Shown here in pieces: positions 1 to 64,000 of a DNA stretch of 64,000 nt (position 1 is the first letter of the stretch; each line of letters begins with the position of its first letter). Both the position numbers and the translations under genes were made by a program. The notes beneath the pieces are model-generated. The model was not told where the DNA came from and ran no database searches. It saw only the letters and a list, made by a program, of their open reading frames with translations. The stretch is from Microbacterium sp. Marseille-Q6965 (GTDB lineage: Bacteria > Actinomycetota > Actinomycetes > Actinomycetales > Microbacteriaceae): NCBI RefSeq assembly GCF_946151065.1, contig NZ_CAMGZA010000001.1, forward strand, positions 1,116,001-1,180,000. The letters are read 5' to 3'.

Positions 1-222
1 GAGGCCCCGATGTGGACCGAGACCGTGCGCGACCTCGCCGACATCGACCTGCTGATGTTCCCGCGGGTGTGTTCCGCGGCGGAGGCGGGGTGGTCCCCGC
101 GGCTGGGCAGCACCCCGCAGCGCTCCTGGGAGGCGTTCCGCGAGCGGGTGGCGCGCATGGCGCCGCTGTGGGCAGAGGCGGGCATCGGCTTCCACCGCGC
201 CGCGGGGATCGCGTGGCGCTGA
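1..222 (+). CDS. Beta-N-acetylhexosaminidase (GH20), C-terminal fragment
   Basis: The first 73 codons read in frame from the window edge and end at a stop, so this is the 3' end of a gene whose start lies outside. The motif MWTE followed by a stretch like LLMFPRVCSAAEAGWSP matches the last strands and helix of the GH20 catalytic barrel, where the Trp helps line the N-acetylglucosamine pocket. GH20 enzymes remove terminal GlcNAc/GalNAc from chitin-like or glycan substrates. The glucosamine-6-phosphate deaminase gene that follows fits an amino-sugar utilisation unit: hexosaminidase releases GlcNAc and NagB feeds the product into glycolysis. The catalytic Asp-Glu pair would lie outside the window and cannot be checked. 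Confidence 0.8.
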   Translation, partial: EAPMWTETVRDLADIDLLMFPRVCSAAEAGWSPRLGSTPQRSWEAFRERVARMAPLWAEAGIGFHRAAGIAWR

Positions 223-286
223 GCGCGGCTCCGCTCCGTGAGAGGATCGACCGGGCGGCGGAGGCCGCCTCGACGGAAGGGGTGCG

Positions 287-1066
287 ATGGCAGAGGTCGT
301 GATCGTCTCCGACAAGGAGGAGGCGGGCCGGATCGTGGCCGAGGCGATCGCGCGGCGGGTGCACGCCCGGCCGGACACCGTACTCGGCCTGGCCACGGGG
401 TCCACGCCCCTGCCGGTCTACGAATCGCTGCGCGAGTCGCTCGCGGGGGCCGACGTGTCGCGCGTGCGCGGGTTCGCCCTGGACGAGTACGTCGGGCTCG
501 ACCCCGCCCACCCCGAGAGCTACCGCTCGGTCATCGCCCGCGAGGTGGTCGAGCCGCTCGGCCTTGACCCCGACCGCGTGCACGTGCCGAGCGGTGCGCT
601 GGAGGGCATCGAGACCGCGGGCGAGCGGTACGAGGCGGCGATCGCCGCGGCGGGCGGCATCGAGCTGCAGGTGCTCGGCATCGGCACCGACGGGCACATC
701 GGCTTCAACGAGCCCGGGTCCTCCTTCGCGTCGCGCACCCGGGTGAAGACGCTCACCCGGCAGACGCGTGAGGACAACGCCCGGTTCTTCGACTCGATCG
801 ACGACGTGCCGATGCACTGCATCACGCAGGGGCTCGGGACGATCCTCGAGGCGCGTCAGCTCGTGCTGCTGGCGTTCGGCGAGGGCAAGGCCGAGGCGGT
901 GGCCGGCGCGGTCGAGGGCCCGCTCACCGCGTCGCTGCCCGGGTCGGCCATTCAGCTCCACCCCCGCGCAACCGTCGTGGTCGACGAGGCCGCGGCGGCG
1001 CGGCTGCGCTACGCCGACTACTACCGCTATACCTACGCGAACAAGCCGGAGTGGCAGCGGATCTGA
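287..1066 (+). CDS. nagB: Glucosamine-6-phosphate deaminase
   Basis: The 259-residue product has the usual NagB length. NagB converts glucosamine-6-phosphate to fructose-6-phosphate and ammonia in the cytoplasm, the committed step of amino-sugar catabolism. The sugar-phosphate loop (LATGSTPLPVYE), the catalytic Asp-Glu in FALDEYVGLD (D66/E67) and the proton-relay motif GTDGHIGFNEPGSSF (D135, H137) are all present. The ATG follows a GAAGGGGTGCG purine stretch about 10 bp upstream. It lies 64 bp after the hexosaminidase gene on the same strand, so the two may be co-transcribed. No nagA is visible in the window and it could lie upstream. Confidence 0.95.
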   Translation: MAEVVIVSDKEEAGRIVAEAIARRVHARPDTVLGLATGSTPLPVYESLRESLAGADVSRVRGFALDEYVGLDPAHPESYRSVIAREVVEPLGLDPDRVHVPSGALEGIETAGERYEAAIAAAGGIELQVLGIGTDGHIGFNEPGSSFASRTRVKTLTRQTREDNARFFDSIDDVPMHCITQGLGTILEARQLVLLAFGEGKAEAVAGAVEGPLTASLPGSAIQLHPRATVVVDEAAAARLRYADYYRYTYANKPEWQRI

Positions 1067-1229
1067 CCATGCCGCCCCGGGCAGATCGGGGCACCCCTGC
1101 GGGATCGACCCGAATCGAGGCGATTTCGTGATCGCTTCCCCCTGCCGCGGCCCCGGCGCGCCACCCTACGATTGACCGACCGGTGCACTTTCGCGCGCCA
1201 CGCGCGGCGGCGGACCACGAGGGGGACAC

Positions 1230-2696
1230 ATGACCGACCTGGCGACCAAGCCGATCGACGGCGAGCAGCCGCTCGAGGGCGAGCACCCGATCGAGGGTGT
1301 CGCGGGCAGCGGGCTCGACGCGGATCCGGAACGTCGTCGCAGCAGGAAGGGCCTGTGGCTGGGCATCGGCATCCCCGCCGGCGCCGTGGTGGCCGCGGCG
1401 GCCTTCGCCTGCGCGATCCTCATCGCACCGGGCGTGGTCGTCGCCGGCACCCCCGTCGGCTTCCACACCGTGGGGACGGCGTCCGACGCCATCGCCCAGC
1501 GCGTCGCGGAGGCGGAGATCACCGTCGACGGCGTCACCCTCACCGGCGCCGAAGTCGGCGCGTCGGTCGACGCGAAGGCCGCCGCCGAGGAGGCGTCCGC
1601 GGCGCACCCGCTGTGGAACGTCGGGGCGTGGAGCCCCGAGCCGATCGACGCCCCGGTCGTCATCGACGCCGAGCGCGCGGCGGACGCGCTCCGCGGTGTC
1701 GCGCCCGGCCTCTTCGCCGACCCGGTGAACGCGGACGTGACCTTCGACGGCGAGACCTTCGTCGCCGTGCCCGCCGAGCCCGGGTCGGGGCCCGATCTCG
1801 ACGCGCTCGCGGAGGACCTTTCCGCGGCCCTCGCGGCCGGCGAGCGGGAGATCGCCGTCTCGGTCGCGACGACGGAGGTGTCCGCCCCGGTGACCACGGA
1901 GGCTGCGGAGGAGTTCGCCGCGTCCCTGAACGAGCAGGCGGCCACCGCCGGCTTCTACCTCGAGGACACCCGCGCGGAGGAGCTGCCGCTGGCGACCATC
2001 GCCGGCTGGGTCACCCCGCAGGCCGACCCGGAGACGGGAAGCTTCACGCTCACCGCCGACACCGCCGCGATCGAGGCGGCCATCGCGGACCTGCCGGCCC
2101 GCGTGAACCGCGACGTCGTCGACGCGAAGGTCGTCACCAACGCGGCCGGCGAGCACCTGCACGAGATCCAGAAGGGTCAGGACGGCTTCGGCATCACGAG
2201 CACGGACGGTCTGCCCGCGCAGATCGCGGAGTCGCTCGCGCAGGGCGACCTGAGCTTCGAGCTGCAGGGCGAGGTCGTCCCCTTCGAGACCCAGGAGCTG
2301 TTCCGCCGCGTCGTCGTCGACAAGAGCGACGGCATGACGTACATGTACGAGAACGAGCAGCTCGTGGCCTCGTACCCCATCGCGCTGGGCACGGGTGGTC
2401 CGTACGAGACCCAGAACGGCACCTTCACCGTCTACGGACAGCTGACGATCCAGCACATGGGTTCGTGCGACGCGCAGGGCAACTTCGTGCCCGGCGGCCG
2501 CTTCGACTACTGCACCGGCAACGTGCCCTGGGTGACGTACTTCAACGGCGACCAGGGCTTCCACGGCACCTACTGGCACAGCAACTTCGGCCCGGGTGCG
2601 CGCATGAGCCACGGCTGCGTGAACATGACGGTCGGCGCGGCCGAGCACATGTACCGCTTCGCCCAGGTCGGCACGCCGGTCACCGTGCAGAACTGA
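1230..2696 (+). CDS. L,D-transpeptidase with YkuD catalytic domain, membrane anchored
   Basis: This 488-residue protein probably forms 3-3 cross-links in peptidoglycan or anchors proteins to it. A cytoplasmic N-terminus of about 40 residues is followed by one hydrophobic helix (about residues 41-66). Then come about 260 residues resembling two putative peptidoglycan-binding (PG4-like) modules and a C-terminal YkuD domain. The catalytic signature SHGCVN is present, with Cys463 as the expected nucleophile and His461 beside it, preceded by HGTYWHSN, the distal His region of the family. The start is an ATG preceded by GAGGGGGAC. The type II topology puts the enzyme on the outer face of the membrane. 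Its position next to amino-sugar genes fits cell-wall metabolism, but the gene has its own 163-bp upstream region. Confidence 0.9.
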   Translation: MTDLATKPIDGEQPLEGEHPIEGVAGSGLDADPERRRSRKGLWLGIGIPAGAVVAAAAFACAILIAPGVVVAGTPVGFHTVGTASDAIAQRVAEAEITVDGVTLTGAEVGASVDAKAAAEEASAAHPLWNVGAWSPEPIDAPVVIDAERAADALRGVAPGLFADPVNADVTFDGETFVAVPAEPGSGPDLDALAEDLSAALAAGEREIAVSVATTEVSAPVTTEAAEEFAASLNEQAATAGFYLEDTRAEELPLATIAGWVTPQADPETGSFTLTADTAAIEAAIADLPARVNRDVVDAKVVTNAAGEHLHEIQKGQDGFGITSTDGLPAQIAESLAQGDLSFELQGEVVPFETQELFRRVVVDKSDGMTYMYENEQLVASYPIALGTGGPYETQNGTFTVYGQLTIQHMGSCDAQGNFVPGGRFDYCTGNVPWVTYFNGDQGFHGTYWHSNFGPGARMSHGCVNMTVGAAEHMYRFAQVGTPVTVQN

Positions 2697-2771
2697 GCGC
2701 GCGCGGCGCGCGGCGTCGGGCTCCCAGGAACTCATCGCCCGCACGGCTGCCCCGTGCCCTACCCTGTGGTT

Positions 2772-3224
2772 ATGTCGGACCTGCGTCTTGAGGAGCTCTC
2801 CGCCGCGACGATCGTGGCGGTCAACAACCTGTCGCTGCGTCCGGGGCAGGAACAGTTCCTCGCGCCGGTCTCGTACGGCATCGCCGGGACGGTGCTCGAT
2901 CCCCGCACCACGTGGCAGCGCGTGGTGCTCGACGGCGACGAGGTGGTGGGCTTCATCAGCGCCAGCTTCGACGCCGAGTCCCCGGTCGACCACTTCGACT
3001 CGGTGCTGTGGCGCATCAACGTCGACGCCGATGATCAGGGGCGCGGCATCGGGCGTTTCGCCGTCGAGGCGCTCGTCGGGGAGGCGCGCGCCCGCGGACT
3101 CGACCACATCAACGTCATCTATGAGCCCGGCGAGGGCGGCCCCGAGGCCTTCTTCCTCCGTGTCGGGTTCTCACCTGTCGGGGAGACGGAGTACGGTGAA
3201 GTGGTCGCTGAGATCCGCATCTGA
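2772..3224 (+). CDS. GNAT family N-acetyltransferase
   Basis: The 150-residue product carries the acetyl-CoA binding motif of the GNAT fold (about residues 83-95, DQGRGIGRFAVEAL, matching Q/R-x-x-G-x-G/A) after a strand with the usual hydrophobic pattern. Its sequence resembles the spermidine/diamine acetyltransferase-like branch (LRPGQEQFLAP near the N-terminus), but the substrate cannot be assigned. I chose the internal ATG at MSDLRLEEL rather than an in-frame GTG 18 bp upstream because homologues start near here and the upstream residues (MPYPVV) look non-coding. A GC-rich hairpin with a T-rich tail follows about 60 bp after the stop. Confidence 0.8.
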   Translation: MSDLRLEELSAATIVAVNNLSLRPGQEQFLAPVSYGIAGTVLDPRTTWQRVVLDGDEVVGFISASFDAESPVDHFDSVLWRINVDADDQGRGIGRFAVEALVGEARARGLDHINVIYEPGEGGPEAFFLRVGFSPVGETEYGEVVAEIRI

Positions 3225-3286
3225 TCGCGCCGACACCTCTTCCCCCGCTTCAGGCCACGCATCGGCGCGTGCCCTGGCACGAGCAG

Positions 3287-3339
3287 GCGGCGGGGTCTCG
3301 TATCCCCCTCCCCCAACGAGACTCCGTCGCCGCTTTCTT
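3287..3339 (+). terminator. Probable intrinsic terminator after the GNAT gene
   Basis: An imperfect hairpin pairs GCGGCG and GGGTCTCGT with ACGAGACTC and CGCCGC, with a 3-nt bulge and a 14-nt loop. It is followed by TTTCTT on the plus strand. The T-rich side suggests it serves the GNAT gene. It also lies downstream of the minus-strand ABC operon. Confidence 0.45.
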
Positions 3340-3432
3340 CCCTGAGCACCTCGCCGGTCGCCGCCTGCGCAGAAGCCGGCGCGGGGTCGCCCGCGGGCGG
3401 GCGCCGGACGACAACGCCTGCCCGCCGCGCGG

Positions 3433-5247
3433 CTAGACGAGCGACTGCTTCCAGGCCGCGTGCAGCTGCGCGAACTTCCCCGTGCCGGCGATGAGGGCGT
3501 CCGGGGTGTCGTCCTCGATGATCCGGCCGTGCTCCATCACGAGCACGCGGTCGGCGATCGCGACCGTCGACAGGCGGTGCGCGATGATGATCGCCGTGCG
3601 GTCCGCCAGCAGCGTCTGCAGCGCATCCTGGATCATCCGCTCCGACGGGATGTCGAGCGAGGCGGTCGCCTCGTCCAGGATCAGCACCGCCGGATCGGCG
3701 AGGAACGCGCGCGCGAACGAGATCAGCTGACGCTGCCCGGCCGACACGCGACCGCCCCGCTTGTTGACGTCGGTGTGATAGCCGTCCGGCAGCGAACGGA
3801 TGAAGTCGTCGGCGCCGACGGCCTTCGCCGCGGCGACGATCTCGTCGAGCGACGCCTCGGGCCGGCCGAGGGCGATGTTGTCGGCGACCGTGCCGCTGAA
3901 GAGGTAGGCCTCCTGCGTGACCATCACGACGGCGCGGCGCAGGTCGCGCTGGTCCAGCTCGCGCAGGTCGATGCCGTCGAGCGTGACGCGGCCCTCGCGG
4001 GGGTCGTAGAAGCGCGAGACGAGCTTGGCCAGCGTCGACTTGCCCGCGCCCGTCGTGCCCACGAGGGCGACCGTCTGACCCGCGGGGATGTCGAGGGTGA
4101 ACTCCGGCAGGATGGTGCGACCGCTGGAGTACCCGAAGGTCACCCCGTCGAGCCGCAGGTGTCCGCGCGCGCTCTCGAGCGGGCGCGGGCTCTCCGGGTC
4201 GGGCACGGTGGGCTCCACCTCGAGCACGCCCGACACCTTCTCGAGCGCGGCCGCCGCCGACTGGAACGAGTTCAGGAAGATGGCCACGCCCTGCAGCGGC
4301 AGGAAGAAGTTCCGGGTGTAGAGAACCACCGTCAGCAGCGCGCCGACCGTGAACTGCTCCCACGTGATCCGCACGCCGCCCCACAGCACGACGAGGCCGA
4401 TGGCGAACGCCGAGATCGCCATGAGGCCGGGCTCGAAGATCCCGAAGAGGCGGATGGAGCGCATGTTCACATCGCGGTAGTCGCCGGCCAGCCGGCCGAA
4501 CTCGACCTCGTTGCGATCCTCGGCGCGGAACGCCTTGCCGGCACGGATGCCCGTCATCGTCTCGACGAACTTCACGATGAGCTTGGCGCTCGCCACGCGC
4601 GAGGAGCGGTACGCCTCCTGCGAGCGCAGGTAGAACCAGCGCATCAGGAAGGCCAGCGGGACGCACGCCACCAGCAGGATGACGCCCGACTGCCAGTCGA
4701 AGATGCTCAGCGCGATGAACGTGAACAGGCCGTAGAGCACGCCGTTGATGAGGTCGGTGAGGCCACCCCCCAGCAGCTCCCGGATCGTGTCGAGGTCGCT
4801 CGTCTGGCGCGAGATGATCCGGCCCGACGTGTAGGTCTCGTGGAACTCGAGGCTGAGCCGCTGCGTGTGCCGGAACATGCGGGTGCGCAGATCGAGCAGC
4901 ACGCTCTGCGTGACGCGGGCGGTGAGGATGTCGTACCACATCAGCAGCGCCGCGCCGGCCACGGCCGTGACGACATAGAGCCCGACGATCGTCCAGGCCG
5001 CCGCCCACTCCCCCTCGCCCGTGACGGCGGGCAGTGCGGTGTTGAGGCCGAGGCCCAGCAGCGCCGGCCCGAGCACGCGCAGGCCGGTCTGCGCGATCAC
5101 GACGACCGCCACGCCCACGACGCGCCACTTCAGCGGCGCGAGCAGCGACGCCAGCAGCCGCAGGGAGCGCTGACGGATCGCCCGCGACTCCTCGCGCGTG
5201 TAGTCGGTGCGGTCCTCGCCGCTGACCCCGTGCACCGTGCTGCTCAT
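3433..5247 (-). CDS. ABC exporter half-transporter, subunit with degenerate signature motif
   Basis: This 604-residue protein has an N-terminal six-helix exporter domain (about residues 30-325) fused to an ATPase domain. Walker A is [10 protein letters not shown] and Walker B is [12 protein letters not shown] with the catalytic Glu. The ABC signature is VSAGQ instead of LSGGQ. The gene overlaps the upstream half-transporter by 4 bp (ATGA), so the two are translationally coupled and almost certainly form a heterodimer. Its conserved Walker B complements the partner's altered Walker B. That pattern is known in heterodimeric multidrug-type exporters with one active and one degenerate ATP site. 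The substrate is unknown. A lipid or drug is the usual guess. Confidence 0.92.
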
Positions 5248-7151
5248 CGCTGAGCTCCCTTCTCCGGCGCGCCCGCTTCTCGCTCGGCCAGCGCCTCCTG
5301 CACCGCCATGAGGTCGAGCTCGGCGGTCGGGTTCGGCGACATCATGAGCTCCCGCTCCTGCTGCTCCTCGCGCTCGAAGCTCGAGATCACCGCGCGGTAG
5401 TGCGCGCTGCGCACCATGAGCTCGGAGTGCGTGCCGACCGCGGCGATGCGCCCGCCCTCCAGCAGGGCCACACGATCGGCGAGCGCGACCGTGGACGGCC
5501 GGTGCGCCACGATGAGCGCGGTGGTCGTGCTCAGCACGGTGCGCAGCTCGGACTGCACCCGCTCCTCCGTCTCGACGTCGAGCGCCGACAGCGGGTCGTC
5601 CATCACGAGCACCGCGGGGCGCGCCGCGACGGCGCGCGCGAGCGCGAGCCGCTGCCGCTGGCCGCCCGAGAGACTCATCCCCTCCTCACCGATCTGCGTC
5701 TCGACGCCCTCCGGCAGGTCGTCGACGAAGCCCGCCTGCGCCACCCGCAGCGCCTCGCGCAGCACCGCCTCGGCCTCCGGCGACGACGGGTCGAGGTCGT
5801 CACGCCCGAGCAGCACGTTCTCGCGCACCGTCGCGGAGAAGAGCGTGGCGTCCTCGAACGCCGTGGCGATGAGCCGGCGCAGCTCCTCCAGGCGCAGGTC
5901 GCGCACGTCCACACCGTCGAGCGTCACCCGACCGCCCGTGACGTCGTACAGCCGCGTGGGCAGCGTCGTGAGCGTCGTCTTGCCCGACCCCGTCAGACCG
6001 ACCAGCGCCATGGTCTCGCCCGGCTCGAGGGCCAGGTCGATGCCGTTGAGCAGATCCGGCTCCGCCTCGCCGGCGTCCTGGTACCGGAAGTGCACGTCCT
6101 CGAAGGCCAGTGCCCCGCGCGGGGCCTCGACCGTCGCCGGGCGCTCGGGATCGGTGATCGTGTTGCGGGCGTCGAAGACCTCGAAGATGCGATCGGTGGC
6201 GGTGCGCGCGTCAAGCAGGAACGAGAACAGGAATCCGATCGACTCCAGCGGCCAGCGCAGCGTCGCGGCCATCGCGAAGAACGCCACCAGCTCGGGGACG
6301 CCCACCTGTCCGTCGGCGGCGAGCCAGATGCCGATCAGCAGGCTGGCCGCGAACGACAGCTCGGGCATGAGCACGAGCCAGAAGTCGATCACGCCGATCG
6401 AGCGCGCCTTGCGCATCTCCGTCTCGCGCAGGCTCTCGGCCTGGCGCGTGAAGCGGCGCAGCGCGTGCGCGCCGCGCCCGAACGCCTTCAGCACCCGGAT
6501 GCCGTGCACGCTCTCCTCGACGCTCGTGGCGAGGTCGCCCTGCTGGTCCTGGCTCTGGCGGGAGAGCGAACCGTAGGTGCGCTCGAACAGGAAGCCCTGG
6601 ATCCACATCGGGATGGCCGAGACGACGAAGACCGCTCCGAGCATCCAGTGCCACTGGAACAGCAGCACATAGCCGATGACGATCGTCAGCAGGTTGACGA
6701 CGAGCATGATGAGGCCGAACGCGGTCCACCGGCGGATGAGGCCGAGGTCCTGCATCATGCGGCTGAGCAGCTGCCCGCCCTGCCAGCGGTCGTGGAACTC
6801 CACCGGGAGGCGCTGCAGCCGGTCGTAGAAGGCGCGACGGATGGAGTACTCCACGGTGGTGGCGGGGCCGACGACGAGCCAGCGCCGCAGGTAGACGAGC
6901 GCGGCCTCCGTGAGCCCGAGCCCCAGCACGAGCGCCGCGCCGAACACGACCGCGCTCGTCTCGCGTGACGCGATCGGCCCGGCGACGACCCACTCCAACA
7001 CGATCGGGATCATGAGGGCCGCGAGTGCGGCCCCGAGGGCGCTCAGCGCGCCGAGGCCGAGGCGCGGCAGCACCGGCCGCGCGAAGGTGAGCAGGCGCGC
7101 CAGGGCGCGCGGCGTGGGCAAGCGCTCGGGGGAAGGCGTGGCGGAAGACAT
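5244..7151 (-). CDS. ABC exporter half-transporter, subunit with degenerate Walker B
   Basis: This is the first gene of the exporter operon, 635 residues long, with a six-helix transmembrane domain (about residues 35-330) and a C-terminal ATPase domain. Walker A is [10 protein letters not shown] and the signature is canonical LSGGQRQR. Walker B reads [12 protein letters not shown], so an Asp replaces the catalytic Glu. After the ATPase domain there is a tail of about 40 residues ([12 protein letters not shown] then a helical acidic/Ala stretch) that the partner lacks. The ATG start is preceded by CACCTCGAGGATC with a weak ribosome site. The 219-bp region upstream is shared with the divergent gamma-glutamyltransferase gene. 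Confidence 0.92.
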
Positions 7152-7370
7152 GATCCTCGAGGTGAGAGGGCGCCGGGGCGCGAGACGGGCCGCCGCGATG
7201 CGGCGGCGCCCGGGTCGCGAATGCGACAGCCCTTCAGACTATGACGGCGCGATCGGCCGCTGCAAGACCGATCCCGCATCGCCGGTCGATCGATGGGGGC
7301 GGAAAGGGGCGGCCCGGCACGCCCGTAGGGTGGATCCAGGGGTCGCATCGGGCGACCGGAGGGAGTCGAA

Positions 7371-9200
7371 GTGACCTACACCGCGCCGTCGCCGTTCACC
7401 ACCCGCCCCGACCTGGAGGGCGGCTTCGGCATGGTGGGATCGACGCACTACCTCGCCAGCTCGGCGGCGATGGCCGTGCTCGAGCGCGGTGGCAACGCCT
7501 TCGACGCCGCCGTGGCCGGCGCATTCGTGCTGCACGTGGTCGAGCCGCACCTGAACGGCCCCGGTGGCGACCTGGTGGCGATGTTCGCGACGGCCGCGGA
7601 GCCACACCGCCCCGTCGTGCTCATGGGGCAGGGCCCCGCTCCCGCCGGCGCCACGCGCGAGCACTTCCTCGCGGAGGGCCTCGAACTGGTGCCCGGCGCG
7701 GGGGCCCTCGCGGCGGCCGTGCCCGGCGCCGTGGACGCCTGGCTGCTCCTGCTGCGCGACCACGGCACCTGGGAGCCGGCCGACGTGCTCGCCTTCGCGA
7801 TCGGATACGCGCGCGGCGGCCACGCCATCGCGAAGGGCGCCGCGGCGGCGATCGGCACCGTCGCTGAGCTGTTCCGCGACCACTGGCCCACGTCGGGCGA
7901 GCTGTGGCTGCCGGGCGGGACCGCGCCCACACCGGGCGCGATCGTGCGCAACGAGGCGTGGGCACGGGTGCTGGAGCGCCTCGTCACCGCGGGCGAGAGC
8001 GCGTCGACGCGCGAGGCGCGCATCGACGCCGCGCGGCGTGAGTGGAAGGAGGGCTTCGTCGCGCAGGCGATCGACGAGTTCGTCCGCACGCCGCACCGCC
8101 ACTCCCCCGGCACCGACCACGCCGGCGTCCTCACCGCGGCCGACATGGCGGCCTTCTCCGCGTCGTACGAGGAGGCGGTGACCGGCACGTTCCGCGGGCA
8201 CACCATCGCCAAGGCGGGACCGTGGACCCAGGGCCCGGCACTGCTGCAGATCCTCAACATCCTCGAGCCCCTCGACGACGAACTGCTCGACCCGTCGCAC
8301 CCCGACGGTGCGCACACGATCCTCGAGGCGATCAAGCTCGCCTTCGCCGACCGCGACGCCCACTTCGGCGACGGCATCGACGAGGAGCGCCTGACCACGC
8401 TGCTGTCGAAGGAGTACGCCGCGCAGCGCCGCGCGCTCATCGGCGAGACCGCCTCGGCCGAGGTGCGTCCCGGTCTGGGCGAGGCCCCCGTCCTCCCGCC
8501 GCTGCGCGAGAGCTACACGCCCCCGACCGGCCGCGCCGAGGGGGCGTTCGGGGAACCGACGATGGCGCAGGAGCGCGCCGGTGAGCCGCACGTGTCGCCC
8601 ACGGGCGAGACGCGCGGCGACACGTGCCACATCGACGTCGTGGACCGCTGGGGCAACATCGTCTCCGCCACGCCCTCCGGGGGATGGCTGCAGTCCTCGC
8701 CCGTGATCCCGGAACTCGGGTTCTGCCTGGGCACACGCCTGCAGATGACGTGGCTCGAGGAGGGCCTGCCGTCCACGCTCCGGCCGGGCGCCCGACCGCG
8801 CACCACCCTCACGCCCACGCTCGTGCTGCGCGACGGAGCGGCGGTCACCGCTCTCGGCTCGCCGGGCGGCGATCAGCAGGACCAGTGGCAACTGCTCTAC
8901 CTCCTGCGCACGATCGTGGGCCGGTACACGCCGCAGCAGGCGATCGACGCCCCGGCGATCCACTCGACGTCGTTCCACGGATCGTTCTGGCCGCGCACCT
9001 GGGAACCCGCGGGTGCCGTTGTCGAGGATCGCCTGGGCGACGACGCGATCGCGGCTCTCGAGGCGCGCGGGCACCGCGTGACCGTCTCCGGCCCGTGGAC
9101 CCAGGGGCGCCTCTCCGCGGTCACGCGGGACCCGAACACCGCACGGCTGGGCGCCGCGGCCAACCCGCGCGGCGGTTACGGCTACGCGGTGGGCCGCTGA
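7371..9200 (+). CDS. Gamma-glutamyltransferase family protein
   Basis: The 609-residue Ntn-hydrolase is homologous to GGT, which is made as one chain and cleaves itself before a Thr that becomes the nucleophile. The expected cleavage region GDTCHIDVVD corresponds to TTHYSVVD of classical GGT, which makes Thr418 the nucleophile. The large-subunit hallmark LNGPGGD and the later oxyanion region SPGGDQQ are present. No signal peptide is visible, unlike periplasmic GGTs, so this form probably acts in the cytoplasm. Glutathione is not expected in actinobacteria. The true substrate may be a gamma-glutamyl peptide or amide, or the protein may be an acylase-like relative. The GTG start is supported by GGAGGG 7 bp upstream. 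Confidence 0.85.
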   Translation: MTYTAPSPFTTRPDLEGGFGMVGSTHYLASSAAMAVLERGGNAFDAAVAGAFVLHVVEPHLNGPGGDLVAMFATAAEPHRPVVLMGQGPAPAGATREHFLAEGLELVPGAGALAAAVPGAVDAWLLLLRDHGTWEPADVLAFAIGYARGGHAIAKGAAAAIGTVAELFRDHWPTSGELWLPGGTAPTPGAIVRNEAWARVLERLVTAGESASTREARIDAARREWKEGFVAQAIDEFVRTPHRHSPGTDHAGVLTAADMAAFSASYEEAVTGTFRGHTIAKAGPWTQGPALLQILNILEPLDDELLDPSHPDGAHTILEAIKLAFADRDAHFGDGIDEERLTTLLSKEYAAQRRALIGETASAEVRPGLGEAPVLPPLRESYTPPTGRAEGAFGEPTMAQERAGEPHVSPTGETRGDTCHIDVVDRWGNIVSATPSGGWLQSSPVIPELGFCLGTRLQMTWLEEGLPSTLRPGARPRTTLTPTLVLRDGAAVTALGSPGGDQQDQWQLLYLLRTIVGRYTPQQAIDAPAIHSTSFHGSFWPRTWEPAGAVVEDRLGDDAIAALEARGHRVTVSGPWTQGRLSAVTRDPNTARLGAAANPRGGYGYAVGR

Positions 9201-9210
9201 CGCCCGGGCA

Positions 9211-9708
9211 TCACACCGCGGCTTCGCGCGCGAGCAGGCGGCGCTTCACGTCCACACCCCACGCGAATCCGCCCAGCGACCCGTCGCCGCGCAGCACGCG
9301 GTGGCACGGCACGAACAGTGCCGGCGCATTGCGGGCACAGATGGAGGCGGCCGCGCGTACGGCGCTCGGGGCCCCCAGCGCGGCCGCGAAGGCGGTGTAG
9401 CTGAGCGGCGCGCCCGGCCGGATGCGTCGCAGCGCCTCCCAGCCGCGACCCTGCAGCTCGGTGCCGAGTTGCCGTACCGGCACATCGACGACGGCGGTGA
9501 GCTCGCCCGCATAGTAGGCGCGCACGGCGTCGACCGCCGCCGTGGTGGACCGGCGAACCGTTTCGGGCCGCAACGACGGGTGGATGCGGCCGAGTACGGC
9601 AGCGTCGTCCGCGGTCCAACCCGAGGCCAGCACGGCGCCGTCCGTGTCGGCGAGGACCGTGAACGTGCCGTCGGGGGTGTCGATCGTCTCGATCAGGGCG
9701 TCAGACAT
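9211..9708 (-). CDS. ogt: Methylated-DNA--protein-cysteine S-methyltransferase
   Basis: The 165-residue product repairs O6-methylguanine by transferring the methyl group to its own Cys. The active-site motif PCHRV is intact (Cys135), preceded by the asparagine-hinge/helix-turn-helix region ([14 protein letters not shown]). I chose the ATG at [10 protein letters not shown], which overlaps the 3' end of the Ada-AlkA gene by 8 bp; the longer open frame upstream lies entirely inside that gene. The overlap implies coupled translation with the glycosylase. Together the two genes supply the functions that E. coli Ada, Ogt and AlkA share out differently. The stop lies 10 bp from the convergent GGT-family gene. 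Confidence 0.93.
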
Positions 9709-11206
9709 GAGCGGTCTCCTTCGGGAGGGTCGGATCGGGCGTGGCACGCGCCGCGGCGGTCGGGCTTGCGGCGGCCGCAAGCCGCCAGAGGTGCATGGAG
9801 AGGTACGAGCGCCAGGGCGCCGTGCGAGCGCCCCACGCCACGAGCCCGAGCGGATCGGCGGGCACCCCCGCGACCGCGGCGCCGGCGCGCAGCGCGACGT
9901 CGCCGGGCAGCAGCACGTCGGGATCGCCGGTGACCCGCATGCGCACATAGTCGGCCGTCCAGGGGCCGATGCCCGGCAGCGCGAGCAGCGCGGCCCGCTG
10001 TTCCGCGCCGTCGTCGGCGGGGGTCAGCCGCACCGCGCCGGAGGCGAGGGCGGCCGCCGCGCCCGTGATGGCTCGGATCCGGGCGGCTGGGCCGCGCAAG
10101 ACCTCGTGGCCGCGCTCGGCAAGCGTCGCCATCGTGGGAAAGAGCACCCGCGTCTGGCCGCCGAGCTCCGTGCGCTCGCCCAGCGCATCGACGAGCCGGG
10201 TCAGGTGTGTGCGCGCCGCTGCCACCGAGATCTGCTGGCCGATCATGGCGCGGATGAGCATCTCGTGCGGGTCGGCGGCGCCCGGCAGGCGGATGCCGGG
10301 CACCGCGGCCACGTGCGGGGCGAGCTCGGGGTGCGCGGCGAGCGCGGCGTCAACGGCCTGCGGGTCGGCGTCGAGGTCGAAGAGCCGGCGCACGCGCGTG
10401 ACGAGCGCGGCGAGATCGCCCGGGTGCTGCACGCGCGCCTGCAGGCGCAGGCGCCGCCCGTCCAGCCGCAGCCGGAACCAGGCCGCTCCGCCGGGCAGGC
10501 GTAGGGTGCGCGCGAAGGACGAGCCGTCCGCCTCCTCCATCCCGGGGATGGCGCGCACGCGCATCCATTCGAACAGCCCCGCCGCGTCGAAGGGCTCCCG
10601 CAGCGGCAGCGCGAGGTCGACACCGGCTGCCGCCGGACCGCGGCGCCGAACCCGCAGCTCCCCCGGCGTCATGGCGAAGATCTCACGGATGGTGTCGTTG
10701 AACTGCCGCACGCTGGCGAAGCCGGCCGAGAAGGCGACGTCGGTGACCGGCAGGTCGGTGCCCACGAGCAGCAGTCGTGCCGTGTGCGCCCGGTGCGCCC
10801 GGGCCAGCGCCAGCGGGCCGGCCCCCAGCTCGGAGGTGAGCAGGCGCGAGAGATGCCGACCGGAATAGCCCAGGCGTGACGCCAAACCCGCCACGCCCTC
10901 CCGCTCCACGACGCCGTCGGCGATGAGTCGCATGGCGCGCGCCGCGACATCGCCCCGCACGTTCCAGTCGGGAGATCCCGGCGCGGCCTCCGGTAGGCAG
11001 CGCTTGCACGCGCGGTAGCCGGCCTCGTGCGCGGCGGCGCTCGTCGGGTAGAACGTGACGTTCCCGGGCTTCGGCGTGCGTGCGGGGCAGCTCGGGCGGC
11101 AGTAGATGCCGGTGGAGCGCACCGCCGTGACGAACTGACCGTCGAAGCGGGCGTCGCGCGCATCGATCGCGCGGTAGCGCTCGTCGAAGGTCATCGCCAG
11201 GGTCAT
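9701..11206 (-). CDS. Ada metal-binding/AraC regulator fused to AlkA DNA-3-methyladenine glycosylase
   Basis: This 501-residue fusion has an Ada N-terminal zinc domain (residues 1-75) with all four Cys ligands (Cys36, Cys40, Cys67, Cys70); Cys36 corresponds to the phosphotriester-methyl acceptor. An AraC-type helix-turn-helix pair follows (about 80-190). The C-terminal half is an AlkA-type glycosylase with the helix-hairpin-helix [11 protein letters not shown] and a downstream DVLLPGD region that should hold the catalytic Asp. The O6-methyltransferase domain of E. coli Ada is missing and is encoded by the overlapping ogt. The protein is probably both an alkylation sensor/activator of its own operon and a repair glycosylase. 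An alternative ATG lies 12 bp downstream of the chosen one. Confidence 0.9.
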
Positions 11207-11282
11207 GCCCCCAGCCTGACACCCCGAGCCGTCCGGCTCTAGCGGAAATCGGACACCGCGGTCGCCGCTTCCCCCGCGGGAA

Positions 11283-12890
<1,608 letters not shown>

Positions 12891-12907
12891 GGGGGGCTCC
12901 TTCGGGA

Positions 12908-13501
12908 TCAGGACGAGGCGGGCGTGCGAAGGTTCAGCTCGCCGGTGGCGATGCGGCGGACGACGTCGATGAGCAGGCGGCGCTCGACGGGCTTGATGCG
13001 ATCGTGCAGGGACGCCTCGGTGTCGCCGGGGAGCACGGGCACACGCTCCTGCGCGAGGACGGGGCCGCTGTCGACGCCCTCGTCGACGACGATGACGCTG
13101 GCGCCGGTGTGCTCCACCCCGGCGGCGAGCGCGTCGCGCACACCGTGCGCTCCGGGAAACTCGGGCAGGTAGGCGGGATGCGTGTTGATGATGTTCGGGG
13201 CGAATTCCGCCACGACGGCGGCTGGCAGCAGTCGCATCAGCCCGCTCAGCACGACCAGGTCGGGCTTCCAGGCGCGCAGCTGGGCGGCCAGCTCCGCGCC
13301 CCACTCCTCGCGCGAACCGTACGCACGGAACGGAACCGTGAAGGTGGGAATGCCGAAGTCGGCGGCGTGCTGCAGGCCGTCGGCGGGCCGGTCGGCCCCG
13401 ACCGCCACGACGCGGGCGGGATAGCCCGGCTCGCTCGCGGCCTCCAGCAGGGCCCTGAGATTCGACCCGGTGCCCGAGATGAGGACGGCGACCGTGAGCA
13501 C
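12908..13501 (-). CDS. purN: Phosphoribosylglycinamide formyltransferase
   Basis: PurN (197 residues) transfers a formyl group from 10-formyl-THF to GAR in purine synthesis. The phosphate-binding GTGSNL loop near the N-terminus, the catalytic INTHPAYLP motif (Asn and His) and the later [10 protein letters not shown] with the catalytic Asp are intact. The GTG start sits directly after GGAGG, which is too close to act as a normal ribosome site. A TAGACT hexamer lies 6 bp upstream of the GTG and could make the transcript leaderless, which is common in actinobacteria. That reading is inference. purH follows 17 bp downstream. Confidence 0.95.
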
Positions 13502-13568
13502 CCTCCGAGTCTAGTGCGAAGCCGCGCGCCGCCCGACGCGGCTCCCGCGACGGGAACGTCTCGGGGCG

Positions 13569-14888
13569 TCAGCGCGTCTCGGCCACCTCATCCTCATCCT
13601 CATCCTCGTCTTCGTCCTCCCAGGCGGGCTGGCCCGCCCGGTGTCCGCGCTCGGCGCGCGGCCCGAGCAGGAGGATGCCCGCACCGAGCATCGCTTCCAG
13701 GCCCACGGCGAGCGCGACGGCCCCGGGCTCGGGCCCCACCTCCGCCAGGCGCCCCGGCCCCATCGCGCCCGACGCGGCGGCGGCGAGGGCGGCGGCGGCC
13801 GCGCCGGAGAGCACCGCGATCCCGACGGCGAGGACGAGCCGTGGCAGCGCGGGCTCGGGCGCCCGTGGTCCCCGACCGCCCTCCTCCGCGGCCGCCGCGT
13901 CGAGCTCCGCGACGAAGCGGGCGCGTGTCACCCATCCCGCCAGCGCACCGAGCGCCACCGGGACGAGGACGACGAGCAGCAGCGGCGCCGCCCCGTCCTC
14001 GGGCAGTAGCCCGAACAACGGGAGCGCGGGGACCACGCCCACATCAGCGCCGGCGGGCGAGACGGTCGTGCCCGTGCCGACCGCGAAGCCGGGCCCGGCG
14101 ATCCACGCGGCCGCCCAGACGAGCGCGGTGGGCAGGTACGCGAGGTGCGCCAGGGTGAGGGCCGCCGCGCCGAGGCCGTCGACGTGGGCAGCCTCGAACA
14201 GGGCGATCATCGCGCCGCCGCGGAACAGGACCGACAGCGCGAGCGCGACGCCCGCGGCGCCGAGCAGTCCCACGACGACGATCGCGGCGCCGCGGACGGC
14301 GAGGGCGGCGACCTCGCGCCAGGGCACGGGGAGCCCGTCGAGCACGTCGTGGAGGCGGTCGATCGGCCCGCCGTCGCCCTCCCGCCACGCCTCGACGAGC
14401 ACGCCCCCGAGCGCGCCGGCCGCGTAGAGCAGCGCGGGGCCGAGCACGGCCGGTGCGCCGTGGACCGCGGCCACCGGGTTGCCCGAGGTCGACAGCACGA
14501 TCAGGGCGATGATCGCCGTCGTCGCGACGCCGCCCGTCACCCCGGTGATCCATGCCCCGGCCGAGACGGCCCGCCGCCCGGAGTGGGCCGCGAAGAGGAC
14601 CGTGAACCCCGCGAAGGCCAGCGGAGAGAGCGAGACGGCGAACGAGGCCGCGTCCTGGGGCAGCGAGACCGCGGCGAGGAACTCGTCTCCGAGGGCCAGC
14701 TCGAGGGGCGCGAGCATGCCGAGCTGCCAGACGCGCACGGTGGCGGGCCACAGGGCCTGCCAATCGGCGTCGGCGCCGAAGGTGAAGATCCACAGGAGCG
14801 TGAGGGGCGCGAGCACGGCGCCGACGGTGACGGCCGCCGCGACGGCGGCGTCGATCGCGGCGAGCAGGGCGACGAGAAGGCGATGCAT
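13569..14888 (-). CDS. DUF6350 polytopic membrane protein (PerM-like)
   Basis: This 439-residue protein is largely hydrophobic, with roughly nine predicted membrane segments, starting with one right after MHRLLVALLAAID. It belongs by context and composition to the DUF6350 family, found between sucCD and purN/purH in many actinobacteria. A mycobacterial relative (PerM) has been linked to cell division and survival. The C-terminus is an acidic cytoplasmic tail, a run of Glu/Asp encoded by a repeated GATGAG hexamer. I chose the ATG at MHRLL because the upstream open frame crosses the neighbouring reductase gene. A TAGGCT hexamer lies 13 bp before the ATG and no clear ribosome site is seen, so a short or leaderless transcript is possible. 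Confidence 0.8.
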   Translation of the reverse strand: MHRLLVALLAAIDAAVAAAVTVGAVLAPLTLLWIFTFGADADWQALWPATVRVWQLGMLAPLELALGDEFLAAVSLPQDAASFAVSLSPLAFAGFTVLFAAHSGRRAVSAGAWITGVTGGVATTAIIALIVLSTSGNPVAAVHGAPAVLGPALLYAAGALGGVLVEAWREGDGGPIDRLHDVLDGLPVPWREVAALAVRGAAIVVVGLLGAAGVALALSVLFRGGAMIALFEAAHVDGLGAAALTLAHLAYLPTALVWAAAWIAGPGFAVGTGTTVSPAGADVGVVPALPLFGLLPEDGAAPLLLVVLVPVALGALAGWVTRARFVAELDAAAAEEGGRGPRAPEPALPRLVLAVGIAVLSGAAAAALAAAASGAMGPGRLAEVGPEPGAVALAVGLEAMLGAGILLLGPRAERGHRAGQPAWEDEDEDEDEDEVAETR

Positions 14889-14979
14889 GGGCGCTAACGA
14901 GCCTAGGTCGCCCGGCGCGGGATGCCCGGCGCCCATGCCGCGTACGGCCAAGGGCGCCGCCCGGGTGGGCCGACCGCCG

Positions 14980-15420
14980 TCAGTCGTCGGTGGGTTCGAG
15001 CACGAAGACGGCGATTCTGCGATCGGTCTTCTTCTGGTACTCGGCGTAGTCGGGCCAGACCGCGACGGCGCGCTCCCACCACTCCGCGTACTCGGCGCCG
15101 TCCAGTTCACGCGCCAGGTAGTCGCGTTTGACGGCACCGTCCTGCAGCTCGACGTGCGGCGTGCTCCGCACGTTGTAGTACCACTGGGGCGGCTCGGGGG
15201 CACCGCCCTTGGAGGCCACGACGGCGTACCGGCCCTCGTGCTCGACGCGCATGAGCGCGGTCTTGCGCAGGCCGCCGCTCTTGGCACCGACGGTCGTCAG
15301 CACGATCACCGGCACGCCACGCAGCGTGTTGGCCTCCGCGCCGTTCGTGGCCTCGTACGTCTCGGCCTGCGTGCGGGCCCATTCGGCGGTGCTCGGCAGG
15401 TACTCACCCTTCAGCGGCAT
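14980..15420 (-). CDS. Nitroreductase/deazaflavin-dependent (F420) reductase family protein
   Basis: The 146-residue product matches the DDN-type split-barrel family (F420H2-dependent or related reductases). Typical features are an N-terminal helix, the core [19 protein letters not shown], where the Lys/Ser/Gly loop binds the deazaflavin phosphate, and the [16 protein letters not shown] stretch. The substrate is unknown; relatives reduce nitroimidazoles, quinones or other small molecules. The ATG is at [10 protein letters not shown]. It sits between the DUF6350 gene and the sucCD terminator on the same strand. No F420 biosynthesis gene is visible in this window. Confidence 0.88.
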
Positions 15421-15493
15421 GGTCCCAGCGTAAGCCCGATGCGAGCGAGGTGTCCGATGCGACCGCGCCCCGATGGCGGCGCCCGCGCAGCGC

Positions 15494-15522
15494 GAAGGCC
15501 CCGCCCGATGGGCGGGGCCTTC
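15494..15522 (-). terminator. Terminator of the sucCD operon
   Basis: A perfect 13-bp stem (GAAGGCCCCGCCC against GGGCGGGGCCTTC) with a 3-nt loop lies 19 bp after the sucD stop. There is no long U tract, as is usual for GC-rich actinobacterial terminators. Confidence 0.75.
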
Positions 15523-15541
15523 GTCGAGATGCTGCTGCTGT

Positions 15542-16444
15542 TTACAGACCCTGCATGATCTCGCGCATGAGCGCGGCGGTCTCGCTGGGCGTCTTGCCGA
15601 CCTTCACGCCGGCGGCCTCGAGGGCCTCCTTCTTGGCGGCAGCGGTCCCGGCCGAGCCGGAGACGATGGCGCCGGCGTGGCCCATCGTCTTGCCCTCGGG
15701 AGCGGTGAAGCCCGCGACGTAGCCGACGACCGGCTTGGTGACGTTCGCCTTGATGTACTCGGCGGCACGCTCCTCGGCGTCGCCGCCGATCTCGCCGATC
15801 ATCACGATCGCCTTCGTCTCGGGGTCGTTCTCGAACGCCTCGAGCGCGTCGATGTGCGTCGTGCCGATGACCGGGTCGCCGCCGATGCCGATGGCGGTCG
15901 AGAAGCCGAAGTCCTTCAGCTCGAACATCATCTGGTAGGTGAGCGTGCCCGACTTCGAGACGAGGCCGATCGGGCCCTTGCCCGTGATGTTCGCCGGGGT
16001 GATGCCGGCGAGCGCCTCGCCCGGGGTGATGATGCCGGGGCAGTTCGGGCCGATGATGCGGGTCTTGTTGCCCTTCGACTGGGCGTAGGCCCAGGCCTCG
16101 GCGGTGTCGCCGACGGGCACGCCCTCCGTGATGACGACGAGCAGCGGGATCTCGGCGTCGATGGCCTCGATCATGGCGGCCTTCGTGAACGCCGGGGGCA
16201 CGAAGGCGACCGACACGTCGGCGCCCGTCCGCTCCATGGCCTCCTTGACCGACGCGAAGACCGGCAGCTCGACCTCGCCGGCGCCGGGCTTCTCGTGGGT
16301 GACGGTGGTGCCGGCCTTGCGGGCGTTCACGCCGCCGACGATGTTGGTGCCCGCCTTGAGCATGAGCGCGGTGTGCTTGGTGCCCTCGCCGCCGGTGATG
16401 CCCTGGACGATGACCTTGGAGTCCTTGTTGAGGTAGATCGACAT
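15542..16444 (-). CDS. sucD: Succinyl-CoA synthetase, alpha subunit
   Basis: The 300-residue subunit holds the CoA-binding Rossmann domain and the phosphohistidine loop. It begins [21 protein letters not shown], of which the GITGGEG turn contacts CoA. The catalytic His is in MGHAGAIV (about residue 242). With SucC it interconverts succinyl-CoA and succinate with nucleotide formation in the TCA cycle. It follows sucC by 27 bp, and a strong hairpin ends the operon. Confidence 0.97.
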
Positions 16445-16471
16445 CTCTCTAGTCCTTTTCGATCCGGGGGC

Positions 16472-17638
16472 TCAGGCGTTCGCCAGCTCGGCGGCCTTGT
16501 CGGCGCCCTCGTCCATGCCGGCGGCGAGGGTGACGAGCGGGTGGTTCGCGGCGGCGAGGATGGCGCGGCCCTCCTCGACCTGGTTGCCGTCCAGGCGCAC
16601 GACGAGCGGCTTGGTGGCCGCGTCGCCGAGGATCTCGAGGGCCTTCACGATGCCCTCCGCGACGGCCACGCACGAGGTGATGCCGCCGAAGACGTTGACG
16701 AACACGCTCTTGACCTGCTCGTCGCCCAGGATGACGTCGAGGCCGCTGGCCATGACCTGCGCGTTGGCGCCGCCGCCGATGTCGAGGAAGTTCGCCGGCT
16801 TCACGCCGCCGTGCTTCTCGCCGGCATAGGCGACCACGTCGAGCGTCGACATGACCAGGCCCGCGCCGTTGCCGATGATGCCGACCTGGCCGTCGAGCTT
16901 GACGTAGTTCAGGCCGTTGGCCTTCGCCTTCGCCTCGAGCGGGTCGGCGGCGTCCTTGTCCTCGAGCTCCTCGTGCTCGGGGTGGCGCACCTCGGTGCCG
17001 TTGTCATCGAGCGTGACCTTGCCGTCGAGGGCGATGATGTCGCCGGCTCCGGTGAGCACGAGCGGGTTCACCTCGACGAGCGTGGCGTCCTCGCCCTTGT
17101 AGACCTCGTAGAGCTTGACGAAGACGTCCGAGACCTTCTCGACGAGCTCCTCGGGGAAGTTCGCGGCCTTGGCGATCTCGACCGCCTTGTCCTTGTCGAT
17201 GCCCTGCAGCGGGTCGACCTCGACCCGCGCGAGCGCCTCGGGCTTCTCGACGGCGAGCTGCTCGATCTCCATGCCGCCCTCGACGCTGCACAGCGACAGG
17301 TACGAGCGGTTGGCACGGTCCAGCAGCACCGAGAAGTAGAACTCCTGGGCGATGTCGGCGCCCTGGGCGACCATCACGCGCTTGACGATGTGGCCCTTGA
17401 TGTCGAGGCCGAGGATCGCCTGGGCGGCCTCGTACGCCTCGTCGGGGGTCTTCGCGACCTTGACGCCACCGGCCTTGCCGCGGCCGCCGGTCTTCACCTG
17501 CGCCTTGACGACGACCACTCCGCCGATCTTCTCCGCTGCTGCCTTCACCTCCTCGGGGGTGTCGGCGACGATACCGGCGAGAACCGGCACCTCGTACTTC
17601 TCGAAAAGGTCTCGAGCCTGGTACTCGTAGAGATCCAC
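16472..17638 (-). CDS. sucC: Succinyl-CoA synthetase, beta subunit
   Basis: The 388-residue subunit has an ATP-grasp domain at the N-terminus ([14 protein letters not shown] start, then [19 protein letters not shown]) and a C-terminal CoA-ligase domain with the FLDIGGGAN loop. It supplies the nucleotide site of the heterodimer with SucD. I place the start at the GTG (VDLYEYQ), which has AAGGA 6 bp upstream and matches the family N-terminus. An in-frame ATG 72 bp upstream adds residues unlike the family. The gene is first in the sucCD operon. Confidence 0.96.
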
Positions 17639-17791
17639 GTTGAATCCTTCAGTGGGGAGCGTGGGGCCGGAGGCGCGGAAAACGTCTCGACGTCGAGCGA
17701 ACTCGACCAAGACCCCAGCGTACTACCGCCGGGTGAGGCGCCCGAACCTGCTCCCGCACGGCGGGAGCGGAGGCGCGCCGGCTCGAGACGA

Positions 17792-17829
17792 CGAACGCAC
17801 CCGGCCCGGGGCGGGCGCGGGTGCGTTCG
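17792..17829 (-). terminator. Terminator after the small membrane protein gene
   Basis: A perfect 11-bp stem (CGAACGCACCC against GGGTGCGTTCG) encloses a second GCCCG/CGGGC hairpin. It lies 12 bp after the stop of the 55-residue membrane protein gene and upstream of sucC. Confidence 0.7.
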
Positions 17830-17841
17830 AGGGGGTCTGGG

Positions 17842-18009
17842 TCAGCGCTGTTCCTTGGCGCCCGAGCGGGCGTGGATCGGCAGCGCCATCGCGGCGCACA
17901 CCAGCAGGATGCCGAGCGCGAAGACGACGCCCTGGAACGACGTGAGCATGAACGCGACGGCGAACGCGGCGAAACCGGCGAGGAAGAGGATGAAGCTGAT
18001 CAGGAACAT
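17842..18009 (-). CDS. Small two-helix membrane protein, unknown function (55 aa)
   Basis: This short gene encodes 55 residues with two hydrophobic segments: MFLISFILFLAGFAAFAVAF (residues 1-20) and about 27-46 (GVVFALGILLVCAAMALPI). A basic tail ends in SGAKEQR. AAAGG lies 7 bp before the ATG, and a strong terminator follows the stop, so it looks like a real monocistronic gene. I do not recognise a characterised family. Hydrophobic two-helix proteins of this size next to sucC recur in actinobacteria, but I cannot confirm that here. Its start is 147 bp from the divergent acyl-CoA dehydrogenase. Confidence 0.7.
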   Translation of the reverse strand: MFLISFILFLAGFAAFAVAFMLTSFQGVVFALGILLVCAAMALPIHARSGAKEQR

Positions 18010-18156
18010 CGCGCGCCTTTCTGGAAGTCTTCGACGATCCTACCGTGCGCGACCCCGGACCTCCCGCTGTCGGTTCCGCACAAACGGCATGCGTTCCGGT
18101 GACGCCGCGTCCTAGCGTGGGCGGCATCCCTGTCCCCAGCGAACGGAGTGAGCAGC

Positions 18157-19383
18157 GTGGCCCCCGAGCTTCCCGGCGACCGTACCGAGCCGTACGACGT
18201 CACGTCCCCCCTCGACACCGACTACTACGCCGTCTTCGCCGACGTCGCGGGCGACGATCGCGACGCCTGGCATCGTGCGCGCACGCTCGTGGGCGAGGTC
18301 GCCGACCGGATGGCGCAGGCGTGGGACCGGGCCGAGTACCCCCTGGAGGTGCTGCCGCGCATGGGCGAGCTGCACCTGCTCGGCGACGGCGTCGCGCATC
18401 CGGACCTCGCCCCGATGTCGCCGCTCGCCGCGGGACTGGTGAACATGGAGCTGTCGCGCGGCGACGGTTCGCTCGGCACGATCCTCGCCGTGCAGGGCGG
18501 GCTGGCCCTGCGCACGCTCGTGTTCTACGGCAGCGACGCGCAGAAGGAGCGCTGGCTGCGCCCGCTCGCGGCGGGCGAGGTGCTCGGATCCTTCGCGCTG
18601 ACCGAACCGGTGCACGGTTCCGACTCCACGTCGCTCGAGACGGTGGCGCGGCGCGACGGCGACGGATGGGTGATCGCGGGCGCGAAGAAGTGGATCGGCA
18701 ACGGCGCGTCCGGCGGGATCACGTTCGTCTGGGCGCGGATCGACGACGAGAGCGACCCCGACGACGGCCAGGTCGGGTGCTTCCTCGTGGAGCAGGACCG
18801 CCCCGGGTACACCGGCACCGTGATCGAGGGCAAGGTGTCGCTGCGCGCCATCCACCAGGCGCACATCCGGCTCGACGGCGTGCGGGTGCCGGGTGATGCG
18901 CGCCTGCCGGGCGCGCGCTCCTTCAAGGACACCTCCCGTGTGCTGTTCGCCACCCGCTCCGGCGTCGCGTGGTCTGCCCTCGGGCACGCGACGGCCTGCT
19001 TCGAGGCGGCGCTGGCGTATTCGACGCAGCGCGAGCAGTTCGGTAAACCGCTGGCCCGGTTCCAGATGGTCCAGGAGCGGCTCACCCAGATGCTCGCGGA
19101 GCTCACCGCCATGCAGTTGTACTGCCGTCGCCTGGCCGACGTGGAGGCGGCCGGCGCGCTGCGTCCCACGCAGGCGTCGCTGGCGAAGTACCACAACACC
19201 CGCGCGGCTCGCCGGATCGCGCAGACCGCACGCGACGTGCTGGGCGGCAACGGCATCCTGCTTGAGAACCGCGTCATCCAGCACATGGCCGACATCGAGG
19301 CCATCCACACCTACGAGGGCACCGAGAGCGTGCAGGCGCTGCTCATCGGGCGCGACCTCACGGGCATGGGCGCGTTCGCCTGA
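18157..19383 (+). CDS. Acyl-CoA dehydrogenase (glutaryl-CoA dehydrogenase-like)
   Basis: The product is about 408 residues. FAD-binding signatures are present: SFALTEPVHGSDS in the middle domain, ARDVLGGNGI near the C-terminus, and the catalytic-base region TYEGTESVQ, whose Glu abstracts the alpha proton in this family. The overall pattern (YDYYAV-like N-terminus, FGKPLARFQMVQ, LGGNGILLEN) resembles the glutaryl-CoA dehydrogenase subgroup, but substrate choice cannot be read. I favour the GTG at VAPELPGD because GGAG lies 8 bp upstream; another in-frame GTG 9 bp earlier lacks a ribosome site. It is monocistronic and ends at a strong shared hairpin. Confidence 0.9.
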   Translation: MAPELPGDRTEPYDVTSPLDTDYYAVFADVAGDDRDAWHRARTLVGEVADRMAQAWDRAEYPLEVLPRMGELHLLGDGVAHPDLAPMSPLAAGLVNMELSRGDGSLGTILAVQGGLALRTLVFYGSDAQKERWLRPLAAGEVLGSFALTEPVHGSDSTSLETVARRDGDGWVIAGAKKWIGNGASGGITFVWARIDDESDPDDGQVGCFLVEQDRPGYTGTVIEGKVSLRAIHQAHIRLDGVRVPGDARLPGARSFKDTSRVLFATRSGVAWSALGHATACFEAALAYSTQREQFGKPLARFQMVQERLTQMLAELTAMQLYCRRLADVEAAGALRPTQASLAKYHNTRAARRIAQTARDVLGGNGILLENRVIQHMADIEAIHTYEGTESVQALLIGRDLTGMGAFA

Positions 19384-19390
19384 GCCGACG

Positions 19391-19422
19391 AGGGCCCCGC
19401 TTCCCGGAGGAAGCGGGGCCCT
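19391..19422. terminator. Bidirectional terminator between convergent genes
   Basis: A perfect 14-bp stem (AGGGCCCCGCTTCC against GGAAGCGGGGCCCT) with a 4-nt loop lies between the stop of the acyl-CoA dehydrogenase (+) and the stop of the large repeat protein (-). It can serve both. Confidence 0.75.
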
Positions 19423-19437
19423 GTGGGGATTGGCCGG

Positions 19438-22400
19438 TCAGTCCGCCGTCTCGGTGGTGTGTTCGCGGCGGCGGCGCTGGGTGGCGAGCACGAGCACGCC
19501 GGCCAGCAGCAGCAGCCCGGCAAGCCCTGCCGCGCCCCACGCGATCGTGCCACCCGTGGCCGTCAGGGGCGGCGTCGCGGCCTCCGGTGCCGGCACCTCG
19601 TGCTCGGTGGTGCAGACACCGGTCGGGTCGCAGATGGCACGCTCGTCGGGGCTGCTGACGACGTTGACCAGCTGGGCGGGGCCGTCGGACGTGACGGTGA
19701 CCGAGTAGGTGATCGTCGCCGTCTGCCCCACGCCGAGGTCTCCGGTCCAGGTGAGGGTGTTCCCGTCGCGGGTCACCTCGCCGGCGGTCGCCGTGGCGTC
19801 GTCGTTCCACGAGCTCGCGCTGAGCACGCCCGCGACGTCGTCGGTGACGACCGCGTCGGCGATCGCGCCCTGACCGCGCTGGGTGACGGTGAGCGTGTAG
19901 GTGACCGTGTCGCCCTTGTTCACCTGCGTGCCCGACGCGGGGTCGGCGGTCTTGGCGAAGACGTAGCCGCCCGTCTTGTGCACGGTGCGGCACTGCTCGG
20001 TGCCGTCCGCGGCCGTGACGCACTCCCCGGCCGGGCTGGTCGAGGTGACGACGTTGGCGAGGGTCGTGTTGCCCTCCCCCGTGACCGTCACCGAGTAGGT
20101 GATGGTCACCTCGTCGCCGGGCGCCATGTCGCCGGCCCACGACAGCGTCGCACCGTCCACGGACGCGGTGCCGCCCGTGGCGGCGACGTCACCGTTGTAG
20201 GTGGCATCGTCCAGCACGTCCGACAGGTCATCGACCACCGACGCCGCCACCCCGGCGGGGCCGGCCTGGGTGACCGTGACCGTGTAGGTCACGACGTCTC
20301 CGGCCTGCACGTCGCTGTTGTGGATCGGATCGGCCATCTTCGCGTACGTGAACCGGCCGGTCTGGTGCGTCGTGGTGCAGTCCGCGTTGCCGTCGCCGGC
20401 GGGCACGCACTCCCCGTTCTCGCCGGGCGTGGCCACGTTCGTGAGGGTCATGTCGCCCTCGCCGGTGAGCGTCACGGTGTAGGTGATGGTCGCCACCGCG
20501 CCCACCGCCAGGTCGCCCGACCAGGCCAGCTCCGCGCTGTCCTCCTCGAACGACGCCGTACCGATCGTGGCGGTGAGGGTGTCGTCCCACGTGGCATCGT
20601 CCAGCACGTCCGACAGGTCGTCATCGAACGACGCCCCCGTCACCGCGCCCGGACCGCGCTGTGCCACCGTCACGGTGTAGGTGATGGCGTCGCCGACGGC
20701 GACGTCCGAACCGGGCGCCGGATCGGCGGTCTTCGACACCGTGTAGGCGCCGGTCTGGTGCGTCGTGGTGCAATCCGCGGCGTCCACGCAGCCGTCGCTG
20801 GTCACGACGTTCGTGAGCACCATGTCGCCCGCTCCGGTCACCGTCACCGAGTACGTCACCGTCACGACGTCATCAACCGCCAGGTCGCCCGACCAGGTGA
20901 TCGCCGGTTCGGCGTAGTCCACCGTTCCCGCGCTCGCATCGAGGTCACCGTTCCAGGTGGCGTCATCCAGCACCGCCGACAGGTCATCCGCGAACGAGGC
21001 ACCCTCCACGGCCGCCTCGCCGACCTGCGACACGGTCACGGTGTACTCGATCGTGTCGCCGATCTGCACGTCCGAACCGGCCTGCGGGTCCGACGTCTTC
21101 ACCGTGTCGTACCGGCCCGTCAGGTGCTCGGTCTCACAGTCCGCCGCGGACTCACAACCCGGCGAACGCACGGTGTTGCCGATGCGCGTGTCACCGTCGG
21201 CGGTCACCGTGACCGAGTACGTGACCGTCGCGACATCTCCGGGGCCCAGGTCACCGGTCCACGAGATGACGCCATCCACGTACGTGAACGTGCCCGCCGA
21301 TGCGGTGATGTCGTTGTTGAAGGTCGCGTCGTCCAGCACGTCGGCGAGGTTGTCGTCGAAGAACTGCCCCACAACGCGCCCCTGGCCCGACTGTGTCACC
21401 GTGATCGTGTAGGTGATGACGTCGCCGATCTGCACGGCCGTCCCCGACGCGGGGTCGGCCGTCTTCACCGTCGTGTACGTCGCGGTGAAGTGCTCCGTCT
21501 CGCACTCCTCGGGCGAGACGCAGCCCTCGCTGGAGACCACGTTGTGCAGGCGCGTGTCACCGTCGCCCGTGACGGTCACCGAGTAGGTGATCGTCACGAC
21601 GTCGTCCACGGCGAGGTCGCCCGACCACGACAGCGTCTGCGCGGTCTCGTCGAACCCGACCGTTCCCGCCGACGCGAGGAGGTCGTCGTTCCACGTCGCG
21701 TCGTCCAACACGTCCGACAGGTCATCGCTCAGCGACGCGCCCTCGAAGGCCGCCTCACCCAACTGCGTCACCGTGACCGTGTACTGGATCGTCTCACCGG
21801 TCTCGACATTCGATCCGTCCGCCGGGTCCGACGTCTTCGCCACGCGGTAGTCGGCCACCGGGTGCTCGGTGCTGCACGCGTCGACGCAGCCCGGGCTCGT
21901 CACCGTGTTGCCCAGCAGGTAGTCGCCGTCGGCCTCCAGGCCGGCGGAGTCCTTCAGGGTCACCGAGTACGTGATCAGCGCCACCTCCCCGACCGGGACG
22001 GTGCCCGACCACGAGATCACGTCGCCGTCGAGCGTCGCCGTGCCGATCGACGCGGACAGGTCACCGTTGTAGACGGCGTCATCCACGAGATCGACGAGAG
22101 TGTCGGTGAACTCCGCGTTCGCCGGCACCGTGCCCTCCTGCGTCACCGCGATCGTGTAGGTGATCGTGTCGCCCGGACGCACCGTCTCCCCCGACGCCGG
22201 GTTCGACGACTTCGCCGTGGTGTAGTTCACCACCTGCACACCCGCCGGGTCGCAGAGGATCGTCGGCGCCTCGGCGTCCGGCGGGGTCGCCGCCGTGCCG
22301 CACGCGTTGTTGACGACGGCGCCGCCGCCGGTCATCGTCACGGTGTACTCGTGCACGTCCTCCTCGCCGCGGGCGAGCTCGTCGACCGTGAAGGAGCCCT

Positions 22401-25400
22401 CGGGGAAGAGGTCGTCGGTGATCTCGAGGTCGGTGATCGTGCCCTGGCCGATGTTCTCCACGACGATGCGGTACGTCACCTCGTCGCCGACGCGGAACGT
22501 CGGGTAGTCGGCGAGCGTGTTGGCGTCGTGCCACTCACCGTCGGCGTCCTGCACGTACTTCTTCAGGTCGACCGCGTAGCAGTTCGCGATCTCGGTGACC
22601 GACGACGACAGCATCGGCAGTGCGCTGTGCTCCGCCCACGACCCGGCGGAGTTCACGAGGATCTGGCCGGGCTTGTTGTCACCCGCCGCCGGCTCCACAC
22701 AGCTCGAGCCGGCCGGCGTCTCATACGCGATGCGGATCGTCTGCGTCGCGCCCGGCGCGAGCTCGGGGCCGATCACGCGGATCGCGGTCGGCCGATCGAT
22801 GGCCTCCGCCTGCCAGCCCACGGTGTTGCCCGCCTCCGAACCGGGCGTGCCGCCGTTCGACGGGTCGCGCGGGTCGGTGCTGAGCTCCGACAGCGGCGCG
22901 TCGGTGTAGAGCACCCTCGAGCCCGCCGGCGCGTCGACGCCCGTCACCGTGTACGTGCCGTCGATGTTCGTCCCGCGGCCGTCGCCGACGGCGGGCAGGA
23001 TGTCGATGGTGTCGGTGAACGCGCTGGCCACCGGGTCCTGCGAGTTGATCGTCAGCACCCAGGCGGAGCTGTCGCCCTCGAACGCGAGCACGTTGTCGAC
23101 CGAGGACTTGCCGAAGACCGTGGCCGATGCGCTCGGCACGGTCACCGTCGCGGTCGCCGTGCGACCGGGCGTGTTCGCCGGGCGGTTGTCGCCCGGCACG
23201 TTGATCACCGCGGTGTTCGTCAGGTTGGTGCCCGGCGCGATGACGCTGTCGACCGGCCGCTGCGCCTGATAGGTGATGTCTTGGAAGACGTTCGCCTCAA
23301 CGTTGGTGAAGCTCCAGGTCAGCGTGCGACCGTCCGCGCTCACGCTCGACGGCGCGGGGCGGCCGGACCCGGCCACGTAGACCATGCCCTGCGGAAGCGT
23401 GTCGACCACCTCGAACGAGACCGGCGGCGGGCTCGTCACGAGGTTCTGTGCCTGCGCGCGCAGGCTGTACGTGACAGGCACGCCCGGCTGGGCGGTGGTG
23501 TCGCTGACCGTCTTCTCGATCAGGCCCTGCGGACCCTGCAGCCGGAACGCGTCGCGATGGCCGTTCATGTTCCATTCGCTGCCGGGCAGCATGGTGCCAC
23601 CGGGCATCGTGCTGAGATTTACCCAGTCGTTGAGCGTCGGGTATGTCGGCCACGTCGCGGCCGCATCCGCCGGCGAGTTGAATGCACCGACAGTCCAGCC
23701 CTCCCCGCTGGTGGGCGCGTTCTCGTCGATGGGGCCGAGGACGCGGAGGAAGGTGTAGCCCTGCGCGTCGCGCGGGCGATCCACCGCCGGGTCCCAGGTC
23801 ATCTTGACCCCGGTAACGCCGGGGGGTAGCTGCATGAGGATGTCGGTTCCGATGCGCGGGTCCGTCAGCTCGTGCCCGGCCGGCGGGAACACCTCGACCC
23901 ACTTGGCACTCGGTGCCGCGTCGCCACAGGTCTCGGTTCTCGTGTCGATCGCGGCGGTCGTGTAGAAGAACCGCGCCGTCGTGTATGTGAGGTAGTACTG
24001 CGAATCCCATCCTCCACCGTCGACCCAGGTGGGCACGAAGGCAGGGTTCTGGTTCATCGTGCACACGCCCGCGAGTTCAGCGCCCGCGGGGCCCTGGTAG
24101 CCGTTCCACATTCCGGAGTTGGCTTGCATATACAGCGGCAGTCCGCTGATCGTGCGATCGGCGACAGCCCGGTTGTAGTCGTCGATGTCATCGATGCCGG
24201 GCTGCGGCAGAGTGATGTCTGCCCCCGTGCCCGGGCTCACCCACAGGTTGGTGTCCCACGAGGCGCGCGAGTTCGCCGGTGAACCGGCCCAGAGATTGCT
24301 GAAGGAGCCGGGCGGCACGAGCGTGGTGTTCGACGAGTTGTTCGCCGCATCGCCGTCTGGCCGGGCCGTGCCGTCGGAGAACGTGAACGCCCCCGGGGCG
24401 GCGGTGAACGAGAAGTTGGTGATCTGGGTCACCGGGGACGGGATGCTGAACTGCACCGTGCCCGAAGCGATGTAGGCGCCGTTGCCCGGCAGCGGCTGGC
24501 CGAGGCTGTCCCTCGTCGGGGTGTTGACCAGTGTGTAGTCCAGGTTCGACAGGGTGACCGTGTAGCTCGTACCCGACCCGCTCACCGCGCACGTCGGGAA
24601 GTTGGTGCGGTCGGCCTTGGCAGGGTCGGAGAACGGCTGGCCCGTGGCCGCGGAACCGTCACCGACCGGCACGCAGCCCTCCCACTGCAGGCCGTTCAGG
24701 GCGCCGGTGAAATTGGCCCCCACCGTGACCGGGAAGGAGTACGTCGACGGGCCGGGGCGGCTCCCCGCCGCAAGGATCAGCGAGAAGTTCATCTGCAAGA
24801 AAGTACGGTCGCCGCCGCTGCGGCTCGGCTTCACGCCGCCCTGGTACGCCTGCCCAGGAGCGGAGACCAGGGACAGGTCCATGCCGTACGTGTACGTGAT
24901 CGGCAGCGGGCCCGGATCGGCCGGTGCGCTCTCGGCGGCAGCGGAGTCCGAGGTCGCGGTGCCCGAGACGGTCAGGTCGCCGCCCGTGGTCGAGGAGGCC
25001 CGCAGCGGGGTCTGGATCACGGTCGCCGTGCCCTCGCGCACCGTGCCGAGGTTGCAGAGCAGGGTCGTGCCGTCGGCGGAGATCTCCGACACCGGCGTGA
25101 CGTCGCGCGTCTTGCAGATGGTCGGGATGCTCGTGAAGACGCCGTTCCCGGCCGTCAGCGTCACGCGCACGTTGTCGACCGGCTCGTTCGAGTACGGGTC
25201 GTCGGCGTCGTTCGTGTTGACGCGCCACTCCGCGGTCACCGGCTGCCCGAACGGCGCCGCAGTGGGAACCGGGTTCCCCGCCCACCTCGCGGTGATCTCG
25301 TGCACCGACACCGGGGCGGCGTAGGCCACCGCCGGCATCAGCGTGGTGGTCAGGGCCGTGACGGCCGCCACCACCCCGATCTTGAGCAAGCCGCGACGTT

Positions 25401-25458
25401 CGCCGAGAATGCCTCGGCGCATCCGCGTGAACGTGTTGGCACGACCCGAACGAGCCAC
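19438..25458 (-). CDS. Giant secreted DUF11/DUF7507-type repeat surface protein
   Basis: This is a 2006-residue cell-surface protein. A Sec signal follows the basic start (hydrophobic GVVAAVTALTTTLMPAVA, likely cleavage after AYA). About 1000 residues of non-repeated beta-rich, Pro/Thr-rich sequence follow, then one diverged and seven close repeats of about 125 residues. Each repeat has the pattern K-T-x-D-P near its start, G-D-x-I-x-Y-T-V-T-V-x-Q, DDLSDVLDDATW and YSVTVTG. Most end with two Cys about 5-12 apart, then a T/E-x-H. The C-terminus has LTATGG, a 20-residue membrane helix and RRRR, which looks like a non-canonical sortase signal. GTG was chosen because GGGGGAG precedes it; an in-frame ATG lies 36 bp downstream. 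The function is probably adhesion or surface structure. No sortase is visible here. Confidence 0.85.
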   Translation of the reverse strand: MARSGRANTFTRMRRGILGERRGLLKIGVVAAVTALTTTLMPAVAYAAPVSVHEITARWAGNPVPTAAPFGQPVTAEWRVNTNDADDPYSNEPVDNVRVTLTAGNGVFTSIPTICKTRDVTPVSEISADGTTLLCNLGTVREGTATVIQTPLRASSTTGGDLTVSGTATSDSAAAESAPADPGPLPITYTYGMDLSLVSAPGQAYQGGVKPSRSGGDRTFLQMNFSLILAAGSRPGPSTYSFPVTVGANFTGALNGLQWEGCVPVGDGSAATGQPFSDPAKADRTNFPTCAVSGSGTSYTVTLSNLDYTLVNTPTRDSLGQPLPGNGAYIASGTVQFSIPSPVTQITNFSFTAAPGAFTFSDGTARPDGDAANNSSNTTLVPPGSFSNLWAGSPANSRASWDTNLWVSPGTGADITLPQPGIDDIDDYNRAVADRTISGLPLYMQANSGMWNGYQGPAGAELAGVCTMNQNPAFVPTWVDGGGWDSQYYLTYTTARFFYTTAAIDTRTETCGDAAPSAKWVEVFPPAGHELTDPRIGTDILMQLPPGVTGVKMTWDPAVDRPRDAQGYTFLRVLGPIDENAPTSGEGWTVGAFNSPADAAATWPTYPTLNDWVNLSTMPGGTMLPGSEWNMNGHRDAFRLQGPQGLIEKTVSDTTAQPGVPVTYSLRAQAQNLVTSPPPVSFEVVDTLPQGMVYVAGSGRPAPSSVSADGRTLTWSFTNVEANVFQDITYQAQRPVDSVIAPGTNLTNTAVINVPGDNRPANTPGRTATATVTVPSASATVFGKSSVDNVLAFEGDSSAWVLTINSQDPVASAFTDTIDILPAVGDGRGTNIDGTYTVTGVDAPAGSRVLYTDAPLSELSTDPRDPSNGGTPGSEAGNTVGWQAEAIDRPTAIRVIGPELAPGATQTIRIAYETPAGSSCVEPAAGDNKPGQILVNSAGSWAEHSALPMLSSSVTEIANCYAVDLKKYVQDADGEWHDANTLADYPTFRVGDEVTYRIVVENIGQGTITDLEITDDLFPEGSFTVDELARGEEDVHEYTVTMTGGGAVVNNACGTAATPPDAEAPTILCDPAGVQVVNYTTAKSSNPASGETVRPGDTITYTIAVTQEGTVPANAEFTDTLVDLVDDAVYNGDLSASIGTATLDGDVISWSGTVPVGEVALITYSVTLKDSAGLEADGDYLLGNTVTSPGCVDACSTEHPVADYRVAKTSDPADGSNVETGETIQYTVTVTQLGEAAFEGASLSDDLSDVLDDATWNDDLLASAGTVGFDETAQTLSWSGDLAVDDVVTITYSVTVTGDGDTRLHNVVSSEGCVSPEECETEHFTATYTTVKTADPASGTAVQIGDVITYTITVTQSGQGRVVGQFFDDNLADVLDDATFNNDITASAGTFTYVDGVISWTGDLGPGDVATVTYSVTVTADGDTRIGNTVRSPGCESAADCETEHLTGRYDTVKTSDPQAGSDVQIGDTIEYTVTVSQVGEAAVEGASFADDLSAVLDDATWNGDLDASAGTVDYAEPAITWSGDLAVDDVVTVTYSVTVTGAGDMVLTNVVTSDGCVDAADCTTTHQTGAYTVSKTADPAPGSDVAVGDAITYTVTVAQRGPGAVTGASFDDDLSDVLDDATWDDTLTATIGTASFEEDSAELAWSGDLAVGAVATITYTVTLTGEGDMTLTNVATPGENGECVPAGDGNADCTTTHQTGRFTYAKMADPIHNSDVQAGDVVTYTVTVTQAGPAGVAASVVDDLSDVLDDATYNGDVAATGGTASVDGATLSWAGDMAPGDEVTITYSVTVTGEGNTTLANVVTSTSPAGECVTAADGTEQCRTVHKTGGYVFAKTADPASGTQVNKGDTVTYTLTVTQRGQGAIADAVVTDDVAGVLSASSWNDDATATAGEVTRDGNTLTWTGDLGVGQTATITYSVTVTSDGPAQLVNVVSSPDERAICDPTGVCTTEHEVPAPEAATPPLTATGGTIAWGAAGLAGLLLLAGVLVLATQRRRREHTTETAD
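19605..22212 (-). repeat. Seven tandem ~375-bp coding repeats in the surface protein gene
   Basis: Repeat starts are marked by K-x-x-x-P-x-x-G motifs (KSSNPASG, KTSDPADG, KTADPASG, KTSDPQAG, KTADPAPG, KMADPIHN, KTADPASG), from residue 1083 to residue 1836 and beyond. Neighbouring units share long DNA stretches, for example around GTCCAGCACGTCCGACAGGT, so homologous recombination could change repeat number. The last unit runs into the sorting signal. Confidence 0.85.
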
Positions 25459-25635
25459 GTCTCCCCCTCTTCCCGCGCCCGCACTCCACCGGCGGACGCC
25501 GTGCCCGCATGGGCACCCCGACTTGCCTATCAGGAAATCTCCAACCGTCGGACAAACTTCACCCCGCCTTTCACCCCTCACGCGCCGGGGGGCGTCCCCT
25601 ATCGCGTGCGGGGTGGCGGGCGGCAGGATGGGCGC

Positions 25636-26679
25636 ATGCCCCACGAGATCCCCGCCCCCATGCTCGCCAAGGCCGTGCCCGCCGTCCCCGAGCCGGCGAA
25701 GCACCCAGGCGGCTTGCAGTTCGAGCCGAAGTGGGACGGCTTCCGCGTGCTCGCGTCGTGGGACGGCGAGCGGGTGGTCCTGGGATCGCGGGGCGCGAAG
25801 CCGCTGACCCCGTACTTTCCCGAGCTCGTCGACGCCCTGCCGCGGCTGCTGCCACGCCCCTGCCTGATCGACGGCGAGATCGTCGTGGCGGTCGGCGAGG
25901 AGGGCAGGCAGCACCTGTCGTGGGACGCACTGTCGCAGCGGATCCACCCCGCCGCGTCGCGCGTTGCCACGCTGTCCGCGCAGACGCCCGCCATGCTCGT
26001 CGCGTTCGACCTGCTGCTCGACGGCGACGAGGACGTGTCCGCTCGGCCGTTGCGCGAGCGGCGCGCGCGCCTGGAGGCTCTGCTCCGAGACGTGCCGCAC
26101 CCGATCCACCTCACCCGCACGACCGAGGACGCCGAGCTCGCCCGGCGCTGGCTGGCGGAGTTCGAGGGCGCGGGCCTCGACGGCGTCGTCGCGAAGCCAC
26201 TCGACGCCGCGTACGCGCCGGGCAAGCGGACGATGCTGAAGATCAAGCACGCCCGCACCGCCGACGTCGTCGCGCTCGGCTACCGCGTGCACAAGAGCGG
26301 GCGTGGCGTGGGATCGATCCTCGTCGGGCTCTACGACGCCGGCGGGCAGCTGCGCAATGTCGGCGGCGTCTCGGCGTTCACCGACCGCCGCCGGCTCGAG
26401 CTGGTCGACGAGCTGGAGCCGCTCGTCGAACGCGACGACACCGGCGAGGCCGTCACCGGCGAGACGGACCGCTCGCGCTTCTCGTCCGGCAAGGACGTGT
26501 CGTTCGTGCGGTTGCGGCCCGAGCGCGTGCTGGAGGTGCGCTACGACCAGCTCGAGGGCGACCGCTTCCGGCACACCGTGCAGTTCGAGCGCTGGCGCCC
26601 CGACCGCGAGCCGCGCTCGTGCACGTACGAACAGCTCGAGGTGCCCGCGCGCTACGACCTGGCCGACGTCCTCACCTGA
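25636..26679 (+). CDS. ligC: ATP-dependent DNA ligase, LigC type
   Basis: The 347-residue ligase has the compact LigC architecture: an adenylation domain and an OB-fold, with no polymerase or nuclease domain. Motif I is KWDGFR, with Lys32 as the AMP acceptor. Motif III-like DGEIVV, motif IV-like EGAGLDGVVAKP and motif V MLKIKH are in order. The C-terminus ends in FRHTVQFERWRPDRDP-like sequence typical of mycobacterial LigC. Family members act in back-up end joining or base-excision repair. A free-standing LigD-type polymerase is encoded 1.8 kb away, while no Ku is in the window. The ATG (MPHEIPAPMLAK) matches the family start. Confidence 0.93.
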   Translation: MPHEIPAPMLAKAVPAVPEPAKHPGGLQFEPKWDGFRVLASWDGERVVLGSRGAKPLTPYFPELVDALPRLLPRPCLIDGEIVVAVGEEGRQHLSWDALSQRIHPAASRVATLSAQTPAMLVAFDLLLDGDEDVSARPLRERRARLEALLRDVPHPIHLTRTTEDAELARRWLAEFEGAGLDGVVAKPLDAAYAPGKRTMLKIKHARTADVVALGYRVHKSGRGVGSILVGLYDAGGQLRNVGGVSAFTDRRRLELVDELEPLVERDDTGEAVTGETDRSRFSSGKDVSFVRLRPERVLEVRYDQLEGDRFRHTVQFERWRPDREPRSCTYEQLEVPARYDLADVLT

Positions 26680-26692
26680 ACGTCGCGGACCC

Positions 26693-27886
26693 TCAGTCCA
26701 CGGGCGGCAGGGCGTCCTTCGGCAGCCGCTTCACCCGCGGGCGGCGCTTGGGTCGCTCCGGGATGAGGGCCCGCATCTCGTCCACCTTGCCCCAGCACAG
26801 CAACCGGTCCTCGGCCTCGAGCACGAGCTTGCCGGGCGGGTTCGGGATGACCGACGTGCCGCGGTGCAGCGTGAGCACCGAGATGTCGCGCTGCCACAGC
26901 CCCGACTCCCGCAGCGTCTTGCCGATGAACTCCGCGTCGCCGTGCACGACGATCTCCGCCACGCCGTATCCGGTGGACACGGCCAGCCGCTCGCGCACGT
27001 CGATGTGCGGGAAGGCCACCTGGCCGGCGATGTAGTCGATGATGGCACCGGCCACGTCGAGCCGCGTGGCGGTCTCGATGCCCTGCAGGCCCGGCGACGA
27101 GTTGACCTCCATGACGAGCGGCCCCTCGGCGCCCTCCAGCATGTCGACGCCGGCCACCTTCAGACCCATGATCTGCGCCGCGCGCACGGCGGTGTGCTCG
27201 TACTCCTCGTCCAGTTCGACGCGTTCGACCGATCCGCCACGGTGCACATTGGAGCGGAACTCGTCACCGTTCGCCGAGCGCCGCATCGCCGCGACCACCC
27301 GGTCGCCCACGACGAGCGCTCGGATGTCGCGGCCCTTCGACTCCTTGACGAACCGTTGGATCAGCACGTTCTGCCGCGCCGACTGCAGCGTCTCGATGAT
27401 CGCCTCGGCCACCTTGTTGTTCGGCGCCAGGATGACGCCGATGCCCTGCGTGCCCTCGATCAGCTTGATGACGACCGGCGCGCCGCCCACCCTCTCGATC
27501 GCGGGGATCACGTCGGCGCGGTCGCGGACGAACGCGGTCGCCGGCATGGCGATCCCGTGGCGGGAGAGGATCTGGTTGGCGCGCAGCTTGTCGCGCGAGT
27601 TCGAGATGCCTCCCGCCGTGTTGGGCGTGTACACGTCCATCTGCTCGAACTGCCGCACGACGGCCGTGCCGTAGTAGGTGATCGAGTTGCCGATGCGCGG
27701 CACGATCGCGTCGTAGTCACGCAGCCGCTTGCCGCGGTACTGCAGATCCGGGTCGTCACCCGACAGGTCGATCGCGAAGCGCAGCGTGTTGAGCACCTTC
27801 ACCTCGTGGCCGCGATCGAGCGCGGCGGCGCGCAGTCGCTGAGTGCTGTAGCTGCGCGGCGCGCGGGAGAGGATGGCGATTCTCAC
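26693..27886 (-). CDS. rimK: RimK-family ATP-grasp ligase with C-terminal RCK/TrkA-C-like domain
   Basis: The 397-residue protein has the RimK core (pre-ATP-grasp with VRIAILSRAPRSYSTQRL, then ATP-grasp with VVIKLIEGTQGIGV and the metal-binding EVNSSPGLQGIE). E. coli RimK adds Glu residues to ribosomal protein S6 and is about 300 residues. This one has about 90 extra C-terminal residues (VAEIVVHGDAEFIGKTLRES to LCWGKVDEM) that look like a TrkA-C/RCK-C ligand-binding domain, suggesting nucleotide or metabolite control. The GTG at VRIAILS fits the family start, though the ribosome site is weak. It is divergent from the RimB-like gene with only 38 bp between starts. Confidence 0.88.
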   Translation of the reverse strand: MRIAILSRAPRSYSTQRLRAAALDRGHEVKVLNTLRFAIDLSGDDPDLQYRGKRLRDYDAIVPRIGNSITYYGTAVVRQFEQMDVYTPNTAGGISNSRDKLRANQILSRHGIAMPATAFVRDRADVIPAIERVGGAPVVIKLIEGTQGIGVILAPNNKVAEAIIETLQSARQNVLIQRFVKESKGRDIRALVVGDRVVAAMRRSANGDEFRSNVHRGGSVERVELDEEYEHTAVRAAQIMGLKVAGVDMLEGAEGPLVMEVNSSPGLQGIETATRLDVAGAIIDYIAGQVAFPHIDVRERLAVSTGYGVAEIVVHGDAEFIGKTLRESGLWQRDISVLTLHRGTSVIPNPPGKLVLEAEDRLLCWGKVDEMRALIPERPKRRPRVKRLPKDALPPVD

Positions 27887-27924
27887 GTGGTGGTTCTCGG
27901 ATTTCTTGCGCGGGGTGCGGTTTG

Positions 27925-28437
27925 ATGGACAACGTGCCTCGGTCCCATCATCCACCCACTCGCCTCGTCGGCTGGCGCGAATGGGTGAGCCTGCCCGGCA
28001 CGGGCGTGGACTGGCTCAAGGCCAAGGTCGACACGGGGGCGCAGACATCGTCGCTGCACGCCTTCGGATTGAGGGAGTTCACGCGCGACGGTCGCGCGTG
28101 GGTGCGCTTTCAGGTGCACCCCTGGCAGCGCAGTTCCGCCGACACCGTCACGGTGGAGCTGCCCGTTCACGACCGCCGTCGCGTGCGCAGCTCGTCGGGC
28201 CACTCGCAGAACCGCTACGTCGTCCTCATGGACGTGCGGCTGCTCGGCGAGGTGATCCGCGCGGAGGTGACGCTTACGCGTCGCGACGCGATGGGCTTCC
28301 GCATGCTCATCGGTCGCGAGCTGCTGCGCAAGGGCTTCCTCGTCGACGCGCACGCCTCGTATCTCGGCGGCAGGCCCCCACGGGTCGTGCGGCAGGCCAA
28401 TCGCGCCCCCGACGACGCCGACGACGAGGCCGGCTGA
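27925..28437 (+). CDS. RimB-like retropepsin-fold protein (PF05618 'ATP-dependent zinc protease')
   Basis: This 170-residue protein has a single aspartic-protease-like motif KVDTGAQTSSLHA (Asp36) and a C-terminal LIGREL motif, the pattern of the retropepsin-like family that includes RimB. RimB-type proteins cleave or regulate glutamate tails added by RimK, and the two are often neighbours. Here they are divergent and share a very short promoter gap, which supports a joint role. A monomer would supply one Asp, so it probably works as a dimer. TTG and GTG alternatives flank the chosen ATG. The stop is 1 bp from the convergent polymerase gene. Confidence 0.83.
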   Translation: MDNVPRSHHPPTRLVGWREWVSLPGTGVDWLKAKVDTGAQTSSLHAFGLREFTRDGRAWVRFQVHPWQRSSADTVTVELPVHDRRRVRSSSGHSQNRYVVLMDVRLLGEVIRAEVTLTRRDAMGFRMLIGRELLRKGFLVDAHASYLGGRPPRVVRQANRAPDDADDEAG

Positions 28438-28438
28438 A

Positions 28439-29446
28439 TCAGTCCTTCTTGGCACGGCTCGGCTGGACGCGCGGCGGCTCGCCGGGCATCTTCGGGAAGT
28501 CGGGCGGGAAGGGGAGCTCGCCGAGACCCTCGGCGAGGTCACGCTCCCACCACTCGAGCAGGGTGTCGATGCGTGCGGGGTTGTCGGCGATCCCGCGCCA
28601 CGGATCGCCCACCTCCTCCAGCCGGCGGGGAACGGTGCGGATGGTGAAGTCGTGCGGTTCGAGACCATCGAGTTCCTCCCACGTCACGGGCGTCGAGACC
28701 GTCGCCGCCTGCAGCGGCCGGGGGCTGTAGGCGCCGGCCATCGTGCGGTCGCGGTTGGCCTGGTTGAAGTCGACGAAGATCCGCTCGCCGCGCTCCTCCT
28801 TCCACCAGCTCATGGTCACCTCCTCGGGCATCCGGCGCTCGAGCTCGCGGCCGGCGGCGATCACCGCGTGCCGCACGTCGAGGAACTCCCACTCGGGAAC
28901 GATGGGGCAGAACACGTGCAGACCGCGGTTGCCGCTCGTCTTGAGCCACGGCTCAAGGCCCGCCTCGTTCAGCACCTCGCGCAGGCCGTGGGCCGCTCGC
29001 ACCGCATCCGCGAAGTCGGTGCCCGGCTGGGGGTCAAGGTCGATGCGCAACTCCACCGGCCGGTCGGTGTCGTCGGCGCGCGAGGCCCACGGGTGGAAGA
29101 CGACCGTGTTCATCTGCGCGGCCCACACCACCGCGGCCGGTTCCGTGAGCACGAGCTGCGGATGACGGCGGCCGCTGTTGTACGTGACCGTGACCGACTC
29201 CACGTACTCGGGCGCTCCCTTGGGCGGGTTCTTGGAAAAGAAGCTCTCGCCGTCGATCGACTCGGGGAAGCGCTCCAGCGACACCGGCCGCCCCCCGTTG
29301 TGGGCGAGGAAGGGCTCGGCCACCGCGATGAGGTACTCCGCCAGTTCCCGCTTGGTGATGCCCTCCTGAGGCCACAGCACGCGGTCGGGGCTCGAGAGCG
29401 AGACCTCCCGCCCGCCGACCTGCAGGGTGATCCGCTCCGACGCCAT
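28439..29446 (-). CDS. Stand-alone LigD-type DNA polymerase/primase
   Basis: The 335-residue protein is the archaeo-eukaryotic primase-type polymerase domain (PolDom) found at the N-terminus of mycobacterial LigD. Here it stands alone, without ligase or phosphoesterase domains. The catalytic acidic motif RIDLDPQPG (Asp-x-Asp), the nucleotide-binding KTSGNRGLHVF and the later IFVDFNQANRDRT region are intact. Such enzymes add nucleotides, often ribonucleotides, during end joining. With LigC nearby they may provide the polymerase and ligase steps. No ribosome-site conflict is seen at the ATG (MASERITLQV). Confidence 0.93.
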   Translation of the reverse strand: MASERITLQVGGREVSLSSPDRVLWPQEGITKRELAEYLIAVAEPFLAHNGGRPVSLERFPESIDGESFFSKNPPKGAPEYVESVTVTYNSGRRHPQLVLTEPAAVVWAAQMNTVVFHPWASRADDTDRPVELRIDLDPQPGTDFADAVRAAHGLREVLNEAGLEPWLKTSGNRGLHVFCPIVPEWEFLDVRHAVIAAGRELERRMPEEVTMSWWKEERGERIFVDFNQANRDRTMAGAYSPRPLQAATVSTPVTWEELDGLEPHDFTIRTVPRRLEEVGDPWRGIADNPARIDTLLEWWERDLAEGLGELPFPPDFPKMPGEPPRVQPSRAKKD

Positions 29447-29563
29447 GTGCCGAGGCTATGCGGCGGGCGGGCGCCGAGAAAAGGGGTTGACGCCAGGGGC
29501 CGGTGCCGACCGCGGAGCGGCCACGCAGCACGACGCGGCAGGCGGGCGCGTGCGCGGGGCGCG

Positions 29564-30742
29564 TCAGTCGGCCAGGGCCAGAACGGGCGCCAGCTCCTCG
29601 CGAGTGAGCGTCATGAGGGGACCGGCGGGATCGAGGATGATCCCGCCCACCTGCGGGTTGTCTCGCAGGGCCCGCGCGATCTTCTCGACCGCGAGCGGCA
29701 GCGCCTTCTCGTCGCGGCCGAGCGCGGCGATCTCGAGCGGGTGCGAGAACACCTGGAGCAGGCGCGTGCCGTCGGCCAGGCGCGCCTCCGCGATGCCCAG
29801 CTTCTCGCTGCCGTTCTGTGTCGGCCCGACCGCCACCCACAGCGGGGGGCGCTCGGCGAGGAGGGCGGCCAGGCGGTGCGGGGTGTCGGCCTGACGCGGC
29901 TCCCCGAGCAGCGTCTTGACCCGCGCCTGCGGGTCGGCCTCGGCGAACGCCTTCTCCAGCACCTGGCGCGGCAGCACGGCGCGACGCGGCGAGTGGTTGT
30001 CGAGGATGATGCCCGCATACGAGCCCTGGAGCATGTGCCGCACGAGCGCCGAGACGGGCTGCCCGATCGCGGAGGTCTGCGTGTCGCCATCGGCCGCGAC
30101 GGCCTCGCGCAGGGCGCGACCGGAGCTGTAGGCCAGCATGTAGTCCTTGTCGCCCGCGCGCGCCACGCCGAACGTGATCTGGCCGCCGTCGGCCAGCTGC
30201 TGCCGCGCGTCGCCCTGCACACGCAGGTACAGGTTGCCCTGCATCGCCTGTCGCACGACGCCGAGCACCTGGGGTCCCGTGGGCTTCTCGGGCAGCGCGG
30301 CGAGCGCGTCGCGCACGAGCGCGTTGTCGCGCAGCCCGGGCACCGTCTCGAGCTCGGTGGGGGGCGCGGCGGGGGCGAACGGCAGACCGGGGCGCGCGCC
30401 GGACCGCGGAGTCGCCTGCATCCGCACCCGTGGGTCCGCGGCGGCGCGGGCAACGAGCGGATCGGCGCGCGGGCTGCCGTCGCTCGGCGCGGGCGGCTCG
30501 ACGGGAGCCCCGGCGGCGCCCAGGCCGGTGAACGATGACACGGAGATGCTGACGTCGGGCGTCGCCTCGGGCTCCGCCTGATCCGGTGGGGCCGCCTCCG
30601 TCTGCGCCGGCTCGGCGTCGGGGCTCTCCGACCGCGCAGGCGCCGGCTCGACCGACGGCCCCGCGTCACGCTTCGGGGCGACCTCCTCGTCCCGCTTCGG
30701 GTCGCGGTCGTCGTCCTTCTTCTTGCGCGAGAACAAGCCCAT
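29564..30742 (-). CDS. SseB family protein with long low-complexity N-terminus
   Basis: The 392-residue protein has a basic/acidic start (MGLFSRKKKDDDRD), about 120 residues of Pro/Ala/Glu-rich linker, and C-terminal SseB-type domains. In the latter, NLYLRVQGDARQQLADGG, GIILDNHSPRRAVLPRQ and VGGIILDPAGP match the N- and C-terminal halves of the family. SseB proteins are poorly defined; some are linked to enhanced serine sensitivity or to secretion chaperoning. No signal peptide is present. It is 52 bp downstream of the helicase gene on the same strand and may be co-transcribed with it. Confidence 0.75.
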   Translation of the reverse strand: MGLFSRKKKDDDRDPKRDEEVAPKRDAGPSVEPAPARSESPDAEPAQTEAAPPDQAEPEATPDVSISVSSFTGLGAAGAPVEPPAPSDGSPRADPLVARAAADPRVRMQATPRSGARPGLPFAPAAPPTELETVPGLRDNALVRDALAALPEKPTGPQVLGVVRQAMQGNLYLRVQGDARQQLADGGQITFGVARAGDKDYMLAYSSGRALREAVAADGDTQTSAIGQPVSALVRHMLQGSYAGIILDNHSPRRAVLPRQVLEKAFAEADPQARVKTLLGEPRQADTPHRLAALLAERPPLWVAVGPTQNGSEKLGIAEARLADGTRLLQVFSHPLEIAALGRDEKALPLAVEKIARALRDNPQVGGIILDPAGPLMTLTREELAPVLALAD

Positions 30743-30794
30743 GCGCCCAGCGTACGTGGCGCAGGTGACCGGCGGGCCGCCGCCTCACGCGCCG

Positions 30795-33197
30795 TCAGAG
30801 CTTGGCGATGGGCGCGACCTTGATGAGCAGCTTCTTCGCGCCGGCCGTGTCGAAGCGCACGTGCGCGATGCGCTTGGCGCCCTCGCCCGTCACGGCGTCC
30901 ACGCGCCCCTCGCCGAAGTCGTCGTGGCGGATCCGGTCTCCCGGGGCGAGCTCGAGATCGCCGTTGTCGCGCACCTTGTTGGTGACCAGGCCGGGGAACC
31001 GGTCCATCGCCGTGGACTTCGGCTTCAGCCCGCCGCCGGCCGGCAGCGGCTTGACGCCCCAGCGGTCGGAGCCGGACGCGGGGCGGCGGGCGTTGAGCGC
31101 ACGCGACTGCGTGCCGCCGCGGCCGTTCACATCGCCCGGCGACTGCCGCCAGTCGATGAGATGCGCGGGGATCTCCTGCAGGAAGCGGCTGGGCATCGCG
31201 ACCGACACCTCGCCGAACTGGGCGCGCGTCATCGCCAGGGACAGGTACAGCCGCTTGCGGGCCCGGGTGATGCCCACGTAGAACAGGCGACGCTCCTCCT
31301 GGGGACCGCCGGGCTCGCCCGCCGAGATGCGGTGCGGGATGAGGTCCTCCTCCACGCCCGTGAGGAAGACGTGATCGAACTCGAGACCCTTCGCGGTATG
31401 CAACGTCATGAGCGACACCGATCCGGACTCGTCGTCCAGGTCGTCGCTGTCGGCCACGAGCGCCACCTCGGTGAGGAAGTCCAGCAGCGTGCCCTCGGGG
31501 TTGTTGCGCGCGAACTCGCGCGTGACGGCCACGAGCTCGTCGAGGTTCTCGACGCGGGCCTCGTCCTGGGGGTCGCGTGACGCGCGCAGCGCGTCGTAGT
31601 AGCCCGACTTGTTGAGCAGCAGCTGCAGCCCCTCGGTCACCGACGTCGGCGGAGCGGCCTCGCCCGAGGCCGGGAGCATGATCTCGGTGGCCTCTCGCAG
31701 CACGGTGTCGAGCTGCGCGATCGCGGCCTGCAGCTTCGGCCCGACGCCGAGCTCGGCCGCGTTGGCGAGCGCGTCGCGGAACGTGATGCCGTGATCCTCA
31801 GCGAACCGCGCGATGCTCGTCTCGGTGACGGCGCCGATGCCGCGCTTGGGCTTGTTCAAGATGCGCCGCAGGGCCATCTCGTCGGCCGGATTCGCAACCG
31901 CGACGAGGTAGGCCAGCGCGTCCTTGATCTCGGCGCGTTCGTAGAACTTGGTGCCGCCCATGATCTTGTACGGCACCGCGGCGCGGATGAAGATCTCCTC
32001 GAGAGCGCGCGACTGCGAGTTGGTGCGGTAGAACACGGCGATGTCGCCGTAGGCGGCGCCGGCACGGTGCAGCGCCTCGATCTCGTCCGCCACGAACTGC
32101 GCCTCGTCGTGCTGCGAGTAGCCGGTGAAGCCGACGACCTTCTCCCCCGTGCCGGCGTCGGTCCACAGGTTCTTCGCCTTGCGGTCGAAGTTGTTCGCGA
32201 TCACGGCGTTCGCCGCGTCGAGGATGTTCTGGGTCGAGCGATAGTTCTGCTCGAGCAGCACCACCTTGGCGCCGGGGAAGTCTCGCTCGAACTCGCTGAT
32301 GTTGCGGATGTCGGCGCCGCGGAATGCGTAGATCGACTGGTCAGAGTCGCCCACGACGGTGAGCGATGCCGCCTCGCCCTCGTCCAGCAGCGCGAGCATG
32401 CCGCCCCCCACATCCTGCGACGACTGCACCGGCCGCGTCAGCTCGTGAATGAGCGCGTACTGGGCGTGGTTGGTGTCCTGGTACTCGTCGACGAGGATGT
32501 GGCGGAAGCGCTTGCGATAGACGTCCGCCACCTGCGGGAACGCGCGGAAGAGGTAGACGGTCTGCGCGATCAGGTCGTCGAAGTCGAAGGCGTTGGCCCG
32601 GCGCAGCTGCTTCTCGTAGTCGCGGAAGATCTCGATGAAGACCCGCTCGGCCGGATCATCGTGGCTCACGGTGCGGGCGTAGGCGTCGGCGTCGGACAGC
32701 TCGTTCTTGAGCTTCGAGATCTTCGACTGCACCGCGGCGGGCGTCAGGCCCAGCGCGTCGGCCTCGTGTTCCTTGACGAGCCGCTTGATGAGGGCGCGCG
32801 AGTCGCCGGAGTCGTAAATGGTGAACGACGACGTGAACCCGAACTGCTCGGCCTCGCGGCGCAGGATCCGCACGCAGGCGGAGTGGAACGTCGAGATCCA
32901 CATGCCCCGGGCGCCGTCACCGACCAGCTGTTCGACGCGCTCGCGCATCTCCTGCGCGGCCTTGTTGGTGAAGGTGATGGCCAGGATCTGACTCGGCCAG
33001 GCCTCGCGAGATCGCAGCAGCGACGCGATCCGGTGTGTCAGTACGCGCGTCTTTCCCGATCCGGCGCCCGCCACGATGAGCAGGGCCGGCCCGCGGTACT
33101 CCACCGCCTCGCGCTGCGGGGGGTTGAGGCCGTCCAGCAGGGGGTCGCCGGCCGGTCCGGTTCCGTGCACGATGAGGGGCGAGGAGGCATCTGACAT
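30795..33197 (-). CDS. pcrA: ATP-dependent DNA helicase UvrD/PcrA
   Basis: This 800-residue SF1A helicase acts in nucleotide excision repair and displaces proteins such as RecA. Walker A is GAGSGKT (motif I). Motif Ia ITFTNKAAQEMRERV, motif II VDEYQDTNHAQY, motif III VVGDSDQSIYAFRGAD, motif IV ENYRST-like and motif VI VGITRARKRLYLS occur in order. The C-terminus has the PcrA-type tail with a Tudor-like module (LAPGDRIRHDDFGEGRV) that binds RNA polymerase in homologues. The ATG has a strong GGAGGGGA ribosome site. It is divergent from the GntR gene. Confidence 0.95.
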   Translation of the reverse strand: MSDASSPLIVHGTGPAGDPLLDGLNPPQREAVEYRGPALLIVAGAGSGKTRVLTHRIASLLRSREAWPSQILAITFTNKAAQEMRERVEQLVGDGARGMWISTFHSACVRILRREAEQFGFTSSFTIYDSGDSRALIKRLVKEHEADALGLTPAAVQSKISKLKNELSDADAYARTVSHDDPAERVFIEIFRDYEKQLRRANAFDFDDLIAQTVYLFRAFPQVADVYRKRFRHILVDEYQDTNHAQYALIHELTRPVQSSQDVGGGMLALLDEGEAASLTVVGDSDQSIYAFRGADIRNISEFERDFPGAKVVLLEQNYRSTQNILDAANAVIANNFDRKAKNLWTDAGTGEKVVGFTGYSQHDEAQFVADEIEALHRAGAAYGDIAVFYRTNSQSRALEEIFIRAAVPYKIMGGTKFYERAEIKDALAYLVAVANPADEMALRRILNKPKRGIGAVTETSIARFAEDHGITFRDALANAAELGVGPKLQAAIAQLDTVLREATEIMLPASGEAAPPTSVTEGLQLLLNKSGYYDALRASRDPQDEARVENLDELVAVTREFARNNPEGTLLDFLTEVALVADSDDLDDESGSVSLMTLHTAKGLEFDHVFLTGVEEDLIPHRISAGEPGGPQEERRLFYVGITRARKRLYLSLAMTRAQFGEVSVAMPSRFLQEIPAHLIDWRQSPGDVNGRGGTQSRALNARRPASGSDRWGVKPLPAGGGLKPKSTAMDRFPGLVTNKVRDNGDLELAPGDRIRHDDFGEGRVDAVTGEGAKRIAHVRFDTAGAKKLLIKVAPIAKL

Positions 33198-33331
33198 GTC
33201 CCCTCCAGTCTAGGTTCGGGCACCGACGCCGCGGCCCGCGCGGCCTCGCCACCGCCGCGATCGGGCCGCTCACCGCCGTTCCCCCCGATTTCTCGGTTGC
33301 GGGCGGCCGAAACCGGGATACCGTCTTTGTC

Positions 33332-34072
<741 letters not shown>

Positions 34073-34083
34073 GCGGGCGGTTC

Positions 34084-35088
34084 TCAGCGGAAGAAGGCGA
34101 CGCCGAGGTCGGTGTGGTCGACGAACACGCCGTCCACGCCGGCCTCGCGAATGATCCGCCACTCCGCCTCGTAGTCGCCGAACGCGGCCTTCCCGCCACC
34201 GGAGCGGAACTCGCCGACGAGGAAGGCGTTCTCGGGCCGGCACGTCCAGGTGTAGACGAGCAGCCCGCGCGCGTGCGCGTCGGCCACCACGGGTGAAGGA
34301 CCCGTGGCCCGCCCCCGGCGATCGGGGGCGAGGATCATGCGCTTGTCCACGCTGATGCCGTCCACGTGCCCCACGAGCTGATCCAGCCCGTCGGGACGCG
34401 CCGTCGCCTCGTACGTCGGCGCGTCCGCGCCGCGGGCCGCGACGAGGTCCGCGGGCTTCCCGGTCGACTCCAGGAGGTAGACGAACGACGCCCGCAAACC
34501 GGCCTCGCGCAACCGCGCGAGCACCGTCGATTCGAACGACTCCACCACGAGCGGCCACCGTCCGTCGTCCCAGCCCGCCGCGCGCAGGTCGCGCAGGATG
34601 AGCGGCACGAGGTCGAGACCCATCGACGCGAAGTAGGTGGCGTGCTTGACCTCGAGGACGACCCCGATCTCGCGGCCGTGCTGCAGCGAGGCGCGCGCCG
34701 TCATGTCGAGCAGGTCCACGAGGCGCAGCATCGGTTGCGTGCCGTCGAAGCTCGCGCTCGCCGGCCGCAGCCGAGGGATCCGCTCGCGGCAACGCAGCGT
34801 CGCGAGCTCCTCCCACGTGAAGTCCTCGGTGAACCATCCCGTCAGCCGCTCGCCGTCAACGGTCTTCGTGGTGCGGCGCTCGGCGAACTCGGGGCGCTCG
34901 GCGACGTCGGTGGTCCCGGAGATCTCGTTCTCGTGGCGCACCACGAGCACCCCATCCCGCGTCGCGACGACGTCGGGCTCGACGGCGTCGCAGCCCATCT
35001 CGAAGGCGAGCTCGTAGGCCGATGCCGAGTGCTCGGGGCGATACCCCGACGCACCTCGGTGCGCGACGACGATCGGGGAGCGGCGCAT
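34084..35088 (-). CDS. glpQ: Glycerophosphodiester phosphodiesterase
   Basis: The 334-residue enzyme hydrolyses glycerophosphodiesters to glycerol-3-phosphate and an alcohol. The GDPD signature VAHRGASGYRPEHS has the catalytic His and Arg, followed by DAVEPDVVATRDGVLVVRHE with the metal-binding Glu and Asp and the second His. No signal peptide is visible, so it is probably cytoplasmic and works on lipid breakdown products. The symbol follows the GlpQ-like length; cytoplasmic UgpQ is shorter, so subfamily assignment is not firm. It ends near the GntR gene. Confidence 0.88.
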   Translation of the reverse strand: MRRSPIVVAHRGASGYRPEHSASAYELAFEMGCDAVEPDVVATRDGVLVVRHENEISGTTDVAERPEFAERRTTKTVDGERLTGWFTEDFTWEELATLRCRERIPRLRPASASFDGTQPMLRLVDLLDMTARASLQHGREIGVVLEVKHATYFASMGLDLVPLILRDLRAAGWDDGRWPLVVESFESTVLARLREAGLRASFVYLLESTGKPADLVAARGADAPTYEATARPDGLDQLVGHVDGISVDKRMILAPDRRGRATGPSPVVADAHARGLLVYTWTCRPENAFLVGEFRSGGGKAAFGDYEAEWRIIREAGVDGVFVDHTDLGVAFFR

Positions 35089-35271
35089 GCCCCCAGGCTA
35101 ATCCGATGAGCGCGCGCGTCCTCGGCGTCGCCCCCGGTGGGGAAAACCCCCGAAGGCGGTTGCGCCCTGGGCGAAATCCCCGCCGACCCAGGCGCGTGAT
35201 AGCCAACGCCGTTACTGTGGAAGCAAGGCGCCGTGGCCGGCGCCCATCGAGACCTTGGAGTGTGACCGATC

Positions 35272-36186
35272 ATGGCCAGCCCCGGATTCAACAACCCCGT
35301 CTTCCAGGCCCCTCAGCAGGGCGCCTACGGCACGCCGCTGCAGCCGCCCGCCGCGCAGCAGCCGAACGTCGGCTACGCGCAGGCCGGCCAGTACTCGCAG
35401 ATGGGCGTGGACGCCGCCGCTCAGTCTCGCATCGAGGGTGCCTACACCGCGCCCGCCGCCGGTGCGATCGAGACCGGCCGCATGACCGTCGAGGACACGG
35501 TCCTCAAGACGCTGATGCTCTTCGGCGCGCTGATCGTCTTCGCCGCGGTCGGCTGGGTGTGGACCCTCGGCGGCGCGCTCGGCCCGCAGAGCGCCACGAG
35601 CATCAACATGCTGCCGTGGATCATCGGTGCGCTCGGCGGCTTCGTGCTGGGCCTGGTCAACTCGTTCAAGCGGCAGCCGAGCCCCGCGCTGATCTTCGCG
35701 TACGCCGCGTTCGAGGGCCTCTTCGTTGGCGGCATCTCGGCGTACTTCGAGTTCATCTGGCCGGGCATCGTCATCCAGGCGACGCTCGCGACCGTCGCGG
35801 TCGTCGGCGTCACCCTGGCGCTGTTCGCGAACGGCAAGGTGCGTGCCTCGGCGAAGGCGACGAAGATCTTCATGATCGCGATGATCGGGTACCTCGTCTT
35901 CTCGCTGCTGAACGTCATCCTGATGTGGACCGGCGTGACCGACAACGCGTTCGGCCTGCGCTCGGTGGAGTTCATGGGCATCCCGCTCGGTCTGATCATC
36001 GGCGTGCTCGTCGTGTTCATGGCGGCGTACTCGCTCGTGCTCGACTTCGACATGATCCAGCAGGGTGTGCGCAACGGCGCTCCCCGCAAGTTCGGCTGGA
36101 TGGGCGCCTTCGGCATCATGGTCACCGTCGTGTGGCTCTACATCGAGATCCTGCGCATCATCGCGATCCTGCGCGGCAACGACTGA
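35272..36186 (+). CDS. Bax inhibitor-1/YccA family membrane protein
   Basis: The 304-residue protein has about 65 polar N-terminal residues rich in Gln, Pro and Ala. Seven hydrophobic segments follow from about residue 78, ending with the ILRIIAILRGND tail. The VTLALFANGKVRAS and DFDMIQQGVRNGAP regions match the BI-1 family, of which the Asp-rich end of the last helices is involved in pH-sensitive calcium leak in structural studies of YetJ. Cellular role in bacteria is largely open. TTGGAG lies 12 bp before the ATG. A strong hairpin follows the stop, so it is a single-gene unit. Confidence 0.9.
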   Translation: MASPGFNNPVFQAPQQGAYGTPLQPPAAQQPNVGYAQAGQYSQMGVDAAAQSRIEGAYTAPAAGAIETGRMTVEDTVLKTLMLFGALIVFAAVGWVWTLGGALGPQSATSINMLPWIIGALGGFVLGLVNSFKRQPSPALIFAYAAFEGLFVGGISAYFEFIWPGIVIQATLATVAVVGVTLALFANGKVRASAKATKIFMIAMIGYLVFSLLNVILMWTGVTDNAFGLRSVEFMGIPLGLIIGVLVVFMAAYSLVLDFDMIQQGVRNGAPRKFGWMGAFGIMVTVVWLYIEILRIIAILRGND

Positions 36187-36204
36187 CGAGGCCGCGTCGC
36201 ACGC

Positions 36205-36236
36205 GAAAGGGCCGCTCCCTCGGGGGCGGCCCTTTC
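36205..36236 (+). terminator. Terminator of the BI-1 family gene
   Basis: A perfect 11-bp stem (GAAAGGGCCGC against GCGGCCCTTTC) with a GC-rich inner extension lies 18 bp after the stop. The right arm ends in CTTTC. It also separates this gene from the clpP promoter. Confidence 0.75.
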
Positions 36237-36253
36237 TCGCACCCGGCCCCGTC

Positions 36254-36285
36254 ATCCGCTTCCGGCGGATCCGCGCCCGGCGGAT
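36254..36285 (+). promoter_or_regulatory. Two overlapping CGC-N5-GCG inverted repeats upstream of the clpP pair
   Basis: Two perfect 6-bp inverted repeats, ATCCGC-N5-GCGGAT, lie in tandem and share the AT between them, with centres 15 bp apart. They end 39 bp before the clpP start. The core CGC-N5-GCG matches the reported ClgR-type operator. A third site of the same form lies upstream of the facing HTH gene. I infer they are binding sites for that regulator or ClgR. Confidence 0.6.
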
Positions 36286-36324
36286 TCGGCGGCGCGAGCC
36301 GCACGGGCGCCGCACGCTGGGGGC

Positions 36325-36966
36325 ATGGCAGAAGACACCACCGTCCCCCGATTCACCCCAGAGGCCCGACGCGAGCTGTACCACCGCCGCGTGCTCGTGC
36401 TCGACGGCCCCTTGGACGACGACAACGGCACGCTGCTGGCCACGCAGCTGCTTGCCCTGGCCGCCGAGGACCCCGCCAGCGACATCGCGCTGTGGATCCA
36501 CTCCCCCGGCGGTTCGGTGCCGTCGATGCTCGCGATCCGCGACGTCATGCGCCTCGTCCCGTGCGACGTCTCGACGCTCGACCTCGGCATGGCCTACAGC
36601 GCGGGCCAGTTCCTCCTCTCGGCGGGCGCGAGGGGCAAGCGCCGGGCGCTGCCACACGCCAAGGTGCTGCTGCACCAGGGGTCGGCAGGCATCGGAGGCG
36701 CCGCCGTCGACGTGGAGCTGCAGGCCGACGACCTTCGCCAGATGCGCGACACCGTGCTCGGGCTGATCGCCGCCGACACCGGGCAACCCGTCGAGCGCGT
36801 CTTCGAGGACTCGCTGCACGACCACTGGTTCTCGGCGCAGGAGGCGCTCCAGTACGGATTCATCGACGCCATCGTGGCCGACTTCGAAGACATCATGCCG
36901 CGGCGACGCCGGCCCCTGGGGCTCGGCGCCGACCTCGGCTCGGGCGACGAGGGGGTCGCGAAGTGA
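36325..36966 (+). CDS. clpP: ClpP-family protease subunit with intact triad
   Basis: The 213-residue ClpP-like protein has the residues expected of an active serine protease: Ser92 in GMAYSAGQF, His117 in LLHQGSAG and Asp166 in HDHWFSA. The handle region and ClpP fold signatures (IHSPGGSV, ARGKRRALPHAKV) are present. It is more diverged than housekeeping ClpP1/ClpP2, for example GMAYS instead of GQAAS. It overlaps a second clpP gene by 4 bp (GTGA). The two probably form one mixed barrel, fed by an AAA+ partner encoded elsewhere. The operon resembles Streptomyces clpP3-clpP4, although equivalence is inferred. Upstream CGC-N5-GCG sites suggest ClgR/PopR-type activation. Confidence 0.85.
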   Translation: MAEDTTVPRFTPEARRELYHRRVLVLDGPLDDDNGTLLATQLLALAAEDPASDIALWIHSPGGSVPSMLAIRDVMRLVPCDVSTLDLGMAYSAGQFLLSAGARGKRRALPHAKVLLHQGSAGIGGAAVDVELQADDLRQMRDTVLGLIAADTGQPVERVFEDSLHDHWFSAQEALQYGFIDAIVADFEDIMPRRRRPLGLGADLGSGDEGVAK

Positions 36967-37553
36967 GCAGCTACACCATCCCGAACGTGATCACCCGCGA
37001 CGGCCGCGGCGAGCGGATCATGGACGTGTACTCCCACCTGCTGAGCGAGCGCGTCGTGTACCTCGGCACGGCCATCGACGCCGGCGTGGCGAACGCGCTC
37101 ATCGCTCAGCTGCTGCATCTCGAGGCCGACGCACCGGAGCGCGAGGTACAGCTCTACATCAATTGCGAGGGCGGTGACCCGGCGGCCGCGCTGGGCGTGT
37201 ACGACACCATCCGGTACATCCGACCCGACGTCGCCACGACGTGTGTGGGGCAGGCGGTCGGAGTGGGCGCGATGCTCCTGGCCGCGGGGGCGCCGGGCCG
37301 GCGCGGCGTGCTTCCGCACGCGCGCGTCGTGCTGCACCAGCCGGCGGCGCAGAGCCGCGGCGCGGTGCCGGACCTCATCGTCCACGCCGATGAGCTCGTG
37401 CGGGTACGCGGCGACCTGGAGGGCATTCTCGCCCGGCACACGGGCCGCGACGCGGGCGAGCTGCGTCGCGACACGGACCGCGATCGCGTGTTCACGGCGC
37501 CGGGAGCGGTGGAGTACGGCCTGGCGGACCGCGTGCTGGAGCGGCGGGCGTGA
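36963..37553 (+). CDS. ClpP-family subunit lacking the catalytic serine (ClpR-like)
   Basis: This 196-residue ClpP paralogue aligns well along its length (RGERIMDVYSHLLSERVVYL, INCEGGDPAAAL). At the catalytic Ser it reads GQAVGVGAMLL, so residue 100 is Gly (GGA codon). The His (His125, VVLHQPAA) and Asp (Asp174, DRDRVF) are retained. It is therefore probably inactive and acts as a structural or regulatory subunit in a mixed tetradecamer with the product of the overlapping upstream gene. Catalytically dead ClpR subunits are known in cyanobacteria and plastids. The GTG start gives a GTGA overlap with the previous stop. The large open frame upstream is a shadow. Confidence 0.83.
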   Translation: MSSYTIPNVITRDGRGERIMDVYSHLLSERVVYLGTAIDAGVANALIAQLLHLEADAPEREVQLYINCEGGDPAAALGVYDTIRYIRPDVATTCVGQAVGVGAMLLAAGAPGRRGVLPHARVVLHQPAAQSRGAVPDLIVHADELVRVRGDLEGILARHTGRDAGELRRDTDRDRVFTAPGAVEYGLADRVLERRA

Positions 37554-37560
37554 GCCGCGC

Positions 37561-37917
37561 TCAGGCCGCGAGCGCGAGGACGGCGCGCCCCGGCCCGGCA
37601 CCCCGCACCGGCACGGCGGTCGGCGTCGGCGCCGCGGCCCGCAGCTGATCGGCGATCCCGCTCGTGAGCTCGAGGAGGGAGCCGTCGAGGGCCCCGACGA
37701 CGGCGGAGAGGATCTCGCTCGAGGGCTCCTTCAGCCCCCGCTCGATCTCCGAGAGGTACTGCACCGAGACGCCGGCCCGTCGGGCGACATCGGCGAGCCT
37801 CTCACCGCGCTCGTGGCGGCGGCGGCGCAGGTGCTCGCCGACGAGATGGCGCCACAGCGGGTCGACCCGCCGCGTGGGCGTGCTCTCGGGGAGGGGGAAC
37901 GGGATCGGCTCGGCCAT
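37561..37917 (-). CDS. XRE-type HTH regulator, ClgR/PopR-like
   Basis: The 118-residue protein has one helix-turn-helix at about residues 28-80 (ERLADVARRAGVSVQYLSE and IERGLKEPSSEIL, the pattern of the ClgR/PopR group that controls clp genes), plus an Ala/Pro-rich tail. It is convergent with the clpP pair, 7 bp from the second subunit's stop. In Streptomyces, PopR and ClgR control clpP operons, so this gene probably controls the neighbouring clpP-like operon. It also has its own CGC-N5-GCG site 38 bp upstream. The longer open frame in this direction is a shadow; homologues start near MAEPIPF. Confidence 0.75.
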   Translation of the reverse strand: MAEPIPFPLPESTPTRRVDPLWRHLVGEHLRRRRHERGERLADVARRAGVSVQYLSEIERGLKEPSSEILSAVVGALDGSLLELTSGIADQLRAAAPTPTAVPVRGAGPGRAVLALAA

Positions 37918-37955
37918 GCCCACACGGTAGGCGAGCCGGCGGCCGCGACACAGGG

Positions 37956-37976
37956 CGTTCCGCTCACGGCGGAACG
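37956..37976 (-). promoter_or_regulatory. CGC-N5-GCG inverted repeat upstream of the HTH gene
   Basis: A perfect 8-bp inverted repeat (CGTTCCGC and GCGGAACG around a 5-bp spacer, TCACG) lies between the glycosyltransferase stop and the HTH start. It has the same CGC-N5-GCG core as the two sites at the clpP promoter, and its GTTCCGC arm resembles the published ClgR element GTTCGC-N5-GCG. Autoregulation is the simplest reading. Confidence 0.6.
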
Positions 37977-37982
37977 GGGGCG

Positions 37983-39359
37983 TCAGCGCCGCGGTGGGCC
38001 GGACAACGCTTCCCGCACGGCGTCGCCGAAGGCCCGCAGCGACGGCTCGAACCCCTGCGCCTCGGCCGAGGCGTAGGCCTCCTCCTCCCGCGCGGCCCGC
38101 TCGGGCGACGTGAGGAGGGCCTGCAGCGCGGCGGCCAGGGCCGGCACCTCGCCATCGGGCACCACCGTGCCGCCGCCGTGGGCGAGCATGTCGCGCGGGC
38201 CGTACGGGATGTCGTACGCGACGACCGGCACGCCGTGCGACAGCGCCTCCACCACGACCAGCCCCTGCGCCTCGTTCGTGCTCGTGAGCAGGAGCGCCTG
38301 GGCCGACGCCAGTGCCGGCAGCGGATCGGGGTCGTAGCCGTGCCACGTGACCGCGTCGGCGATGCCCAGGTCGGCGGCGAGCGCCTCGAGCGCGGATCGC
38401 TCGGGGCCGTCGCCGTGGACGTGCAGGTGCGCGTGCGGCACCTCTGCGCGTACGAGCGCGAGCGCGCGCAGCGCGTGGTCGACGCGCTTGCGGGTGGACA
38501 GCGAGTTGAGCATCACGACCCGTCCCGGCACGCGCGGCTCCCGCGCCCGCACGACCGGCGGGGCGGGGTGCGGGGCCACGAACGAGCGCGCGACCTCCGG
38601 GCCGAAGCGACGCTCCACGTCGGCGCGCTGCGTCGGCGTGAGCCACGTCACCGCGTCGTAGCGGGCCGCGGTGTCGAGCCAGCTCGTCCACGCATCGGCC
38701 ATGGGCGCGTCCCACGTGTGTGGGGGCAGGGTGTGATTCGCGTGCGTCTCGTGCACGATCCGCAGCGCCGGATCGAGCGGCGGGGCCGCGTCGGCGACGA
38801 GCACCTCGCCGATCTGCCGGGCCTCGCACACGATGACCGGTGTCAGCCCGGTCTGCGCCGCCGCCTCCGGCGCGATGTGGTTCAGCCAGGCGCGGTAGAG
38901 GCCGCCGAATCCGGGCAACCAGCCCGCGGGCTGCCCCGCGGCGTCGTAGACGGTGACGGCCGCGTCGCTGCGCATCCAGGCCGGGTCGCCGGTCACCACG
39001 GGCAGCGCCACGAGCGGCTCCCCCGCATCGTCGCGCACGATGTTCTCGTCGAACCCCGCGGCGGGCGCGGGCAGCGGCCGGGCGGCCTCGATCAGCCAGG
39101 ATCGGTCCGCGCGCAGATCGTCATACAGGTTGCGCAGGGCCCGGCGCTCGGCGAGCACGCCCCGCCGGATCCACTCGTCGCGGATCCGGTCGTTCTCGCC
39201 GGTCGCGGCGACGTTCACCGTGAGGACGAGGGACTCGCCGCCGGCCCGCCGCAGGTCTCGCGCGCGCCGCATCACGGCCACCGCGAAGCCGGCGTCGAGC
39301 CGGGGGTCCACCCGCCCGGCCACGAGGAGGTACACGGCGCGAGGAACGAGGTCGGTCAC
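37983..39359 (-). CDS. Glycosyltransferase family 4 (TarM/TagE-like)
   Basis: The 458-residue protein has a GT-B fold. The C-terminal half holds RVVMLNSLSTRKRVDHAL and HLHVHGDGPERSALE (nucleotide-sugar binding) and the late TNEAQGLVVVEALSHGVPVV, the E-x7-E motif typical of retaining GT4 enzymes. The N-terminal half resembles alpha-glucosyltransferases that decorate poly(glycerol-phosphate) or wall teichoic acids (TagE/TarM). The substrate is not proven. No signal peptide is present, so it acts in the cytoplasm on a lipid-linked or soluble acceptor. The start is GTG. Its 3' end is close to the operator of the HTH gene. Confidence 0.8.
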   Translation of the reverse strand: MTDLVPRAVYLLVAGRVDPRLDAGFAVAVMRRARDLRRAGGESLVLTVNVAATGENDRIRDEWIRRGVLAERRALRNLYDDLRADRSWLIEAARPLPAPAAGFDENIVRDDAGEPLVALPVVTGDPAWMRSDAAVTVYDAAGQPAGWLPGFGGLYRAWLNHIAPEAAAQTGLTPVIVCEARQIGEVLVADAAPPLDPALRIVHETHANHTLPPHTWDAPMADAWTSWLDTAARYDAVTWLTPTQRADVERRFGPEVARSFVAPHPAPPVVRAREPRVPGRVVMLNSLSTRKRVDHALRALALVRAEVPHAHLHVHGDGPERSALEALAADLGIADAVTWHGYDPDPLPALASAQALLLTSTNEAQGLVVVEALSHGVPVVAYDIPYGPRDMLAHGGGTVVPDGEVPALAAALQALLTSPERAAREEEAYASAEAQGFEPSLRAFGDAVREALSGPPRR

Positions 39360-39377
39360 CGATCCATCGTCCCAGAC

Positions 39378-39420
39378 GCGACGAGGCCGCCCGTCCGGAC
39401 ACGGAGGGCGGCCTCGTCGC
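39378..39420 (-). terminator. Terminator of the guaA operon
   Basis: A perfect 15-bp stem (GCGACGAGGCCGCCC against GGGCGGCCTCGTCGC) with a 13-nt loop lies 46 bp after the guaA stop and just upstream of the glycosyltransferase start. Confidence 0.75.
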
Positions 39421-39465
39421 GGAGGGAGGGCAACTCCCGCTCGGCGCCCGCGGCGCGCGAGGGGC

Positions 39466-41043
39466 TCACTCCCACTCGATGGTCCCCGGGGGCTTCGAGG
39501 TCACGTCGAGCACCACGCGGTTGACCTCGCTGACCTCGTTCGTGATGCGGTTGGAGATCTTCGACAGCACGTCGTACGGCAGGCGGGTCCAGTCGGCCGT
39601 CATGGCGTCCTCGCTCGAGACGGGGCGCAGCACGATCGGGTGACCGTAGGTGCGCCCGTCGCCCTGCACGCCCACGCTGCGCACGTCGGCGAGCAGCACC
39701 ACCGGGCACTGCCAGATGTCGCCGTCGAGGCCCGCCTTCGTCAGCTCCTCGCGGGCGATCGCGTCGGCCTCGCGCAGGATCTCGAGGCGCTCGCGCGTCA
39801 CCTCGCCGATGATCCGGATGCCGAGCCCCGGTCCGGGGAACGGCTGGCGGCCGACGATCGCCTCGGGAATGCCCAGCTCGCGGCCGATCGCGCGCACCTC
39901 GTCCTTGAACAGGGTGCGCAGGGGCTCGATGAGCTCGAAGTCGAGGTCCTCCGGCAGCCCGCCCACGTTGTGGTGGCTCTTGATGTTGGCCGTGCCGGCG
40001 CCGCCGCCCGACTCCACGACGTCCGGGTACAGCGTGCCCTGCACGAGGAACCGGATGGGCTCGCCCTCGGCCTTGGCCTCGTCCACGAGCTCGCGCTGCA
40101 CCTTCTCAAACGCGCGGATGAACTCGCGGCCGATGATCTTGCGCTTCTGCTCGGGATCGGTCACGCCCTTGAGGTGGCCGAGGAACGTGTCGGCGGCGTC
40201 GACCGTGATGAGCCGCACGCCCGTCGACTCGACGTAGTCCTTCTCGACCTGCTCGCGCTCGCCCTTGCGCAGCAGCCCGTGATCGACGAACACGGCGGTG
40301 AGCTGATCGCCCACGGCGCGGTGCACGAGCGCGGTCGAGACGGCCGAGTCCACGCCACCCGAGAGCGCCGAGATGACGCGGGCCGAGCCGACCTGCTCGC
40401 GGATGCGCGCCACCTGCTCGTCGATGACGTTGCCGCTGTTCCAGTCCGACGGCAGCCCGGCGGCCTTGTGCAGGAAGTTCTCGATGACCCTCTGGCCGAA
40501 GTCGGAGTGCTTGACCTCGGGGTGCCACTGCACGCCGTAGAGGCACGACTCGGCGTTGCCGAAGGCGGCCACGGGCGTCGCGGCCGTGGAGGCCAGCACC
40601 TGGAAGCCCTCCGGCGCCTTGCGCACCTGGTCGCCGTGGCTCATCCACACGTTCTGCGCCGCGGGCTGCCCACCCAGCAGCACGCCGCCGTCGCCGACGA
40701 GGGTGGCGTCGGTGGCGCCGTACTCGCGCAGCCCGGTGTTGGCGACCTCGCCGCCGAGGGCCTGCGCCATCACCTGGAAGCCGTAGCAGATGCCGAGCGT
40801 CGGGATGCCGAGGTCGAAGATCGTGGTGTCGAAGGTCGGGGCGCCCTCGGCGTAGACGGACGACGGCCCGCCGGAGAGGATCATGGCGACGGGATCCTTC
40901 GCCTCCACCTCGGCGCGCGTGATCGAGTGCGGCACCAGCTCGCTGAAGACGCCGGCCTCGCGCACGCGACGCGCGATGAGCTGCGCGTACTGTGCGCCGA
41001 AGTCGACGACCAGGACCGGTCGCTGTGCGGTGTCGGCACTCAT
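39466..41043 (-). CDS. guaA: GMP synthase (glutamine-hydrolysing)
   Basis: The 525-residue enzyme converts XMP to GMP. The N-terminal class I glutamine amidotransferase domain (to about residue 195) has the nucleophile Cys in [13 protein letters not shown] and the His-Glu pair in WHPEV. The ATP pyrophosphatase domain holds [12 protein letters not shown], the P-loop-like motif for AMP transfer. The C-terminal dimerisation domain ends with [12 protein letters not shown]. It overlaps the DUF3817 gene upstream by 4 bp, so translation is coupled. With guaB and guaB3 in the same 10 kb, guanine nucleotide synthesis is concentrated here. Confidence 0.97.
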
Positions 41044-41597
41044 CGGCCGGCCTCCTCGGGGGTTGCGGACGCCGTGGCGTCCGGGATCGCGGCGGCCTTG
41101 GCCGCCCGCTTCTCGGCGGCGCGCTGCTCGCGGTCGGCGAGATAGCGCTTCACATCACGGGCGACGATGCCCTCCATCACAAACGACAGGAACGGGACGA
41201 CGCCACCGCCGGCCAGCATGAGGAAGCGGCCGAAGCCCCACCGCATGAGGCTCCACAGGCGGAAGCACGCGAACAGATACACGACGTAGAACCAGCCGTG
41301 CACGATGAGAATTCCCAACGACAGGTTGATGCCGTCGCCCGTGGAGAGGATCTCGCATCCGCCGGCCCCCATGGCGAACTGCGAGTACCACTGACAGTCC
41401 GCGCTCGGCAGCACGTCGGCGAACCACAGGAAGCCGCCCGATCCGCCGAGGAAGAGCTCGACGTGCAGCGGCGTGTACTTCAGGACCATCTCGGCCACGA
41501 GCAGCAGCAGGCCCACGCCGGTGATCACGGAGCAGATCTGGTAGAACCGCAGCGCACCTCGGATCTTGGGGAACGAAGCGAGCCGGGGTTGCGCCAT
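41040..41597 (-). CDS. DUF3817 family membrane protein
   Basis: The 185-residue protein has about three membrane segments (from [16 protein letters not shown] onward, then [18 protein letters not shown] and [19 protein letters not shown]). The cytoplasmic tail is rich in Ala, Arg and Lys. The pattern fits DUF3817, found next to guaA in many actinobacteria. Function is unknown. It is transcribed just before guaA with a 4-bp overlap, a conserved pairing. A role in transport or in membrane placement of a purine enzyme is speculation. Confidence 0.85.
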
Positions 41598-41655
41598 AGC
41601 CCCATTCTAGGCGGGCGCCACCTGGACGATCGCCGCCCGCCGGGCGCCTCGCCGT

Positions 41656-42504
41656 TCAGTCGTCGACGTCGTCGAGGGCGTCGGGGTCGATGCCCTCGCG
41701 CTGCTCGATCTCGCGCTCCCACGCGTCGCGGGCGAGGCGGTACCAGAGATAGAACGCGAAGCCGGCGAAGACCGCCCACTCGATCGCGTAGAAGATGTTG
41801 AGCCAGTTGATGGGGCTGCTCAGCTCGGGCGCCGGGGACGAGATCTCCTCGAGGCCGGCGTCCGTGATCCCGCCGGTCGGATCCGCCGACGTCAGGTACG
41901 GGCGGTACACCTCGCCCGGCACCTCACCCCACTGGCCCAGCAGCGCGGCGGGCGACATGCGCGTCATCTCGTACGGGTCGTCCCCCGTGGCGACGGCGGG
42001 GCCCTCGTCGGAGATGACGCGGCCCGTGAGCCCGACCGTCACGCCCCCGTCGGCCTGCGATGAGAGATCGGCGACGGCCGCCTCGGCGCGCTCGCGCGAC
42101 GCCGTCCAGCCGATCGCGACGGCCAGCGACGAGGCGTCCTCCCGCTGCAGGCGGCCGGTGACCCAGTAGCCCTCGACGTCGTCGTTGAAACGCGAGGAGA
42201 CGATGAGGAAGTCGCCGGGGTCCCACGATCCCGAGACCTCGACGCGCTGGCCGACGAGCGGCTCCTCGAGGTAGGCGCCCGGCTCGACGACCTCGTCGAG
42301 CTCCAGCACCCGCTCGGTCGCTCCCGGCTCCGGCGGGTCGGTGTCGATGGCGCTCGAGAGCTGCCACTGGCCCAGCCACGCGAACACGCCCGCCACCACG
42401 AGGCACAGCGCGAGCATCGCGAGCCAGCGCGGGCGGAGCATGACCTCGCGCAGCGTCGGCGGGAAGTCCAAAGCCTCCGCGGGCTCCAGCGACGGCTCGG
42501 TCAT
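41656..42504 (-). CDS. SURF1 family cytochrome oxidase assembly protein
   Basis: The 282-residue protein has the SURF1 topology: one hydrophobic helix near the N-terminus (about residues 30-48, LAMLALCLVVAGVFAWLG), then a large extracytoplasmic region and a second helix near the C-terminus (INWLNIFYAIEWAVFAGFAFYLW). SURF1 homologues help insert heme a into cytochrome c oxidase subunit I. The WQ pair in GQWQLSS just after helix 1 is typical. It overlaps the guaB3 stop by 1 bp (TGATG), so it is probably translated by re-initiation. A heme-copper oxidase is not in this window. Confidence 0.85.
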   Translation of the reverse strand: MTEPSLEPAEALDFPPTLREVMLRPRWLAMLALCLVVAGVFAWLGQWQLSSAIDTDPPEPGATERVLELDEVVEPGAYLEEPLVGQRVEVSGSWDPGDFLIVSSRFNDDVEGYWVTGRLQREDASSLAVAIGWTASRERAEAAVADLSSQADGGVTVGLTGRVISDEGPAVATGDDPYEMTRMSPAALLGQWGEVPGEVYRPYLTSADPTGGITDAGLEEISSPAPELSSPINWLNIFYAIEWAVFAGFAFYLWYRLARDAWEREIEQREGIDPDALDDVDD

Positions 42505-43625
42505 CAGGCGTCGTACGGCGCGACGACCACGTCGACGCGCTGGAACTCCTTGAGGTCGGAGTAGCCCGTGGTCGCCATGGACTTGCGCAGCGCGCCGATG
42601 AGGTTGGCGGTGCCGTCGGCCACCGGCGCCGGACCGTACAGGATCTCCTCGAGCGCCGCGACGCGGTCGACCCGCACGCGGCGACCGCGCGGGAGCTTCG
42701 GGTGGTGCGCCTCGGGGCCCCAGTGATACCCCTGGCCCGGCGCGTCGGTGGCGCGGGCCAGCGCGACGCCGAGCATGACGGCGTCCGCGCCCATCGCGAG
42801 CGCCTTCACGATGTCGCCGGACGTGCCGACGCCGCCGTCGGCGATGACGTGCACGTAGCGCCCGCCCGACTCATCCAGGTAGTCGCGCCGGGCGCCGGCC
42901 ACGTCGGCGACGGCGGTGGCCATGGGCGCGTGGATGCCGAGGGTGGCGCGCGTCGTGGAGGCCGCTCCGCCGCCGAAGCCGACGAGGACGCCCGCCGCGC
43001 CGGTGCGCATGAGGTGCAGCGCGGCGGTGTAGGTGCTCGCCCCGCCCACGATCACCGGCACGTCGAGGTCGTAGATGAACTTCTTGAGGTTGAGCGGCTC
43101 GGCCACGCTCGACACGTGCTCGGCCGAGACGGTGGTGCCGCGGATGACGAACAGGTCGACGCCGGCAGCGACGACCGTCTCGTACAGCTCCTGGGTGCGC
43201 TGCGGCGTGAGGGAGCCCGCGACCGTCACGCCGGCCGCGCGGATCTCCTCGAGGCGCGAGCGCACGAGCTCCGGCTTGATCGGCTCCGCATACATCTGCT
43301 GCATGCGGCTCGTGGCCACCTGATCGGGCAGCGAGGCGATCTCGTCGAGCAGGGGCTGCGGGTCCTCGTACCGCGTCCACAGCCCCTCGAGGTCGAGCAC
43401 GCCCAGCGCGCCGAGCTGACCGAGCATGATGGCGGTGCGGGGGCTCACGACCGAGTCCATGGGGGCGCCGAGCACCGGGATGTCGAACTGGAACGCGTCG
43501 ATCGCCCACGCGGTCGACACGTCCTCGGGGTTGCGCGTGCGCCGCGACGGCACCACGGCGATGTCGTCGAACGAGTACGCCCGACGAGCCCGCTTGGCGC
43601 GGCCCAGCTCGATCTCCATGCTCAC
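42504..43625 (-). CDS. guaB3: GuaB3 family IMP dehydrogenase-related protein
   Basis: The 373-residue protein resembles IMP dehydrogenase but belongs to the shorter actinobacterial GuaB3 group without CBS domains. The barrel motifs AFDDIAVVPSRRT at the start and HVIADGGVGTSGD with a flavin/nucleotide phosphate loop are present. The region that carries the catalytic Cys in true IMPDH (GSICTTR) reads GGGAASTTRA here, so the Cys is absent. Related actinobacterial GuaB3 proteins lack it too, from memory. A role in guanine nucleotide balance is plausible. The genuine guaB is 4 kb away. It heads the guaB3-SURF1 pair. Confidence 0.85.
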   Translation of the reverse strand: MSMEIELGRAKRARRAYSFDDIAVVPSRRTRNPEDVSTAWAIDAFQFDIPVLGAPMDSVVSPRTAIMLGQLGALGVLDLEGLWTRYEDPQPLLDEIASLPDQVATSRMQQMYAEPIKPELVRSRLEEIRAAGVTVAGSLTPQRTQELYETVVAAGVDLFVIRGTTVSAEHVSSVAEPLNLKKFIYDLDVPVIVGGASTYTAALHLMRTGAAGVLVGFGGGAASTTRATLGIHAPMATAVADVAGARRDYLDESGGRYVHVIADGGVGTSGDIVKALAMGADAVMLGVALARATDAPGQGYHWGPEAHHPKLPRGRRVRVDRVAALEEILYGPAPVADGTANLIGALRKSMATTGYSDLKEFQRVDVVVAPYDA

Positions 43626-43675
43626 CCGCTCAGCCTACCCGTCGCCGTTCCGCGCGCGCCCGGACGCCGCGTCGC

Positions 43676-44413
43676 TCAGGCCCCCAGCGTGCCGAGGTAG
43701 AGCTCGGTGACCTTCGGGTCGTTCAGCAGGTCGCGCCCGCTGCCGGTGTAGGCGTCGCGGCCCTGGTCGAGCACGTAGCCGCGGTCGCAGATCTGCAGGC
43801 AGCGGCGCGCGTTCTGCTCCACCATGATGCACGTCACGCCGGCCTTGTTGATCTCCGAGACGCGCAGGAACGCCTCGTCCTGTCGGACGGGCGAGAGTCC
43901 GGCCGACGGCTCGTCGAGCAGCAGCACCTTCGGGTCCATCATCAGGGCCCGGCCCATCGCGACCATCTGCCGTTCGCCGCCCGACAGTCCCGACGCCCGC
44001 TTCTTCAGACCGGCACCCTTGGCGAGGTCCGGGAAGATGCTCATGACGAAGTCGACCCGCTCCTCGAACATCTTCGGCTTCTGGTAGGCGCCCATCTGCA
44101 GGTTCTCGGCGATGCTGAGCGACGGGAAGACGTTGTTCGTCTGCGGGATGAAGCCCACGCCCTTGGCGACGAGCTTGTCGGCCTTGAGGCCCGTGATGTC
44201 CTCTCCCCCGAGCCACACCTTGCCCTCGCGGATCTTCACCTGCCCGAAGATCGCCTTCAGCAGCGTGGACTTGCCGGCGCCGTTGGGTCCGATGATGCCG
44301 ATCAGCTCACCCTGATGGGCGGTGAGCGTCGCACCGTTGAGGATGTTCACGCCGGGCAGGTAGCCCGCGTGCACGTCGTCGACCAGCACGACGGGGGTCT
44401 GCTCCGCGGTCAC
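43676..44413 (-). CDS. livF: Branched-chain amino acid-type ABC transporter ATPase, LivF
   Basis: The 245-residue ATPase has Walker A GPNGAGKSTL, signature LSGGERQ and Walker B VLLLDEPSAGLSP with the catalytic Glu. Two adjacent ATPases and two permeases follow the Liv layout, in the order livH, livM, livG, livF on the minus strand. The GTG start overlaps the livG stop (GTGA). The substrate is assumed to be leucine, isoleucine, valine or a related small amide; sequence alone cannot tell. Confidence 0.92.
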   Translation of the reverse strand: MTAEQTPVVLVDDVHAGYLPGVNILNGATLTAHQGELIGIIGPNGAGKSTLLKAIFGQVKIREGKVWLGGEDITGLKADKLVAKGVGFIPQTNNVFPSLSIAENLQMGAYQKPKMFEERVDFVMSIFPDLAKGAGLKKRASGLSGGERQMVAMGRALMMDPKVLLLDEPSAGLSPVRQDEAFLRVSEINKAGVTCIMVEQNARRCLQICDRGYVLDQGRDAYTGSGRDLLNDPKVTELYLGTLGA

Positions 44414-45429
44414 TTCTCGTCCTCCTTCTCGGCCTCGAGCTCGGCCTCGACCTGCTCGACCGTGGCCTGCGCGGAGGCCACGGCGTCGGTGGTGGGGTCG
44501 GCCTGCACGACGGGAATGCGTCCCGTCACGACACCCAGATCGAGCTCCTGGTGCGCGCCCAGGTAGGCGTCGACGACCGCGGGGTTCTTCATGACCTCGT
44601 CGGGGGCACCCTCGGCCACGACCCTGCCCTCCGCCATCACGATCACCCAGTCGGCGATGTGCCGGACCATGTGCATGTCGTGCTCCACGAACAGCACCGT
44701 CATCCCCTCGTCCTTCAGGTCGAGGATGTGGTCGAGCAGCGACTGCGTGAGCGCCGGGTTCACGCCCGCCATCGGCTCATCGAGCATGACGAGGGTGGGA
44801 TCGGTCATGAGGGCGCGCGCCATCTCGAGCAGCTTCTTCTGCCCGCCGGACAGGCCCGCGGCCAGGTCGTTCTTCTTCGCGTCGAGCTTGAACTTGACGA
44901 GCAGCTCCTCCGCCCGGCGCTCGATCGCCTCGTCCTGAGAGCGCCACAGCGCGGGGACGAGGCTCTGCCAGAAGCGCTCCCCCGCCTGTCCCGTGGCGCC
45001 CAGCTTCATGTTGTCCATCACGCTGAGGCGGCCGAGGGCCTTGGTGAGCTGGAACGTACGCACCAGGCCCATGCGCGCCACCTTGTGCGCGGGCACGCGC
45101 GCCAGATTGCGGCCGTCGAACGACCACGTCCCCGAGTTGGGCCGGTCGAAGCCGGTCAGCAGGTTGAACAGCGTCGTCTTGCCGGCGCCGTTGGGGCCGA
45201 TCAGCGCCGTGATCGTGCCGCGCGGGATCTCGAGGTGCTCCACGTCGACGGCGGTGAGGCCGCCGAAGGTGCGAGTGACCCCGTCGGCGACGATGATCGG
45301 GTCGACCTTCTTCACCCCCGGCGCGATGTCGCCGACGTGCAGGTTCGTCGTCTTCGGCCGCTGCACGGGAGCCGTCACCGGCCGCGGCTCCTGCGCGCTG
45401 TTCTCACCGGACGTGCTGTCAACGGACAA
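44410..45429 (-). CDS. livG: Branched-chain amino acid-type ABC transporter ATPase, LivG
   Basis: The 339-residue ATPase is longer than E. coli LivG (about 255) because of about 45 extra residues at the N-terminus and a charged C-terminal tail of about 50 residues (EAELEAEKEDEK). Walker A GPNGAGKTTL, signature LSGGQKK and Walker B LVMLDEPMAGVNP are present, plus LivG's Asn-rich DRPNSGTW region. The start is a TTG, with AAGGAG 7 bp upstream inside the end of livM; no closer ATG or GTG suits the frame. It overlaps livM by 11 bp and livF by 4 bp, so the operon is translationally packed. Confidence 0.9.
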   Translation of the reverse strand: MSVDSTSGENSAQEPRPVTAPVQRPKTTNLHVGDIAPGVKKVDPIIVADGVTRTFGGLTAVDVEHLEIPRGTITALIGPNGAGKTTLFNLLTGFDRPNSGTWSFDGRNLARVPAHKVARMGLVRTFQLTKALGRLSVMDNMKLGATGQAGERFWQSLVPALWRSQDEAIERRAEELLVKFKLDAKKNDLAAGLSGGQKKLLEMARALMTDPTLVMLDEPMAGVNPALTQSLLDHILDLKDEGMTVLFVEHDMHMVRHIADWVIVMAEGRVVAEGAPDEVMKNPAVVDAYLGAHQELDLGVVTGRIPVVQADPTTDAVASAQATVEQVEAELEAEKEDEK

Positions 45430-46399
45430 AGGTCAGCTCCTTCTTGTCGCCGAGGATGCCCTGCGGCATGAAGATCACCAGCAGCATGAGCGCCACGCCC
45501 ACCAGGATGAAGCGCAGCGTGCCGGCCTGCGTGGACGACATGAACGGCAGCACACCGGCGTCCACCAGCGCGGGCAGCACGTTCGCCAGGAACGTCTGGA
45601 TGAACCAGAAGATCAGCGAGCCCAGCACCGGCCCGAACACCGTCGCTGCGCCTCCGAGCAGCAGCGCGGTCCAGACGAAGAAGGTCAGCGACGTCACATA
45701 CACGCCGGGGGCCACCGCGGCGGGCAGGGCGTAGACGACGCCGCCCGCGGCCATGATGACGCCGCCGAGCACGAGCGACTGCATCTTGTACGAGAACACG
45801 TTCTTCCCGAGCGAGCGGATGGCGTCCTCGTCCTCGCGGATGCCCTTCATCACGCGGCCCCAGGGGCTGCGGGTGAGCATCCACACCACGAGCACGGCGA
45901 ACGCGAGCGTGAGCAGGCCCATGATGCGCACCCACCAACCCGTCTCGTTGTACGTCCACGGGCCGAAGCCGTAGGTGCCCTCCGGGATGGGGTTCGCCTC
46001 GCGGAAGCTGCCGTGATAGCCGGCCAGTCCGTCGGCCGACCCCGTGACGTCCTCGAACTGCGTGGTGAGGAACAGCAGGCGCAGCACCTCGGCCGCGGCG
46101 ATCGTGGCGATCGCGAGGTAGTCGCCGCGCAGCCGCAGCGTGGGGATGCCGAGGATGAGCGCGAACACCGCGGCCGCGGCGAGCCCCACGAGCGCGGCCA
46201 GCCACCACGGGAACCCGAACGTGAGGATCGAGATCGCGTAGCCGTACGCGCCGAGCGCCATGAAGCCCGCGACGCCCATGTTCAGCAGCCCGCCGAAGCC
46301 GAAGTGCATCGCCAGCCCGAGCGCGGCGAGGGCGTAACCCATCGTCGCCGGGCTCAGGATCGAGGACAGCGTGTTGTCGAAGATCTGCAACCAGTTCAT
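45419..46399 (-). CDS. livM: Branched-chain amino acid-type ABC transporter permease, LivM
   Basis: The 326-residue permease has about 8-9 hydrophobic helices with the EAA-like loop region (LRLRGDYLAIATIAAAEVLRLL) that contacts the ATPases. Its length and the INWLQIFDN-like start match LivM. It pairs with LivH to form the channel. It follows livH by 9 bp, with the ATG (MNWLQIF) favoured. Confidence 0.92.
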   Translation of the reverse strand: MNWLQIFDNTLSSILSPATMGYALAALGLAMHFGFGGLLNMGVAGFMALGAYGYAISILTFGFPWWLAALVGLAAAAVFALILGIPTLRLRGDYLAIATIAAAEVLRLLFLTTQFEDVTGSADGLAGYHGSFREANPIPEGTYGFGPWTYNETGWWVRIMGLLTLAFAVLVVWMLTRSPWGRVMKGIREDEDAIRSLGKNVFSYKMQSLVLGGVIMAAGGVVYALPAAVAPGVYVTSLTFFVWTALLLGGAATVFGPVLGSLIFWFIQTFLANVLPALVDAGVLPFMSSTQAGTLRFILVGVALMLLVIFMPQGILGDKKELTFVR

Positions 46400-46408
46400 G
46401 AGCCGCGC

Positions 46409-47737
46409 CTATCCGATTCGCTCGCGGCGGCCGAGGATGCCCTGCGGCCGGACCAGAAGGATGATGATGAGGACCACCAGGGCGCCCGCGTACCGCAGGT
46501 CGGCCGGGATGAACAGGCTCGACATCTCGACGAGCACGCCGATGATGAGCGAGCCGACGAGCGCGCCGAACGCCGTGCCGAGACCGCCGAGCGTGACGGC
46601 GGCGAACACGAGCAGCAGGATCTGCGCGCCCATGTCCCAGCGGATGCCGGGGCGGTAGTAGGCGTAGAGGATGCCGGCGAGACCCGCCAGCGCGCCCGAG
46701 ATGATCCAGACCACGCGCACCACGTGGTCGACGTTGATGCCCGAGGCCGCCGCGAGCGAGGGGTTGTCGCTGATCGCCCGCGTCGCCTTGCCGAGCCTGC
46801 TGCGCGTCAGCCACAGCGCGAACGCGACGATGACGACGATGGAGATGCCCATCGAGACGAGGTCGTTCAGCGTGGTCGTGACCGCGCCGAACAGCGGGAT
46901 CGACACCGGCGGCACCATCGGCGGCAGCTGCTGGGTGTCGCCGCCGATGAAGAACTGGAAGACGTATCGCAGCGCCAGCGAGAGCCCGATCGAGAGGATC
47001 ATGAGCTGGACCACCCCGGTGCCGCGGCGGCGCAGCGGGCGCCAGATGGCCGCGTCGAGCACGAGCCCCAGCAGCGCGCTCAGCACGATGGCGGCGGGGA
47101 TGCCCACCCAGATCGGCAGCGCGAGCGAGGCGGGTCCGACGAGCGCCAGCGCGGCGATCGCACCGAATGTGACCATCTCGGCGTGGGCGAAGTTCGAGAT
47201 CCCCGTCGTGCCGAACACGAGCGAGAGCCCGACCGCGGCGAGCCCGAGCATGAGCCCGAAGTTGAGGCCGATGAAGAGGCGCTGCACGAGCTGGTCGACG
47301 AAGCTCGTCGTGTTGCGCTCGCCCTCGCCGATGAAGAAGTTCACCGTCAGGCGTCCGCCCTGCCCCATCTCCGAGGTCGTGACGTTGTTCTCGCCGTCGC
47401 CGTCGGCGTCCTCGAGCACCGCGATCCCCTCGGGCAGCGTCGACTCGTCGAGGGTCACGGTGTACTCGACACCGCGCTCGGGAACGCGCACCGACCAGCG
47501 CCCGTCGGCGTCGGTCTCGACCTCCTGCTCGCCGCCGGGGCCGTCGATCGTCAGCGCGACGCCCTCCAGCGGCTCGCCGTCGAGTTGCACGTTGCCGCTG
47601 ACGGAGTAGGGGTCGCCCTCGGCGGCGTGGGCCGGTTCGGGAGCCAGCAGCATCGCCAGGAAGGCGGCCAGCATCGTGGCCAGCGCGACGAGGGCACCAG
47701 TGCGCCTGCCCCGCGCGGGGACGGTCGTGGAAATCAT
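46409..47737 (-). CDS. livH: LivH-type permease with secreted N-terminal beta-sandwich domain
   Basis: This 442-residue protein joins a signal-like segment (GALVALATMLAAFLAMLLA, cleavage or anchor near AHA) to an extracytoplasmic domain of about 90 residues. That domain contains YSVSGNVQLDGEPLEGV and ETDADGRWSVRVPERG, the pattern of carboxypeptidase-regulatory or CNA-B-like sandwiches. A LivH permease of about 8 helices follows (FGLMLGLAAVGLSLVFGTTG onward). Ordinary LivH is about 300 residues. The extra domain could contact the lipoprotein binding protein or the cell wall. The ATG has GGAGGA 5 bp upstream. It heads the livHMGF operon and is divergent from guaB. Confidence 0.87.
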   Translation of the reverse strand: MISTTVPARGRRTGALVALATMLAAFLAMLLAPEPAHAAEGDPYSVSGNVQLDGEPLEGVALTIDGPGGEQEVETDADGRWSVRVPERGVEYTVTLDESTLPEGIAVLEDADGDGENNVTTSEMGQGGRLTVNFFIGEGERNTTSFVDQLVQRLFIGLNFGLMLGLAAVGLSLVFGTTGISNFAHAEMVTFGAIAALALVGPASLALPIWVGIPAAIVLSALLGLVLDAAIWRPLRRRGTGVVQLMILSIGLSLALRYVFQFFIGGDTQQLPPMVPPVSIPLFGAVTTTLNDLVSMGISIVVIVAFALWLTRSRLGKATRAISDNPSLAAASGINVDHVVRVVWIISGALAGLAGILYAYYRPGIRWDMGAQILLLVFAAVTLGGLGTAFGALVGSLIIGVLVEMSSLFIPADLRYAGALVVLIIILLVRPQGILGRRERIG

Positions 47738-47810
47738 GGATCCTCCGGGTCCGGCACCAGCGCCCGCTCGGGTTGTCGCCGGACGCCGATGTCCGACGGT
47801 AGAACCCTAA

Positions 47811-49445
<1,635 letters not shown>

Positions 49446-49473
49446 TCCGCCGCCGAATCCCACGCGCCGACAC

Positions 49474-49510
49474 GAAGCGGCCCCGCCCTCGATGAGGGAG
49501 GGGCCGCTTC
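49474..49510. terminator. Bidirectional terminator between guaB and fruA
   Basis: An 11-bp stem (GAAGCGGCCCC against GGGGCCGCTTC) continues, after one mismatch, into CCCTC/GAGGG with a 3-nt loop. It lies between the convergent stops of guaB and fruA. Confidence 0.72.
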
Positions 49511-49522
49511 CGTCGTCGTGGC

Positions 49523-51583
49523 TCAGCTCGCGACGGCCGCCGGCTGGCGCCGACGCGCGTAGCGCTTGAGGGCGACGATCGCGAAGCCGCCGACGAGCAC
49601 CCCCGCCAGCAGGGCGATCGCGAACCCCCATAGCGGGTCGATCGCGAAGAAGACGAAGGCGCCCCCGTGCGGGGCCCGCGACCCCACGAGCAGCAGGGTG
49701 CTGAGGAAGCCGGTGACCGCGCCGCCGAGCATCGAGGCCGGGATCACGCGCAGCGGGTCGGCGGCGGCGAAGGGGATCGCGCCCTCGGAGATGAACGACA
49801 GCCCGAGCAGCCACGCGGCCTTGCCGTTCTCGCGCTCGGGGGCGCTGAAGGCGGACCGGTCGAGCACCGTCGAGGCGAACGCCATCATGAGGGGCGGCAC
49901 CATTCCCGCCGCCATCACCGCGGCCATGATGTAGTACGGCACGGGGTTGGCGCCCGAGGCGTCGCCGAGGCTCGCCACCGCGAACGCGTAGGCCACCTTG
50001 TTGATCGGGCCGCCCAGGTCGAAGCACATCATGAGGCCGAGGATCACGCCGACGAGGGGCAGAAGACCCGAAGCCGCCAGCCCGTTGAGCCCGTCGGTGA
50101 GGGCGTTCATGAGGGCCGCGATCGGCGCGGCGAGGAACAGGATCAACAGGCCGCTGGCGAAGATGGATCCCAGCAGCGGGATGATCACGACGGGCATGAG
50201 CCCGCGCAGCCAGCGCGGCACCGACAGCGACCCCAGCCACAGGGCCGCGAGGCCGGCCAGCACGCCGCCCACGATGCCGCCGATGAAGCCGGCGCTCGTG
50301 AGCACCGCCACGGAGCCGGCGACGAAGCCGGGAGCGATGCCCGGGCGATCGGCGAGCGCGTACGCGATGTACCCGGCGAGCGCGGGCACGAGGAAGCTCA
50401 TGGAGATGTTGCCGATCGCGAAGGCGACGGCGCCGAGGTACTGCAGCAGGCCGCCCTCGGGCAGGTTCCACAGCGCGTTCTCGACCGCGATCGTGCTGGC
50501 GACGTCGCTGATGCGGTACCCGCCGAGCAGGAAGCCCAGCGCCATCAGCAGGCCGCCGCCCGCCACGAACGGGATCATGTACGACACGCCCGTCAGCAGC
50601 ACGCGCTTGATGCGCGCGCCCAGCGACTCCGCCGCGCCCTGTCCCTCCCCGGCCTCGGCCTCGGCCCCCGTGGCCGCCACGCGCTCGGCCGCGGGGTCCT
50701 CCACGGCGCGCACGGCGCGGGAGAGCAGCTCGTCGGGGCGCTCGATGCCCGCCTTCACCGGGCCGCGCACGACCGGCTTGCCCGCGAACCGCTGCGGCTC
50801 GCGAACGTCGACGTCGACCGCGAACACGACGGCGTCCGCGGCCGCGATCACGGCCGGGTCGAGGGCCGCGTAGCCGCTGGATCCCTGGGGCTCGACGTGC
50901 AGCTCGACGCCGCTCTTCTTCGCGGCGGCGCTCAGCGCGTCGGCGGCCATGTAGGTGTGCGCGATCCCCGTGGCGCAGGCGGTGACCGCGACGATCCGGG
51001 CCGGACGCCCGCCGACGCGAAGCCCCTCGGCGTCGGCGGCCGGCGCGGCCGCGGCCGGCGTCGCGTCGGCTGCCGGCGCCGCGACGTCCGGAGCTGCCCC
51101 GGTCGACGGCGCGGCGACCGCGTCCCCCTGCGTCTCCTCGCCGATCGCCCGGCGCACGATCCCGACCACCTCGTCCGCGTCGTCCGCGGCGCGCAGCGCT
51201 GCCAGGAAATCCTCGTCCATCAGGTTACGGGCGAGCGTCGAGAGCACCGCGAGGTGCTCCTCGGCGGCCGTGTCGGGAGCCGCGATCATGAAGACGATGT
51301 CGCTGGGCTCGTCCTCGGCACCGAAGTCGACGCCCGGCTTCAAGCGGGCGAACGCCAGCGACGCCTGGCTCACGACTGCGCTCTTGGCGTGCGGGATGGC
51401 GATGCCGCCGGGAAGGCCCGTCGCATCCTGCTCCTCCCGCTTCCACGCGGCGGCGAACAGGGCGTCGGCGTCGGTCGCGCGGCCCTGCGCGACGAAGCGG
51501 GCCGACAGTGCGCGCAGCACGCTGCGACTGTCGGGCCCGAGGTCCTCGTCGAGACTGACGAGCTGCGGGGTGATGGTGGACAC
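49523..51583 (-). CDS. fruA: PTS fructose transporter subunit IIABC
   Basis: The 686-residue protein fuses the three PTS modules for fructose uptake. IIA occupies residues 1-145 with the phosphorylated His65 in GGIAIPHAKS. An Ala/Pro linker leads to IIB (about 185-285) with the phosphorylated Cys203 in VTACATGIAHTYMA. The IIC membrane domain (about 320-675) has several helices starting at VSYMIPFVAGGGLLMALGF. It takes phosphate from EI and HPr, which are not in the window, and delivers fructose-1-phosphate to FruK. The GTG start has a very strong GGAGGAG site 5 bp upstream. It is last in the fruR-fruK-fruA operon. Confidence 0.95.
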   Translation of the reverse strand: MSTITPQLVSLDEDLGPDSRSVLRALSARFVAQGRATDADALFAAAWKREEQDATGLPGGIAIPHAKSAVVSQASLAFARLKPGVDFGAEDEPSDIVFMIAAPDTAAEEHLAVLSTLARNLMDEDFLAALRAADDADEVVGIVRRAIGEETQGDAVAAPSTGAAPDVAAPAADATPAAAAPAADAEGLRVGGRPARIVAVTACATGIAHTYMAADALSAAAKKSGVELHVEPQGSSGYAALDPAVIAAADAVVFAVDVDVREPQRFAGKPVVRGPVKAGIERPDELLSRAVRAVEDPAAERVAATGAEAEAGEGQGAAESLGARIKRVLLTGVSYMIPFVAGGGLLMALGFLLGGYRISDVASTIAVENALWNLPEGGLLQYLGAVAFAIGNISMSFLVPALAGYIAYALADRPGIAPGFVAGSVAVLTSAGFIGGIVGGVLAGLAALWLGSLSVPRWLRGLMPVVIIPLLGSIFASGLLILFLAAPIAALMNALTDGLNGLAASGLLPLVGVILGLMMCFDLGGPINKVAYAFAVASLGDASGANPVPYYIMAAVMAAGMVPPLMMAFASTVLDRSAFSAPERENGKAAWLLGLSFISEGAIPFAAADPLRVIPASMLGGAVTGFLSTLLLVGSRAPHGGAFVFFAIDPLWGFAIALLAGVLVGGFAIVALKRYARRRQPAAVAS

Positions 51584-51645
51584 GATCTCCTCCTCGAATG
51601 CGGTGCGGCGGTGGAACCGCGCGGGTGATGTCGGGCCGGGCCGGG

Positions 51646-52656
51646 TCAACCGACCGGGCGCACGGGGATCTCTCCCCGCGGAAGGTCGGCGGGGCCGGCG
51701 AGCTGGGTTCCGGGCAACGCTGCGGTGGCGGAGCCGTGCCGGATCGCGGAGCGCAGTCGCCCGGGGGCGTCCTCTCCCGCCAGGTCGGCGAGCAGGTAAC
51801 CGGCGAGTGCGCTGTCGCCGGCGCCCACCGTGCTGCGCACGGCGGTGGGAGGGGGCGCGGCGGCGCTCGCGCCCTCGCCGTCGACGAGCACCGCCCCGTC
51901 GCCGCCCAGCGTGATGAGCGCGGCCCGCACCCGCTCGGGCACGAGGGCCCGCGCGAGCGCCGCGGCGGTACCCGGCGGATCGGCCGCCAAGCGCTGGCGC
52001 AGCCGCCGGTCGTCGCCGTCGGCGGTCGGTGCGCCCGCGTCGGCGGTGGGGCCCAGAGCCCGCACGAGGTCGAGCAGCTCGTCCTCGTTGGGCTTGATGA
52101 GGTCCGCGCCGCACCGTGCGACCACGTGCGCGAGCGCCGGACCCGACGTGTCGACCGCGATGCGCGGGGGCCGTGCCGCGCGGGCGCGCACGGCGTCGAC
52201 CACGTCGACGTAGAAGTCCGGTGCGACGCCACGCGGAAGGGATCCGCACAGGGCCAGCCAGTCGGCTCCGTCGGCGGCGGTCACGACGGCGTCGACCAAC
52301 GCCCGCGCCTGCGCGTCGTCGAGCACCGGACCGGGCAGGTTGATCTTGGTGGTCTCGCCCGCGGGGTCGGTCAGCGTGAGGTTGGCTCGCACGGGCGCAT
52401 CGATCGGCACGATGCGCAGGCGAAGGGCAGCCGGCGCCGCCCCCTCCGCGAGGGCACGGTAGGGGTCGTCCGCCGCCAACGGCAGCACCGCCGTCGCCTC
52501 GCGGCCCGCGGCGGCGACCACGCGCGCGACGTTCATGCCCTTGCCGCCGCCGTCCTCGCGCACCGCGACGGCCTGCTGCACGTCACCCGGACGCAACGGC
52601 TCCCCCAACGACACGGTGCGGTCGAGCGACGGGTTCATGGTCAGCGTGACGATCAC
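51646..52656 (-). CDS. fruK: 1-phosphofructokinase
   Basis: The 336-residue PfkB-family kinase phosphorylates fructose-1-phosphate to fructose-1,6-bisphosphate. The first signature REDGGGKGMNVARV is at the N-terminus; the second, VRSTVGAGDSALAGYL, holds the catalytic Asp. The GTG start overlaps the fruR stop (GTGA), with GGAGG 10 bp upstream inside fruR, so fruK translation depends on fruR. FruA follows 62 bp later. This gives the classical fructose pathway in one operon. Confidence 0.93.
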   Translation of the reverse strand: MIVTLTMNPSLDRTVSLGEPLRPGDVQQAVAVREDGGGKGMNVARVVAAAGREATAVLPLAADDPYRALAEGAAPAALRLRIVPIDAPVRANLTLTDPAGETTKINLPGPVLDDAQARALVDAVVTAADGADWLALCGSLPRGVAPDFYVDVVDAVRARAARPPRIAVDTSGPALAHVVARCGADLIKPNEDELLDLVRALGPTADAGAPTADGDDRRLRQRLAADPPGTAAALARALVPERVRAALITLGGDGAVLVDGEGASAAAPPPTAVRSTVGAGDSALAGYLLADLAGEDAPGRLRSAIRHGSATAALPGTQLAGPADLPRGEIPVRPVG

Positions 52657-53432
52657 GGCGTCCACACCTCCACGTCCGCCTCGGCGAGGGCCCGCGCCAG
52701 CGTCTCGCCGGGGGCCCGGTCGGTGACGAGCACGTCGATCTCGTCGAACCGCGCGAACTGCTGCAGCGACTCCTCCTCGAACTTCGAGGCGTCGGCGAGC
52801 AGGATCCGGCGCCGGGCGGCGCGGATGATCGCCCGCTTCACCTCCGCCTCCTCGGGGTCGGGCGTGCTCGCGCCGAACCCGGCGGACACGCCGTTCGCGC
52901 CGATCAGGGCGACGTCCGGCCGCAGCGCGTCGATGGCCGCCACGGTGGCCGCCCCCACGGCCGCTCCGGTGAGGCCGCGCACCCGTCCGCCCAGCGTGGT
53001 CAGCTCCGCGAACCCGGCCGAGGTCAGGCCCGCGGCCAGCACGACGGAGTGCGTGACCACGTGCACGCCGCCGCCGTCGAACCACCGGGGCAGCAGCTCG
53101 GCCACGGCACCGGTCGTCGTGCCCGCGTCGAGCAGGACCGAGCCGGTGAAGCCGCGCCCGAGGCCGTCGAGCGCGCGCGTCGCGATGGCCCCCTTGGCCG
53201 GGCCGCCCCGGCGCTGGCGCTCGCGCAGATCCGCCTCGGTGGCGCTCCCCCGGTCGGGCGCGACCGCACCGCCGTGGACGCGACGCAGCGCGCCCGCCTG
53301 CTCGAGCAGCGCGAGATCCCTGCGCACCGTCTCGGTCGTGACCCCGAGCCGATCGGCGAGATCCGCCACCGACACCCGTGCCTCGTCGAGCAGCGTTCGC
53401 TCGATCAGTGCCCTGCGCTCCGTCGCGTACAT
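52653..53432 (-). CDS. fruR: DeoR family regulator of the fructose operon
   Basis: The 259-residue DeoR-type repressor has an N-terminal helix-turn-helix (VSVADLADRLGVTTETVRRDL, about residues 20-45) and a C-terminal sugar-phosphate sensing domain (LLDAGTTTGAVAELL, PDVALIGANGVSAGFG). It should sense fructose-1-phosphate and repress fruR-fruK-fruA. The ATG at MYATERRALI has GGAGGG 3 bp upstream; an upstream in-frame start adds residues unlike the family. It is first in the operon, and its promoter region is AT-rich with TGTG repeats that may be its own operator. Confidence 0.9.
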   Translation of the reverse strand: MYATERRALIERTLLDEARVSVADLADRLGVTTETVRRDLALLEQAGALRRVHGGAVAPDRGSATEADLRERQRRGGPAKGAIATRALDGLGRGFTGSVLLDAGTTTGAVAELLPRWFDGGGVHVVTHSVVLAAGLTSAGFAELTTLGGRVRGLTGAAVGAATVAAIDALRPDVALIGANGVSAGFGASTPDPEEAEVKRAIIRAARRRILLADASKFEEESLQQFARFDEIDVLVTDRAPGETLARALAEADVEVWTP

Positions 53433-53453
53433 CACCCTCCCTCGGATGCAAAG

Positions 53454-53482
53454 ACGATACAACACAGTCCCACATAAACCAA
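53454..53482 (-). promoter_or_regulatory. Candidate fruR promoter and TGTG-repeat operator
   Basis: On the minus strand TTGGTT (-35) and TATCGT (-10) are 17 bp apart, the -10 lying 22 bp before the fruR ATG. TGTG occurs four times between about 53457 and 53492, some inside the promoter, and TGTGTTG recurs 20 bp apart. This AT-richer stretch stands out from its GC-rich surroundings. The DeoR-type FruR could bind these repeats. Confidence 0.45.
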
Positions 53483-53514
53483 CACATTCACAGGGGCGGC
53501 GCCTCCGCCGCGCA

Positions 53515-53558
53515 CGCCAGAGCCCCGCCCCTCCGGAGGGAGGAGCGGGGCTCTGGCG
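53515..53558 (-). terminator. Terminator of the amino acid-binding lipoprotein gene
   Basis: A perfect 14-bp stem (CGCCAGAGCCCCGC against GCGGGGCTCTGGCG) encloses a CCTCCGGAGG palindrome. It lies 12 bp after the stop of the binding-protein gene and upstream of the fruR promoter. Confidence 0.75.
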
Positions 53559-53570
53559 GTCAGGGGCTGA

Positions 53571-54842
53571 TCAGCCCTCGTACGGGGTGTACGTGTTGTC
53601 CGGCCCGTACTCGTAAATGTTGATGAAGCCCTCGGTGGGGTCGCCGACCTCGTCGAAGGTGATGGGGCTCGACGGGCCGTCGTAGTCCGCCACGCCGCCG
53701 CCGAGGATGATGTCGGCGCAGGCCTGGAAGGACTCGCACTTCTCGCCGTCGCCGGATCCGCCCGAGACCTCGATGAGCTTCTCGGCGATCGCGGCCGAGT
53801 CGGTCGACTGTGCCGCAAGCGACGCGAGCGCCAGCAGGATCGTGGCGTCGTACGACTCCGGGGCGTAGGTGTAGTCGGTCAGCGCCTCGGTGCCGGACTC
53901 CTCCACGAAGCCGTCCAGCCCGTCGATGAACTCCTGCACCTGGTCCGGCGTCGGGCCCGGGTAGGTGCCCTTGGCGCCCTCGAGCAGGCCGGCGGGGAAG
54001 TCCGCCTCGTAGGAGGCCATGTTGCCGTCCACGAGGAAGACGTTCTCGGCGTCGAAGCCCTGCTCGATGAGGCTCGGCAGGATCGTCTTCGCCTCGTCGA
54101 ACGAGATCACCGTGATGGCGTCGGGGTCGGCCGCCAGCACCTCGGAGATCTGCGAATCGAACGACGTGTCGCCCGGGTTGAACGTGGGCGCCGCGACGAC
54201 CTCGCCGCCGGCCGTCTCGAACGACTCGGTGATGTAGTTCGCCAGGCCCGTGCCGTACGAGTCGTTCAGCACGATGAGTCCCAGCGTCTGGTGGCCGAGC
54301 TCGGCGACGAAGTTGCCGTGCACCTCACCCTGCAGCACATCGGACGGGGCGGTGCGGAAGTACAGGCCGTTGTCGTCGTACGTCGTGAAGGCGTCGGACG
54401 TGTTGGCCGGCGAGATCTGGATGACACCCGCGCCGGTGACCTGGTCGATGAACTGCAGCGAGACGCCCGACGACGCGGCGCCGATGATGGCGGCCGGGTC
54501 CTCGCTCAGCAGGCGCGGGATCTCCGCCTCGTACGCCTTGTTGTCGAGGTCGCCGGAGTCGCCGTGCACGACCTCGACCGTGAGACCCGTGGTCTCGGCG
54601 TACTCGTTGATGAGCGACTCGGCGTAGTCCACGCCGGCGATCTCGGGCGGGCCGAGGAACGCCAGCGAGCCGGTCTGCGGCAGCGCCGTGCCGATCGTGA
54701 GCGTGAGCTCCTCACCGGGGGTGACCGGCTCGGCGGTGTCGTCGGGGGCGGCTTCGGTGCCGCCGGCGCAGCCCGCGAGCACGAGCGACGCCGTGCCCGC
54801 GAGGGCGGCGAAGCCGAGCAGCGCCTTCCTGGATCGAACCAT
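53571..54842 (-). CDS. livJ: Branched-chain amino acid-type ABC transporter substrate-binding lipoprotein
   Basis: The 423-residue protein is a type I periplasmic-binding-fold lipoprotein. A signal peptide ends in a lipobox, LAGC, with Cys25. The fold signatures IGTALPQTGSLAFLGPPE and IGAASSGVSLQFIDQV bind the ligand carboxylate/amine through Ser and Gly residues. It is 5.8 kb downstream of the livHMGF operon, separated from it by guaB and the fructose operon, and has its own terminator. It is the obvious candidate partner but may serve another transporter. The ATG (MVRSRKALLG) has AAAGGA 8 bp upstream; the longer open frame is not used. The upstream region is AT-rich with no clear promoter. 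Confidence 0.88.
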   Translation of the reverse strand: MVRSRKALLGFAALAGTASLVLAGCAGGTEAAPDDTAEPVTPGEELTLTIGTALPQTGSLAFLGPPEIAGVDYAESLINEYAETTGLTVEVVHGDSGDLDNKAYEAEIPRLLSEDPAAIIGAASSGVSLQFIDQVTGAGVIQISPANTSDAFTTYDDNGLYFRTAPSDVLQGEVHGNFVAELGHQTLGLIVLNDSYGTGLANYITESFETAGGEVVAAPTFNPGDTSFDSQISEVLAADPDAITVISFDEAKTILPSLIEQGFDAENVFLVDGNMASYEADFPAGLLEGAKGTYPGPTPDQVQEFIDGLDGFVEESGTEALTDYTYAPESYDATILLALASLAAQSTDSAAIAEKLIEVSGGSGDGEKCESFQACADIILGGGVADYDGPSSPITFDEVGDPTEGFINIYEYGPDNTYTPYEG

Positions 54843-54985
54843 CGGGTGTGTCCTTTCGAAATGGGTTCCGCGGGATCGGGTTGAACACATCGCCCACGGT
54901 TGGAGGCACGTTACCCCGGGGTTTGTTTCCGGTATGTTTTCGCGACGTTTAATGACTGAGCAAACTGCTCAGCGACACCGGATCG

Positions 54986-55936
54986 TTATCTTGCGCGCGC
55001 GCGACGCGTGCGCCGCCCCTGGCGCACCATGTCGACGATGAGCAGGGCGCAGGCGATCCACACGATGACGAAGCCCGCCCAGCGCTCGGGCGGCATCGGC
55101 TCGCCGAGCAGGAAGGCGCCCGTGACGAACTGCAGGATGGGCGCGACGAACTGCAGGAGACCGACCGTGGTGAGCGTGACGCGGCGCGCGCCCGACGCGA
55201 ACATCAGAAGGGGCACGGCCGTGGCCACGCCCGCGAGCGCCAGCAGCACGGCGTGCATCGGCCCCGCCGTGCCGAACGTGATTCCCGTCGTCATCGCGAC
55301 GATCACGAGCTGCACGATCGCGATGGGCGTGAGCCAGAAGGTCTCCAGCGCCAGTCCGCTGACCGCGTCGACGGCTCCGCCGATCCGGTTCTTCACGAGG
55401 CCGTACAGGCCGAAGCTCGCGGTCAGCGCGAGGGCGATCCATGGCACCGAGCCGTACGCGACCACGATGACGAGCACGGCGACGACCGCGATGCCGATCG
55501 CCGCCCACTGCAGTGGTCGCAGCCGCTCGTGCAGCACGAGCACGGCCAGCAGGACGGTGGCGATCGGGTTGATGAAGTAGCCCAGGCTCGCCTCGACGAC
55601 GTGCCCCGACTGGGTCGCGATGAGGAACGCCTGCCAGTTCACGTAGATCAGCACGCCGGCGACGGCCGTCCACAGCGCGAGCCGCCGGTTGCGCAGCACC
55701 GCGATCATGCGCGACCAGCCCCGCGCGACGGTGAGCACGACGGCGCAGAAGACGAGCGACAGCAGCACCCGCCACCCCACGACCTCCCACGGGCCCGTCG
55801 GCGCCAGCGCCACGAAGTACAGCGGCAGGAAGCCCCACAGCAGGTACGCGCCGAAGGCGTAGCCGGTGCCGAGCACGCGCTCCCGCTCGGGGTCGACGGC
55901 GCGGACGGAGGAAGGCACGGGCACGGGCACGGTCAC
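54986..55936 (-). CDS. rarD: EamA family transporter RarD
   Basis: The 316-residue membrane protein has about ten helices in two EamA halves, each starting with a hydrophobic turn-rich helix (GTGYAFGAYLLWGFLPLYF and LALTASFGLYGLVKN). The YFINPIATVLLAVLVLHE motif is typical of RarD. RarD exports or imports small molecules of unknown identity (chloramphenicol sensitivity in E. coli). The start is GTG and the C-terminus is Arg-rich (RQGRRTRRARAR). It is a single-gene unit after the groES terminator. Confidence 0.88.
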   Translation of the reverse strand: MTVPVPVPSSVRAVDPERERVLGTGYAFGAYLLWGFLPLYFVALAPTGPWEVVGWRVLLSLVFCAVVLTVARGWSRMIAVLRNRRLALWTAVAGVLIYVNWQAFLIATQSGHVVEASLGYFINPIATVLLAVLVLHERLRPLQWAAIGIAVVAVLVIVVAYGSVPWIALALTASFGLYGLVKNRIGGAVDAVSGLALETFWLTPIAIVQLVIVAMTTGITFGTAGPMHAVLLALAGVATAVPLLMFASGARRVTLTTVGLLQFVAPILQFVTGAFLLGEPMPPERWAGFVIVWIACALLIVDMVRQGRRTRRARAR

Positions 55937-56019
55937 CGATTCAGGCTACTCGCCCCGTCGCGAGCGCCTCCCGAGCCGCCCAGCCAGATGACGCGCGAAT
56001 CCCGCCGATCCGGGTACGA

Positions 56020-56054
56020 CGAAGGCCCGGCCCCTGTCGGGATCCGGGCCTTCG
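56020..56054 (-). terminator. Terminator of groES
   Basis: A perfect 11-bp stem (CGAAGGCCCGG against CCGGGCCTTCG) lies 11 bp after the groES stop, so groES is transcribed alone. Confidence 0.72.
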
Positions 56055-56065
56055 CGAAACGCGTG

Positions 56066-56362
56066 TCAGCGAACGACGACCGCGAGGACGTCGCGTGCCG
56101 AGAGCACGAGGTACTCGTCGGCGCCGAACTTCACCTCGGTGCCGCCGTACTTGCTGTACAGGACGCGGTCGCCGACGGCGACGTCGAGCGGGACGCGGTT
56201 GCCGTTGTCGTCGATGCGGCCGGGGCCCACGGCCACGACCTCGCCCTCCTGGGGCTTCTCCTTGGCGGTGTCGGGGATGACCAGACCGCTGGCGGTGGTC
56301 TGCTCGGCCTCGACCTGCTTGATGACGATGCGGTCCTCGAGCGGCTTGATGGAAACCGACAC
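56066..56362 (-). CDS. groES: Co-chaperonin GroES
   Basis: The 98-residue co-chaperonin caps GroEL rings. The N-terminal strand [16 protein letters not shown] and the mobile loop [18 protein letters not shown] are conserved, and the [10 protein letters not shown] stretch at the base is typical. The GTG start has GAAGAGG 5 bp upstream. Two CIRCE elements control the promoter, so it is a HrcA-regulated heat-shock gene. No groEL follows; RarD lies downstream after a terminator, which means GroEL is encoded elsewhere. Confidence 0.95.
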
Positions 56363-56401
56363 GGTGTACCTCTTCTTTCCTGTGCTGTCAGAAGACTTGA
56401 G

Positions 56402-56428
56402 TTCGCACTCTCGCGCGGAGAGTGCTAA
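56402..56428 (-). promoter_or_regulatory. CIRCE element 1 (HrcA operator) of groES
   Basis: The inverted repeat reads TTCGCACTC, nine bases, GAGTGCTAA, with one mismatch to the CIRCE consensus TTAGCACTC-N9-GAGTGCTAA. It lies just downstream of the -10 and covers the expected transcription start of groES. Confidence 0.85.
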
Positions 56429-56432
56429 CGCC

Positions 56433-56461
56433 AGTGTAGGGACGTACTGGCACTCTCGCAA
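56433..56461 (-). promoter_or_regulatory. groES promoter between the CIRCE elements
   Basis: On the minus strand TTGCGA (-35) and TACACT (-10) are 17 bp apart. The -35 overlaps CIRCE element 2, and element 1 starts 4 bp after the -10. HrcA at these sites would block RNA polymerase. Confidence 0.6.
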
Positions 56462-56473
56462 CGCGAGTGCCAA
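56447..56473 (-). promoter_or_regulatory. CIRCE element 2 (HrcA operator) of groES
   Basis: The repeat reads CTGGCACTC, nine bases, GAGTGCCAA. The arms GGCACTC and GAGTGCC are perfectly complementary and keep the N9 spacing. It is a second CIRCE copy 45 bp upstream of the first and overlaps the -35. Confidence 0.75.
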
Positions 56474-56680
56474 TCACCCCTGACGCCCGTCGCATACCAC
56501 ATCGGCTCCGACGTCGCAAAACGGCTGTACAGCTCCCGGTCATCTGCGCGTAGACTGCCCGCCATCAGGATGGTTCGTAAGGGGCGCGAACCGATCGGTA
56601 CATCGATCGTGCCGGCCGCCCAGCCGCGCACGCGGCGGGGTGCGGCGCTGCGGCGTCTTCCCCGCCAGGGAGAAGAGAAC
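56474..56680. other. Non-coding leader between groES regulation and hsp70-like gene
   Basis: This is the outer half of the 318-bp gap between groES and the Hsp70-like gene. A TAGACT hexamer at about 56551-56556 could be a -10, but no well-spaced -35 is seen. The ribosome site AGGGAGAA lies 7 bp before the Hsp70 ATG. An in-frame ATG at 56570 extends the frame into the leader, but the added residues look unlike the family. Confidence 0.35.
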
Positions 56681-58630
56681 ATGCGCGCTCCGTACTTCAT
56701 CGGCGTCGATATCGGAACCAGCAGAACCGCGGCCGCGACCGCACGCCTCGCGCCGGATCGCAGCCTGTTCACCGACGCGTTCTGCCTCGGTCGCAACACC
56801 GACAGCACCCCGACGGCCGTCTATGTCGGCGACGCAGAGCTGCTGTTCGGTGAGCCCGCTGAGCGGCGGGGGGCGGCGGAGCCCGGCCGGCTGATCCGGG
56901 AGTTCAAGAGACGGATCGGCGACGATGTGCCGGTCGTGGCCGGCGACCGGCATCTGTGGCCCGAAGAGCTGTACGCGCACGCGGTCGACGAGGTGATCCG
57001 GACGGTCAGCGAGCGCGAGGGGAGCCACCCCTCCGGCGTCGCGATCACGGTTCCGGCGACGTGGGGTCCGCACCGGACCGAGCTCGTGTCGGCGGCGATC
57101 GCCCGGCGCGGCTGGAGCGATGTGGAGCTGATCACCGAGCCCGAGGCGGCAGCGCGACACTACGAATCCACCCGCCCGCTGGCCGTGGGGCGCGCCCTGG
57201 GGGTGTACGACCTGGGCGGCGGAACGTTCGACGCCGTGGTGCTGCGCAAGGACGACGACGACCGCGTGCGCATCGTCGGTCGCCCCGTGGGCATCGCCGA
57301 GCTGGGCGGCAGCGACTTCGACGACCTCGTGCTGCGTCATGCCCTCCGCACCGCCGGCATCGAAGCCGAAGCGTGGGCGGTCGCGGGCGACCGCGGCCGG
57401 GTCACGCTCGCGTCGCTGCGACGCGAGTGCGTCGAGGCGAAGGAGTCGCTGTCGTTCGACGGCGAGACGGTCATCCCGGTGCTCACCGACGGCAACCTCG
57501 CCACGGTGCGCCTCACCCGGGCCGAGTTCGAGGACATGATCGACGACCGCATCGAGCAGACCGTCGCGGCGTTCGACGAGGCGCTGAGCTCTGCCGGGGT
57601 CGAGGCGAGCGAGCTCGACGCGATCCTGCTGACCGGCGGCTCCTCGCGCATCCCGCGCATCGCGCAGGTGCTGTCCGAGCGCTTCGGCCGTCCGATCGCC
57701 GTCGACGCCGACCCCAAGGCCATCATCGCGCTGGGCGCTGCGCGGGCGATCGCCCAGCGCGCCCAGGTCGGATCCCCGAGCACCGACCTCGCACGAGCCG
57801 CCGGCCTCGGTGCCGTGCTCGAAGCGGACGAGGCGCCAGCATCCGACGACGACGCACCGACCGCGCGCGACGAGAACCGGCCCAGAAGACGAGCCTGGTT
57901 CCGCCGCACCCCGACGATCGCCGCTCTCGGCGCCTGCGCCCTCATCGCCGGCGGCGGTCTGGCCGTCGTGAACGCCTCGGCACTGGGGTTCCGTGGCCAG
58001 GATGCGGCGCGCTCGTCGATCGCGGTGGACGCCGTTCCCCCACTCGCGGGGCTGCTCGCTCCGAGGCCGGCCGATGACGCCGCGGCCGAGACCGCTCCCG
58101 TCGCCGACGCGCCCCCAGCGCGCTCCCCGGACCGCGCGTCGGAGGCCGCAGAGCCGCGTCGAGCCGCCTCACCGCGCGCTCTCCGCCAGGATCGGCCGGA
58201 CTCCCGCCGTTCGGCCCCGGCCGGCTCGAACGCGCCCTCCCGCGGGTCGTCCTCGCTGCAGGACGACGGGCAGAAGCCGCAGCCGTCGACGCCGCCGAAG
58301 GCCACTCCGACGCCGGCTCCGTCGCGGTCCGGTCCCGAGCCGACGCAGCCCGCCGGACCGACGAATCCTCCCGCGCAGCCCGCACCGAGTCCGGTCGAGC
58401 CGGCGCCCAGCGACCCGGCGCCGAGCGACCCGCCTCCCTCCGACCCGCCGGCCGAGCCGGCGCCCACCGGCCTCCCCCGAGCGCCCCGCCGCCGGCGGAG
58501 CCCGAGCCGTCGGCCCCGGTGGAGACTCCACCACCGGCCGATCCGCCGGCTGATCCCCCGGCACCCGTCGAGACCGCACCCGCCGACGTCGCCTGAGGTC
58601 GGACGATGGCTATCCATGCCGAAACCGTGA
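56681..58630 (+). CDS. Membrane-anchored Hsp70/DnaK-like ATPase, probably frameshifted near its 3' end
   Basis: The first 370 or so residues form an Hsp70 nucleotide-binding domain: GVDIGTSRTA (Asp10, Thr13), VYDLGGGTFDAVVL (177-190) and LLTGGSSRIPRI. The usual substrate-binding domain is absent. A short linker, one membrane helix (about residues 409-430, TIAALGACALIAGGGLAVVN) and a long Pro/Ala/Ser/Glu-rich tail follow, which would lie outside the cell. Near 58474-58478 the tail abruptly becomes Arg-rich and the frame overlaps iniR by 25 bp. With one extra C in the run CCCCC the tail stays Pro/Ala/Glu-rich and ends at a TGA at 58594-58596, 9 bp before iniR. So the frame shown is the literal one, but the real gene probably ends at 58596. 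It heads the ini-like locus. Confidence 0.8.
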   Translation: MRAPYFIGVDIGTSRTAAATARLAPDRSLFTDAFCLGRNTDSTPTAVYVGDAELLFGEPAERRGAAEPGRLIREFKRRIGDDVPVVAGDRHLWPEELYAHAVDEVIRTVSEREGSHPSGVAITVPATWGPHRTELVSAAIARRGWSDVELITEPEAAARHYESTRPLAVGRALGVYDLGGGTFDAVVLRKDDDDRVRIVGRPVGIAELGGSDFDDLVLRHALRTAGIEAEAWAVAGDRGRVTLASLRRECVEAKESLSFDGETVIPVLTDGNLATVRLTRAEFEDMIDDRIEQTVAAFDEALSSAGVEASELDAILLTGGSSRIPRIAQVLSERFGRPIAVDADPKAIIALGAARAIAQRAQVGSPSTDLARAAGLGAVLEADEAPASDDDAPTARDENRPRRRAWFRRTPTIAALGACALIAGGGLAVVNASALGFRGQDAARSSIAVDAVPPLAGLLAPRPADDAAAETAPVADAPPARSPDRASEAAEPRRAASPRALRQDRPDSRRSAPAGSNAPSRGSSSLQDDGQKPQPSTPPKATPTPAPSRSGPEPTQPAGPTNPPAQPAPSPVEPAPSDPAPSDPPPSDPPAEPAPTGLPRAPRRRRSPSRRPRWRLHHRPIRRLIPRHPSRPHPPTSPEVGRWLSMPKP

Positions 58631-61128
58631 TCACCTCGAGCTCAGCTGACACCTCGATGATCCTCACGCGCATCGCGCGGGCGCAGATCGAGAACCTCGA
58701 CTCCGACGACGCCCCCGTTCGGCTCGTCGTCGTGGGCACCGCCGGGTCGGGCAAGACCAAGCTGCTGCGGCGCCTCAGCTCGCAGCTGACAGCCCGCGGG
58801 CGGGCCGTCGCGACGGTCACCGACGCCGACGAGATCGCCGGCGCGCCCGCCGACACCGTGCTGCTCCTCGACGACGCCCACCTGACCGGCGCCGACACGC
58901 TGGCGGCCGCCGCGAAGCGCCTCGACGACCCGCGCGCCGAACTGGTGGTCTCGATGCGGCCGTGGCCGCGGCATCCGGTCCTGCAACGCGTCACCGCCGA
59001 GCTGGAAAGGGCGCGTCCCGCGGTCGTGCTCGGAAACCTCTCGCTCGCCGACGTCACCGCTCACTTGGCCGCTGCGGGACGGTCCATCCCCCAGCGGTGC
59101 CTCGACAGCATCCTCGAGGCCACCGGTCACCTGACGTGGCTGGTGTCTCAGGCGCTGGCGGCGCACGACGACGAGCACTGCCCGGGCGACGGACGGCACG
59201 ATGAGATCGCCGAGGCCCTCCGCGAGCTGATCGCGCATCGGCTCGATTCGATCGACCCCGAGCTGCGTGCCGCGGTCGAGGCCGTCTGCCTCGGCAACCC
59301 GAGCGACGCCGACGCCGAGAAGGCGCTCGCGGGGTACGCGCGCGGTCTGCTGCTGCGCGGCGGCCGCCCCGCTCCCCTGCTGCGCGACACCGTGCGTGCG
59401 ACGGTGCCCATCGAGCGACTCGCGCGGCTGTACACCGAGGCCGGCAGCGACGGCGACGGGCGAGTCGGCGAGCTCATCGGACTGATCCGCGACAGCCGCG
59501 TCGCCACCGCCTTACTCATGGACGGCGACCGCACCCTCCCCCGCGATCCGGCGCGTGCCGACGAGCTGTACCGCGGCGCGGGTGAGGCCGGCGCCGATGC
59601 CCGCCTGGTCGCGCTCAAACGCGCGCACGCGGCGTGGGCGCTCGGTCAGATCGACGCCGCCGGAGCTCACATCGACGGCCTCGGCATCGAGCCGGGTGGC
59701 CCCCTCAGCGAGGAAGCCCTCGGGGTGGCGGGAGCGGTGTGGGCCGCGCGCGGCGACATGCGCATGAGCGCAGCGACGCTACGAGCCGACGCGCCGCGCA
59801 GTCCCGAAGCCCTCGCGCGGGCGACGATCGCCGCGGTGGCCGCCGGCGACGCGGCCGCGCTCGATGAGCTGACCCCGTCGTCGACCGTCGCGACGATACC
59901 GACGGCGCTGGTCGTATCGCTGGAGCACCTGGTGCGGGGGCTGCGCACCTCCCTCACCGATCGCGGCCGCGCCTGCCTCGGCGATCTCGTGCGGGCGACC
60001 GAGATGTACACCGCCTCGCGCGCCACCACCGAACTGCCCGAGGTGCCTGCGGTCATCGCCGCCCTCGCCGCCGTCAATCTCGGCGAACTCCGCATCGCGC
60101 AGTCTCTGCTCGACGCCGCCATCCGGGACGGGCACGGCGGTCGGTGGGCGCGCAACCATCTGCTGCTGTGGCGCGCTTGGATCGCCGTGCAGCGCGAGCA
60201 CCCGGACGAGGCCGAGGCTGCGCTCACCCGGTTGGCGGCGTCCGGTCACCCGCTGTGTCCGCGCGATGCCCTGATGGCGGATGCCGTCCGCGTCGCTCTT
60301 GCTCGCCGGTACGCCGACTCTGCAGCGCTCACGGTCGCGTGGCGGCGTGCCCGGGAGGGGATCGTGCGGGCGCAGTTCGATCTGTTCTCGTTCATCCCCC
60401 TGGGGGAGTTCGCCGTCACCGCGGCACGACTCGGAGAGTTCGAGGAGGTCGCCCCCCACCTCGATGACGCCCTCGCCCTCGTGCACCGTCTGGGGGACCC
60501 CGCGGTCTGGGCCCCGACGCTGCACTGGGCCGGTGTACACGCCAACATCCTGGCCAACCGCCCCGATCACCTCGCCCCGCACGCGCGCGCGCTCCTGACC
60601 GCCGCGCATGTGTCCCCCCTCGCCGAGGTGATGGCGCATGCCGGCCGGGTGTGGACCGCGGTGCTCACCGGCAGCCTCGACGCCGACGCGATCGAGCGCG
60701 CGGCCACCGAGCTGGCCGGCGTCGGCCTCGCCTGGGACGGGGCGCGCCTCGCAGGATACGCCGCCAACCGCACCGACGACCGGCGCGTCAGCGCACGACT
60801 GCTCGCGTGCGCCCGGCAGCTGCACCCAAGGAGCAAGCCCGCCGGGAGCACGGAGCCCGACGCCCCGACGAACGAGCAGCCGCGCGACGAGGGAGTGCTC
60901 AGTATCCGGGAACGCGAGGTCGCGCGCCTCGTGCTCGAGGGCAAGACCTACGCCGAGATCGGGGCGTCGATCTTCATTTCGCCCCGCACCGCAGAGCACC
61001 ACATCGCCCGCATTCGACGGCGCCTGGGGGCCACCTCGCGCTCCGATCTGATCGCGAAGCTGCGGCTCGCGCTGGACGGCTCCGATGCGCACGATCAGGG
61101 TCCGCAGAACCGCCTGGAGTCGGCGTGA
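58606..61128 (+). CDS. iniR: IniR-type STAND ATPase/LuxR transcriptional regulator
   Basis: This 840-residue regulator has an N-terminal P-loop (GTAGSGKT, residues 44-51) and Walker B VLLLDDAH. A helical middle region resembles the MalT/LAL group, with TPR-like Ala/Leu pairs, and a C-terminal LuxR-type helix-turn-helix begins about residue 765 (REREVARLVLEGKTYAEIG, SPRTAEHHIARIRRRLGA). The architecture and neighbourhood (iniB-like gene next, iniC-like gene near) match mycobacterial IniR, reported as activator of the isoniazid-inducible iniBAC operon. The ATG has GAGGTCGG just before it. Its likely target is the iniB promoter downstream. Confidence 0.87.
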   Translation: MAIHAETVITSSSADTSMILTRIARAQIENLDSDDAPVRLVVVGTAGSGKTKLLRRLSSQLTARGRAVATVTDADEIAGAPADTVLLLDDAHLTGADTLAAAAKRLDDPRAELVVSMRPWPRHPVLQRVTAELERARPAVVLGNLSLADVTAHLAAAGRSIPQRCLDSILEATGHLTWLVSQALAAHDDEHCPGDGRHDEIAEALRELIAHRLDSIDPELRAAVEAVCLGNPSDADAEKALAGYARGLLLRGGRPAPLLRDTVRATVPIERLARLYTEAGSDGDGRVGELIGLIRDSRVATALLMDGDRTLPRDPARADELYRGAGEAGADARLVALKRAHAAWALGQIDAAGAHIDGLGIEPGGPLSEEALGVAGAVWAARGDMRMSAATLRADAPRSPEALARATIAAVAAGDAAALDELTPSSTVATIPTALVVSLEHLVRGLRTSLTDRGRACLGDLVRATEMYTASRATTELPEVPAVIAALAAVNLGELRIAQSLLDAAIRDGHGGRWARNHLLLWRAWIAVQREHPDEAEAALTRLAASGHPLCPRDALMADAVRVALARRYADSAALTVAWRRAREGIVRAQFDLFSFIPLGEFAVTAARLGEFEEVAPHLDDALALVHRLGDPAVWAPTLHWAGVHANILANRPDHLAPHARALLTAAHVSPLAEVMAHAGRVWTAVLTGSLDADAIERAATELAGVGLAWDGARLAGYAANRTDDRRVSARLLACARQLHPRSKPAGSTEPDAPTNEQPRDEGVLSIREREVARLVLEGKTYAEIGASIFISPRTAEHHIARIRRRLGATSRSDLIAKLRLALDGSDAHDQGPQNRLESA

Positions 61129-61145
61129 ACAGCCGCGTCTACCGG

Positions 61146-61193
61146 TGTGGGGGCACCCCCTATTGCCTCTCCCCTGATGTGGGGCTCCCCCCC
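61146..61193 (+). promoter_or_regulatory. Two imperfect G/C-tract repeats in the iniB promoter region
   Basis: TGTGGGGGCACCCCC and TGTGGGGCTCCCC recur with starts 32 bp apart, about three helical turns. Each forms an inverted G-tract/C-tract hairpin. They lie upstream of a TACCGT (possible -10, at about 61219) and no -35 is visible, the layout expected for an activator-dependent promoter. IniR is the candidate activator. Confidence 0.4.
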
Positions 61194-61250
61194 GACGCGG
61201 GCGGGCACCGCCGAGCCCTACCGTAAGACATCGACCGTGAGGAGCCGACC

Positions 61251-62009
61251 ATGAGCGTAACGCTGGCCACGATGGCTGACGCGCTGATCGAATTCATTCT
61301 GAGTCTGCTGCGGGACCCGACCGCCGCCGCCGAGTTCGAGGAAGACCCGCAGGGCACGCTCGCCGCGCGCGGGCTGAACAACGCAAGCCCCGCCGATGTG
61401 TGCGCGGTCGCGCCGGTCATCGCCGAGCGCCCCGCCGTCGTCGCGGTGCACCACGACCACGACCACGGCGTGGCGCCGAAGCCCGCGCCCAAGCCGGCAC
61501 CCGAGCCCGACCCCGACCCGGTCGTGCGCGAGGTGAAGAACATCATGCAGAACTTCTCCTGGGTCGACGACCGCGACACCGTGGTCGATCAGTCGGTGAA
61601 CCAGAACATCTGGGCCGACGGCGACGTCACCCAGGTGTTCGATCAGGAGGCCGTGGTCGCCTCGGGCGACGAGTCGATGGCTGCCGGCGACGATGCCACG
61701 GTCGACAACACGGTGGATCAGTCCACGAACATCGACGCCGGAGGCGACGTGAACGTGGGCAACGACACCGAGGTGGTCGCGGTCGACGACTCGTACAACG
61801 AAGACACCGACACGTCGACCGAGACCGACAACTCCACCGACGTGGTCGTCGACGACTCGGCGAACGACAGTTCGACGACCGAGACCGCCGAGGACTCCTA
61901 CAACGACTCCACCGTCGAGTACACCGAGACCGACGTCGACTCCAGCGCGACGTTCGAGACCACTGAAGAACCGCTCGCCGACGCCACCGCCGCGGATGAC
62001 GACATCTGA
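61251..62009 (+). CDS. iniB: IniB-like protein, acidic low-complexity
   Basis: The 252-residue protein has an N-terminal IniB-type domain (about residues 1-62, ADALIEFILSLLRDPTAAAE then GTLAARGLNNASPADV). A His/Asp stretch (HHDHDHG) and a Pro/Lys/Glu hinge follow. The rest is a strongly acidic, Asp/Thr/Asn/Val-rich tail with repeating GDV, GDD and Val-Asp-Asn units (NIWADGDVTQVFDQ, NIDAGGDVNVGNDTEVV). No Cys occurs beyond Cys51 in the N-terminal domain, and there is no signal peptide. In mycobacteria IniB is a cell-envelope protein of unknown action. GAGGAG lies 8 bp before the ATG. The next gene overlaps its 3' end by 14 bp. Confidence 0.78.
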   Translation: MSVTLATMADALIEFILSLLRDPTAAAEFEEDPQGTLAARGLNNASPADVCAVAPVIAERPAVVAVHHDHDHGVAPKPAPKPAPEPDPDPVVREVKNIMQNFSWVDDRDTVVDQSVNQNIWADGDVTQVFDQEAVVASGDESMAAGDDATVDNTVDQSTNIDAGGDVNVGNDTEVVAVDDSYNEDTDTSTETDNSTDVVVDDSANDSSTTETAEDSYNDSTVEYTETDVDSSATFETTEEPLADATAADDDI

Positions 62010-62652
62010 GGTGGAGGGTCGCCCTCCTGAGCCCGAACCCCGACGCGACGGTCGGGGTTCGGTGCCGGGAAGAGACCGGGACGGACGCGCGGCCCCTGCG
62101 CGTCCGCCCCTCTCCGGCAAGAGCTCGGCACCCGTCCTCGTGAATCTGCCGCCGCCGATCTCCGTGCGGCTGTCGGAGACGGCGTGGATCCTGTCGCTCG
62201 TTCTCGGCGCCGTCGCGGTGGTGTACCTCTTCATCATCCGGCAGGACGTGCAGCCGTCGATCATCGAGATGGCGAAGACCGTGGACGACTCGCGCGCGGA
62301 GGAGACCTACACCTCGGTCGCCGACATCCTCTATTGGTCGGTGTTCGGCGCCCTGGTCGCCGTGCTCCTGGTGCAGGTGACTCTGCTGGTGTCGTTCGCC
62401 AATCGGCGCCTGAAGGCGCGGTGGGGGCTGTTCGGCACGCTGCTGTTCCAGGCGATCCTCTTCCTGCTCGCCCGCGAGTTCGTGGTGCGGGGCGACAGCG
62501 CGCTGCCGCTGGAGAACATCCTGCTGATCCAGCTCGGTCTCGCCGCGCTGGGACTGCTGTTCTCGCTCCTACCGGGCGCCCTGCGCTGGACCGCTCGTCA
62601 GCACGACGTCCGCCCCCGCGGCGCCGTCGACGGAAGCGGATCCGACTTCTGA
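61996..62652 (+). CDS. Four-helix membrane protein of the ini-like locus, unknown function
   Basis: The 218-residue protein has a polar N-terminus (Pro/Arg/Glu-rich, about 55 residues) and four hydrophobic segments: about 62-82, 111-133, 141-160 and 173-193 (AWILSLVLGAVAVVYLFII, YWSVFGALVAVLLVQVTLL, WGLFGTLLFQAILFLLA, LLIQLGLAALGLLFSLLPG). I do not recognise a family. Its ATG lies within the iniB 3' end, 14 bp of overlap; a GTG 15 bp later is an alternative start. Its 3' end overlaps the convergent IniC-like gene by 84 bp. Position suggests a membrane partner of the Hsp70 or the dynamin-like GTPase. Confidence 0.68.
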   Translation: MTTSEVEGRPPEPEPRRDGRGSVPGRDRDGRAAPARPPLSGKSSAPVLVNLPPPISVRLSETAWILSLVLGAVAVVYLFIIRQDVQPSIIEMAKTVDDSRAEETYTSVADILYWSVFGALVAVLLVQVTLLVSFANRRLKARWGLFGTLLFQAILFLLAREFVVRGDSALPLENILLIQLGLAALGLLFSLLPGALRWTARQHDVRPRGAVDGSGSDF

Positions 62653-64000
62653 CGCCATTCCCTCGACGCTGCGCACCACCAGTCGGCACAGCCCCACCGT
62701 CTGGCGGTCGCTCAGCGGCGACTCGGCGAGCGCCCGCCAGTGCGTCAGCATGGCGGCGATCACCGCACGCTGCTCGTCACGACCCGCGGCGGGGTGCAGG
62801 CCGAGGCGCACCGGCAGGGCGGTGCCGGCGCCACCGATCAGCCGTTCGGCGAGAGCGAGGTCATCGGCGCTGACCCGCGGCGGGCGGGTGCGCAGCTCGG
62901 CCAACAGCGACAGCTCCCGCAGGTCGTGGCTGCGCGAGGTGAGCCGCTCGATCGCGCCTCGCACGTCGTCGGTGCCGGCGCGCGGGATGTCGTCGAGCAG
63001 CGCCTGCACACCCTGCAGCACCGCGCGCGCCTTCAATGCGACCGCTCGAGCGCGGAACTGTTCGGCGACGAACCGCTGCAGCGGCACGAGACCGCTCTGC
63101 TCGACCATGCGCTGGGCGAGCTCTGATGAGGTGCGGGCACCGCCACGGATGAGAGCGGCGCCCAGGCGGAGCCCGAAGAGACCGAAGCGCGCCAGCAGGG
63201 CGCGGCGCACCGAGACGCTGAGGCTCGTGTCGTTCGTGGCTCGGGTGAAGCGGTCGGCCGATACGAGCAGCCTGTCGCGCGCTCGACGCTCGAGCCCCGC
63301 GAGCTCGCGCAGGGCGATGAACTCGCTCTCGCGCAAGGTGCGTCCGGCCTCGGCGAGCAGGCCGGCGAGAGGGATGACGTCGAGAGCGAGCGCCCGCAGC
63401 TCTCCGTCGCGCTTGTAGCGCTCGGCGATCTTCGCCGCTGACAGCAGGGAGTCGATGCGGCCCGACCCGATCTCATCCGCGCGTGACAGCACGGCGACGG
63501 CGTTGACGGTCTCCGAGGCTCCCGCGGCGGTGTCGCGGAAAGCCTCGAGGAATCGCACGTCCTCGGCGTGGACGTGGCGCAGCAGGTAGATGATCGCGTC
63601 GGCCGCGGACGGCGTGCGTTCCGGCAGCAGGAAGTCGGTGGAGCGGGCGGAGTTCGCCTCGGTGAGCGAGGCGATGCCGGGGGTGTCGATGAGCACGGTG
63701 GAACGAAGGCTTTCGGAGGGCCACGTCACCTCGATGCGCGCGACATCTTCGGCGCGATAGCCGCCCATGTCGAGCACGAGGCGGCCCGACTCGCGCCGCA
63801 CGGGTTGGTCGACCTGCTCACCGCCGTGCAGGTGGAAGGTCACGCTCGCACGCGGCGCGTGGCGGTACCACGTCACGACCCGCGTGCACTCCCCCGCGTC
63901 GGTCGGGGCGATCCGCTCCCCGATCAGAGCATTGAGCAGTGTCGACTTGCCCGCCTTCACGATGCCCGCCACGGCGAGGCGAAGCGGTTCGCGCAGCCGT
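62569..64000 (-). CDS. iniC: IniC-like dynamin-family GTPase, N-terminus beyond window
   Basis: The visible 476 residues and stop belong to a bacterial dynamin-like protein. The G1 P-loop GIVKAGKSTLLNALIG, the G3 DTPGIA and the G4-like SRADEI are seen, and APTDAGECTRVVTWYR matches the IniC/IniA group. Nine in-frame codons before the first possible start (GTG) show that the gene continues past the window edge. Dynamin-like proteins deform membranes using GTP. IniA of mycobacteria fissions membranes in vitro. The C-terminal half is helical, as expected for the bundle. It is convergent with the membrane protein gene, and IniA might be next upstream, outside the window. Confidence 0.87.
   Translation of the reverse strand, partial: RLREPLRLAVAGIVKAGKSTLLNALIGERIAPTDAGECTRVVTWYRHAPRASVTFHLHGGEQVDQPVRRESGRLVLDMGGYRAEDVARIEVTWPSESLRSTVLIDTPGIASLTEANSARSTDFLLPERTPSAADAIIYLLRHVHAEDVRFLEAFRDTAAGASETVNAVAVLSRADEIGSGRIDSLLSAAKIAERYKRDGELRALALDVIPLAGLLAEAGRTLRESEFIALRELAGLERRARDRLLVSADRFTRATNDTSLSVSVRRALLARFGLFGLRLGAALIRGGARTSSELAQRMVEQSGLVPLQRFVAEQFRARAVALKARAVLQGVQALLDDIPRAGTDDVRGAIERLTSRSHDLRELSLLAELRTRPPRVSADDLALAERLIGGAGTALPVRLGLHPAAGRDEQRAVIAAMLTHWRALAESPLSDRQTVGLCRLVVRSVEGMASEVGSASVDGAAGADVVLTSGPAQGAR

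Follow-up and report, generated by a model that had tools for sequence, protein, structure and literature searches.

The last part of a 64,000-nucleotide stretch of the Microbacterium sp. Marseille-Q6965 genome (the window) holds a gene cluster that, judged by its domain content, is an ini-type system. The initial annotation had recognised such a locus with five genes. Match scores for its IniA-type (441 bits), IniB-type (71.8 bits) and IniR-type (378.4 bits) proteins bear out the ini assignment, and all five of the features it named are present, but its extent was underestimated: there are eight genes, about two thirds of the cluster is visible in the window, which truncates it, and it continues to about coordinate 67971. 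Outside the window lie the remainder of iniC, the gene for an IniA-type dynamin and the genes for two Asn/Ser/Asp-rich repeat proteins. The features are as follows.

56681..58630, plus strand: hsp70 gene (Pfam HSP70, 134.4 bits, profile positions 2-369 of 599)
57914..57970, plus strand: predicted Hsp70 membrane helix (residues 412-430, by hydropathy; preceded by WFRR)
58606..61128, plus strand: IniR-like STAND ATPase/LuxR-type regulator (NCBIfam IniR NF038181, 378.4 bits, E 8e-113)
61177..61196, no strand: degenerate dyad copy, found by eye and missed by the motif models; it begins 74 bases before the iniB start
61251..62009, plus strand: IniB-like protein (IniB_NTERM NF038175, 71.8 bits, cut-off 40)
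61503..61700, plus strand: DQSVN block of IniB, defined by a block profile and common to both repeat proteins
61996..62652, plus strand: four-helix (4TM) membrane protein with four hydrophobic segments
62569..64000 in the window, minus strand: IniC-type dynamin GTPase (Dynamin_N), with its start at 64101 beyond the window
64098-65993, minus strand, beyond the window: IniA-type dynamin
66146-66997 and 67087-67971, minus strand, beyond the window: two IniB-related repeat proteins

The genes form two convergent operons, hsp70-iniR-iniB-4TM and repeat2-repeat1-iniA-iniC. The 3ʹ end of iniC overlaps the 4TM gene, and iniA and iniC overlap by a few bases. No RNA element matched in an Rfam scan of the locus stretch L003 at the gathering threshold.

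Both an IniA-type dynamin and an adjacent second dynamin, the two that define the pair in an ini system, were found. The IniA-type protein aligns over 31-622 with M. smegmatis IniA (PDB 6j72), its nearest solved relative, at 441 bits. Its neighbour, the convergent GTPase of the initial annotation, scores 47.4 bits for Dynamin_N in the window part and 47.2 bits at full length; we call it IniC-type by this match and by its position beside iniA, no curated IniC model having appeared. The IniB-like protein is acidic, as predicted (23% acidic and 3% basic residues), with a helical N-terminal domain and an acidic repeat tail. Its AlphaFold model reaches pLDDT 90-95 at residues 11-60 and has a further helix at 90-101; residues beyond 110 average 53 or less, and the mean for the whole protein is 62. 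A Foldseek comparison of this model with the PDB matched nothing under E 5.7. With the DQSVN-block profile the repeat proteins reach 63.3 and 55.7 bits. Of 13 distant IniB-position proteins, four (families f29 and f52) score 16-43 bits, and shuffles of the distant proteins stay at 9.2 bits or less; in the IniB-position proteins of locus L179 (f52) and of families f19 and f42 the score exceeds shuffles by a bit or two at most. The repeat-protein model lacks confidence (mean pLDDT 41), and hence the scaffold role considered below for the repeat proteins and IniB is a guess. The regulator was rightly read as an IniR-type ATPase with a LuxR domain (GerE/LuxR helix-turn-helix, 49.5 bits), but we name it IniR-like only, since its score falls under the 750-bit equivalog cut-off. 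The four-helix protein, on the same strand as hsp70, iniR and iniB as had been described, matched no Pfam or NCBIfam family over cut-off.

The Hsp70-type protein resembles DnaK/Hsp70 chaperones in its nucleotide-binding domain, which carries the phosphate and adenosine motifs. It differs from them in the rest. Positions 370-599 of the Pfam HSP70 profile are unmatched and no substrate-binding domain was found there; a predicted membrane helix and a Pro-rich tail (variously Pro/Thr-rich and Pro/Ala/Ser-rich) stand in its place, in agreement with the earlier description of a membrane-anchored Hsp70 that lacks this domain. J-domain and GrpE models matched none of the eight locus proteins. The final ~50 codons of the frame in the window look frameshifted. 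By eye, catalytic residues are present in this copy, and by alignment count genus-type Hsp70s keep the Lys in 37 of 51, the Glu in 38 of 51 and the Thr in 39 of 51, a minority being incomplete. The helix is not predicted in three of 48 genus copies. Catalytic residues are mostly kept in the genus but mostly lost in the sampled copies of family f19, seven of which have the membrane helix and lack the first Asp and the Lys. Therefore, neither ATP hydrolysis nor anchoring can be essential everywhere.

The layout of the locus is conserved within the genus. For 47 loci, picked from the 95 IniB-positive genomes, we mapped the gene order: hsp70, iniR, iniB, 4TM, iniC and iniA have identical order and strands in 46, and in the 47th all six are present, with an insert separating the two operons. 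The IniR-like and 4TM genes occur in all 47, as does the dynamin pair once the split locus is followed. A second repeat gene, recognised by a composition rule, was found in 13 of 46 loci. In the census of 366 genomes of the genus, IniB was found in 95 and Hsp70 in 90: both in 86, IniB only in nine, Hsp70 only in four and neither in 267 (Fisher p 1e-67, relatedness ignored). Ten of the 13 discordant genomes are accounted for. Four with IniB only do carry Hsp70, below threshold or incomplete; contig ends cut two IniB-only loci and one Hsp70-only locus; and in three Hsp70-only genomes the Hsp70 is a different one, the stretch fetched around it containing no ini gene. The remaining three are IniB-only. 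The initial annotation had named a lack of conserved co-occurrence of the Hsp70 with iniB and iniC as the point on which it could be overturned, and in the genus these genes do co-occur. Since order and strands are kept in 46 of 47 loci and the genes co-occur, the gene set is not a chance assembly.

In a mirror-tree test (Spearman), IniA, IniC, IniB, IniR and the 4TM protein co-vary at 0.62-0.88 among themselves versus 0.26-0.42 with flanking genes, whereas the Hsp70 gives 0.43-0.71 with ini proteins versus 0.53-0.64 with flanking genes. Its connection to the system is thus based on neighbourhood and co-occurrence, since its co-variation is no better with ini proteins than with the flanks. A phylum sample of 396 genomes, our own included, contained 22 IniA places in 19 genomes. 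An Hsp70-profile gene lies in the stretch fetched at each of the 20 places where IniA and IniC are paired (two belong to this genus, and the pair of G313 is counted over two contigs); the two lone IniA places are without one. The profile was built from genus copies together with copies from nine outside-genus loci, which it then scored, and those nine had first been found with the Hsp70 protein of the window alone. Because all 20 pair places have a related Hsp70 nearby, it looks like a core part of ini systems.

Comparison with mycobacterial iniBAC and its regulator IniR (Rv0339c; PMC5760070, PMC6715688) shows likeness in the IniA-type dynamin and the IniB N-terminal domain, and further in the second, IniC-type dynamin and the IniR-like regulator adjoining iniB. 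The arrangement differs. There is no single iniB-iniA-iniC operon here; iniA-iniC lies on the opposite strand behind the two IniB-related repeat genes, the operon with iniB begins with a membrane Hsp70 gene and has a 4TM gene after iniB, and the regulator is under the IniR equivalog cut-off. The initial annotation had considered both the Hsp70 and the second membrane protein foreign to the mycobacterial system. The four-helix protein stayed below 40 bits in every examined locus outside the genus. For the Hsp70 that view needs amending. The loci of family f19, presumed to be the mycobacterial family since that is where IniB_NTERM is known, also have genes of Hsp70 type beside iniR and iniB, with a membrane helix predicted in their products. 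One sentence of a 2017 paper (Boot et al.; PMC5760070) likewise places a "dnaK-like" gene next to iniR in M. smegmatis. That gene is alike in being Hsp70-type and adjoining iniR; the description, in the sections consulted, is given without domain layout, helix, census or function. Searches of the open-licence PMC literature showed no work in which a membrane Hsp70 belongs to an ini locus, that one sentence being the sole mention found. Paired dynamin genes are also adjacent in other bacteria, such as the Campylobacter pair (PMC6104087), but here they are joined to Hsp70, IniR-like and IniB-type proteins.

What controls the two operons? Many relatives carry the dyad ATCGGGGN4CCCCGAT upstream of iniB and again upstream of the repeat-iniA-iniC operon; the copies at our locus are degenerate. 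A model trained on iniB upstream regions exceeded the 99th percentile in 17 of 49 repeat-operon and 0 of 50 hsp70 upstream regions, and one trained on repeat-operon regions was above threshold in 30 of 50 iniB and again 0 of 50 hsp70 regions. These numbers are descriptive, the controls being 1981 random 200-base windows from the same loci and the sequences being related. In 28 of 50 relatives the best iniB dyad begins 77-82 bases ahead of the start codon. Among the matches listed for ten genomes searched, five of six exact dyads lay at the two ini promoters (four genomes), and near-dyads (at most one mismatch, both strands) were common, at 28-51 per genome. The locus scan left 14 of 50 regions ahead of iniB and 27 of 49 ahead of the repeat operon without a dyad match, in a few cases only because the region was misplaced. 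Two features of the procedure lower the dyad counts: repeat-operon starts were assigned by a rule that seems to have misplaced some of them (e.g. L093-L095), and several dyads just before iniB were scored as lying elsewhere, with the frame start set too early. Outside the genus, where upstream regions were selected after the genus result and the script recognised the iniB start in one of 17 loci, six of seven loci of families f29 and f52 had their best dyad ahead of the start of hsp70 or iniA, and seven f19 loci had no top dyad within the upstream regions used. In one f19 locus (L125), a dyad site 86 bases ahead of the iniB frame was left out of the counts. Since the dyad precedes both transcription units in relatives, iniB and the repeat-iniA-iniC operon are likely switched together, and the IniR-like protein is probably the switch that acts at the dyad.

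We propose, as an evenly balanced judgement, that the eight-gene locus is an envelope-repair machine turned on by the IniR-like regulator; we infer that it likely senses damage and repairs it. The initial annotation had likewise suggested an envelope-stress system, one in which the Hsp70, IniB or the membrane protein might control the GTPase. Envelope damage would activate the IniR-like ATPase, perhaps through a signal comparable to the trehalose or ATP level reported or proposed for mycobacterial iniBAC. Microbacteria are not known to have mycolate envelopes, and the mycobacterial stress signal may therefore not carry over. The activated protein would bind the dyad and raise iniB and the repeat-iniA-iniC operon jointly; hsp70 and iniR, whose upstream region is without the dyad in the genus, would be made beforehand. 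IniB and the repeat proteins could then form an abundant cytoplasmic scaffold. The Hsp70 would span the membrane, the ATPase domain facing the cytoplasm and the Pro/Thr-rich tail extending into the wall, and might mark or gate the damage site and load the scaffold. The four-helix protein may assist docking of the GTPases, and IniA with IniC would cut or seal the damaged membrane. We propose this last step because purified M. smegmatis IniA is reported to cut membrane tubes (PMC6715688). Further background comes from PMC5760070, which reports that mycobacterial IniR binds upstream of iniBAC and that trehalose induces iniBAC, and in which RNA-seq suggests IniB is in excess; induction is also reported to track the ATP level (PMC6104191). 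M. smegmatis is described in PMC5760070 as being without iniB, which means that a scaffold of IniB is not required in every case.

An alternative explanation is that the locus serves membrane remodelling or vesicle formation in ordinary growth, with the Hsp70 as a structural anchor and not a sensor. The flanking genes are the same in 46 of 47 loci and about a quarter of the genus carries the locus, as expected of an accessory physiological trait; IniA cuts membranes in vitro (PMC6715688), and vesiculation was raised by Boot et al. (PMC5760070). Nonetheless, we find this reading somewhat unlikely, given the dedicated IniR-like regulator in all 47 loci, whose mycobacterial relative is reported to answer cell-wall drugs (PMC5760070). 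Patchy presence, in 95 of 366 genomes, would suit an anti-phage or abortive defence locus with the STAND ATPase as sensor and the dynamins as membrane effectors; PADLOC LeoBC and LeoA models match the IniA-type protein at 65.4 and 50.7 bits, and a dynamin-like protein is reported to protect Bacillus from phage (PMC8844932). However, the system-specific partners of anti-phage dynamins were not found among the eight proteins scanned, all other PADLOC models stayed at or below 19 bits, the site is fixed, beside a transporter, groES and a methyltransferase, with empty sites at the corresponding position in non-carrier genomes, and the nearest solved relative is mycobacterial IniA. With LeoA and LeoBC dynamin models the only ones above 19 bits, we rejected this reading, which we consider very unlikely.

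Two further alternatives concern single elements. The Hsp70 could be a mere positional neighbour by groES with a role of its own, the ini genes working without it: groES lies on the Hsp70 side of the locus in 40 of 47 loci, and the distance pattern of the Hsp70 tracks flanking genes as well as ini genes. Against this, an Hsp70 of the same profile accompanies 20 of 20 IniA-IniC places although the genus flanks were not found outside the genus, its substrate-binding domain is absent, and six of the seven f29 and f52 loci have their best dyad ahead of hsp70 or iniA. Independence of the Hsp70 is thus quite improbable. The GC-rich dyad could also act as an RNA hairpin (a terminator or leader structure) and not as a regulator binding site, since seven base pairs could form a stem closed by a loop of four bases and, at its distance from iniB, the dyad could fall inside a leader. 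We hold this unlikely: the repeat-iniA-iniC operon of the window genome is divergent from the upstream gene, leaving no gene end to terminate, and almost all exact copies among the matches listed sit at the two ini promoters.

Returning to envelope repair, we also raise a broader possibility, which we put forward as a long shot. In this reading, ini systems across the Actinomycetota would be coat-Hsp70-dynamin machines of which mycobacterial iniBAC is a trimmed remnant. IniB and its DQSVN-block relatives would coat damaged membrane, a wall-probing single-pass Hsp70 would sense the damage and drive coat assembly or release by its ATPase cycle, and IniA-IniC would cut the membrane. Such a machine would follow the same logic as the coat, Hsc70 and dynamin of endocytosis without sharing their descent.

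PMC5760070 and PMC6104191 treat the role of IniB and the sensor of wall damage in the ini system as open questions. The Microbacterium locus offers a non-mycobacterial setting in which Hsp70, IniB-type repeat and paired dynamin genes can be removed individually, and the dyad is a concrete target for a binding assay. If a wall-reaching membrane Hsp70 is a core part of ini systems, it would be a candidate for the missing sensor or gate.

The full locus spans ~11.3 kb and comprises two convergent four-gene units, which their layout suggests are operons. The downstream part was read from a stretch that runs past the window, L003 (window coordinate = L003 coordinate + 55499).

Genes of the ini-like locus, in window coordinates
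56681-58630, + strand: Hsp70 gene, within the window
58606-61128, + strand: IniR-like gene, within the window
61251-62009, + strand: IniB-like gene, within the window
61996-62652, + strand: four-helix membrane protein (4TM), within the window
64101 (start) to 62569 (3' end), - strand: dynamin GTPase gene (iniC); the window stops inside it
64098-65993, - strand: IniA-type dynamin, beyond the window, overlapping the GTPase gene
66146-66997 and 67087-67971, - strand: two repeat proteins, beyond the window

The 4TM and iniC genes overlap tail to tail, and the IniA-type dynamin scores 441 bits against the solved M. smegmatis IniA. The 3' end of the Hsp70 gene likely contains a frameshift, real or from sequencing, and the gene's 25-base overlap with iniR is possibly artefactual. 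At 58380-58630, the Hsp70 frame is Arg-rich over its final ~50 codons; an alternative frame encodes a Pro-rich tail like that of relatives, with a stop just before the iniR start.

An Hsp70 regularly accompanies the dynamin pair. Among 396 genomes sampled across the phylum, including the window's own, IniA was matched (E 1e-60) in 19 genomes at 22 places, and all 22 neighbourhoods were read. An Hsp70-profile gene lies in the fetched stretch at 20 of 20 places with an IniA-IniC pair (the G313 locus, spread over two contigs, being counted once), and at 19 of these, all but G378, a membrane helix is predicted for one or more of the genes matched. With two Hsp70-family genes in the 2.85 Mb of the window's genome, chance would put one in ~1.4% of its 20 kb stretches. 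At the two lone IniA places, G086 (where the stretch ends at a contig end 2.7 kb past iniA) and contig C33 of G270, the fetched stretch contains no Hsp70-profile gene, and each iniA has an in-frame TGA. The lone iniA-type genes of L185, which is cut short on one side by a contig end, and L186 each have an in-frame TGA, with neither iniC nor Hsp70 in the sequence fetched around them; these genes are perhaps decaying copies. Three loci of f19, which we take as the mycobacterial family, have two Hsp70-type genes each, both with a membrane helix (L125, L127 and L182), and those Hsp70 matches in L151, L177 and L182 that lack a helix could be ordinary DnaK. Two further stretches, L122 and L124, contain very long frames (>900 codons) headed by the IniB N-terminal domain; neither IniA nor IniC was matched in the fetched sequence. 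Within the excerpts of the literature searched, the only earlier notice of an ini-locus Hsp70 is in Boot et al. (2017; PMC5760070), whose excerpt mentions a dnaK-like gene adjoining M. smegmatis iniR.

Named relatives of the window's IniB are mostly Microbacterium proteins, which makes Microbacterium the most likely genus. We searched 366 genomes of the genus with IniB and with the part of Hsp70 up to its membrane helix (E 1e-45). IniB was matched in 95 genomes, two of them at E 5e-4 only, and Hsp70 in 90; 86 genomes have both, nine IniB alone, four Hsp70 alone and 267 neither (Fisher p 1e-67, ignoring kinship of the genomes). The nine IniB-only genomes were followed up except for G588, G738 and G743: four carry a sub-threshold or incomplete Hsp70 (G472, G681, G579 and G656) and two are truncated by contig ends (G514 and G697). 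As for the Hsp70-only genomes, a contig end cuts the region in G627, and G670, G732 and G754 have a different Hsp70, 34–35% identical, with no ini genes in the stretch fetched around it. Among the stretches with this other Hsp70 (L135, L136 and L137), the L136 copy has a membrane helix by eye, with two-component-like genes and a large AAA protein close by.

Gene order was mapped within at most 20 kb of IniB in 47 genus genomes, mostly those with the best-ranked IniB matches. Hsp70, IniR-like, IniB and 4TM genes are present in all 47 loci, and IniC and IniA in 46, with the same order and strands across those 46. In the 47th, G587, IniC, IniA and the repeat genes lie ~12 kb further along, past an inserted stretch; by eye, this insert between the convergent operons (L082 10700–20000; L146) has phosphonate-transport-like and phosphatase-like genes. 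At least one Asn/Ser/Asp/Thr-rich repeat gene precedes iniA in 46 of 46 loci. The second is a variable part of the locus, since a composition rule finds two repeat genes in 13 of the 46 loci and one in 33, some of these single-repeat loci having a second by tblastn. Gene order is also unchanged, as far as the contigs reach, in L013 and L014, which are labelled Propionibacteriaceae or Propionibacterium.

The locus is flanked by an EamA-type transporter gene and groES at the Hsp70 end, and by a THUMP-type methyltransferase gene at the other. At least one flank gene is present in 46 of 47 genus loci, all but L089. groES is at the Hsp70 end in 40, at the methyltransferase end in five (L110, L113, L114, L117 and L119) and unseen in two (L089 and L120). 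L138 likewise has groES at the methyltransferase end; the ini block thus lies on either side of groES, depending on the genome. Of 271 IniB-negative genus genomes, 25 were searched: 24 have the methyltransferase, 23 of them with groES inside the 1.5 kb flank. The ini locus is thus an accessory block, present or absent at one chromosomal place.

The Hsp70 profile match is confined to the nucleotide-binding half of the window's protein. We aligned 51 genus-type copies (from the 47 genus loci, the window's genome, L012, L013 and L016, L012 and L093 apparently being one contig) to the genome's own DnaK, counting columns that we take to correspond to particular DnaK residues. All 51 keep the first Asp, the phosphate-2 Asp and the adenosine-site Gly pair; the catalytic Lys, Glu and Thr are kept in 37, 38 and 39, respectively. 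Four copies from families f29 and f52 keep every one of these residues. Seven of eight f19 copies have a membrane helix and lack the first Asp, Lys and Thr; the helix-less one, in L151, retains all three and may be DnaK. The aligned helix-bearing f19 copies (L123, L125, L127, L133 and L151) lack catalytic residues, as if pseudo-ATPases. A membrane helix is predicted after the ATPase domain in 45 of 48 genus copies, followed by a tail of 54–347 residues in which Pro, Thr, Ala and Ser are usually abundant. Such a predicted layout, with ATPase domain and flexible tail on opposite sides, makes a wall-sensing role plausible.

In IniB, residues 11–60 are confidently predicted as a helical domain, with another helix around residue 95. 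No confident structure was predicted for the acidic tail. The helical domain (window 61251–61430) shows a faint, non-significant likeness to the RiPP proteusin precursor 8tb1 (rmsd 1.3 over 34 columns; E 8.5). Both repeat proteins lack this domain and share with IniB a block around RDTVVDQSVNQNI...AVVASGD..AAGDD, scoring 63.3 and 55.7 bits, whereas shuffled sequences reach no more than 9.2. The block also occurs in four IniB-position proteins of f29 and f52 (16–43 bits; shuffles at most 6.2) and is absent from nine others, including all those of f19 and f42 and L179 of f52. Matches to the repeat proteins are named as forms of “hypothetical protein” and lack a precomputed Pfam domain, except for lower-ranked IniB proteins.

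Palindromic motif models were trained on 200-base upstreams of iniB (50), the repeat-iniA-iniC operon (49) and hsp70 (50), drawn from the 47 genus loci, the window's genome, L013 and L016. Separate training gave nearly the same dyad for iniB (aTCGGGGntanCCCCGAt; log-likelihood 342 vs 26 shuffled) and the repeat operon (atCGGGGanntCCCCGat; 180 vs 32), and a different, weaker motif for hsp70 (70 vs 28). Against the 99th percentile of 1981 control windows, the iniB-trained model exceeds it in 17 of 49 repeat-operon upstreams, the repeat-trained model in 30 of 50 iniB upstreams, and each in 0 of 50 hsp70 upstreams. The best iniB site begins 77–82 bases before the start codon in 28 of 50. A scan of 985 kb of locus sequence gave 92 matches, 60 of them inside the two upstream regions (iniB in 36 of 50 loci; repeat operon in 22 of 49) and 32 elsewhere, some just before iniB yet outside the region as set. 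Ten whole genomes were searched with TCGGGGNNNNCCCCGAT; among the matches listed, from four genomes, five of six distinct exact sites are at the two ini promoters (G472, G487 twice, G515 and G561), with one elsewhere in G561, and allowing at most one mismatch gives 28–51 matches per genome on both strands. The dyads of the window's own genome are degenerate (61177–61196, and 68018–68035 past the window). Outside the genus, 6 of 17 loci have their best site upstream of hsp70 or iniA, against 1.0 expected (simulated P 3e-4). These six belong to f29 or f52, where they make up six of seven loci, and none of the seven f19 loci has its best site there. One 20 kb ini locus of the distant family f42, L187, contains three near-perfect genus dyads (3258, 5233 and 11691; 19.6–20.9 bits), one of which precedes the iniA frame start by ~630 bases.

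The window's system is of the ini kind. It differs from the mycobacterial system, which has a single iniBAC operon and a regulator that is an IniR equivalog, whereas the window's IniR-like protein falls below the equivalog cut-off (378.4 vs 750 bits). New with respect to the literature searched are the Hsp70 with a membrane helix as a regular IniA-IniC partner, by census, and the repeat proteins with an IniB-shared block, the four-helix protein and the common dyad.

What might such a locus do? Co-variation of 0.62–0.88 among IniA, IniC, IniB, IniR and 4TM supports their being one unit; Hsp70 is by this measure no closer to the ini proteins (0.43–0.71) than to flanking genes (0.53–0.64). Excerpts of earlier work report that IniA with GTP cuts membrane tubes (PMC6715688), that IniR binds upstream of iniBAC with trehalose as inducer and that RNA-seq suggests an excess of IniB (PMC5760070), and that iniBAC induction tracks ATP level (PMC6104191). 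We propose that the locus most likely encodes a response to envelope damage, each step of which, in the genus, we infer. The IniR-like ATPase would detect the damage and turn on iniB and the repeat-dynamin operon via the dyad. The IniB-type repeats would then form an abundant scaffold, the membrane Hsp70 would mark or gate the damaged site, and the dynamin pair would cut or seal the membrane.
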